Positions 1 through 38,441 of a DNA stretch of 38,441 nucleotides are shown here, piece by piece. The position numbers and the translations under genes are program-made. The stretch is from NCBI GenBank assembly GCA_004322275.1, contig SCTA01000037.1, forward strand, positions 1-38,441, given 5' to 3'. The DNA is from a bacterium. GTDB taxonomy: Bacteria; Desulfobacterota; Deferrisomatia; Deferrisomatales; BM512. Below the pieces are notes generated by a model, which was not told where the DNA came from, did no database searches, and saw only the letters and a list, made by a program, of their open reading frames with translations. Position 1 is the stretch's first letter. The number at the start of each line of letters is the position of its first letter.

Positions 1-310
1 GAACCAGGGGTAGTTCTGTAGGGCGGGCTCGGCCCGCCGATTTACAACTTGCGAGGCTTTGCCTCGCGCTCCTAGCCACCTTTTGAGTGAGCAAAAGGTG
101 GCCCAAAACTCAGCCCGGACTCGTCGCTCGCTCTGACGAGCGACCACTTCGTTCCGGCTGGGCCATACGGGGCACCCACTACGCTTCGCTCCGTTAAGAC
201 CCCGCGCCGGCCCGACGCCCCCACTCGTTGCGCCGCGTACGGGCCCCAGGGGGAACGAAAAGAAGGCTCGCCGATAAGTGAGATTATATGAACTTATCGG
301 CTCGAAGGTA
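1..310. repeat. Gene-free stretch with five inverted repeats
   Basis: No convincing coding frame is visible here. Five perfect hairpin-forming sequences follow one another: GGCGGGC/GCCCGCC (22-38), GCGAGGC/GCCTCGC (51-67), GCCACCTTTTG/CAAAAGGTGGC (75-102, 11-bp arms), GTCGCTCG/CGAGCGAC (123-144) and CCGATAAGT/ACTTATCGG (271-300). None ends in a long T-tract, so they are not typical intrinsic terminators. They look like stacked intergenic palindromic repeats, but a structured RNA cannot be excluded. The gene to the left lies outside the window. Confidence 0.6.
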
Positions 311-351
311 ATTTGTTTACACTTGGGCAGGCAGGCCGGATTGAGGCACAT

Positions 352-987
352 ATGAACTGCAAATTTAGAATGATCATCCTTGCGTGCGCGCTTTTGACTG
401 CTGTGGCCGCGGGGAGCGCTAGGGCCGGGGTGGATATCAACATAAACATCAACTCGGGCGGGCAAAAGCAGGTCGCCGCGCCTCCTCCCCCGTCGCCGCC
501 GCCACCTCCTCCGCCCCCTCCCCCGCCGTGGACTCCGAGGCCCGACGCGGGGATGATCTTCAGCTACCTCTACTACCCGAGACTTGGTATCTATTACGAT
601 TTCGGGCGGGAATTATATTTCTACTTCGAGGGAAACGCCTGGAGGCGCACCGGATACCGCCCGGCGTTTCTCGTGAACGACGACAGGGATTACGTGGTTC
701 TGGACATGGGAGAGGACGACCCCAACAGATACTACGCGCAGGTGATAAGCCATTTCCCCCCGCGCTATTTCGGCGAGGAGAAGTGGGAGCGCCCCCGCCA
801 TTCGAGATGGGACGAGGAGCGCGGCCGCCGCAGGGACCGTGAACGGCAAAAAGAATGGGAGCGGGAACGCGCCGAAGAGGTGGAAAAGGATTACGAACTG
901 GCGAAAAAGCGCTCAGCCGAAAAGAAAAAAGACAAGAAATCCGACATGGAGAAGAGCCTGGACAAGGTGAAAAAGCTGATAAAATAA
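352..987 (+). CDS. Exported proline-rich protein with charged C-terminus
   Basis: This is a 211-residue protein of unknown function. The ATG at 352 is preferred over an in-frame TTG at 313 because it places a classical signal peptide at the N-terminus (MNCKFR, then a hydrophobic core, then SARA-G cleavage). The mature protein begins GVDININI and runs into an almost unbroken polyproline stretch around residues 44-59. A Tyr/Phe-rich middle part follows (YYPRLGIYYDFG, LYFYFEGNAW). The last 60 or so residues are almost entirely Lys, Arg, Glu and Asp, probably helical. Export is well supported; a periplasmic or outer-membrane-associated place is inferred. I recall similar proteins in deltaproteobacterial genomes but know of no assigned role. 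Confidence 0.7.
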   Translation: MNCKFRMIILACALLTAVAAGSARAGVDINININSGGQKQVAAPPPPSPPPPPPPPPPPWTPRPDAGMIFSYLYYPRLGIYYDFGRELYFYFEGNAWRRTGYRPAFLVNDDRDYVVLDMGEDDPNRYYAQVISHFPPRYFGEEKWERPRHSRWDEERGRRRDRERQKEWERERAEEVEKDYELAKKRSAEKKKDKKSDMEKSLDKVKKLIK

Positions 988-1055
988 AGAATCCTGCAAA
1001 TTAACAGAGGAAGTAAAGCATATGATGTTGATGTCTAGTGCTGAAAGGAGATGAG

Positions 1056-1703
1056 ATGGATACAGAACTAGAAATCATGAAAAATAAAATTGATGGACTT
1101 CGAGAGGAGATGAAGTCAACTGTTGATCGTTTTCTTGCCACAATCCCCGGTTTCCTTAGTCAGGAATACTTAAGACTAACTACCAGTTACGTCGAGAAAT
1201 ATCCCGATAAGACCCTTTTACTGCCAAAGGAAACCTTGGTCGAGATTAAAAGGGAAGTTGGCGCACTGTGTCAGAAAACTAATGAGATTGTTCAGGAGCA
1301 CATTAAAACGAAAATTGCTTGGGAAACTCTTGACGATCAGAATGCACCGAGCGGTATGGCGAGAGCGACGCGCCAAGGGATAACTGGGCAGCTTAGATTT
1401 GCCCTTGGACTTCTCGGACCGATTCTGGAAAAGGGAGGATACGTCTCAACCACGCCTAATGGCGATAAAACAGAAGTTGATTGCTGGCCGCATGAGAACA
1501 TCCTCACAAACACGGGCAAGAGTCGTGTCGTGGTCAAGAAAATCAGCTTTCCGCTTGCTGTTACATGGTCCAAGGAGATGGATTTATTATACAAGCGAAT
1601 GGAGGAGATAATTCGCGAGTTCTACAAACTCGAGTTAGAAAAAAAAGGGGTCGAGAAGCGAATCGCCGAAAAGAGGGCATCTGAACGGTGGAAATCTATT
1701 TAG
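1056..1703 (+). CDS. Hypothetical protein, coiled-coil ends
   Basis: This is a 215-residue protein that I do not recognise. The ATG at 1056 is chosen because AAAGGAG (1044-1050) sits at ideal spacing; an upstream GTG at 1038 lies before that ribosome-binding site. The N-terminus (ELEIMKNKIDGLREEMK) and C-terminus (a Lys/Glu-rich segment ending near RWKSI) look like coiled-coil helices around a mixed core. There is no signal peptide, membrane segment or known catalytic motif. It is visibly AT-richer than the core genes and flanked by repeats on both sides, so it may be an acquired gene. Confidence 0.65.
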   Translation: MDTELEIMKNKIDGLREEMKSTVDRFLATIPGFLSQEYLRLTTSYVEKYPDKTLLLPKETLVEIKREVGALCQKTNEIVQEHIKTKIAWETLDDQNAPSGMARATRQGITGQLRFALGLLGPILEKGGYVSTTPNGDKTEVDCWPHENILTNTGKSRVVVKKISFPLAVTWSKEMDLLYKRMEEIIREFYKLELEKKGVEKRIAEKRASERWKSI

Positions 1704-1705
1704 TC

Positions 1706-1816
1706 GTAGGTCGGGTGGAGAGTAGCGATACCCGACATTTGTAAAGCTTATTTTCGTTGTATTTGTTGGGTTTCGCTTACGGGCCCCAACAACCGTGTTT
1801 CTCAATCGCGACCTAC
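1706..1816. repeat. MITE-like repeat with GTAGGTCG terminal inverted repeats
   Basis: The unit opens with GTAGGTCG (1706-1713) and closes with CGACCTAC (1809-1816), a perfect 8-bp terminal inverted repeat. Inside are two further perfect hairpins: TCGGGT/ACCCGA (1711-1735) and TTGTTGGG/CCCAACAA (1763-1792). This layout resembles the GTAGG...CCTAC intergenic repeats common in proteobacterial genomes. It has no coding capacity and begins two bases after the preceding stop codon. Confidence 0.55.
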
Positions 1817-1830
1817 ACAACTATTTTATG

Positions 1831-1859
1831 GATTCCCGCCCTGCGGGCGAGAATGACGG
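1831..1859. repeat. Short ATTCCCGC...GCGGGCGAGAATGACGG repeat
   Basis: A short palindromic word with a CCCGC/GCGGG core followed by GAGAATGACGG. It matches the very common bacterial intergenic repeat of the ATTCCCGC...GCGGGAATGACGG type. It is a single copy here, lying between the MITE-like repeat and a nested-hairpin element. Confidence 0.4.
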
Positions 1860-1900
1860 AGTTTTTACAAACGGCTTTGGATTTTTTCGTCAGGCAAGGA

Positions 1901-1962
1901 GCCGCCGAGCAAGGGCGCGCAGACAGTAGCGTGACTACGGCAAGCGCCCGGCGCAAGGCGGC
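1901..1962. repeat. Nested-hairpin repeat, copy E
   Basis: The outer stem is GCCGCC (1901-1906) with GGCGGC (1957-1962). The middle stem is GGGCGC with GCGCCC, and the tip is GTAG-CGTGA-CTAC. The layout (outer stem, middle stem, GTAG-N5-CTAC tip followed by GGC) is shared with the elements at 2946, 11050, 28534 and 30813, although stem sequences differ. It sits just beyond the 3' end of the minus-strand metallophosphoesterase gene. Confidence 0.5.
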
Positions 1963-2021
1963 GACCCCCGGTAAAAGATTCCGAGGGCAGGCTTCGCATG
2001 GCGGGAAAAGCCGAAGCCGCC

Positions 2022-2834
2022 CTAATACAACTCGAAAAGCGAAATCTCAGGCTTTGAGCCAATTCTAACCGGTATGTGAGATGTCCCCACCCCCCGCGTC
2101 ACGTAAAGCGGTGGAGCGCCTCCGTACCAGCCCGAGGAATACCTTCCCAGTATGGAAAAGGGCTTCAGGAAAAAGGCCAGCGGCGCTATCTGCCCGCCGT
2201 GGGTGTGGCCCGCGAGGATTAGCGAGAACTTTCCCTCGCGCAGGTAATCCCTTACGGCGGGCGAATGGGCGATAAGTATTCTCTTCGGCTCCCCCTCCGG
2301 CTCTCTTTTCAGCAGGTCCCGCCATTTGTCGGACCTGTAAAACCCCCCGAGACCGCCGAAGCGCAGCTTCACGCCGCCCGAATCGTAGTCGAACCACTCC
2401 TCGAAGAGAAAAACGCCGCCCCTTCGGGCTATTATCCCGGCAAGCCGGGTCTTTTCCTCCGGGAGCAGGAGGTCCTCCTCCCAGTTCCCCTCGATCGCCA
2501 GCACCTTCGCCCCGCACTCGGCCAGCTCCAGAAATTCGGTCAGGCCCGGAAATCCCTTTTTGGAGTTGACGATGTCTCCCGCCAGGATGACCACCTCCGG
2601 ACGGTAAGCCGCGACCTCCCTCGCGACCTTTCTGTCGAGTTCGCCAATGGGGCCGTCGATATGAAGGTCCGCCAGAAGAACCATGCGCACAGGGCGGCCG
2701 AGGCCGAGATCCACCAGGTTGCGGGTGATCTCTAGGGTATAGGTCTCATGGCGGACGACGACGAAAAGAAGCGCCAGCGCCGCAAGCGCCGCGACGGCTA
2801 CCAAGAGAATGCGTTTTTTACTGAATGTTCCCAT
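2022..2834 (-). CDS. Membrane-anchored calcineurin-like metallophosphoesterase
   Basis: This 270-residue protein belongs to the calcineurin-like phosphoesterases of the YaeI/LpxG type. All metal-binding motifs are visible: LADLHID, LAGDIVNS, EGNWE, a lone His in LIAHSP and the C-terminal AGHTHGGQ. An N-terminal hydrophobic helix (ILLVAVAALAALALLFVVV) would anchor it with the catalytic domain probably outside the cytoplasmic face. The ATG at 2834 is preferred to a TTG one codon upstream. It lies downstream of trpA, separated from it by an intrinsic terminator, so it is probably not a trp operon member. Relatives hydrolyse UDP-diacylglucosamine or other phosphodiesters; the substrate here is unknown. 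Confidence 0.85.
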   Translation of the reverse strand: MGTFSKKRILLVAVAALAALALLFVVVRHETYTLEITRNLVDLGLGRPVRMVLLADLHIDGPIGELDRKVAREVAAYRPEVVILAGDIVNSKKGFPGLTEFLELAECGAKVLAIEGNWEEDLLLPEEKTRLAGIIARRGGVFLFEEWFDYDSGGVKLRFGGLGGFYRSDKWRDLLKREPEGEPKRILIAHSPAVRDYLREGKFSLILAGHTHGGQIAPLAFFLKPFSILGRYSSGWYGGAPPLYVTRGVGTSHIPVRIGSKPEISLFELY

Positions 2835-2875
2835 CAATTGTTCATCTTTGCCGGTTCGTCTTGAAAATTAAAGGC

Positions 2876-2907
2876 AAAAAAACGGCCCTCCTTAAAAGAA
2901 GGGCCTA
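2876..2907 (-). terminator. Intrinsic terminator downstream of trpA
   Basis: Read on the minus strand, a GC-rich hairpin (AGGCCCTTC ... GAGGGCC) is followed directly by seven T residues (2882-2876). It lies about 150 bp beyond the trpA stop, with a nested-hairpin repeat in between, and probably ends the trp transcript before the metallophosphoesterase gene. Confidence 0.8.
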
Positions 2908-2945
2908 GTGCTCCGAAAACCATCGCGAGGAATCCCGGCAAACTA

Positions 2946-3046
2946 TTTCGGCGAAGGGCAAGGCGTCCGCAGGGCGCGCGGTCGAAGGCAGTAGCGTTAC
3001 TACGCCGAGACTCGCGCCCGAGAAACAACGCGGCCCTTCGCCGAAA
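2946..3046. repeat. Nested-hairpin repeat, copy D
   Basis: The outer arms TTTCGGCGAAGGGC (2946-2959) and GCCCTTCGCCGAAA (3033-3046) form a perfect 14-bp inverted repeat. Inside are GGGCGCG/CGCGCCC, then GTC/GAC, then the tip GTAG-CGTTA-CTAC. A GAAAAC-N2-TCGCGAG word just to the left (from about 2916) resembles the terminal GAAAACGTCGCGAG of copies A-C, so the full element may start there. It lies between trpA and its terminator. Confidence 0.65.
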
Positions 3047-3059
3047 GAGGAAGCCGAAA

Positions 3060-3857
3060 TTAGCTGTCTAAAGCGGCTCTCAGTTCGCGGAGAAAGTTTT
3101 CGGCTTTCGCCACAGCCTTTTCCCCGGTCTCGTCGCCGAGCTTCTCCAAGAGGGCGCTGCCGACTATGACTCCGTCGGAGACCTTCGCTATCTCCTTCGC
3201 CCCCGCTGGCGTCGAGACGCCGAAGCCGACGAGAACGGGAAGGTTGGTAAGCGGGCGGACCTTCGCGACCATTTCGGCCACCAGCTCCGTCACCGGCTTC
3301 TTTTCCCCTGTCACCCCGGCCACGGAGACGCAGTAGACGAAACCGCTCGCCTCCTTGAGGACCAATGGAAGGCGCTTTTCCGGGGTCGTCGGGGCGACGA
3401 GGAAGACCGTGTCGAGCCCGGCGCTTCTGGCCGCAGGGGCAAACTCACCGGCCTCCTCGGGCGGCAGATCCACCACCAGCACGCCGTCGGCCCCGCTCTC
3501 CCTCGCGCTTTGGCTGAATTTCTCGCTCCCCATGTTGTGGACGGGGTTGTAGTAGGTCATGTAGAGGAGGGGGATGACGAGCCCTTCGGCCCGCGCCCTC
3601 TTTACCGCGCGGAATATCCCCTCCAGCGTCGCCCCGGACTGGAGCGCAAGCTGGCTGGTCCGCTGTATCACCGGCCCGTCGGCGGAAGGGTCGGAAAAGG
3701 GTATGCCGACCTCGACGGCGTCGGCCCCGGCCCTCTGCGCCGCCTTCAGGAGCCCGATAAAGGTCTCCTCGTCGGGGTAGAATCCGGTGAAGAAGGGAAC
3801 GAGCAGTTTTTTCCCCGCCTCCTTCGCCTTTAAAAGACTTTCGGTGAGGCGGCTCAT
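3060..3857 (-). CDS. trpA: Tryptophan synthase alpha subunit
   Basis: This is a 265-residue TIM-barrel subunit that cleaves indole-3-glycerol phosphate to indole and glyceraldehyde 3-phosphate in the alpha2beta2 tryptophan synthase complex. The catalytic Glu49 and Asp60 are in place in the signature [15 protein letters not shown], followed by a YYNPV loop and the phosphate-binding GFGVST and IVGSAL segments. Length is normal for the family. The start overlaps the trpB stop by four bases (ATGA), so translation is probably coupled. It is the last gene of the operon. Confidence 0.98.
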
Positions 3858-5044
3858 CGTATATCTCCTTCCTTGAGGTGCGAAAGAACGGTGGCGAGAT
3901 CCTTGTCGCCGCGACCGGAGAGGTTGACGACGATGTTGGCCTCCTTCGGAAATTCTTTCGCAACGTCGATGGCGCGGGCGAGGGCGTGGGAGGATTCGAG
4001 GGCGGGAATTATCCCCTCGGAGCGGGTGAGGAGGTGGAAGGCCCTGAGGGCCTCCTCGTCGGTGGCGGAGCGCACGTCAACCCTCCCCGTGCGGCCGAGA
4101 TCGGCTATCTGCGGCCCGACGCCGGGGTAGTCGAGGCCCGCCGAGATCGAATGGGCCTCCTTCACCTGTCCGCCCTCGTCCTGCAGGAGGTAGGATTTCT
4201 GCCCGTGGAGGACGCCGATCTGTCCTGCCGCTATCGAGGCGGCGTGTTTGCCTGTCTCTATGCCCTCTCCGGCAGCCTCCACAGCGACCAGCTTGACCGG
4301 GTCGTCGAGGAAGGCGGTGAAGGCTCCTATCGCGTTCGAGCCCCCTCCGATACAGGCTACCACCGCGTCGGGTAGCTTTCCGAAGCGTCCCTGGCACTGC
4401 GCCTTGATCTCGTCGCCGATAACCCGCTGGAATTCGCGCACCATCTCGGGGTAGGGGTGCGGCCCGGCGGCGGTCCCGATGACGTAGAAGGTGGTGTCCA
4501 CGTTGGAGACCCAGTGGCGCATCGCCTCGTTCATCGCGTCCTTGAGGGTCCTGCTGCCGGAGGAGACGGGAATGACCTCGGAGCCGAGGAGCTTCATCCT
4601 CTCGACGTTGGGGGCCTGGCGCTTAACGTCCTCCACCCCCATGAAGACGGCGCATTCGAGGCCGAAAAGGGCGGCGGCGGTGGCCGTGGCTACGCCGTGC
4701 TGGCCCGCCCCCGTCTCCGCTATCACCCTTTTCTTCCCCATCCTGCGGGCGAGGAGCCCCTGCCCGATGGTGTTGTTTATCTTGTGAGCCCCGGTGTGGT
4801 TCAGATCCTCCCTCTTGAGGAAGATGTTGCACCCGCCCACCTGCCGGGTCAGGTTCCCCGCGAAGGTCAGGGGGTTCGGCCTCCCGACGTACTCCGAGAG
4901 TATCTGGCGGTACTCCCTCCAGAAAGCGGGGTCCTTCATCGCCTTTTGGAAGGCGGTTTCAAGCTCTTCGAGTATCGGCATCAGGACTTCGGCCACGTAC
5001 TGGCCGCCGAAGGGGCCGAAGCGCCCTTTTTTGTTTCCGGTCAT
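3854..5044 (-). CDS. trpB: Tryptophan synthase beta subunit
   Basis: This 396-residue PLP enzyme joins indole and serine to give tryptophan. The PLP lysine is Lys88 in HTGAHKINN, and the phosphate-binding glycine loop is [10 protein letters not shown]. The C-terminal SGRGDKD motif is also present, and the N-terminal FGPFGGQYV identifies the TrpB1 class. It ends in the four-base overlap with trpA and follows trpF after a gap of about 20 bp, consistent with one transcript. Nothing is missing or unusual. Confidence 0.98.
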
Positions 5045-5063
5045 ATCGCTTGCTCCTGAAAGG

Positions 5064-5663
5064 TTAAAAACCCCTGGCGTTTTTTATGAATTCAAAGATC
5101 TTCTGCCTGTCCTTTATTCCGGGGCTGCTTTCCACGCCGCCGGAGGTGTCGACCCCCCACGGCTGGACTATCCGGACTGCCTCGGCGACGTTTTCCGGCG
5201 TCAGCCCTCCGGCGAGGATTATCCCCCCGTACTTTTTCGCCTCCACAGCCAGTTCCCAGTCGAAGGTGCGTCCGGTGCCGCCAGTCCCGGAGTCGAGGAG
5301 GAAGTAGTCCTGCCCGTAGGACGGGAGCTTTTCGAGGTCTTCTTTGCCCGACACGCAAACCCCCTTCAGTATCGGGTAGCGGACGAGCGAAAAGTATTTA
5401 GGCGTTTCCGCGCCGTGTAGCTGCGCGACGTGAAGGCGGCAGGTGTCCATGATCCCGTTCACCTCCCACGGAGACTGGTTCTGGAAGACTCCGACGGTGG
5501 TGACGAAGGGGGGAAGCTTGGCGGTTATCTTTTCTACCTCTTCCGCCTCCACCAGCCTCTTGGAGTTCGGCGCGAAGACGAAGCCGAGCGCGTCGGCGCC
5601 CGCCTCTATGGCGGCGAGGGCGTCTTCGAGCCGGGTGATTCCGCAGATTTTGACTCGCACCAT
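5064..5663 (-). CDS. trpF: Phosphoribosylanthranilate isomerase
   Basis: This 199-residue TIM-barrel enzyme performs the Amadori rearrangement of phosphoribosylanthranilate, the third pathway step. The general base Cys7 (VKICGIT) and general acid Asp124 ([10 protein letters not shown]) are both present, as are the phosphate loop [11 protein letters not shown] and the DTSGGVE strand end. It is a free-standing trpF, not fused to trpC. The ATG lies one base from the trpC stop codon, so coupled translation is likely. Confidence 0.97.
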
Positions 5664-5664
5664 C

Positions 5665-6456
5665 TCACGCGCTCCTTTCGACGAGAGCCCGGAGGGCCCT
5701 TTCGGGGTCGCTTTCCTTCACTACGCTCTCCCCTATGAGGAAGGCTCGCGCCCCGGCGCTCTCCAGCATCTCCATGTCCGCTACGCTCTTTATGCCGCTC
5801 TCGGCGACGGCGAAGCGGTCCTTTGGGATCGTGGAAATCAGTTTCGCCCCCTCCTCGATATCCACCTTGAAGGTCTTGAGGTTTCGGCTGTTCACCCCGA
5901 TGAGGCGGGCGGAGGTTTTCAGCGCCGTGGAAAGCTCCTCCTCGTCGTGGACCTCGACCAGCGCGGTCAGCCCCGCCGCATGGGCGAGTTCAAGGTACTT
6001 TTCCGTTTCCTCTCCGAGCAAAGCGACAATCAGGAGGACGAGATCCGCCCCGTGCGCCCTCCCCTCGGCGAACTGGTAGGGATCGATTACGAAATCCTTG
6101 TAGAGCACGGGAATCCTGACCGCTCCCCGCACCGCGTCGAGGTCGCCCAGACTCCCGCCGAAAAAATCCGGCTCGGTGAGGCAGGAGATGGCGAAAGCCC
6201 CCGCCCTCTCGTAGGAGGCCGCGACCTTGCCCGCGTCGATTCCGGGGGCGATCTCGCCCTTCGAGGGGCTCCTTCGCTTTACCTCCGCTATCACGGCGCG
6301 TTTCCAGGCGGGGAACTTCCCGAGCAGGCCGAGAGCGTCGAGCGCGGGAGGGCGGCTGGCGGCGATTTTCCGAAGCTCCGCTTCGGAGACCCGTTTTTTC
6401 GCCTCTTCGACGCGGATCTTTCTCGCCGCGGCGATCTTCTGGAGAATGTCGCTCAC
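5665..6456 (-). CDS. trpC: Indole-3-glycerol phosphate synthase
   Basis: This is a 263-residue enzyme that closes the indole ring. The start is a GTG at 6456 overlapping the trpD stop as GTGA; it gives the normal N-terminus [20 protein letters not shown]. The same frame stays open upstream to 7662, but only as an Arg/Pro-rich shadow inside trpD. Catalytic motifs are clear: [54 protein letters not shown] and AESGIKS. It is the fourth gene of the operon. Confidence 0.97.
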
Positions 6457-7511
6457 TGATTGGTGGCCTTGACGAGAAGATCGAGTTTCCTTAGCGCCTC
6501 GCCTCCGTCGATGATGCAAGCGGCGGCCTTTACTCCCTCCGCCATGTCGGCGGCCTTGCCGACAAGGTAGAGGGCGGCGGCGGCGTTCAGGAGGACGATG
6601 TCCCTCTTCGGCCCCTTCTCGCCGGAGAGTACGGCGCGGACAATCCCGGCGTTGACCTTGGCGTCGCCGCCCCGTATCTCCTCCATCGTCGCGCACTTTA
6701 TCCCGAACTGCTCCGGGGTTATCTCGTATTCGCGGACCTGTCCGTTCAGCAGCTCGGTGACGAAGGTGGGGCCGGTTACGGTTATCTCGTCTATGCCGTC
6801 GCAGCCGTGGACAACCATCGCCCGCTTCGAGCCGAGGTTTCCGAGAACGCGGGCCATGACGGAGGTAAGTTCCCGCTGGTAGACGCCCAGAACCTGATAC
6901 TGCGCCCCGGCGGGGTTGGAGAGTGGGCCCAGGATGTTGAAGACCGTGCGTATGCCTATCTCGCGGCGCACAGGGGCGACGTGTTTCATCGCCGAGTGGA
7001 GGAGGGGGGCGTAAAGAAACCCTATCCCTATCTCCGAAATGCACTTTTCGACGGTCTCTTTGGGAATGTCGAGGTTGACGCCGAGCGCTTCGAGCACGTC
7101 CGCCGAGCCGCAGAGGCTGGATACGGAGCGGTTGCCGTGCTTGGCGACCTTCACCCCCGCACCAGCCAGGACGAAAGCCGTTGTCGTGGAGATGTTGAAG
7201 GTGTGGGTGCCGGAGCCGCCGGTGCCGCAGGTGTCGAGAATCGTCTCGTACTCCACGTTTATCTCGTCGCGGTCGATGTCCACCGAGGGGGCGGCGCGCG
7301 GGACGTTTATCCTCGTCGCCCTCTCCCTCATCACCCTGGCCGCGCCGGTAATCTCCTCCACGGTCTCGCCCTTGAGGCGAAGCGCGGTGAGGAAGGCGGC
7401 CATCTGCGCGTGGGTGGCCTCGCCCCCCATTATCATCGACATCGCCTCCACCATCGAGGCTTCCGAAAGGTCGCTTCCCGCCACGAGGGCGCGTATCATC
7501 TCCTTGAACAT
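6453..7511 (-). CDS. trpD: Anthranilate phosphoribosyltransferase
   Basis: This 352-residue enzyme transfers the phosphoribosyl group from PRPP to anthranilate. The PRPP/Mg loop [14 protein letters not shown], the anthranilate-side motif [18 protein letters not shown], and the segments [18 protein letters not shown] and [10 protein letters not shown] are all visible. It is a separate polypeptide and not fused to trpG. It follows trpG after 12 bp and ends in a four-base GTGA overlap with trpC. Confidence 0.97.
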
Positions 7512-7523
7512 GTCCTGTCCTCC

Positions 7524-8096
7524 CTAACCGAGCATTTGAAGGAAGTTTTTCAATAAATCCATACCCCTGAGGGTCAAAATCGACTCCGGGTGGAACTGGA
7601 TTCCATAGAGGCGGGCCTCGTCGTCGGCGATTCCCATTATCTCGTCGTCCTCGATGGTCCACGAGTTCAGGCGAAACCGCGCGGGCAGGGTCGGCTTGTC
7701 GATTACCAGCGAATGGTAGCGGGTCGCGTCGAAGGGGTTTTCTATCCCCTCGTAGAGCCCCTTGCCGTCGTGGTAGACCTTCGATACCTTGCCGTGCATA
7801 ACCCTCTTGGCCCGGACTATGGAGCCTCCGAAGGCGTAACCCATCGCCTGATGGCCGAGACAGACCCCGAGCACCGGAATCCTTCCCGCTATCTTCCGGA
7901 TCAGCTCCACGCTCACCCCCGCGTCGGTGGGGTCGCCGGGGCCGGGGGAGATCACTATGCCGGAGGGTGCGAGCTTCTCGACCTCCTCAACCGTTATCCT
8001 GTCGTTTCTGTAGACCTTCACCTCGCTCCCGAGGATCCCGAAGTACTGGACGAGGTTGTAGGTGAAGGAATCGTAGTTGTCTATCATCACGAGCAT
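7524..8096 (-). CDS. trpG: Anthranilate synthase glutaminase subunit
   Basis: This 190-residue class I glutamine amidotransferase supplies ammonia to TrpE. The catalytic triad is Cys79 (GVCLGHQAMG), His169 and Glu171 (GIQFHPESIL), and the oxyanion loop is ISPGPGDPTDAG. In organisms with one copy, such a protein may also serve aminodeoxychorismate synthase (PabA). Its place directly behind trpE supports the trp role; a second role cannot be judged from this window. Confidence 0.95.
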   Translation of the reverse strand: MLVMIDNYDSFTYNLVQYFGILGSEVKVYRNDRITVEEVEKLAPSGIVISPGPGDPTDAGVSVELIRKIAGRIPVLGVCLGHQAMGYAFGGSIVRAKRVMHGKVSKVYHDGKGLYEGIENPFDATRYHSLVIDKPTLPARFRLNSWTIEDDEIMGIADDEARLYGIQFHPESILTLRGMDLLKNFLQMLG

Positions 8097-8123
8097 GTTT
8101 TTATCTCCCGTCGTCAGCCGTCG

Positions 8124-9593
8124 TCAGCTTGAAAGGCCCGCCGAGGCCATCTTCAGGGCGCGGATCATCGCGCCCGACTTGTGCAGCGTCTCTTCGTACT
8201 CGAAGGCGGGGGAGGAATCGGCGACGATGCCCGCTCCCGCCTGAAGGTATATCTTACCCCCGGAAAAGAGAATCGTGCGTATGGTGATGCAGGTGTCGAG
8301 GTTGCCGTCGAAGCCGATATACCCGACAGCGCCCGCATAGACGCCCCTTTCGCGCTCCTCCAGCTCCGCGATTATCTCCATCGCCCTTACCTTGGGAGCG
8401 CCGGAAACGGTGCCCGCGGGGAAGGTCGCCCCGAGCACGTCCAGCGCGTCCAGTCCCTCCCTCACCTTCGCGGAAACGGTGGAGACGAGGTGCATTACGT
8501 GGGAATAGCGCTCGACGGTGAAGGATTCCTCCAGCCGCACTGCGCCCGGTTCCGCTATCCTCCCGAGGTCGTTTCGCCCCAGATCCACCAGCATCACGTG
8601 CTCCGCCCGCTCCTTGGCGTCGGCCAGAAGCTCTTTTTCGAGCGCCAGATCCTCGGCGGAATCGACCCCCCTGCGCCTCGTTCCGGCTATCGGCCGCACC
8701 AGCGCCCTGCCGTCCTCCACCCTCACCATAACCTCGGGGCTCGCACCGACGAGAACCTCCTCGCCCATAGCGAGGTGAAAGAGGTAGGGACTGGGATTGA
8801 GGGTGCGAAGCGCCCGGTAGACGGTGAAGGGGTCTACCTCGCCCTCTCCCTCGAAGACCTGCGAGAGGACTATCTGTATGGCCTCGCCCGCGAAGATCTC
8901 CTCCTTCGCCTTTTCGACCATCTTCTCGAAGCGCTCGCGGGGGATTACCGGGGCTATCTTCACCTCGCCGCCGGGAGGGGGGAAAGCCTCCTCCTCTCTG
9001 AGTTCCGCCTTCAGGAGGGAGAAAATCCTCCCTGTTTCGGCCACGCCCTCTTCAAAAGCCTTTTCCGGGTCGCTCCCAGGCCGCGATAATACGATGATGT
9101 CGAGCGTCTTAAGGGCGTTGTCGAAGGCGAGGAGCTTTCCGGGGGCGAAAAGGCGGATGTCGGGGAGCCCGGCGGGGTCTATCTTCCTCGGGGGAAGGCG
9201 CTCGAAGAGGCGCGCGGAGCCGTAGCCGAAATAGCCGACGAGGCCGCCGCAGAAGCGGGGAAGGCCGGGAATCCTCGGCATGGCGTTTTCTTTTACCGCC
9301 TTGCGCATAAGTTCGAGGGGGTGGCCCTTTACGGTCTCGCCGCCCGGAACCGTGAGGGTTCCCTCTTCGTCTCTGCCCTCGACTATCAGCAGCGGATCGT
9401 AACCGACTATCGAATAGCGCCCCCACCGCGTGCCGCCCTCTACCGATTCGAGGAGAAAGGACCAGTTGCCCTTCGCCGTCTTCAGGTAGGTGGAAACCGG
9501 GGTCTGGGTATCCGCCGGGATTCGCCGGACGACCGGTATGAGCGGATATTTTTTCGCCTCTTTCAGATAGGTCTCTTTCGTGGTCACGAGCAT
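8124..9593 (-). CDS. trpE: Anthranilate synthase component I
   Basis: This 489-residue enzyme converts chorismate and ammonia to anthranilate, the committed step. The start is the ATG at 9593, with AAAAGGA about ten bases upstream. The frame continues upstream but would translate the 181-bp repeat. The N-terminal LLESVEGGTRWGRYS carries the LLES tryptophan-binding element used for feedback inhibition in this family. The chorismate-binding half shows GASPEVMVRVEDG, IAGTRRRG, DLGRNDLGRI and FPAGTVSGAPKVRAME. It is the first structural gene after the leader. Confidence 0.97.
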   Translation of the reverse strand: MLVTTKETYLKEAKKYPLIPVVRRIPADTQTPVSTYLKTAKGNWSFLLESVEGGTRWGRYSIVGYDPLLIVEGRDEEGTLTVPGGETVKGHPLELMRKAVKENAMPRIPGLPRFCGGLVGYFGYGSARLFERLPPRKIDPAGLPDIRLFAPGKLLAFDNALKTLDIIVLSRPGSDPEKAFEEGVAETGRIFSLLKAELREEEAFPPPGGEVKIAPVIPRERFEKMVEKAKEEIFAGEAIQIVLSQVFEGEGEVDPFTVYRALRTLNPSPYLFHLAMGEEVLVGASPEVMVRVEDGRALVRPIAGTRRRGVDSAEDLALEKELLADAKERAEHVMLVDLGRNDLGRIAEPGAVRLEESFTVERYSHVMHLVSTVSAKVREGLDALDVLGATFPAGTVSGAPKVRAMEIIAELEERERGVYAGAVGYIGFDGNLDTCITIRTILFSGGKIYLQAGAGIVADSSPAFEYEETLHKSGAMIRALKMASAGLSS

Positions 9594-9612
9594 CTTTGGT
9601 TCCTTTTCATTA

Positions 9613-9793
9613 AGGGCTTGTCCGTAAATAAAACCTTCGTTCTCGCATCCGGCTTTTGGCCCGCTTTTGCCGCTCATCAATCGCAAAACCTCGACGTAGA
9701 ACAACTACGCCTGCGGTTTTGCTCAGTCTTCGCGCCAAAATCGATCTCAAAATCCGGCGCGATCTCCGAAAGGCTTATTTACGGACGAGCCCT
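9613..9793. repeat. 181-bp repeat with 18-bp terminal inverted repeats, inside trp leader
   Basis: The terminal repeats AGGGCTTGTCCGTAAATA (9613-9630) and TATTTACGGACGAGCCCT (9776-9793) pair at 17 of 18 positions. The centre holds a nested stem GCAAAACC/GGTTTTGC around the tip GTAG-AACAA-CTAC. A second, near-identical copy in inverted orientation begins at 38314. It has no coding capacity and looks like a non-autonomous element or intergenic structured repeat. It separates the trp attenuator from trpE, adding about 180 nt of untranslated RNA to the mRNA. Confidence 0.8.
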
Positions 9794-9800
9794 AACGCAT

Positions 9801-9836
9801 AAAAAAAGCCGCGGAATTTTTAGTTCCCGCGGCTTT
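9801..9836 (-). terminator. Second intrinsic terminator in the trp leader
   Basis: On the minus strand, arms AAAGCCGCGG (9836-9827) and CCGCGGCTTT (9814-9805) enclose an A/T-rich loop, and the T run covers 9807-9801. This is a textbook intrinsic terminator placed between the first attenuator hairpin and trpE. Its 5' arm is also complementary, over seven bases (CCGCGGG, 9832-9826), to the 3' arm of the first terminator, so the two structures may be mutually exclusive or linked. Confidence 0.85.
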
Positions 9837-9845
9837 GATTGCCTT

Positions 9846-9916
9846 AAAAAACCGCGGGCGGCCAACCGGGCCGCCCGCGAGACGTTTAATTTTGGGTAAA
9901 CGACTGCGGCCGGCCC
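9846..9916 (-). promoter_or_regulatory. trp attenuator (antiterminator and first terminator)
   Basis: The first terminator has arms CGCGGGCGGCC (9879-9869) and GGCCGCCCGCG (9863-9853), followed by six T residues (9851-9846). The competing antiterminator uses GGGCCGGCCGC (9916-9906), which starts in the trpL stop codon, and GCGGGCGGCCC (9878-9868); ten of eleven positions pair. A further stem, GGCTGTGG inside the Trp codon run with CCGCAGTC (9909-9902), pairs over eight positions with two G-U pairs. That would sequester the antiterminator arm when the ribosome does not stall. This is the classical peptide-leader attenuation layout. Confidence 0.88.
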
Positions 9917-9969
9917 TATCTCCAGGTCCACCACAGCCAGTTGGAATTTACGTGTCTTTGGTCGCTCAT
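9916..9969 (-). CDS. trpL: trp operon leader peptide
   Basis: A 17-residue reading frame, MSDQRHVNSNWLWWTWR, starts at the ATG at 9969 and ends in TAG. Four of its last seven residues are Trp, including a Trp-Trp pair. Ribosome stalling at these codons during Trp shortage would cover the first stem and let the antiterminator form. The frame was too short for routine gene calling and was found by reading the minus strand upstream of trpE. A weak Shine-Dalgarno-like GATGGA lies about six bases upstream. Confidence 0.92.
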   Translation of the reverse strand: MSDQRHVNSNWLWWTWR

Positions 9970-10001
9970 GATATCCATCGCTTTTGTTTGCGTTATAAAA
10001 A

Positions 10002-10031
10002 ACCCTACCAGAGAGCCCGTTTGGCAGTCAA
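10002..10031 (-). promoter_or_regulatory. Probable sigma70-type promoter of the trp operon
   Basis: On the minus strand, TTGACT (10031-10026) and TAGGGT (10007-10002) are separated by 18 bp. The expected transcript would begin about 25-30 bases before trpL. The -35 is good and the -10 weak. An alternative TATAA-like word lies closer to trpL at 9993-9998. No TrpR-type operator dyad is evident. Confidence 0.5.
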
Positions 10032-10167
10032 GGCAAAATAAAAATTCCCGCCGTTTGGGAAATTTAATCCGGAAGTTCTGGAAACCGGGTGCGAATTTTT
10101 GTATAAGGTTAGGTTCTCGTTGTTTTATTCCGGCGCGGCGCGCTTGCCATTTTTTTACAGGGTTATA

Positions 10168-10929
10168 GTGAAAAATAGAATTCTCCTCATTGCCGTTGTG
10201 TTTATTCTATCGCTGGCGCTCTGCGCGCCCGGCGTGTCGGCCAGCGATATTAAATCCAAAGCGGCCAAGAGCGAGATCAAAAAGCCCTCCGCGGAGACAA
10301 AGGTAGCCTCCGTCAAACCCGCCAAAGCCAAAAAGAAGGGCTCGAAAAAATCCAAAAAAGCTCCGGTCGTCGCCAGCACCTGGAGTCCCAATAAATTCCC
10401 CATCGGGCGCAGGGGCTACTGCACCTGGTACGCGGACGGGCGATTTTTCGAGTATTACGGCGAAAAACTTGAGTTTTCGCTCAGAAACCGCACAAACGCC
10501 AAGACCTGGTTCGACCGGGTTGCAAATCTGGAAAAGTCCCAGACCCCGCGCCCGGGAGATATCGCGGTCTTCAAAGCCTCCACCAAGAAGCGGCGCGACC
10601 CAACCGGCCACGTTGCCTTCGTAGAGGCGGTGGACGGCGACCGGATCATCGTCTCCCAGGGCAATTTCGACTACCCGGGCCACAAGGCGCTGGCTATCCG
10701 CTACATCGACGGAAAAAAGGTCACGGTGGACGTGATGATCCCCGGCTCGAAGCCCGGAAGATACAGGGTGGAAGGAGCCAGCCACGAGTTCATAGTGGCG
10801 GGCTTTCTCCACAAACCCGACACCGGCGATATAATCGCCGAAAACCCCGTCTCTCTGGAAAACTCCGAGGTGGCGGAGCAGCAGATGACCGGACCCGAAC
10901 AGGTCCCGGACGTGAACATCGTCAACTGA
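10168..10929 (+). CDS. Exported CHAP-domain (cysteine peptidase/amidase) protein
   Basis: This is a 253-residue secreted protein. The GTG at 10168 (AGGG six bases upstream) is preferred over a TTG at 10099 because it directly begins a signal peptide (KNRILLIAVVFILSLALC, cleavage after VSA). A Lys/Ala-rich linker follows, then a CHAP domain: the catalytic Cys lies in RGYCTWYADG near residue 85, and the His in GHVAFVE near 147. CHAP enzymes hydrolyse peptidoglycan amide bonds, so a role in cell-wall turnover is likely; the exact bond is unknown. It is divergent from the trp operon and may share its 200-bp intergenic region for regulation. Confidence 0.85.
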   Translation: MKNRILLIAVVFILSLALCAPGVSASDIKSKAAKSEIKKPSAETKVASVKPAKAKKKGSKKSKKAPVVASTWSPNKFPIGRRGYCTWYADGRFFEYYGEKLEFSLRNRTNAKTWFDRVANLEKSQTPRPGDIAVFKASTKKRRDPTGHVAFVEAVDGDRIIVSQGNFDYPGHKALAIRYIDGKKVTVDVMIPGSKPGRYRVEGASHEFIVAGFLHKPDTGDIIAENPVSLENSEVAEQQMTGPEQVPDVNIVN

Positions 10930-11049
10930 TACCCGTTCCCCCGGCCTCAAATCCATCCTTATCAGGCTTTTTTGCCTTCCGGCGACCCCAAAACTCCAGT
11001 CCCTTCCTGCTTCGCGGGTTTTTCATGTATTATTTATCCAATGCATTAA

Positions 11050-11191
11050 GAGGATGTTGAAAAACGTCGCGAGAAGCCCCGGTTTCAACGAGACGCGCAG
11101 CAAGAGGGCGAGGCAGTAGCGGCGCTACGGCGAGCCCTTGAGCGAGCACGCGACAACGAAAACGGGGCTCGCAGCAGTTTTTCACAGCCTC
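11050..11191. repeat. Nested-hairpin repeat, copy A
   Basis: The element has imperfect terminal inverted repeats of about 28 bp: GAGGATGTTGAAAAACGTCG at the left and, read inverted, GAGGCTGTGAAAAACTGCTG at the right, each continuing to a CCCCG end. Nested inside are AGGGC/GCCCT and the tip GTAGC-GGC-GCTAC. It aligns over most of its length with copies B (28534) and C (30813). It ends about 13 bases before the ubiX start codon, so it lies in the ubiX 5' untranslated region if the promoter is further left. Confidence 0.75.
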
Positions 11192-11203
11192 ACAGGAGGA
11201 TAC

Positions 11204-11764
11204 ATGAGAAGGATTGTAGTCGGGATTACCGGTGCCAGCGGCTCCGCTTACGGGATACGGCTCCTCGAAGTCCTGAAAGACTCGCCGGAGATCGAGACCC
11301 ACCTGATACTGACCACTGCGGGGCGCAAGACCCTCTCACTGGAGAGCGGCCGCACGCCCGAAGAGGTCGAAGCGCTCGCGGACTTTCGCCACGACCCGGA
11401 AGACCTCGCCGCCCCCCTTTCCAGCGGCTCCTTCAAGGTCGATTCTATGGTAGTCGTTCCCTGCTCGATGAAATCCCTTTCGGCTATCGTCAACAGCTAC
11501 GGGGCGGACCTCCTCTCACGCGCCGCCGACGTGACGCTGAAGGAGGGGCGAAAGCTCATCCTCTGTCCCCGCGAAACTCCCCTTCACAAGGGCCACCTGA
11601 AGCTGATGCTCTTTGCCGCCGAACTCGGCGCGGTCATCCTTCCGCCGATGGTCGCCTTCTACCACAAGCCGAAGAGCGTGGAGGAGATTGTCGATCACAC
11701 CGTGGGGAGGATTCTCGACACTCTGGAGGTCGATTCCGACCTCTTCAAACGGTGGGGGGCTTAA
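11204..11764 (+). CDS. ubiX: Flavin prenyltransferase
   Basis: This 186-residue enzyme of the UbiX/Pad1 family attaches a dimethylallyl group to FMN, making the prenylated flavin used by UbiD-type decarboxylases. The start at 11204 follows AGGAGG at good spacing; the frame upstream only reads the repeat. Seen motifs are the flavin phosphate loop VGITGASGSAYGIRLLEVL, the conserved PCSMKSLSAI and the C-terminal CPRETPLHKGHL. Length is normal. No ubiD lies in this window, so the client enzyme is elsewhere. The stop overlaps the next start (TAATG). Confidence 0.93.
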   Translation: MRRIVVGITGASGSAYGIRLLEVLKDSPEIETHLILTTAGRKTLSLESGRTPEEVEALADFRHDPEDLAAPLSSGSFKVDSMVVVPCSMKSLSAIVNSYGADLLSRAADVTLKEGRKLILCPRETPLHKGHLKLMLFAAELGAVILPPMVAFYHKPKSVEEIVDHTVGRILDTLEVDSDLFKRWGA

Positions 11765-12306
11765 TGAACTTCAGGAAGTGGGAACGCAATTTTTCGGAGA
11801 TTCTCTCGCGGACAAAACATTTTTCCCTGCGCCACGACCGCGTGGTAAATCCCCGGAACCGAAGCGAACTGGACGCCTACGTCCTGGAATGCGCCGACTG
11901 GGTGAACATCGTGGCCCTCACCCCCCAAGGCGAGATAGTCCTCGTCCGCCAGTTCCGCCACGGCATCGGCAAAACCTCCCTCGAAATCCCCGGCGGGACG
12001 GTTAATCCGGGGGAAGCGCCGGAGCTAGCAGCGAAAAGGGAGCTTCTGGAGGAGACCGGCTACGTGCCGGAGGAACTTATCCTCATCGGCTCCCTCGACG
12101 CCCAGCCCGCCCTTCAGAACAACCGCCTCCATACTTTTCTGGCCCTCGGCTCGACCGTTGCCGCGCCTCCCGAGCCCGACGAGGGAGAGGACATCAGCGT
12201 AGAAATCCACCCCGTCGCGAGCGTCGATCACCTCGTGCGCTCCGGGGAGATATCCCACGCGCTGGTCCTCAGCGCCTTCCACTGGTGGAACCTTTGGAGG
12301 GGCTGA
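11764..12306 (+). CDS. Nudix hydrolase, ADP-ribose pyrophosphatase-like
   Basis: This is a 180-residue Nudix protein. The box GTVNPGEAPELAAKRELLEE followed by TGY fits GX5EX7REUXEEXGU exactly. The region before it (VLVRQFRHGIGKTSLEIPGG) is typical of ADP-ribose/ADP-sugar pyrophosphatases (NudF-like), which split ADP-ribose into AMP and ribose 5-phosphate. The ATG at 11764 shares one base with the ubiX stop codon, so co-translation is likely. The substrate is a family-level inference. Confidence 0.88.
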   Translation: MNFRKWERNFSEILSRTKHFSLRHDRVVNPRNRSELDAYVLECADWVNIVALTPQGEIVLVRQFRHGIGKTSLEIPGGTVNPGEAPELAAKRELLEETGYVPEELILIGSLDAQPALQNNRLHTFLALGSTVAAPPEPDEGEDISVEIHPVASVDHLVRSGEISHALVLSAFHWWNLWRG

Positions 12307-12788
12307 CTTCCCCCAAAAAAATCCTCATCCTCTGTCATTCCCGCACCGGGGGGTCGTCCCGCCTCGCCCGCCGGGCATACAAAACCCTCTCACAGAGGGG
12401 CTTTTTCGTAAGCGTCTATCCTCTGGAGCCCCGGGTAAACCTGCCCTACCTTCTCTGGCTCCTCCTCTCCTTCATCCCGGGAATGCGTTTTCCCCTGAAG
12501 CCTTACCGCTTCGTCCCTTCGGGTTTCGACGGAGTCCTTCTGGTCTTCCCCAAGTGGGGGCTCGCGAACCCGGTCTTCAACGGCTTCGCGGCTTCGCTCG
12601 GCAAAGCTTTCCCTCCTGCCGCGCTTATCGTCTCTTTCGGAGGCTGGAAGGGAGAGGGATTTTTGCGGCGGGCAAAACGCGCGATGGAGCGAAGGGGAGT
12701 CAAAATTCCCGGAACGGCGCTGGTTAAGCGAAGAGACCCGGCAGAGGAAGAGAAGGAACTGGACCTATTTCTCGGGAAAGAATTTTAG
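12285..12788 (+). CDS. Flavodoxin-fold protein
   Basis: This protein of up to 167 residues has an N-terminal strand-loop-helix, ILILCHSRTGGSSRLA, that looks like the FMN phosphate loop of flavodoxins. It also has a later hydrophobic strand LLVFPKWGLANPVFNGF. The GTG at 12285 overlaps the Nudix gene by 22 bp. GGAGG at 12296-12300 would suit a start a little further on, so the true N-terminus is uncertain. The last 65 bp overlap the end of the convergent HAD gene. A redox role is possible but unproven; no partner reductase is nearby. Confidence 0.65.
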   Translation: MEPLEGLTSPKKILILCHSRTGGSSRLARRAYKTLSQRGFFVSVYPLEPRVNLPYLLWLLLSFIPGMRFPLKPYRFVPSGFDGVLLVFPKWGLANPVFNGFAASLGKAFPPAALIVSFGGWKGEGFLRRAKRAMERRGVKIPGTALVKRRDPAEEEKELDLFLGKEF

Positions 12789-13407
12789 TCTTCGCGTAAA
12801 GCGCCGGAAGCTCGTAGAGATTCGCCACCGAGTGGTGGCCTTCGGCCTCGCCGCGGCCCACCAGCACCGTAACCATGCCCAGTTCCCTGCCGGTATCGAG
12901 GTTCTTTTCGTCATCCTCTACGAACCAGACCCTGCCCGGCTCGGCCCCCAGCTTTTCGAGGGCCTTTCTGTAGCCGAAGGGCTTGGGCTTGGGCGCCATC
13001 TCGCAGAACCGTATGTCGAAGATATCGTCCACAACCCCTTCGATGCCGAGGCCCGCCATTATCTTAACCGCGTGTTCGGCGGTGGCGTTGGTGAAGACGA
13101 TCTTCTTCCCCGGAAGGCTTGAAAGGGCCTCCCTGAGCGCCGGGTCGTTCCTCAGAAAATCCCCCACGGGGAGGTTGTGGACGTATTCGAGGTAGTGCTC
13201 GGCATCCACCCCGTGCTCCCTGACAAGCCCTCCCATCGTGAGCCCGTACTCCTTCCAGTAGCGAAGGCGAAGTTCGTCCACCTCCCCCTCTGGGATGCCC
13301 ACTTCGTTTCTCATGTACTCGACGATCAGGGAATTAACCCGGTCGAAGAGGCCGTTATCGTGGGGGTAGAGGGTGTTGTCGCAATCTATCAGCCAGACTG
13401 GTTCCAT
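12724..13407 (-). CDS. HAD-family phosphatase, pyrimidine 5'-nucleotidase type
   Basis: This 227-residue HAD hydrolase has motif I DCDNTLYP (nucleophile Asp8, acid/base Asp10), motif II VFTNATAEHA, a motif III lysine in PKPKPFGYRKAL and motif IV VWFVEDDEKNLDTGRELG. The DNTLYP signature is typical of the SSM1/pyrimidine 5'-nucleotidase subgroup, so nucleoside monophosphates are the likely substrates. It follows the BrkB-family gene after about 10 bp and overlaps the convergent flavodoxin-like gene. The C-terminal 20 residues (PVPSLPLPGLFA) look unstructured. Confidence 0.88.
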   Translation of the reverse strand: MEPVWLIDCDNTLYPHDNGLFDRVNSLIVEYMRNEVGIPEGEVDELRLRYWKEYGLTMGGLVREHGVDAEHYLEYVHNLPVGDFLRNDPALREALSSLPGKKIVFTNATAEHAVKIMAGLGIEGVVDDIFDIRFCEMAPKPKPFGYRKALEKLGAEPGRVWFVEDDEKNLDTGRELGMVTVLVGRGEAEGHHSVANLYELPALYAKTKILSREIGPVPSLPLPGLFA

Positions 13408-13417
13408 CTATTTACAA

Positions 13418-14674
13418 TTATCCTGCAAGCTGCCGCTTCTCTCCTGCCGGGCTCTCTTCGAGAGCCCACTCGGCCCATGTGAGCGACGAAAAGGGGGTGG
13501 AGGCGTTTTTTATGAATTCTTCCGCGAAAGCGGGCTCTTCTTCGAGTTTGGACACGGCGGCGAGCACCTCGGCCATTGTGACGGAACGGGGAGAGCGGGC
13601 GGGGAGAAGTTTTTGCAGGGCATCGCCGCTCAGCGTCAGAAAACCCGCCGAGACGAGGACGTTCACCACCTTCGCCCCCTCCTCCGGGTGAAGCCCGAGG
13701 CTGTCCACGATCCCCTCGACGGTGGGAAGCTCCTCCCCGCGCTCGAATTTGCGTCCTATCTCTCTCATTACCGGAAGAAAAGCGCCCGGACGCGGCATCC
13801 AGAGGTCTTCGCCGCCCTTCAGGCGGCGTCCCCTGCCCGGCAGGTCGAGTATGCAGGCGATCTGCGCCCCGACGAGGACGACGCACCACCCTATGTACAC
13901 CCAGATCAGGAAAAGCGGAAGCTGCGCCAGCGCGCCGTAAATGGCGTCAGACTGCCCGGCCTTGATCTGGAAGGTTATGTAGAGCCACTCCGCCGCGTGC
14001 CAGAAAGCCCCGGCCACGAGCCCTCCTATCGCCGCCGAGCGGAAGGTGACCCGGTGGTTGGGCATTATCAGATAGGCCGCGCCGAAGGCCACCGCTTTGG
14101 CGGCGAAGGGGGCGAAAGCCAGAAAGAGCGGCAACGCCTTCTGCACCATCTGCCCCTCGAAGACCTCCCTGAATCTCACCGTGGTGACGATGCTGGTTGA
14201 GAGGAGAAGGAGTATCGGGCAGGCGACCATTATCGCCGTGTAATCGGTTATCTTTCTCAGGAGGGTGCGCCCGGAGGAGGCCCCCCAGATGGCGTTGAAG
14301 GCCTTCTCCACGTCCACCAGAAGGGCGATGGCGGTAAAGCAGAGCGCCAGAAAGCCGAAGATTCCGAGCCCGCCGATGTCCGTCCTGTCCACGAAGCCGA
14401 CTATCTTCCGGGCGAGTTCCTGATTGTTTGTCGCGAAGTACTCGATGAGCACAGGCTCAAGCGTCCGCTGCGCTCCGACGGCCTTTATGACCGCAAAAAA
14501 GAGGATCAGAAAGGGAACGAGGCTGAGCGTGGTGGTGAAGGTCAGGGCAGAGGCGCGGATAGGCCCGCCGTCGTGCCGGAACTTCCAGAGCGCAAGGATG
14601 CCTATGCGTCCTCCCTCGGCGAGGGGGCCGTACTTCTTTTTGCTCCAGAGAAATCCGTTCAGGTAATTTTTCAT
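13418..14674 (-). CDS. YihY/BrkB family inner-membrane protein with C-terminal extension
   Basis: This 418-residue polytopic membrane protein belongs to the YihY (BrkB, formerly 'ribonuclease BN') family. The ATG at 14674 is preferred because AGGGG lies eight bases upstream; two further start codons upstream lie too close to it or before it. About six membrane segments are visible, including ALTFTTTLSLVPFLILFFAV, the central VACPILLLLSTSIV and the conserved stretch SDAIYGALAQLPLFLIWVYI. After the membrane part, roughly 130 residues resemble a winged-helix-like soluble domain (LHPEEGAKVVNVLVSAGFLT). The function of the family is unclear; substrate export has been suggested. Confidence 0.88.
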   Translation of the reverse strand: MKNYLNGFLWSKKKYGPLAEGGRIGILALWKFRHDGGPIRASALTFTTTLSLVPFLILFFAVIKAVGAQRTLEPVLIEYFATNNQELARKIVGFVDRTDIGGLGIFGFLALCFTAIALLVDVEKAFNAIWGASSGRTLLRKITDYTAIMVACPILLLLSTSIVTTVRFREVFEGQMVQKALPLFLAFAPFAAKAVAFGAAYLIMPNHRVTFRSAAIGGLVAGAFWHAAEWLYITFQIKAGQSDAIYGALAQLPLFLIWVYIGWCVVLVGAQIACILDLPGRGRRLKGGEDLWMPRPGAFLPVMREIGRKFERGEELPTVEGIVDSLGLHPEEGAKVVNVLVSAGFLTLSGDALQKLLPARSPRSVTMAEVLAAVSKLEEEPAFAEEFIKNASTPFSSLTWAEWALEESPAGEKRQLAG

Positions 14675-14775
14675 CGTCATTACCCCTGGATGATACCAGA
14701 AAATAGCTGCCATTGCCCGGATTCACAGCGAACTTTCTTTGTGGTAGCTTTATCCCTCCCGTACAAGGAGAGTGA

Positions 14776-16614
14776 ATGAAAAGCGGATTCGGCAACAACC
14801 GCAAGGCCAACTTCGGCTGGCTCGGCAGGTTTACGGTATTTACAACCCTCGGGTTCATCGCGCTTCTGTGGCACTATACCCTTGAAATGCCTCCCTTCGA
14901 GAGGGTTTCGGCCAGGCTTTTCATAGCTCTGGCCCTTCCCGGACACGGCTTTAGCCTCGCGCTGCTGGCCTCCGGTCCGGCGGCGCTTCTGAACCTGTTT
15001 TTCCCGAACAGGAAAGCCGTCACCTCCCTCGGCATACTGTCGGCGCTCGCGCTGGCTTTCACCGTCCTCGTGGACACCGCCGTCTTCAAGCTCTACCGCT
15101 TTCACCTCAACGGCATGGTCTGGGAGCTGCTGACCGGCGGAGCGGCGGAAGAGGTCCTTCCCCTCTCGGCAAAGACGCTGCTCTTCTCCGCGACGGTTCT
15201 AGTGGCGACGGGAGCCGTCCTCGCTTTCGGCGCTTGGCTCCTCTGGCGGCCGTTCATGGCTCGCCGCTCCTCGCGGCCGGTTTTCATCGTCCTTTTCGTC
15301 TGCCTCGTAGCGGTCAACTTCCTCCACTCCTTCGCCGACGCCAAAGGCGCGGCGCAGGTGGTGCGGCAGGTGCGTTTTCTGCCCGGCTTCAAGCCCCTGA
15401 CGGCCCGGAAAATGATGAAAAAGCTGGGAGTCACCGCCGAGGCCGCCGAGATCGACAGGGTGAGGGTCAGCCAGGAGGGGACGCTGAAATACCCCCTCGA
15501 AAAGCTCTCACCTCCCTCGCCGGGGAAGAAGCCGAACATAATGCTAATCATGGTGGACAGCTGGCGGGGCGACGCTCTCGACCCGGCGGTAACCCCGAAC
15601 ATCTGGCGCTTCGCCAAGGACTCTCTGGTCTTTGAGAACCACGTCAGCTCCGGCAACGCCACCCGCTTCGGCGTCTTCGGCTTCTTTTACGGCGTGCCCG
15701 CCAACTACTGGCACGCGCTGCTGGCCGAGCAGACCCCAGCCGTGATGATAGAGGCGGCCAAGGAGAGCGGCTACGATTTCGGCATCTTCGCCAGCGCCCC
15801 CCTCACAAGCCCCGAGTTCGACCGCACCGTCTTCTCCTCGATCCGGGACAAAATCCCTCTCTCGACCGAGGGGGAAAACGCGGTTGAGCGCGACGAGGAG
15901 ATTACCCGCAGATTCAGGAGCTTTCTCGACGGGAGCAAAGAGCCCTTCTTCTCCTTTCTCTTTTACGACGCGCCCCACTCCTACGATTTCCCGAAGGGCT
16001 GGAAGACGCCCTTCACCCCTTACGTAAACGAGATAAACCACCTCGAACTGAGCAGAAAAACCGACCCCGCGCCCTACTACAACAAGATGAAGAATTCCTA
16101 CAATTTCGTTGACGGCGAGGTCGGGCAGGTGCTCGGCGAGCTTGAAAAGCGCGGGCTTCTGGAAAACACCGTCGTGATGATAACCGGCGACCACGGCGAG
16201 GAATTCAACGACGGCGGGCTGGGGCTCTGGGGCCACAACAGCGCCTTCTCTCGGCCGCAGACCCGCGTTCCTCTGGTGGTGCGCTGGCCGGGCAAGGGAG
16301 CGGGAAAGATAAACCGCCTCACCTCCCACTCCGACGTCGCGCCCACCGTAGTCGGGGATATCCTCGGCTACAAAAACCCTGCCTCCTCCTACTCCAACGG
16401 CAGGTCTCTTTTCGACGAATCCCGGCGCGATTTCGTCATCACCGGCTCCTGGGATTCCTTCGCCCTCGCCGGAGAGGGGTTCATCACCGTTGCGCTGCCG
16501 ACGGGCGAGCTCGAATACCGCGATTCCGGCTACAATTTCACCTCTCCCTCCCCCGCGTCCTCAAAGGCGATGATCGCCTCGATGGAGGAGATGAGCAGGT
16601 TTTTCGCAAAATGA
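14776..16614 (+). CDS. YejM/PbgA-like membrane protein with sulfatase-fold periplasmic domain
   Basis: This 612-residue protein has the layout of E. coli YejM (PbgA/LapC): five N-terminal membrane segments (about 18-190), then a sulfatase/alkaline-phosphatase-fold domain (about 250-560). Seen are the RFHLNGMVWELL linker typical of this family, PNIMLIMVDSWRGD (near 253), SSGNATRFGVFGFFYG (near 295), the metal-site-like TGDHGEEFND (near 471) and LWGHNS. RBS AAGGAG precedes the ATG. In E. coli the protein tunes LPS synthesis by antagonising LapB/FtsH turnover of LpxC. Whether this distant homologue does so or is a lipid hydrolase is unknown. The stop overlaps the next gene by four bases. Confidence 0.88.
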   Translation: MKSGFGNNRKANFGWLGRFTVFTTLGFIALLWHYTLEMPPFERVSARLFIALALPGHGFSLALLASGPAALLNLFFPNRKAVTSLGILSALALAFTVLVDTAVFKLYRFHLNGMVWELLTGGAAEEVLPLSAKTLLFSATVLVATGAVLAFGAWLLWRPFMARRSSRPVFIVLFVCLVAVNFLHSFADAKGAAQVVRQVRFLPGFKPLTARKMMKKLGVTAEAAEIDRVRVSQEGTLKYPLEKLSPPSPGKKPNIMLIMVDSWRGDALDPAVTPNIWRFAKDSLVFENHVSSGNATRFGVFGFFYGVPANYWHALLAEQTPAVMIEAAKESGYDFGIFASAPLTSPEFDRTVFSSIRDKIPLSTEGENAVERDEEITRRFRSFLDGSKEPFFSFLFYDAPHSYDFPKGWKTPFTPYVNEINHLELSRKTDPAPYYNKMKNSYNFVDGEVGQVLGELEKRGLLENTVVMITGDHGEEFNDGGLGLWGHNSAFSRPQTRVPLVVRWPGKGAGKINRLTSHSDVAPTVVGDILGYKNPASSYSNGRSLFDESRRDFVITGSWDSFALAGEGFITVALPTGELEYRDSGYNFTSPSPASSKAMIASMEEMSRFFAK

Positions 16615-17465
16615 CCGCGCGGTTCACCTTCATCATAAATCCCGCCTCCGGCTCCGCGAGAAAAGCCCTTCCCGAAGCCATTGGGCAAAGGTTCCCCGGA
16701 TCGAAGATAAATTTTACCGAAGGGGCCGGTCACGCCGTATTTCTGGCGAGAGCCGCCGTGGCCGAGGGGAAGATACCGGTAGCCTGCGGCGGCGACGGAA
16801 CTTTCCGCGAGGTGGCTTTGGGGACCGGGGAAAAGGGCCCGATGGGGTTCATACCGCTGGGGACGGTAAATCTCCTCGGGCTGGCCCTCGGGGTTCCGAA
16901 AAACTTCCGGAAAGCCTTCGCGGTGCTCGAAAAGGGCCGCACCAGACACGTCTATCCGGGAATTTTCGAGGCGGACGGCGAAAAGGGCGTCTTCTTCATC
17001 GGAATATCGGCGGGGCCGGACGCCGACGCCATCCACAACGTAAACATGCGGCTCAAAAAGATTGTCGGGCGCTACGCCTACGCTCTCTCTCTGGCCCTGC
17101 GGCTCACAAGGCCCGTCTATCCCGCGATAGAGTGCGAGGCAAACGGCGAAAAGACCGTCCTCGGCGTCTGCATCGCCCTTCGCATGCCTTGGTACGGCGG
17201 CCCCTTCCGCATGGGCAAAAAAGCAAGCCTCTTTGAAAAGGATATCGAGGTGGTGGGAACCGGCGGCGGGCGCGTGGCGCTTCTTCGCCTCTACGCCTCG
17301 GTGCTTTCGGGGTATCTCCTGCCGGAGCCGAAAATCTTCCGCAAAATGACGCAAAAGGCGGTCATAAAATCCTCCACCGGCCGCTTTCAGGTAGACGGAG
17401 ACAACCTCCACGCCGCCGAAATCACCCTCACCGCCAGCCAGGAACCGCTGGAGGTAATCTGCTGA
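16611..17465 (+). CDS. Diacylglycerol/lipid kinase family protein
   Basis: This 284-residue protein belongs to the DAGK catalytic family (YegS/BmrU/DgkB type). The ATP-binding signature CGGDGTFREVAL is at 59-70, the N-terminal INPASGSARK is typical, and IPLGTVNLLGLALG matches the second conserved segment. It has no membrane segments and would act at the inner face of the membrane. The ATG overlaps the YejM-like stop (ATGA), and the next gene starts two bases after this stop. The three genes therefore form an operon that points to envelope lipid metabolism. The lipid substrate cannot be told from sequence. Confidence 0.9.
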   Translation: MTARFTFIINPASGSARKALPEAIGQRFPGSKINFTEGAGHAVFLARAAVAEGKIPVACGGDGTFREVALGTGEKGPMGFIPLGTVNLLGLALGVPKNFRKAFAVLEKGRTRHVYPGIFEADGEKGVFFIGISAGPDADAIHNVNMRLKKIVGRYAYALSLALRLTRPVYPAIECEANGEKTVLGVCIALRMPWYGGPFRMGKKASLFEKDIEVVGTGGGRVALLRLYASVLSGYLLPEPKIFRKMTQKAVIKSSTGRFQVDGDNLHAAEITLTASQEPLEVIC

Positions 17466-17466
17466 A

Positions 17467-18213
17467 ATGAAAAGGACCCTGAAGGGAAAGATGGAGGTTG
17501 GCGGCGCGGTACTTGAGTACGACAAAATCGAGGGTGAATCGCCCGGCGTCTTCTTCCTCGGCGGCTTCAACTCCTGCCGCGCCGGGGAGAAGGGGAACGC
17601 CCTTTACGACCTCTGCGAAAGGGAAGGGCGGTCGTTTCTGCGCTTCGACTACTCCGGCCACGGCTGTTCGGGGGGCGATTTTTCAGCTTCGACAATCGGG
17701 AAGTGGAAGAGCGAGGCGCTGACAGTCTTCGACCGGTTTACCGAAGGGGAGCAGATAGTCGTCGGGTCGAGCATGGGAGGTTGGTTGGCGCTGATGCTGG
17801 CGTCGGAGCGCCGGGAAAGGGTCAGGGCGCTCGTCGCCGTCGCCCCCGCACCCGACTTCACCGAGGAACTCATCCGCAAAAAGCTCACACCCGAAGCGAG
17901 GCGCATCCTTGAAGGCGGCGGCAGGATTCCCATCCTGCCCGACGGCGCGAAAGAGCCGGTCTTTATATCGCGGGAATTTCTCGAAGAAGCGCGGGAACAT
18001 CTCCTGGCGGGGAAAACCCTTGAGCTTTCCTGCCCCGTCCACTTCCTCCACGGCCAGTGCGACTTCCACGTCCCCCCCGAATTCTCCATACGGACCCTAA
18101 GGAGCATAACCGCCCCCGAGACCGCCCTCGAACTCATAAAAGGCGGCGACCACCGGCTGTCGCGGCCGGAGAATCTCAGGGTGATACTGGAGAGGGTAAA
18201 GGCGTTTTTTTAA
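17467..18213 (+). CDS. Alpha/beta hydrolase
   Basis: This 248-residue serine hydrolase has the nucleophile elbow GSSMGGW (Ser102), an oxyanion-side FLGGFNS and an RFDYSGHGCSGG segment. The likely acid is the Asp in GQCDFHVP and the likely histidine is in GGDHRLSRPE. The layout resembles ABHD10-type thioesterases/esterases and bacterial relatives. It is co-transcribed with the YejM-like and lipid kinase genes, which suggests a lipid or acyl substrate; this is inference. It is the last core gene before the genomic island and its C-terminus appears intact. Confidence 0.85.
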   Translation: MKRTLKGKMEVGGAVLEYDKIEGESPGVFFLGGFNSCRAGEKGNALYDLCEREGRSFLRFDYSGHGCSGGDFSASTIGKWKSEALTVFDRFTEGEQIVVGSSMGGWLALMLASERRERVRALVAVAPAPDFTEELIRKKLTPEARRILEGGGRIPILPDGAKEPVFISREFLEEAREHLLAGKTLELSCPVHFLHGQCDFHVPPEFSIRTLRSITAPETALELIKGGDHRLSRPENLRVILERVKAFF

Positions 18214-18284
18214 CGGTGCAGGCCATTTAACTGATTTTGTAACCATTTGGTTTTGTTTATCTTTTTAAATCGCCATTTCCCCTG

Positions 18285-18308
18285 ATACCCCCAAAAATAC
18301 CCCAAAAA
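18285..18308. repeat. Left-end GGGGGTA-type direct repeats of the island
   Basis: Two tandem units, TACCCCCAAAAA and TACCCCAAAAA, lie about 70 bp inside the presumed left end. The same word recurs several times at the integrase end (28225-28281). Such clusters near tyrosine integrases usually are arm-type binding sites. A separate 8-bp inverted repeat, CCAGAGCC/GGCTCTGG, lies at 18315-18359, between this and the rhuM end. Confidence 0.55.
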
Positions 18309-18371
18309 GTGTTGCCAGAGCCCTCCGTAGTAAGTGCGGGTCTATGTGCCTGGCTCTGGTTTCTGCTTCGC

Positions 18372-19426
18372 TCATGGCTTGCCCGCGCCCTTAATCTTCT
18401 TGGCTTTAGGCGGTTTGGGGAGCGCCCTTGTCGCTCGTTCAAAATCAGCATCCACAGAGCGTGGCTGCGAAGCTGCCTTTACCTTGTACTTGTCGTACTC
18501 AAGCTCGGCCTTTGTCTGCGCCATCTCATGGGATATTCGTCCGGCGTGGGTTAGTATGTCGCGCTCGTTGAGGCTCAGGAACGCATCCAGTTTTTTGGTC
18601 CAGTCGGCCATGTGCATCGGTATTCGCCTCATGGCCTGGCCTTCGGCAAAAATCAGGTACTGCTCCACAAGATTGTTGAGAGCCGCCAATTCAGACTCAG
18701 TCAGAAAATTTTTACGGCTACATCTTGCTTACGAATCACCGCACCGCGCCAACTTGTCAGCCCCATGTTCGGTTTATCGGCGTCCGCCCGGCTGTGGACT
18801 ATTTCTGCGGCAGTCTGGCCGGTAATCGCCCAGTGGACCTTGTTTTGTACCGTCTTAAAGAAAGCGAGACTGATTTCATGAGTGGGGTCATAATCTACGC
18901 TGGTGGCGTAAATATCGGTGATTTTCTGGTAAAAGCGGCGTTCCGAGGTGCGAATGTCCTGAATCCGCCGCGTCAACTCTTCAAAATAATCGAAGGGTTG
19001 GTCAGGATTTTTCAGGCGTTCGTCATCGAGCACAAACCCCTTGACTATAAACTCCCTGAGCCGCTGGGTCGCCCACATTCTGAACCGGGTCGCAACATGG
19101 CTCTTCACTCTGTAGCCGACCGAAATAATCATATCCAGATTGAAATATTCAATTTCGCGGGATATTTCCCGCCCGCCCTCGTTTTGAACTGTTGCATATT
19201 TTGCAACAGTTGCCTGCGCGCCCAGCTCTCCCTCGTCGAGCACATTCTTTATATGGCGAGAGATTACGGATTTATCGCGCTGGAAAAGTTCGGAAAGCTG
19301 GTTTAAGGAAAGCCAAACCGTATCGCCATCGAAGCGAACGTCGATTTTCAGCCTGCCGTCCTCAGCGGGATAAACTAAAAATTGACCTTCAGGCTTAAGA
19401 TTTTTTTTGTCTCCCATTTTCTTCAT
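18372..19426 (-). pseudogene. rhuM: RhuM family protein, split by a one-base frameshift
   Basis: The N-terminal part, read to 18701, contains the RhuM core (VWLSLNQLSELFQRDKSVIS, HIKNVLDEGEL, VGYRVKSHVATRFRMWAT). It stops at AVKIF. The normal C-terminal part (LNNLVEQYLIFAEGQAMRRI, LNERDILTHAGRISHEMAQ) continues in another frame to 18372. The break is at an A5T4 tract; one extra A would restore VKNFLTESELAALNNL. RhuM proteins are often found beside type I-like restriction genes and have no settled function. The start is uncertain among several ATGs (19441-19417). A slippery-tract frameshift or a pseudogene are both possible. Confidence 0.8.
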
Positions 19427-19541
19427 TTTCAGGCCAACCATTCGCAAGTCAAGTATAAGTCAAGTTTTGTGTCAACCGCCTTACAACTCCTCGCTGAAGG
19501 CTTGATGTGGGAGTATCTGATAAAGCCGGGGCGATTCACTC

Positions 19542-19691
19542 TCACTTTTTCCCTTCGATGAGGGCGATTTCGTCTTCGGTGAGGACGTAGAGGGCGTAGA
19601 CGATCTGGTCGATCTCGGCTTCTAGGCGCGGGACTTCGGGGGCCTCGGGGTTTGCGAGGATTTTCTTTACGCGCTCGATGATAAAAGCCAT
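19542..19691 (-). pseudogene. Orphan C-terminal tail of an Eco57I-like methylase
   Basis: This 49-residue frame (MAFIIERVKKILANPEAP ... QIVYALYVLTEDEIALIEG) matches the closing segment seen in many Eco57I/TaqI-like adenine methylases. There, an ERVK..IL helix is followed by a LEAEIDxxVYxLYxLTxxEI end. Here it lies just after the stop of the intact methylase gene and in another frame. Its base composition is like the GC-richer half of that gene. It is best explained as a leftover of the original C-terminus after the specificity half was replaced. Expression as a peptide is not supported by an obvious RBS. Confidence 0.65.
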
Positions 19692-19707
19692 GCTACCTAA
19701 GACAAAA

Positions 19708-22700
19708 TCATTGAGATTCTGAAATAATTTTAAATGCGCTAAGACCACTTATTGCTTCCAATTGTTTCCTCACTGGATGGCAAAAATCATAAAGCCGATT
19801 AAACTCACTTTGTATTATAAGTATTTTATCTTCCTCTTTTAAAATGTTTGAAATATGTTTTAGCTCAACCAAATTTTTAAAAATAATATTATCTAATTCT
19901 TCTGGGAAATAAAGCTCGTAAAATAATCCATTTATAATGTTCTGAAAAAAACAAAACAGTGTGGGGTATTTTACCATTTCTATTTGCATCATATAGTCAG
20001 CAAGAATTTGTGTCATTGACGAGCCAATTAAAGCGTTTTTTGGTACAGGGAAATCATTAACCATATCTTTAGTAAAAGTTATTCCTTGGTTGTAGCTTGA
20101 CCCTCTGTATTTTTCCTTTATATAAAAAAACATAATAGGCGTATTTAATAGAAGCAATAAAAAATATAAATTTTCCTTACTCTTGGAAGTAACAACTAAT
20201 GTTGATTTTCCCGGAACAATGTTGCCTTTTATATCAATACAAGCATCTAGTAGGGTCAATCCTTTTATTATTATTTTAGGTTTTATGGATTTTTGGCCAT
20301 AAGTATTGCTGAATGCAGCTAAAAAGTCACTTCGCATTACATATGGAAATTCATATTTATCCTTAAGATAAGTCATCTTATTCTGTTTCCACTTGGAAAT
20401 ATATTTACCTATAGTTCCGGTATTAATTACTGCAAGAGCGTCCTTGGATGATAGTATTGATGTGGTTCCGCTTTTAATAAACTGTTTTAATTTGTATGCA
20501 TCAGAAGTTGCACATGCGCTTTCGCATTCGCCAATGTCTTTTAGTTTTGTCTTTATTCTTTCAAATTTAAGCAGCAATTGGATATGATCGCTAAATAGCC
20601 AATCAAGGGAAAATGCACCGCCTATAATGTTTTTATCAATTTTCTTCGTTGAAATATGTTTATCTTTAAGGAACCCAACTTCCATATATTGGTGATTGCA
20701 TTTTGATATTCCTGTTATTACAGAATCAACTTTCGCTTCAAGGAAAACTTCACGTCCTGTTTCAACAACAAAAATAAAATTATTGATTGCATTCTTTCTA
20801 AGTTCTTCTCCAAATGGTTTCGATAGCCATTTGTCAGGGGTAATATAAACCAGCACACCGGATTTGTTTAATAAAGACAAACCTTTTTCAAAAAATGCAA
20901 TGTATATATCCCAATTTCCTCTTGTGAAATGCATTGTTTTTGAAATAATTTCCCTGTCATTTGCAAGCTCGCCCTTTGACATGCTTTCAGAATCAATATA
21001 AGGCGGGTTTGCTATTACTACGTCAAATCCATTTTTCTTATGCCAGACTTCGGAGAAAAAAAGTTTGAAGTCGAAATTAACCTTGTGTCCGAAAACCTTT
21101 TCAGAGTTGACGAGACGAGCCTGAATTTCCGGGTTAATTCGGGCTTTCAGGTCAGCTTTAAGTGAAAAATTTGCTGTATCGTAAAATTCACGCTTTAGCT
21201 TTTCAATTTTATCGAAAGCTTCGCTTGACCAGTTCTCCGGGAACCCGATGAGCGAGTTTCCGCAGACGATCTTGTAATCGAGGTTTGGCAGGGGCTTTAT
21301 TGTCAGGAAGTCGTCTTCGTCTACCACGAGCGAAAGCCAGAGTCTTAGCTTCGCTATGTCTACCGCGCCGCAGTCTATGTCCACCCCGTAAATCGATTCC
21401 TGTATCGCGTGGCGCTTGAGGTTGTAGACGGTTCTTTCCTTTTCGTCCTTGAGGTAGGTCGAAAGGGTTTCTCTCGCCCGTACCACTTCATGGAGCATAC
21501 CCACGGGAAAGGCCCCGGAGCCAATGGCGGGGTCGCAAATCTTTATATCCTCCAGCGCCTCGTCGATGCGCTTTGCGCTGTCGCGTATAGATTCAGGGAC
21601 TTTGTATTTTATCCTTCCGGTTTCCCGCCCTTTTTCTTCGACTATCTGATCATTCTCTATACCGAACTCTCCAACGCGGATGAAGGTTTCAAGGTCTTCG
21701 CGTGGAATCAGCGTCGGCCCTGCTTGGGCCGCAAGCTCCAACTGTTCTTTTGGCCGCGCCATTTGCGCCGGGTCGAAAAGCTGGCCCTGGGGATTAGCCA
21801 GGGGCGCATAGCCCACGCGCCCGCCGTTAAGCGTCGAATCGAGGTAGTTTATAAGGCTCTCCCGGCACATGTAATGGACGATCTCGCGGGGAGTGTAGTA
21901 CGCGCCCTTGTCGTGGCGGTCTTTCACTTCCAGAAGGTTCTCGAAGACCTTTCCCAGCATTTCCGGGTCAACGGCCACCTCCTTTTCAAGCGGCTCGTCT
22001 TCGCGCACGGTGAAGTTGTAGAGGTCGAAGGTATCGAAGACTTCCTTGAATACGGAGTCGCTTATCAGTATCTCCGTATCCTCCCAACTGTAATTACCTA
22101 TCGGCTCGAAGAGACCGCCGTTGAGGAAGGGTATCTTGCACCTGAAGCGGCTGTAGTAGGAGGCTTCGCCCCTGTCTGTAGCAAGGGCTTCGTAAAAGAG
22201 GGGTTCGAGTATGTCGTTAAAGAAGTTCTCGTAAGGGACAATCTCTTTTCTGAAGAGCTTCTGGAGAAAATCCTTCGGCCCGCTTCCCCACTTGCCGAAG
22301 TTGCCTTCTGAATCCTTCTTGACGCCCAGCCAGCCCTTTTTCTGCAAAAAATACAAAAAGACTATCTGACCCAAGAGCTTCTTGGCAAAATCGCCGGTGT
22401 TTACCCCTTTGGCCGTGAAGTCTTCGCGTATCTTCGGGTCTTTTGCAACAAGTCCTTCAAGCTCGTCATGCAACTGGAGGTAGAGGCCCTTGTACTTCTC
22501 GAAAAACTCCTTCGTGACCGATTCGATGTTGAAGGCGCTCTCGATGGCTTCGAGGGTGGGGTTGTTTTTATCGTCCTGAAGGATAGGTAATAACTGCTTC
22601 TGGGCGGTGTGGTTAGGCTCGTTCTTGCCCACCAGAAAGGAGTAACGGCGGGCGGGGGTGAGCTTTTCTTCAGCGCGGGTTACGCCCTCTTTTTCTACCG

Positions 22701-23079
22701 GGACGTATTCCATGCGGATAAAAGAAAAGCGCCAGTCCTCAAGCCCTTCGGTATGGTAGGCGACGAGAGCGGCCTCTTTGAGGTACTTGGCGACAAAGTT
22801 TCTCTGCATGGTGCGGGCGCGGTCTAGCGCGGTTTCTCTTTTTAAGGTGACGACGAGTACGTCAAGCTCTTTGCCGTTCGGGTCGGTGTATTTGCCCAGC
22901 CTTTTGAACTGGCGGATGTGATCTTTGAAGGCGTCCGGTATGCGGTTCCCCTGGCAGGATTTAGCCTCGTCCGTATCGAGATCGTTCAGAAGATTTTTGG
23001 CGAACAGTCTGAAACGCCCTTCGTCAAAGGAATTGCGGAAGGTATCTTCTATGATCCGCTTCGCTTCTTCCTGATTCAC
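19708..23079 (-). CDS. Eco57I-like N6-adenine DNA methyltransferase
   Basis: This is a 1123-residue protein. The GTG start overlaps the helicase stop (GTGA). The N-terminal 380 residues are a helical domain of this family, with no clear PD-(D/E)XK nuclease motif. The methylase core follows: motif X-like GAYYTPREIVHYM (near 391), AdoMet-binding DPAIGSGAFPVG (near 515), VDIDCGAVDIAKLRL and catalytic IANPPYIDSE (near 690). The remainder is a TaqI-C-like target-recognition region (KSSYNQGIT-type motif seen as RGSSYNQGITFTKDMVNDFP). The DNA encoding about residues 620-1123 is strikingly AT-rich compared with the first half, pointing to replacement of the recognition domain. It probably methylates host DNA for the partner helicase-nuclease. 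Confidence 0.9.
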   Translation of the reverse strand: MNQEEAKRIIEDTFRNSFDEGRFRLFAKNLLNDLDTDEAKSCQGNRIPDAFKDHIRQFKRLGKYTDPNGKELDVLVVTLKRETALDRARTMQRNFVAKYLKEAALVAYHTEGLEDWRFSFIRMEYVPVEKEGVTRAEEKLTPARRYSFLVGKNEPNHTAQKQLLPILQDDKNNPTLEAIESAFNIESVTKEFFEKYKGLYLQLHDELEGLVAKDPKIREDFTAKGVNTGDFAKKLLGQIVFLYFLQKKGWLGVKKDSEGNFGKWGSGPKDFLQKLFRKEIVPYENFFNDILEPLFYEALATDRGEASYYSRFRCKIPFLNGGLFEPIGNYSWEDTEILISDSVFKEVFDTFDLYNFTVREDEPLEKEVAVDPEMLGKVFENLLEVKDRHDKGAYYTPREIVHYMCRESLINYLDSTLNGGRVGYAPLANPQGQLFDPAQMARPKEQLELAAQAGPTLIPREDLETFIRVGEFGIENDQIVEEKGRETGRIKYKVPESIRDSAKRIDEALEDIKICDPAIGSGAFPVGMLHEVVRARETLSTYLKDEKERTVYNLKRHAIQESIYGVDIDCGAVDIAKLRLWLSLVVDEDDFLTIKPLPNLDYKIVCGNSLIGFPENWSSEAFDKIEKLKREFYDTANFSLKADLKARINPEIQARLVNSEKVFGHKVNFDFKLFFSEVWHKKNGFDVVIANPPYIDSESMSKGELANDREIISKTMHFTRGNWDIYIAFFEKGLSLLNKSGVLVYITPDKWLSKPFGEELRKNAINNFIFVVETGREVFLEAKVDSVITGISKCNHQYMEVGFLKDKHISTKKIDKNIIGGAFSLDWLFSDHIQLLLKFERIKTKLKDIGECESACATSDAYKLKQFIKSGTTSILSSKDALAVINTGTIGKYISKWKQNKMTYLKDKYEFPYVMRSDFLAAFSNTYGQKSIKPKIIIKGLTLLDACIDIKGNIVPGKSTLVVTSKSKENLYFLLLLLNTPIMFFYIKEKYRGSSYNQGITFTKDMVNDFPVPKNALIGSSMTQILADYMMQIEMVKYPTLFCFFQNIINGLFYELYFPEELDNIIFKNLVELKHISNILKEEDKILIIQSEFNRLYDFCHPVRKQLEAISGLSAFKIISESQ

Positions 23080-26000
23080 TCGATTACCGCCTTCCCGATG
23101 AGATATTCAGACAAAATCACTTCGCGCACGTTCGAGCCGTCGGCCTTCAACTGCCTTTTGCCCTCAAGGAGCGAGGCGGGGATGTTCTTTTTCAAAATCC
23201 CCAAAATCTTCAACGGGGCGTCTACCCCTGCGCGTTCGAGTTCGGGCTTCAATCTCTTGCTGGTGTTTTTAGGAATAACACCATCTTCAAAGGCCCTCAG
23301 AACCGCCTTGAGGAAGTCTTCGTCATCATCGGTGAAGCCTTTGAAGTGCTTCACGTCAGAGCCTTTTATTCGCCTGATTATGTAGCTCTCGTTGGATTTG
23401 CCGCCGTGGGCGGTTTTCTCAAGGGGTTCGCCCGAAGTGATTTCGTCGAACTCCTTTTTGCTACTTTCAAGAAGCCGGTAAAACCCTTTGTCCAGACGCT
23501 CTCTTGGTTCTTCCTTGTCGCATTCAAAGAGGTCTACCGCCTCGAAGAAGGAGATTTCGCCGGCGTTTTCAGCATCGGAAAGAAGGAACTTTTTTAGCTT
23601 CCCCTTGCGGAAAAAGGTAACGAGCCTGTCTTTGTTAAACGCGGACACGCGGGCCGATCTCGCCTTCTTGGGGAAGCGCTTTACTTTTTCAAAAAGAGCG
23701 GGGTTGCTGTCTCTGACTTCCCGGATTTTTTGAAGGTACGCCAACTCGGAACGCTCGCCCTCGTCTTCGCCTTCAATGGTTTTTTTGTCGTTCAGTTTTT
23801 TATACAGGCTGTCGCCAAAGAGCTTGTGGGTCGATACCTGTTCATCTGTCGAAAGGTATTTTGCATCCTCGCCCAAGGTATCGTGAAAAGCCTGTAACTT
23901 GGCCTTGATGTTGTCTTCAAGCCCTAAGTGCGCGTCGGATTGGGCGGTGGGGAAGAAGTTGAATACGTGGACTTTCGTATGCTGGCTTCCTACCCGGTTT
24001 ACGCGGCCAACCCTTTGCAATACCCGCGTGGGGTTCCAGGGGAGGTCATAATTTATGACGATATTTGAGCGGTGAAGGTTGATACCCTCCGCAAGCACGT
24101 CGGTCGTTATGAGTATCTGAATGTCATCCTTCGGCTGTTTATACTTTGGGTCGTAATTCTCTTTTATCTTGTCTCTTGCGATTGCGACGGTGTGTTCCAC
24201 CCCTGCCAGCTTGCCGCCGTCGCTTGAAAAAAACATTACCTTTCCGGGGAAATGACCGTCGAGGTTCCGGTATAGATGATCCCCGGTTTCTCTCGATTCG
24301 GTAAAGACTATCAGCCTGCTTTCCTTGAGAACGGGGTTCTTTTGCAGTTCGTTCACGAACTCGTCGAGCTTGGGGTCGCTGTTTTGCGCTTTCCAAAGCT
24401 CCTGTACCTCTAGCAAAAGCTCAAGGTCGCTGTTTAGCTTCTCGATGAAATCGTCCCTGAAGGCTTCGGCGGGGTATTTATCGACCTTTTCATCTTCAAC
24501 AAGTCGAAGCAAAGCTTCTTCGTCATCGTTGTCTATGTAGTCGTAAACGTTCACGGTTTTGCTTATGTAGATTGTACCGCTGTCGTGCATTTCAATGAAT
24601 CTCTGGTAGGACTCGATGAACCGACGAAGGGTGTTTTTGAAGGCGTAAAAACTGCTTTCGAGGCGCTTTACCAGAATTACCTTCATAAAGCCGCCGACGT
24701 TTTGCTGTGACTGCCTTTGAAGGTCGGTGATCTTTTCTTTCAGGAAAAGAAGCGGGGTGTAGCGGGCGTAATCGAAATCTTTAAGAAGTGTAATCGTAAG
24801 GTTGAAAATGACGCTGGTCTGATCGTCAAAGGAATAGATGATTCTTTCGGGGTTTGCAAGTTCCGGGAAGGAAAGACCCTGCTTTTCCATATCCTTTCCG
24901 AAGAAATTTTTAACCTCGGTGCGCGTTCTGCGAACCATTACATGGTTTAAAACTCTTTCCCTCATAAGCCGGGAAGTTTCCTTTAATTCCTCGATGTAGC
25001 CGGGATCGGATTTTGAAAGCCTCTCAATCCGCTTTTTCAGGGAATTGAAAAACTTGTCCAGATCGGGAACGCCGGGGATTGTGCTTTTCTTGGTGGCCTG
25101 AAAGAGCTTTAGCTGGCTGTATATGTCTTCAACGGTGTTGTTCAACGGTGTTGCCGAAACCAGAATTACCTTTTTCCCGTGGCATATTTGATGAAGTTTT
25201 TCATAGCCTTGCGTGACTTCGTTTCGGAAACGGTGCGCCTCGTCGATGAAGATATAGTCGAACTTTTCGTAATTGCCCCTGATTATGTAATCGAGCTTTC
25301 CAAGCGATTCGACCTTGAAACCGCGAACCCCGAACTCGATAAAGGTTTCTTCCCAATAGTCCTTCAGAACCGGCGGGCAAATCACAAGGATTTTGCCCCT
25401 TAACTGCTCTGCCAGAAGGGCGGAAATAAAAGTTTTCCCCAAGCCGACTACATCCGCAAGAAAGACGCCGTTGTATGCGTCGAGTATCTTTTTAGCGGCG
25501 ACTACAGCCTGTTTCTGGTAGTCGAGTTCCATGAAACCGTCAGGAAGGCGGGTTTCAAACTCCTCGTCTATGTTTATGTCTTCCTTGAAGTATTCATAAA
25601 GGAGCTTTAGGTAAAGCTGGTAGGGGGTTATCTGGTCATTCAGCCAGGTCTTTTCGTTGATGGTATCGACGTACTCTTCGGAAATATCGACTGCTTCCTT
25701 CCAAAGGGTTTCAAACTGCTCCAGGGCAAACTCTACATCGGCCCGGTTTTTCAGTTCGACGTTAAATTCCCGGTTTGCGACAAACCCGGATTCGGAAAAA
25801 TTGCTTGAGCCGGTTACGACGCGGCCAAAATCGCGGTCGTCTTCGCCGAACCTGCTTATGTAGACCTTTGCATGAAGATTCCCGCTTGGATACGCTTTGA
25901 TCTCCATCTTCCCGCTTTTTAGAAACTCGATGAATTTGCGGATGCCGATTTCTGTTTCATAATTGTCGGGGGAATTGTCCATCTCTTCCGTTAAAGTGAG

Positions 26001-26279
26001 AGAAAAGATTTCTTTCGTTTTTTTATGTGATTCAAAATCTAGATATGTTTGGACGGGGCGGTAATCGAGGACTTCGTATATTTTCCGGTCAACATTCAGC
26101 CCGACGAGAATGCGAATTTTTTCGATGGATTCAAGGGATTCGTAAAGCTGGTGAAAGCCGCTACTGCGGAAGTAGCCTACCAGAACGTCGAAGTATTGAA
26201 CGTCCTTGAGGGTCTTTTTGAAGCGGTCGAGAAGGGTGAAGCCGGGTTCGTTTGTGAAAAAGGTGCGGTCGGTATGCAT
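23076..26279 (-). CDS. PLD-nuclease/SNF2-like helicase fusion (restriction-type)
   Basis: This is a 1067-residue protein. The ATG at 26279 (GGAG five bases upstream) is chosen over a TTG at 26342. The N-terminus carries a PLD/HKD domain: LHAKVYISR (near 135) and GSSNFSESGF (near 158). The SF2/SNF2 motor follows: Walker A VVGLGKTF (near 280), DEAH in IFIDEAHRF (near 345), SATPLNNT, and helicase C-terminal motif VI QRVGRVNRVGSQ (near 760). One HKD half-site suggests dimerisation, as in other PLD nucleases. Overlap with the adenine methylase gene argues for a two-component restriction-modification or antiphage module, in which the motor translocates on unmethylated DNA and the PLD domain cuts. 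Activity is inferred. Confidence 0.9.
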   Translation of the reverse strand: MHTDRTFFTNEPGFTLLDRFKKTLKDVQYFDVLVGYFRSSGFHQLYESLESIEKIRILVGLNVDRKIYEVLDYRPVQTYLDFESHKKTKEIFSLTLTEEMDNSPDNYETEIGIRKFIEFLKSGKMEIKAYPSGNLHAKVYISRFGEDDRDFGRVVTGSSNFSESGFVANREFNVELKNRADVEFALEQFETLWKEAVDISEEYVDTINEKTWLNDQITPYQLYLKLLYEYFKEDINIDEEFETRLPDGFMELDYQKQAVVAAKKILDAYNGVFLADVVGLGKTFISALLAEQLRGKILVICPPVLKDYWEETFIEFGVRGFKVESLGKLDYIIRGNYEKFDYIFIDEAHRFRNEVTQGYEKLHQICHGKKVILVSATPLNNTVEDIYSQLKLFQATKKSTIPGVPDLDKFFNSLKKRIERLSKSDPGYIEELKETSRLMRERVLNHVMVRRTRTEVKNFFGKDMEKQGLSFPELANPERIIYSFDDQTSVIFNLTITLLKDFDYARYTPLLFLKEKITDLQRQSQQNVGGFMKVILVKRLESSFYAFKNTLRRFIESYQRFIEMHDSGTIYISKTVNVYDYIDNDDEEALLRLVEDEKVDKYPAEAFRDDFIEKLNSDLELLLEVQELWKAQNSDPKLDEFVNELQKNPVLKESRLIVFTESRETGDHLYRNLDGHFPGKVMFFSSDGGKLAGVEHTVAIARDKIKENYDPKYKQPKDDIQILITTDVLAEGINLHRSNIVINYDLPWNPTRVLQRVGRVNRVGSQHTKVHVFNFFPTAQSDAHLGLEDNIKAKLQAFHDTLGEDAKYLSTDEQVSTHKLFGDSLYKKLNDKKTIEGEDEGERSELAYLQKIREVRDSNPALFEKVKRFPKKARSARVSAFNKDRLVTFFRKGKLKKFLLSDAENAGEISFFEAVDLFECDKEEPRERLDKGFYRLLESSKKEFDEITSGEPLEKTAHGGKSNESYIIRRIKGSDVKHFKGFTDDDEDFLKAVLRAFEDGVIPKNTSKRLKPELERAGVDAPLKILGILKKNIPASLLEGKRQLKADGSNVREVILSEYLIGKAVIE

Positions 26280-26357
26280 ATCTGCTCCAATATCGGCAAT
26301 TTCAACCTTGCCGATGATATGCACAAACGCCAGCGGGGTCAACCGGAGGGGAGAATT

Positions 26358-26914
26358 TCAGCGGTTAGCTTCGATCTTATCGTTTTGTGAGGCGGGAGGG
26401 CTAACGGGTTCTGGCAGGGGGAAATCTTTGCCCTGTGCAAGCGCCTCTATCCTTTTTATGAAATATCGCCTGTTCACCTTCGAGCCAGCCAAGCTGGCAT
26501 TTATCGAATTGCGTATCAGAAGCTGCATGACTTCGTCGCTGATCCTGATTGTCTTTATCGTGGTTTCGTCGCTATCCCTCGTTGCCTCGTCGTCTTTCCT
26601 GAGCGAAGCGAGTTCTTTTTGTTTATAGCCGCAAGGACACGCCGCTTGTTATCCGATCCATCGGGAAACACGCTGAGGTTGGCGGCAAGATTATCCAGCC
26701 CTAGATACCTGGCTTTTATTCCGGGATAATCAAGACCCAATTCTTTGAATTGTTTTTTTTGGAAAAAGGAATCGTCTGCCGGGGTAAAAGGTTTTTGCTC
26801 TTCCATTTTTTCGGCCAGAATCTTCATAAGCCCACCGGCCATCTCGTAGTCTTTAGCGACCCCGCAGTAAATAATAAACTCGATAAAGCTTTCCAAATTT
26901 TCGTCGCTTATCAT
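26358..26914 (-). pseudogene. Unknown small gene upstream of the helicase, frameshifted
   Basis: The first frame encodes MISDENLESFIEFIIYCGVA through GSDNKRRVLAAI near 26630. It then becomes low-quality (SLRSGKTTRQRG) and stops at 26555. In another frame the minus strand continues convincingly from there: KQKELASLRKDDEATRD, then TIKTIRISDEVMQLLIRNSI, SKVNRRYFIKRIEALAQG, ending at 26358. Restoring one base in the ATAAACAAAAAGAAC tract gives one protein of about 184 residues. I do not recognise the family. It ends 78 bp before the helicase start and would be the first gene of the same transcript, so it may be a regulator or accessory protein of the module. Confidence 0.6.
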
Positions 26915-27028
26915 CGGCTCTATTTACACCCCCTTCACAGGCGGAGAATATATATGGCCCTCTTTCTCTAGCGCGTGTTCGGGGTTCTGTCAAAGCCTTT
27001 AAAGACCTTTCAGCGACGCTTTCACCTG

Positions 27029-27463
27029 TTAAACCGTAACGCCTAAATTCGCTCCAATAACCCCGTAAAGCCCATCGTACTTGTGGCTATCCCTGCTGGA
27101 CTGATAGACGAGGCCGTAACAGGTGCGGCAACCGAAGTAATGGCCGCCGGAGGGAAGGTAGAGCTTTGAAACGCGCCTTCCGCAATAGCGGCCATTTTTC
27201 CAGAGTTGGCACCTTGCCCACCATCGCTTTCCGCCGAAGTTGGGTAGGGTGTATTCGAGTCGGATGGTTTGCTCAATCGGGGTTTTCTCGCCCGTCCAGC
27301 CATTTGTTATGGTGTAGGAGAGGGTCATAGAGGCTTGATGTGGATTAAGGTTTTTCAAGGTCACGCTGATCGAAGAGCCGCTTGTCCAGGTCAGAGTGCC
27401 TCCGTAAATTCCCAGTGTTTTGATCTGGTTCTTCCGCATAAGACGCGAAATATCCAGCCTCAT
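27029..27463 (-). CDS. Zinc-ribbon protein, possibly 5'-truncated
   Basis: From the ATG at 27463 this encodes 144 residues. A beta-rich N-terminal part (LGIYGGTLTWTSGSSISVTL) is followed by a C-terminal four-cysteine ribbon: RCQLWKNGRYCGRR and FGCRTCYGLVYQSS. It ends in SHKYDGLYGVIGANLG. I recall similar small proteins in many proteobacterial islands and phage-derived regions, often annotated hypothetical, with this SRDSHKYD-like end. Residues LLVEDC just upstream in frame look like the usual family N-terminus. The gene may therefore have lost its own first codons at the junction with the integrase remnant. No good RBS is visible. Confidence 0.6.
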   Translation of the reverse strand: MRLDISRLMRKNQIKTLGIYGGTLTWTSGSSISVTLKNLNPHQASMTLSYTITNGWTGEKTPIEQTIRLEYTLPNFGGKRWWARCQLWKNGRYCGRRVSKLYLPSGGHYFGCRTCYGLVYQSSRDSHKYDGLYGVIGANLGVTV

Positions 27464-28210
27464 GCAGTCTTCGACCAACAGCTTTTCCGCATCCCAAGGG
27501 CGCTCTTCACAACAAATGAGCCTTTGTAGTCGTAAATCGACCGCATCAGCGCGCCCACGTCCTCGGGATTCGTAAGGGCGGCCATGTGAGTTGTAGAGGG
27601 AGGTTTTAAAGCGCCTTTGAGATCGTGCGTCGGGTCGCGTTTTGCACGGCCTGTTGCGACCGCATAGCGGAAAGACCTGGCCGCTTACAATTTTCATTCT
27701 TCTGGCGGTATCGACCGCTCCACGGTCTTCCATGCGCCGCAAGACCGCCAGCACTTCGGGAGCTTCGATTTCAGCTATGGGACGATCACCAAGCCAGGGG
27801 AAAACATTTTTTTCCAGGCGGGTAATTATGGCGTGAGCGTGGCTTGCAGCCCACGAGTCTTTGAATTTTTCATGCCATTCGCGGGCCACGACTTCAAAGC
27901 TGTTTGCGCGTCCGTTTTCCCCTGCCGCTTTTTGAGCCTTTTTTACAGCGCCGGGGTTAACACCATTGGCGAGTAATTTCTTCGCGTCCTCGCGCCTCTG
28001 GCGAGCTTCTGCAAGGGATATTTGGGGGTATATGCCAAGGGCAAGCAATTTGCTCATACCCCCAAAACTGTATTTAAATCTCCATAGCTTCCCGCCAGTA
28101 GGAGTGACGAGCAAAAACAGCCCTCCCCCATCAAATAACTTTACGTCCTTTTCCTGGGGTTTGGCGTTTCGCACCTGCACGTCAGATAGCGCCGTAATCC
28201 TTTTAGGCAT
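27460..28210 (-). pseudogene. int: P4-type tyrosine integrase remnant, frameshifted and truncated
   Basis: The ATG at 28210 follows GGAGGAAAAG. The N-terminal arm-binding domain is intact (LSDVQVRNAKPQEKDVKLFD, KLLALGIYPQISLAEARQRR), as is the start of the core-binding domain. At 27669-27670 an extra C shifts the frame. Removing it restores the conserved VFRYAVATGRAKRDPTHDLKG and GSFVVKSALG. The sequence then departs from integrase near 27490, well before the catalytic Arg, His-x-x-Arg and Tyr. The remnant cannot be an active recombinase, so the island is immobile unless helped in trans. The shifted frame runs on into the zinc-ribbon gene, making a misleading 393-codon ORF. Confidence 0.88.
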
Positions 28211-28224
28211 GGGCTTTTCCTCCG

Positions 28225-28281
28225 TTTTGGGGGTACGCGAAAATCTTTGGGGGTATTTTGTCGGAAATATACCCCCAAAAA
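28225..28281. repeat. Right-end GGGGGTA-type repeats (putative integrase arm sites)
   Basis: Three units lie between the integrase start and the tRNA: TTTTGGGGGTA (28225-28235), TTTGGGGGTATTTT (28246-28259) and the inverted ATACCCCCAAAAA (28269-28281). The latter two form a dyad. Two more matches fall inside the integrase coding region (28021-28033 and 28056-28069). The same word occurs at the left island end (18285-18308). Confidence 0.6.
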
Positions 28282-28330
28282 CTTAGGATTCCATTATATT
28301 TTCTAGGAAGCGTTAGGACAAGGACAAAGA

Positions 28331-28358
28331 AAAAGGCCCTGAGTTTTCAGGGCCTTTC
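28331..28358. terminator. Hairpin downstream of tRNA-Met, likely terminator
   Basis: AAAGGCCCTGA and TCAGGGCCTTT form a near-perfect hairpin flanked by A residues on one side and T residues on the other. It would therefore work on either strand. It lies about 30 bp beyond the tRNA 3' end and probably ends that transcript. It may belong to the original chromosomal flank or to the island end. Confidence 0.65.
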
Positions 28359-28389
28359 GTATCTTACCGGACGTTGCCGGATTAGCTAT

Positions 28390-28466
28390 TGGTGGCGGTG
28401 CAGAGACTTGAACTCCGGACACTGCGGATATGAGCCGCATGCTCTAACCAGCTGAGCTACACCGCC
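28390..28466 (-). tRNA. tRNA-Met (anticodon CAT), elongator type
   Basis: The 77-nt minus-strand sequence folds as a complete cloverleaf: acceptor GGCGGTG/CACCGCC, a D arm with AGCTCAGCTGGTTAGAGC, anticodon stem TGCGG/CCGCA around loop CTCATAT (anticodon CAT), a T arm with GTTCAAGTC, discriminator A and an encoded CCA. The paired first acceptor base argues against initiator tRNA. tRNA-Ile2 with lysidine cannot be ruled out by anticodon alone. Its 3' end is the presumed island insertion site. Confidence 0.92.
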
Positions 28467-28533
28467 GGGGAGTTGCGTTTTTTATATGAAACGGGGCGTT
28501 CCTGTCAAGCGCGTTTACGCAAGCGCCCAATTA

Positions 28534-28655
28534 GAAAACGTCGCGAGAAGCCCCGGAGTCGAGGAGCCGCACAGCGAGTCGCGAGACAGTATGAGTCAAT
28601 ACGGCGAGCGGCGAGCGAGCACGCGACGAAGAAGGCGGGGCTCGCAGCAGTTTTC
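28534..28655. repeat. Nested-hairpin repeat, copy B
   Basis: The outer arms start GAAAACGTCGCGAGAAGCCCCG and end with the inverted CGGGGCTCGCAGCAGTTTTC, as in copy A. The middle stem is GTCGC/GCGGC and the tip GTAT-GAGTCA-ATAC, different in sequence from copies A and C but still paired. It lies seven bases beyond the stop codon of the minus-strand VCBS-type gene. Confidence 0.75.
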
Positions 28656-28661
28656 AAACAA

Positions 28662-30080
28662 TCAGAAACCGATTATCTGGGTCGTGTATTCCTTGGTCAG
28701 CACTCCGGTGGTCTTTATCAGCGCCCCGTAGATCCGTTTGTCGTGAAGGCCGAGGGTTATGGCGGTAAAGTAGCCGGTGAATTTTGGGCTCTCGGCGATT
28801 TTCCTGAGGGTTACGCCGTCCCAGCGGTACGCGGCTATCGAGCCGTTGTCGTAGGCTTTGGCCCTGGTGTACCTCGCCCCTTCTATGTTGTCGTGAAGAT
28901 AGAGAAGTCCGCCGTGCTCTACCGAGGGGGTGTTTATCTCCCAGCTCTGGGGCAGCTCTCCGCCTTTTTCGGCGCTCTGGTCGCCCTCAAAGTAGACCCT
29001 GCCGCCCTTTACGAAATCCTCGGAGCTGTAGAGCTTTTTCATCTCCGGATCGTAGATGCGAAGGCGGCCCGCGGTATCGGTGAGGGCCAGGTGGACCGCT
29101 CCGGAGGTTGAGCGTATCCATTCGACGTTTATCGGCGGCACCGCGTCGGGGGTGGGTATCTTCTCGCCGCGGTTAAATTCCTTGCCGTTCCAGTTGTAGT
29201 AATAGAGATTGGGGTCGAAGATCTCGGGTGCGCCCTTCGAGGGAAGCCCGTAGAGAATCTTCCCCTTCTCGGGGCGGTCAGCGTAGCGCAGAAACCCCCA
29301 CACCCGCTCGCCTACGGGCTTTGGCTCGTCGCCGTCCAGCCTGAAGGCCTGGGTGTAGACGTTGTCTTCAAAATTGCCCGCAACGAATATCTCAAGCTTT
29401 CCGTCGCCGTCGTAATCTCCGGCGGAGGCGTACTGACCGTAGAAATTGCTGTCGAGCTTGCGCCTCCATATTTCCGACAATACCGGCCTGGTCTTCAGGA
29501 GGACGAGTATGTTTCCCCTTACGAGGGCGAGCAGCTCGGTGTCGCTGTCGTCATCGGCATCCACGGAGACAAGCGACAAAACCTCTCCCTTTATCTCTCC
29601 CTCCACCTTGTAGTCGGAAAGAAGCTCGGCGCCGGGCCGTTTTTGCGCTGCGGCTTCCGCCGCCGCTATCCCCGGAGAAACGCTTGCCTCCGCCAGAAGC
29701 TTCTTTTTAAGCTTTTCGGAGACCTTTCCGAGAGCTTCCATCAGCTTTTCGGAGGAGCTCACCGTCTCGAAGGCCCTCTCGCCGGAGATTTTCCCCTCGG
29801 CGTGAACCAGAGCCGCATCTACGCTGTAAACCCCGCCAAGCTGGGTTATCGTGGTCTTTATGAGCCAGTCGGGCTTGATGGCGGGGTCGGCGGTGGTTCT
29901 GACCTCTATGTTGCTGTCGGCGACCCTGCTGGCAATGAGGGACTGGAGCCCGCCGCCGAGGGTAGCCACCTCGGGGCTGTTGTAGACGTCCACCGACTCT
30001 ATGCGGACGACGAGGGCGCTGGCGCTCGCCGCGACAAAGAGAACCGCGAGGATTGACATCAGATAGCGAAACGTTTTCAT
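28662..30080 (-). CDS. Exported FG-GAP/VCBS-repeat protein
   Basis: This 472-residue protein has a clear signal peptide (MKTFRYLMSILAVLFVAASA-SA). The first 170 residues resemble a periplasmic FlgO/CsgG-like lipid-free domain (SLIASRVADSNIEVRT, MEALGKVSEKLKKKL). The rest contains VCBS/FG-GAP-like blades: SVDADDDSDTELLALVRGNI and AGDYDGDGKLEIFVAGNF, with Asp-rich calcium-type loops. It is probably a beta-propeller facing the periplasm or cell surface. The start is ATG with GGATGG just upstream. It follows radC after about 24 bp and may share its transcript. No specific function can be assigned. Confidence 0.8.
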   Translation of the reverse strand: MKTFRYLMSILAVLFVAASASALVVRIESVDVYNSPEVATLGGGLQSLIASRVADSNIEVRTTADPAIKPDWLIKTTITQLGGVYSVDAALVHAEGKISGERAFETVSSSEKLMEALGKVSEKLKKKLLAEASVSPGIAAAEAAAQKRPGAELLSDYKVEGEIKGEVLSLVSVDADDDSDTELLALVRGNILVLLKTRPVLSEIWRRKLDSNFYGQYASAGDYDGDGKLEIFVAGNFEDNVYTQAFRLDGDEPKPVGERVWGFLRYADRPEKGKILYGLPSKGAPEIFDPNLYYYNWNGKEFNRGEKIPTPDAVPPINVEWIRSTSGAVHLALTDTAGRLRIYDPEMKKLYSSEDFVKGGRVYFEGDQSAEKGGELPQSWEINTPSVEHGGLLYLHDNIEGARYTRAKAYDNGSIAAYRWDGVTLRKIAESPKFTGYFTAITLGLHDKRIYGALIKTTGVLTKEYTTQIIGF

Positions 30081-30104
30081 TTTTCCATCCGCATATTTAC
30101 GAAT

Positions 30105-30794
30105 TTACTTTCCCTTGGCGAAACTATAATACCCTGATCGCGCCACTATGACATGGTCAAGAAATCTTATTCCCAATAATTTCCCGGCTTCCATCAGCCG
30201 CGAGGTCAGCTCCACGTCTTCCCGGCTCGGCGAGGGGTCGCCGCTGGGGTGGTTGTGGACGAAGACGACGCCCGCCGCCCCCTCCCTTACCGCGGCCCGG
30301 AAAGCCTCTCTCGGGTGGACCAGGGATTCGTTCAGGGTTCCCTCGCTTATCCGCTCTTCCCGAAGAACCCGGTTTTTCGTGTCCAGAAGAAGGCAGTAGA
30401 AATTCTCTTTTTCGAGGTAGGAGAGCTTCCCCGCGAAGTGGCGGTAAACGTCGCGGCCGTCAGCTATCGCGCTGCCGTTGCGAAGGGGAATGTCGCCCAC
30501 CCGCCTCGATATCTCAAGGGAGGCGAGTATCGAGGCGGCCTTGGCGAGCCCCATCCCCTTTACCGCCGCGATCTCGGCCGCCGTAAGCTTCAAAAGCCCC
30601 TCCCAGCTCTCGCCGCCGAGCTTCCAGAGATCGCGGCCTACGTCAACCGCGGTGCGCCCCCCGCCGCTCCCGGTGCGTATCAGTATAGCCAGGAGTTCCG
30701 CCGGGCAAAGCGCGCCCGGCCCCATCGCCAGCAGTTTTTCCCTGGGCCGCTCCTCGCCGGGCCAGGAAAGTATGGTGCGGCTTTCTTCTTTCAT
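30105..30794 (-). CDS. radC: RadC-family JAB/MPN-domain protein
   Basis: This 229-residue protein has the N-terminal helix-hairpin-helix-like UPF0758 region (PREKLLAMGPGALCPAELLA, IRTGSGGG, LKLTAAEIAAVKGMGLAKA). The C-terminal JAMM metal site is VFVHNHPSGDPSPSREDVEL (near 177-192), with an upstream Glu in NESLVHPREAF. A GGGGGGAT ribosome-binding site precedes the ATG. The name RadC is historical; a DNA-repair role is not established for most members. Mobile-element and core copies both exist; this one has core-like composition. Confidence 0.93.
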   Translation of the reverse strand: MKEESRTILSWPGEERPREKLLAMGPGALCPAELLAILIRTGSGGGRTAVDVGRDLWKLGGESWEGLLKLTAAEIAAVKGMGLAKAASILASLEISRRVGDIPLRNGSAIADGRDVYRHFAGKLSYLEKENFYCLLLDTKNRVLREERISEGTLNESLVHPREAFRAAVREGAAGVVFVHNHPSGDPSPSREDVELTSRLMEAGKLLGIRFLDHVIVARSGYYSFAKGK

Positions 30795-30812
30795 TTTATC
30801 CCCCCTTTTTTA

Positions 30813-30949
30813 AGGCTGCCAAAAACTGCTGCGAGCCCCGTTTCCTGCGTCGCGTGCTCGCTCGAAGCTCGCCTAACACCCGGTTATGTCTCGCTTCTCG
30901 CTGCGCGTCTCCTTGTAAACGTGTTTCTCGCGACGTTTTTGAACAGCCT
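30813..30949. repeat. Nested-hairpin repeat, copy C (inverted)
   Basis: Read on the minus strand, this copy starts AGGCTGTTCAAAAACGTCGC, and near its end CGGGGCTCGCAGCAGTTTTT is followed by GGCAGCCT. The internal GAGACGCGCAGC and GCGAGCACGCGAC words match copy A. The middle stem is GAAGC/GCTTC and the tip TAAC-CGGGT-GTTA, again different in sequence but still paired. It lies between larC-like and radC genes. Confidence 0.75.
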
Positions 30950-30970
30950 CTCTAAGACCTGTTATTTAAG

Positions 30971-31852
30971 TTATTTCAACTCCCTTTCGCTGCAGGCCAG
31001 GGCGAAGGCCATTATCTCTTTCACGGGAACCCCGGCTTCGCGCGAGAGTCTGGCCGCGTCCTCGAATTCCGGCGCTCTGTTGACGATTTTCCCTTCCAGC
31101 TTCGCCACCTTCACCCGCACCTCTCCCCACGGGGTCTTCGCCGTCTCGTAGAAGCGCTCCAGCGCAGTCCTTCGGGTCTTCGTCTCCCTCACCCCAAGCG
31201 CCGAGGAGTTTAAAAAGATAGTCCTGCGGACGGAGTCAGCCTCGCCGGGCCTGCAAAGGGCTCCGAGAAGAAAGGCCGGGCGGCCCTTTTTCATGATAAT
31301 CGGAGCAATCCAGGCGTCCAAGGCTCCGGCGTCGAGGCAGCAGCCGATGAGCACGGCCATTATCTCCGGCGAAAGGTCGTCTATGTTGGCTTCCAGCACC
31401 GAAAGGCTTTCCGTCTCTTCCACGCTCCGTCCGAGGTAGACGACTGGCGCTTTTCCCGCCGCCCTTTCGAGGACGAAGGAGGGGGTTTCGTCATGCTTCG
31501 TCGCCGAGAGAAGAAAAACCACCCCGGCAACGTCCATAGGACCGGCCCTCCCTCCCACCTCGCTACCGGCGAGAAGCCGGGCAAGGGTGGGTTCGCCGCC
31601 GGGGGGGAGGGGGAAAAGGCTTCGGGTCGCCGTGAGTCCGCCGAGACTTTGCAGTGAGGAAAGGGCATGGGAGATAGCCGTTTTTTCCTCCGGGGAGAGG
31701 GTAATCCCCGCCTTTGCGGCGATTTCGTCGTACGCTCCGCCGGAGGGCGAATTACCCCCGCTAACCGGCGACCCGCCGAGGGCCGACAGACCTTCGGCTA
31801 TCCCCTTCAGGGAGAACCCGCCGGACAATCTGAAATGCACCACCTTTCCCAT
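30971..31852 (-). CDS. LarC-like (DUF111) protein, short form
   Basis: This is a 293-residue protein. The C-terminal two thirds match LarC, the CTP-dependent nickel-insertion enzyme that makes the nickel-pincer cofactor. Seen are SVLEANIDDLSPEIMAVLIG, ALDAWIAPIIMKKGRPAFLL, ALGVRETKTRRTALERF and TPWGEVRVKVAKLEGK, then PEFEDAARLSREAGVPVKE. The N-terminal part is short: the usual GDM-L-GALIDLGA start and the His-rich loop are not visible, and full-length LarC has about 400 residues. It may be a divergent LarC or a LarC2-only form. No larB, larE or larA is nearby. Confidence 0.75.
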   Translation of the reverse strand: MGKVVHFRLSGGFSLKGIAEGLSALGGSPVSGGNSPSGGAYDEIAAKAGITLSPEEKTAISHALSSLQSLGGLTATRSLFPLPPGGEPTLARLLAGSEVGGRAGPMDVAGVVFLLSATKHDETPSFVLERAAGKAPVVYLGRSVEETESLSVLEANIDDLSPEIMAVLIGCCLDAGALDAWIAPIIMKKGRPAFLLGALCRPGEADSVRRTIFLNSSALGVRETKTRRTALERFYETAKTPWGEVRVKVAKLEGKIVNRAPEFEDAARLSREAGVPVKEIMAFALACSERELK

Positions 31853-31990
31853 GCTGACCTCTCTTTAACGAGAGCCTATCAAAAGGCGGCCCTTGCGCCA
31901 CAGAAAAAAATGCTGCCGCCTCAAGAAAGTGGTTGCGTTGACCGGCAATCGGATTATATAAACCCGCCGTAACCGCTTGGGAGTTTTTAA

Positions 31991-32338
31991 ATGGAACGAA
32001 GCAGTGAAAAAAGACGTGAACCGCGCCGCGCAAAGGTGAAGGCCAACGTGTGGATCCGCGAAACCGCCGAGGAGAACGCTCCCCTCGTGGCCGGAAAGGT
32101 GCGCGATCTGAGCTACGGCGGCCTTTGCTTCACCGGCAGGCGAAAGTTCGGCAAAAACTCCCTCGTATACATGCTTCTCGAAACCGGTTACGGCCTCGTG
32201 AGGGCCTCCGGGCGCGTCGCCTACGTCCAGGAAGAAGCGGGCTCGGAGGGCATGGTGGAGACCGGGGTCGCTTTCTTCGATTTCGGCCTGTACGCCCGCG
32301 ACGCCATCTCAAAAATTATCTCAAAAAATATCCATTAA
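31991..32338 (+). CDS. PilZ-domain protein
   Basis: This 115-residue single-domain PilZ protein has both cyclic-di-GMP-binding motifs: the Arg-rich RREPRRAK near residue 8 and DLSYGG at 39-44. It lacks a membrane segment and so would be a cytoplasmic c-di-GMP receptor. An upstream GGGAG suits the ATG, and a TTGCGT-N16-TATATA promoter-like sequence lies in the preceding 130 bp. It stands alone before ligA. The target process is unknown. Confidence 0.85.
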   Translation: MERSSEKRREPRRAKVKANVWIRETAEENAPLVAGKVRDLSYGGLCFTGRRKFGKNSLVYMLLETGYGLVRASGRVAYVQEEAGSEGMVETGVAFFDFGLYARDAISKIISKNIH

Positions 32339-32387
32339 GCTATACTACTCCCCGATACTCTCCAATTATCCGTAACGTCAGAGGTGA

Positions 32388-34481
<2,094 letters not shown>

Positions 34482-34524
34482 TTTTCCAGACTTGTTGACA
34501 ATCTTTTTCAGGCGGTAACTCTTG

Positions 34525-35313
34525 ATGGACAACTTCACTCTCTTAACTCATTACGCGGCGATGGCCCTCTACACAGCCGCCTTCACCTTCGCCCTCGTAA
34601 ACTTACGGGTAAAGGTTAAGATCATCGACCGGCTGGCGACAGGAGCGGCCCTGGCGGGCCTCTTCGCGCAGGTGCTCCTCTTGGCGGTGCGCTGGTTCGT
34701 AGCGGGGTTTCTGCCGGTGACGGGGCTCTTTTCGACCCTTCACTTTCTCTCCATCTTCGTTATGGGAATCACCGTTTACTTCCTCTTTCGCTACGGGGGG
34801 AAACCGCTTCTTCCGGCCTCCGCGCTGCTGGCCCTGATCGCCCTCTGGAAGGGCGGCGCGGGGCAGATGGCGCTGGCTCCCCTCACCCCGGCGCTCGACA
34901 CCCCGCTCTTTTTCCTCCACGTGGCCACCTCCTTCGCCGCTTACGGGCTTTTCGGGGTCGCTGCGATTGTCTCCGTCTACCGCATCGCCAGCCTCTCCGC
35001 CTCGGAACACGGGATGGAGCGCCGGATGCTCGACGAATGCCTCTACCTAGGCTACATCCTCTTTTCCTGGTGCATGATCGCCGGGAGTCTCTGGGCCTAT
35101 CTGGCGTGGGGGAGCTATTTCACCTGGAGGCTGAAGGGGCTCTGGTCGACGATACTGTGGTTCTACTACTCCGGAGTCCTTCACGTGCGAAACAAGCCGG
35201 GGTGGCAGGGGAGGCCCCTGGACCTTCTCGCCATAGCGGGCTTCGCCCTTACTCTCTTCACCTTTCTCGGGCTGAGTCTCATTTTCGACGAAGCCTCCCA
35301 TCCCCTCAAGTAA
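34525..35313 (+). CDS. CcsA/CcmF-superfamily cytochrome c assembly protein with atypical Trp motif
   Basis: This 262-residue polytopic protein has about eight hydrophobic segments. The layout fits CcsA (ResC) of system II cytochrome c maturation, which moves heme across the membrane and attaches it to apocytochromes. The conserved histidines are present (FFLHVATSFAAYGLF and YSGVLHVR). The WWD region reads WGSYFTWRLKGLWSTILWFY. The usual WxWDPKE core is replaced by WRLKG, so the acidic residues are missing. Its partner resB starts 13 bp downstream. The ATG at 34525 is chosen over an adjacent TTG. Confidence 0.82.
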   Translation: MDNFTLLTHYAAMALYTAAFTFALVNLRVKVKIIDRLATGAALAGLFAQVLLLAVRWFVAGFLPVTGLFSTLHFLSIFVMGITVYFLFRYGGKPLLPASALLALIALWKGGAGQMALAPLTPALDTPLFFLHVATSFAAYGLFGVAAIVSVYRIASLSASEHGMERRMLDECLYLGYILFSWCMIAGSLWAYLAWGSYFTWRLKGLWSTILWFYYSGVLHVRNKPGWQGRPLDLLAIAGFALTLFTFLGLSLIFDEASHPLK

Positions 35314-35325
35314 GACGGTGCAGTG

Positions 35326-36372
35326 ATGGCAGATCAATTCTCTGAAAAAAACCCCGCCGCGCGCGGAGCGCTCTTTTTGTGGGATCTTCTCGTCAGCCCC
35401 ACCGCTTTCGTCTTTATCTCCATCGCCTGGTGCCTCGATCTCGGTCTGGGGTCGCTTCGGGCCTTCAAGGCGGACCCGCAGTTCTGGATGAAGATGGATT
35501 CGGTTCCCTTCAGCCAGTGGCTGAGGGAGAGCGCCCCCCAGCTCTGGCCGGGTTCTCTCTGGGTCTATATTCTGGCCGGGCTTACCTGGCTCATGGTCCT
35601 CAGCCTACTTCTCTGCACCGCCAACTGGTTTTTCCGCCGGAGGAAGAGGTACAGGGGGATGGGCGAGGTGCTCGTCCACCTCGGCTTTCTGCTGGTCTTC
35701 GCGGGATACGTGCTGGGGAGCGGCTGGGGGACGAGGGTCCAGAACATCTCGCTGGGGGAAGGGATGGAGACCGAAATCGCCGCCCTCGGCCTGCGTCTCA
35801 AGGTGAACGACATCTCCGTCACCCGCGATCAGCGGGGCAACGACCTCGACACCGCCAGCGCCCTCACCCTCATGGATGCGAACGGCGCTGTGCTGAAAGA
35901 GGGGACGGCGAGGCTGAACCACCCCCTGATAAACGGCTCGACCGTAGTTTACCCCAATGGGAACTCCACCGGCGCGAGGGTAAAGGTCTCGGTGGAGGGA
36001 GGCGGGCAGTTAGAACTCGGACAGGGAATGAAGGCGAAGATCCGCGACGGACTTTATCTTTCGATACGGGGCTTTTTGCAGGAAGGGGGACGCTGGGGGA
36101 AATGGGTGGGCCCCGGAGTCTTTCTGACCCTCTCAGGCGAAGGGGATAAAAGCTTCATGACCGGCTATCTGGGACTTGCGCCTTCGCTTCGCACCGCGAA
36201 GTTCGGCGACGACAACCTCACTCTGGAAGGGATTTCGGAGACCGAGGAGGCTGTCTTCAGCGTCCACCGCGACCCCGGCATCCAGCTTGTCCTTCTCGGG
36301 GCGCTGATACTTACTCTGGGGACTTTCTGGGCATTATATGGCTATCTCGCCAGGACGGGACCGAACGACTGA
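35326..36372 (+). CDS. resB: ResB-like cytochrome c biogenesis protein
   Basis: This 348-residue protein has the ResB (Ccs1) layout: three N-terminal membrane segments (SPTAFVFISIAWCLDLGLG, WVYILAGLTWLMVLSLLLC, VLVHLGFLLVFAGYVLGSGWG), a periplasmic beta-rich domain of about 170 residues and a final membrane helix near the C-terminus (LVLLGALILTLGTFWALYGY). The His in EVLVHLGF is the likely heme-related residue. It works with the CcsA-type protein encoded just upstream to deliver heme to CXXCH sites. An adjacent GTG at 35323 is an alternative start. Confidence 0.88.
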   Translation: MADQFSEKNPAARGALFLWDLLVSPTAFVFISIAWCLDLGLGSLRAFKADPQFWMKMDSVPFSQWLRESAPQLWPGSLWVYILAGLTWLMVLSLLLCTANWFFRRRKRYRGMGEVLVHLGFLLVFAGYVLGSGWGTRVQNISLGEGMETEIAALGLRLKVNDISVTRDQRGNDLDTASALTLMDANGAVLKEGTARLNHPLINGSTVVYPNGNSTGARVKVSVEGGGQLELGQGMKAKIRDGLYLSIRGFLQEGGRWGKWVGPGVFLTLSGEGDKSFMTGYLGLAPSLRTAKFGDDNLTLEGISETEEAVFSVHRDPGIQLVLLGALILTLGTFWALYGYLARTGPND

Positions 36373-36396
36373 GGGATTTTGGCGGGGCGAAATACC

Positions 36397-36425
36397 GGCG
36401 GGCGACGGCGCTTCCGTCACCCGCC
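36397..36425. repeat. GC-rich hairpin after resB
   Basis: GGCGGGCGACGG and CCGTCACCCGCC pair over 12 positions with one G-T, around a CGCTT loop. It lies between the convergent resB and PilZ genes. It lacks a T run on either strand, so it is a possible weak terminator or mRNA end-stabilising stem. Confidence 0.5.
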
Positions 36426-36470
36426 CCCGAACAGAGCCGGGAATACAAACCGGGAGTCAGACGAGCGTCT

Positions 36471-36848
36471 TTACGCGGCCGCCTTGCACCCCCTTTCCGG
36501 GTGAACCTTTTTAATGAGCCCTTCCAGTTCCATCAGGGAGGCGAGCATCTTACGTGTGCGCGCTTCCATGCCGATGAAGCGCACGGCCACCGTGTAGCCC
36601 CTCTCCTCGTTCGTTTCGCTGCGGACGACCTCGCCCCGTATCTTCAGAACCCTGCCGTCGAGGTTCAGCAATATTTCCAGCCGCGTTTTTCCTTCAAGCG
36701 GCTGCAGGCTCTCGAAGGTGCAGCCGCCGGTGCTTATATCGCCTGTTTTGACGAGCCCTTCGAGACCGTCGCTCTCGCGCCGCACCAGCATCGGGTGAGA
36801 CTCGTAAAGCCTCGGTTCTCTATTGCCTTCCCTGGCTTTTTCTTCCAT
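36471..36848 (-). CDS. PilZ-domain protein
   Basis: This 125-residue protein has PilZ features: TGDISTGGCTFES (37-45) matches the D/NxSxxG motif, and VLKIRGEVVRSE and YTVAVRFIGMEARTRKML match the following strands and helix. The upstream Arg motif is less standard (NREPRLYE, with VRRES nearby), so nucleotide binding is less certain than for the PilZ protein at 31991. GGAGG precedes the ATG. It lies 23 bp behind the MerR gene and is probably co-transcribed and co-regulated with it. Confidence 0.8.
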   Translation of the reverse strand: MEEKAREGNREPRLYESHPMLVRRESDGLEGLVKTGDISTGGCTFESLQPLEGKTRLEILLNLDGRVLKIRGEVVRSETNEERGYTVAVRFIGMEARTRKMLASLMELEGLIKKVHPERGCKAAA

Positions 36849-36871
36849 TTGAAACCTCCGGAAAATCTTCC

Positions 36872-37366
36872 TCAGGCTGCGGAGCTTTTAATTTCTTCCG
36901 TAAGCCTTCTGGCCTCGTCCTCAATATCGAGCTTCAAAAGCAGGTAGTGCTGCCCGGGCCTTTTAAGCACTGAAACGACCTCTTCCGGGCTGACCATAAC
37001 CACGTCCGGGCCGCTTACGGCGAGAACCCTCTGGGCGAAGGGATTTTCGAGCCCCTCCCGCTCCCGGAGGTATTTCGCGACTTTCCTGAGCGCCCGGAGA
37101 GAAACCCCCTCCAGACGGAGTTTTTTTATCACCCGGAGGGCGACGATGTCGGCGAAGGAATACTTCCTGCGGTTACCCGTGCCCTTGCCTCCACGCGAAA
37201 GGGCGGGCCGCAAAAAACCGCTTTTGTCCCAGACGTGCAGAGTTATACGGCTGATTCCCGTAAACCTCTGGACCTCCCCGGCTCCGAAGCTTCCCGCAAC
37301 CCCTTTTTGAGGGCGCGCAAAGCCCTCTTCTTTACCGTTTTTCACACCCGTGGTTTTTACTGTCAA
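36872..37366 (-). CDS. MerR-family transcriptional regulator
   Basis: This 164-residue protein has the winged helix-turn-helix of MerR regulators: GAGEVQRFTGISRITLHVWD, then GTGNRRKYSFADIVALRVIK and an LRALRKVAKYL helix. The C-terminal part (VVMVSPEEVVSVLKRPGQHY, then LDIEDEARRLTEEI) ends in a dimer helix and has no Cys cluster for metal sensing. The TTG start at 37366 has GGGTGA six bases upstream. A later GTG at 37345 lacks a proper RBS. A perfect dyad lies in its promoter, so autoregulation is likely. The signal is unknown. Confidence 0.85.
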   Translation of the reverse strand: MTVKTTGVKNGKEEGFARPQKGVAGSFGAGEVQRFTGISRITLHVWDKSGFLRPALSRGGKGTGNRRKYSFADIVALRVIKKLRLEGVSLRALRKVAKYLREREGLENPFAQRVLAVSGPDVVMVSPEEVVSVLKRPGQHYLLLKLDIEDEARRLTEEIKSSAA

Positions 37367-37396
37367 AATTAGTCACCCGCTATAAGCGTTTTTTCT

Positions 37397-37431
37397 ATTT
37401 TAGTTTATATACGTAAACTAAAATTTGACAA
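37397..37431 (-). promoter_or_regulatory. MerR promoter with perfect 11-bp dyad
   Basis: ATTTTAGTTTA and TAAACTAAAAT (37397-37424) form a perfect 11-bp inverted repeat around a 6-bp spacer. On the minus strand it overlaps TTGTCA (37431-37426) and TATAAA (37409-37404), spaced 16 bp, upstream of the merR start. An operator between or over the promoter elements is typical for MerR proteins. The same dyad could also act on the plus-strand gene at 37618. Confidence 0.65.
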
Positions 37432-37617
37432 GACACAAAATCTGGTGGTTTTGCGTTTATTTTCACCGACTAGTTGGGCTCGTGACGTTTTTCTGCATCT
37501 GCGCGGGAGGAAAGGTGCGGCTGCTCAAAAAAGAATTTAATTATCGCCTCTTGCCAATCCATCCCGAATAACCGACAATCGGCGGTTGAATTTTTATTTC
37601 ATTGGAGGAGAGCGCAA

Positions 37618-38310
37618 TTGGGCAAAAGAGGGGTCGCAAGCTTTCTTTTTCTGGCAATGATCCTTTTGGCAACTCCCCGCCTCTGGGCTCTGGACGAGTG
37701 GGCGCTGGAATCTTCCGGTGCGCCGCTTCTCGTCCCGCCCTTCAAGCGCGAGGTTTTCGCCGGGGAGGTATTCCGCGCCGGGCTCGTGCAGGGGCAGGCG
37801 CTGAAACTTACCTTCGACGGCGGAAACCGCGGAGGAGTGGTGCTCGCCATACCGGTAAAAGACAAGACGGCGCTGGCGGAAAAAGAAGTCCTGAAAAGCG
37901 GCGTGCCCGCTGTCATGGTCTACTCGGCGGGGGAAGCCGACGGGGTCGCCGTCCGGGTTTTCACCGGCGCGGGCAGCCTCACCGGGGAGCTTGAGCCGAT
38001 GGACGAAAAAACCGTCTCGGAGGGCGAGACGGCTGAGTTTGCGATGGCTCCCGGCATAGAGGCTATCGGCAGGTTCATAAATGTTTCGGATTTCCGTTCC
38101 TCCGTCACCTACGAATTCTTTTCCGGCCAGACTTCGGTCAGCCGCGACGCGGCCAGATCGCGCACCATCACCCTGGACTTTCGCGGCTCCAGCAAGGACA
38201 AGCGGTGGGAGTGCGAGGGGGACAAAATGGTGGTCAAGGTCCATCGGGGCAAGATGATAGTCAAAGCCGGGCAGCCCTTCATAGAGAACCCCGCCGCCGC
38301 GAAAAAGTGA
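37618..38310 (+). CDS. Exported protein of unknown function
   Basis: This is a 230-residue protein. The TTG start at 37618 is supported by GGAGGAG seven bases upstream and by the signal peptide that directly follows (GKRGVASFLFLAMILLATPRLWA). The mature part is beta-rich with evenly spaced Val and Gly: LLVPPFKREVFAGEVFRAGL, VLAIPVKDKTALAEKE and then a C-terminal segment GDKMVVKVHRGKMIVKAGQP. I recognise no family. There are no cysteines beyond one (ECEG). About 190 bp before it hold only a short dyad (CCGACAATCGG, 37571-37581) and AT-rich DNA. Confidence 0.7.
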   Translation: MGKRGVASFLFLAMILLATPRLWALDEWALESSGAPLLVPPFKREVFAGEVFRAGLVQGQALKLTFDGGNRGGVVLAIPVKDKTALAEKEVLKSGVPAVMVYSAGEADGVAVRVFTGAGSLTGELEPMDEKTVSEGETAEFAMAPGIEAIGRFINVSDFRSSVTYEFFSGQTSVSRDAARSRTITLDFRGSSKDKRWECEGDKMVVKVHRGKMIVKAGQPFIENPAAAKK

Positions 38311-38313
38311 TTC

Positions 38314-38441
38314 AGGGCTTATCCGTAAATAGGCCTTTCGGAAATCGCGCCGGATTTTGAGAGCGATTTTGTCGCGAAGATTGAGTAAAACCGCAGGCGT
38401 AGTTGTTCTACGTCGAGGTTTTGCGATTGATGAGCGGCAAA
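38314..38441. repeat. 181-bp repeat, second copy, cut by the window end
   Basis: This begins AGGGCTTATCCGTAAATA three bases after the preceding stop codon. It matches the minus strand of the element at 9613-9793 almost base for base (ACCGCAGGCGTAGTTGTTCT in both), up to the last base of the window. About 53 bp of the element, including its other terminal repeat, should lie just beyond the end. Confidence 0.8.

Follow-up and report, generated by a model that had tools for sequence, protein, structure and literature searches.

A tryptophan leader from Desulfobacterota with two consecutive terminators that are probably coupled by a ribosome-mediated relay

Attenuation is usually drawn as a single decision at a single terminator. 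In the E. coli type trp leader (RF00513) the decision follows from the position of the ribosome on a leader peptide with Trp codons, and from the pairings 1:2, 2:3 and 3:4. Serial decisions before trp genes are made by the tandem T-box leaders of Gram-positive trp operons, which are tRNA-binding RNAs. According to PMC4335068 (citing Kwak et al. 1991), the macrolide-sensing ermK leader of Bacillus licheniformis, which precedes a Firmicutes resistance gene, attenuates transcription through a leader peptide and has two intrinsic terminators next to each other. The Salmonella mgtCBR leader combines two attenuators in one leader, and its two ORFs sense ATP and proline independently and additively (PMC3641672). 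For the rimP-leader of Gammaproteobacteria, excerpts of PMC2965389 describe a second terminator in tandem, one of the two having an antiterminator; an amino-acid leader peptide is lacking there, and no terminator linkage is reported in those excerpts. The trpB motif (RF04312), a riboswitch candidate of Firmicutes and Fusobacteria, likewise has two hairpins, the second of which is a terminator (PMC11109978).

The window analysed here is a stretch of 38,441 nucleotides (contig SCTA01000037.1 of assembly GCA_004322275.1) from a bacterium of the Deferrisomatales. Its trp leader lies 5' of an operon with the order trpE-G-D-C-F-B and shares with the E. coli type all of the elements named above, and classical trp attenuation is sufficient to account fully for segments 1-4. 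The window differs in having a second terminator, 5:6, the 5' arm of which can pair with segment 4. It resembles ermK in its two terminators, but its Trp codons point to tryptophan and not to macrolides as the signal. With mgtCBR it shares the presence of two attenuators in one leader, whereas the two signals of mgtCBR are independent; with the tandem T-box leaders it shares serial decisions 5' of trp genes, but it does not match a T-box model. The first-pass annotation had stated that known peptide-leader trp attenuators use a single terminator. Among peptide attenuators more widely, two terminators have a precedent in ermK, and the arrangement is therefore treated here as a variant of ribosome-mediated attenuation.

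Table 1. Coordinates of the leader, the operon start and the inserted element in the window.
Feature	Position	Strand	Remarks
Candidate promoter TTGACT-18-TAGGGT	10002..10031	-	Putative; read by eye, missed by the consensus scan
Leader peptide ORF MSDQRHVNSNWLWWTWR*	9916..9969	-	Predicted by sequence; ATG 9969, in-frame alternative ATG 9978
Segment 1, four Trp codons	9922..9939	-	Partner of segment 2 in the untranslated leader (whole-leader fold)
Segment 2, antiterminator 5' arm, GGGCCGGCCGC	9903..9916	-	First base 9916 is the final base of the stop codon
T1 core, segment 3 (9879-9869) and segment 4 (9863-9853)	9853..9879	-	U-tract to 9847
Segment 4 portion of the relay helix, CCCGCGGUUUU	9848..9858	-	11-bp pairing with 9836-9826
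T2, segments 5 and 6	9805..9836	-	Core 9808-9833; U-tract to 9801
Segment 5, T2 5' arm and partner of segment 4, AAAGCCGCGGG	9826..9836	-	Conserved in relatives
179-bp MITE, inverted ends GGGCTTGTCCGTAAATAA, TTA flanks	9614..9792		Inserted between T2 and trpE
trpE, first gene of trpEGDCFB	8124..9593	-	Start ATG 9593

The leader peptide of 17 residues with four Trp codons, and the antiterminator arm beginning in its stop codon, were both recovered as first annotated (Table 1), within the region 9985-9798 of the minus strand. The predicted ORF 5' of the trp genes has 17 codons, with Trp codons at 9939, 9933, 9930 and 9924, and ends with TAG at 9918-9916. Both terminators were also confirmed, as adjacent intrinsic terminators behind the leader peptide. 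T1 has an 11-bp stem of -25.7 kcal/mol followed by GTTTTTT. The T2 core has -15.8 kcal/mol, its stem is lengthened to 9836-9805 by A-U pairs, and TTTTTTT comes next. Both were scored as terminator-like; the region holds four sites of this kind, whereas shuffled sequence would give 1.2. A consensus scan found no promoter-like site between T1 and T2.

The first-pass annotation had noted a 7-bp match between CCCGCGG (9858-9852) and CCGCGGG (9832-9826). The complementarity is exact, and the actual helix is longer, reaching 11 bp by pairing of the U-tract with AAAG (-17.8 as hairpin). Compared with composition-preserving shuffles, the complementarity of 4:5 in the window had a z of -3.9 (0/200). 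Segment 4 pairs equally well with 7% of the unrelated terminators elsewhere in this genome, so the window sequence by itself is only suggestive, and the case for 4:5 is carried by comparative data. A caution that CCGCGG is self-complementary was right about the palindrome, but relatives whose arms are not palindromic remove the concern, for example CCCACGGCTT:AAGCCGTGGG in L015 and CACGGCCTTTTTT:AAAAAAGGCCGTG in L023. Together with the permutations described below, these rule out a palindromic chance match as the source of 4:5.

Folding of the leader with a ribosome blocking defined positions was in keeping with the proposed switch. A stall at 9939 or 9933 led the RNA of the window to form 2:3 (12 bp), a duplex of -25.9 kcal/mol, and then 4:5. 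A ribosome placed at the stop codon gave both T1 and T2; the 2:3 antiterminator and the 3:4 terminator were thus mutually exclusive between stall and stop positions. In the untranslated leader (fold of 9969-9801), 1:2, T1 and T2 formed.

We consider it probable that the leader is a ribosome-mediated attenuator in which two consecutive terminators are coupled by a relay. With ample Trp, the ribosome would reach the stop codon of the leader and cover segment 2, upon which 3:4 (T1) would form and most polymerases would stop. Polymerases that read through would keep 3:4, so that 5:6 (T2) would form and give a second chance of termination. When Trp is scarce, the ribosome would stall at the Trp codons, 2:3 would form and segment 4 would be left single-stranded. 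Free segment 4 could then pair with segment 5 as soon as this emerges; segment 6 would find its partner occupied, T2 would fail and trpEGDCFB would be transcribed. One ribosome decision would in this way set both T1 and T2, with termination multiplied in the repressed state and the induced state unpenalised.

The distribution of the arrangement was followed through TrpE searches, which gave about 220 loci with upstream DNA included. By a loose pattern, Trp-rich leader ORFs were present at 120 of 226 loci. In 55 leaders, which represent about 24 families, such an ORF was followed by tandem terminators, with the two hairpins separated by about 9-43 bases. Loci present in two collections were counted once, for example L008 and L070, the latter a Deferrisomatales MAG (JAJRUI010000107), and L168, a false pair, was left out of all tests. 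The 4:5 helix was kept in all 55 tandem trp leaders, the weakest being those of L013 (-10.0 kcal/mol) and L004 (-12.0 kcal/mol). Relatives with a second terminator but without 4:5, named in the first-pass annotation as evidence against a relay, were sought and not found. Within the order of the window, L002-L008 carry a Trp-rich leader ORF at the same position and tandem hairpins. Upstream of trpE in L009 and L010, from one genus of this order, a recognisable Trp leader or terminators were not found, and in G001, the single other genome of the window's genus, trpE is a fragment at a contig edge. About ten families have a Trp leader with a single terminator and no T2 (e.g. L012, L019, L027, L058, L163). 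A single terminator was also seen in other phyla, except in three MAGs named Actinomycetota (L072-L074). TrpE of these MAGs is 60-61% identical to that of the window, and their tandem leader, SWWRWPDTRG, is of the Deferrisomatales type, which hints at a transfer of operon and leader between phyla.

T2 might instead be a plain back-up terminator, uncoupled from the ribosome and lowering basal read-through at all times, with its likeness to T1 a relic of duplication. Tandem terminators do exist elsewhere: L365, in the window's own genome, stands behind the apparent end of a short HU-like gene, has no amino-acid-rich leader and resembles an ordinary double terminator at the end of a gene. Segments 3 and 5 also share GCCGTG in many families, as expected from duplication. 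An uncoupled T2 would, however, reduce induced expression too, and 4:5 keeps pace across families despite differing loops and inner arms. In family f10, in L002 and in L223, segments 3 and 5 are now unlike, yet both still pair with segment 4. We regard a plain back-up function as unlikely.

The coupling of T2 to the ribosome through 4:5 was examined by a family-level permutation, in which one leader was taken per family and the T2s were swapped across families. The native 4:5 duplex was at -18.9, compared with -15.8 +/- 0.6 for swapped partners (0/5000). After correction for composition the z values were -4.21 for native and -3.28 +/- 0.25 for swapped pairs (0/5000). Comparison of relatives, proposed earlier as a check on covariation, came out in favour of the native partners. 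With stem arms alone, without the U- and A-tracts, 4:5 departed from permutation by 4.8 sd and 2:3 by 4.4 sd. Across families 4:5 therefore covaries as strongly as the classical 2:3, a level reached by 0/3000 permutations, and since 2:3 is a functional pairing already known, it serves as an internal yardstick that 4:5 matches. The 3:6 combination departed by 3.7 sd across families, also with stem arms alone, as a consequence of 3:4 and 5:6. The control combination 2:5 showed no departure under the same treatment, which rules out that segment 5 is conserved through pairing with segment 2. Within families the effect for 4:5 was modest (19/5000, 6/10 families). Pairing of segment 4 with T2 loop bases was not enriched, and a general pairing of this kind is unsupported. 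Among same-genome alternatives, the native 4:5 came within the best 0-7%. A common genomic terminator stem was ruled out, as none of 256 strong terminators in six sampled genomes began with GCCG[TC]G. The anatomy and conservation of the leader, and the complementarity and covariation of 4:5, were in this way observed directly, in the sequence and by comparison.

In 19 leaders of the GCCGTG type, 97.7% of the 4:5 cells were paired and 96.3% of those of T2's own stem, compared with 39-47% when slid. No covariation of 4:5 was observed in this class, since 4:5 hardly varies there. The T2 5' arm, GCCGTG, never varies, whereas some positions of the T2 3' arm drift to G-U or mismatch (e.g. L023, L091, L193, L195, L208, L222). 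This difference between segment 5 and its T2 partner arm suggests that segment 5 is held by more than T2; this also argues against a plain back-up terminator, as segment 5 is at some positions more conserved than its T2 partner. The same invariance could reflect a protein site, for NusA or a specific regulator, if the shared T1/T2 stem motif and not 4:5 were the object of selection, and a NusA-linked terminator motif is discussed for rimP leaders in excerpts of PMC2965389. A protein site is nevertheless very improbable, as the motif differs among families (GCCGCGG, GGCCCCGGG, GTTGTGG, GGCTATGG) with the pairing retained, and as the T1 arm is already accounted for by its pairing with segment 2.

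Coupling through 4:5 also places demands on timing. In the starvation fold, 2:3 with 4:5 (11-13 bp) was the minimum-energy structure while the 3' end moved from 9826 to 9810, and with the ribosome stalled 5:6 became the minimum only once the last bases of the T2 3' arm emerged. In 44/55 native leaders the 4:5 helix equalled or exceeded the T2 core in stability, compared with 309/660 (47%) of swapped combinations. Once T2 has emerged in full, equilibrium favours T2 over 4:5 both in the window and in the majority of leaders, and the relay must therefore be kinetic. The 2:3 antiterminator of E. coli likewise works kinetically. A polymerase that has reached the T2 U-tract keeps roughly 9-14 bases covered, and 4:5 would thus have the advantage while termination is decided. 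With 90% of the T2 3' arm out, 4:5 was still the minimum in 69% of native leaders, compared with 54% for unrelated terminators of the same genome. Co-transcriptional timing of the minimum-energy fold thus discriminates weakly; it was set aside as proof of a relay, and the weak separation counts in favour of a back-up terminator. Termination at both hairpins, timely formation of 4:5 and a multiplied regulatory range are inferred. The relay proposed in the first-pass annotation gains support from the retention of 4:5 in 55/55 leaders and from the family-level permutations, as a reading of sequence.

The U-tract of T2 is poor in 7/55 leaders, which counts against the relay. T2 might act mainly on the trpE mRNA, affecting its translation or its stability from a position immediately 5' of the ribosome-binding site, and not as a terminator. 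Such an action would suit the many relatives in which T2 lies shortly 5' of the trpE start and some GC-rich T2s without a U-tract (L005, L006, L008), but it is the least probable of these readings, as at least 5 U in 8 follow 48/55 T2s, and a 179-bp MITE parts T2 from trpE in the window.

This MITE sits within the transcribed leader. The genome holds about 23 substantial copies, and the copy at 9614-9792 folds at -93 kcal/mol. T2 is not part of the element, which starts at 9792, past the U-tract; relatives have T2 without the MITE. Further copies are located at 38314-38441 of the window, at the ends of contigs C7, C10, C24 and C27, and at the ends of contigs C29, C35, C36 and C40. Because many contigs start or end inside its copies, the MITE probably broke the assembly (G000, 2.88 Mb, 45 contigs) at many contig ends. 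In L017, which belongs to another family of the relatives, a long inverted-repeat element of about 200 bp likewise lies between terminator and trpE.

Tandem hairpins were further searched with a covariance model, R1, built from the two hairpins of 19 trp leaders, without the ORF, and applied to 247 genomes from the phylum. Of the best 20 matches, those inspected each consisted of two hairpins in tandem preceded by a Trp-rich leader ORF. In L340 the hairpins lie 5' of a DAHP synthase gene that is itself about 1 kb upstream of trpE. Twenty further matches were taken from outside the known trpE set. Among these, Trp-rich leaders preceded genes for DAHP synthase, TrpB-like, TrpD and TrpE, and Phe/Tyr-rich leaders preceded genes for DAHP synthase (L353, L358), an aminotransferase (L363, MSFFYFFYFYFNRGHP) and ADH synthase (L367). 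Tyr-rich leaders were found in L349 (...GYYYYGYLRR) and L351, 5' of periplasmic binding proteins of the branched-chain amino-acid type; runs of Tyr codons and tandem terminators before such proteins suggest a tyrosine-regulated transporter. At least four F, W or Y in the eight residues just 5' of T1 were present in 13/20 of these non-training matches, compared with 11/256 ordinary terminators. The 4:5 pairing also covaried in the non-training set (0/5000), although the model itself favours such arms. The match in the window's own genome was L365, the double terminator described above. The system is not confined to trp, the setting that the first-pass annotation had described: judged by their sequences, the tandem is also present behind Tyr- and Phe/Tyr-rich predicted leader ORFs of aroF, transporter and aminotransferase genes. 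Less securely, it may stand behind branched-chain-rich leader ORFs of ilvB, as Val- or Ile/Leu/Val-rich candidate ORFs precede acetolactate synthase in L357 and L360. The 30 best ilvB loci, chosen without the model, had essentially no leader attenuators, so a branched-chain use would be a minority.

No Rfam family matched the leader above its gathering cut-off. RF00513 had no match in the window, and the best relative reached 23.4 bits with a cut-off of 41. The T-box model had no match in the window either, where a single tRNA was the only RNA found. RF04312 gave weak matches on two relatives, with scores of 23.5 for the window, 38.9 for the best relative and 41.8 elsewhere in the phylum; as no genome of the phylum was over the cut-off of 59, membership was ruled out. 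Linked terminators in amino-acid leaders were not described in the full-text literature searched, outside which subscription papers and older proteobacterial comparisons mostly lay, and the relay may have been described before.

On balance, we lean towards the view that relay attenuators, with 2:3 followed by 4:5, control Trp, Tyr, Phe and some branched-chain genes throughout the Desulfobacterota and had not been described before. The relay appears widespread in a phylum with little-studied amino-acid regulation. If the proposal is true, RNA alone would pass one ribosome decision on through two terminators in series, so that repression would be tighter while induction stays full. The leader is short enough for transplantation into E. 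coli and may provide a simple rule for designing RNA switches that leak little.
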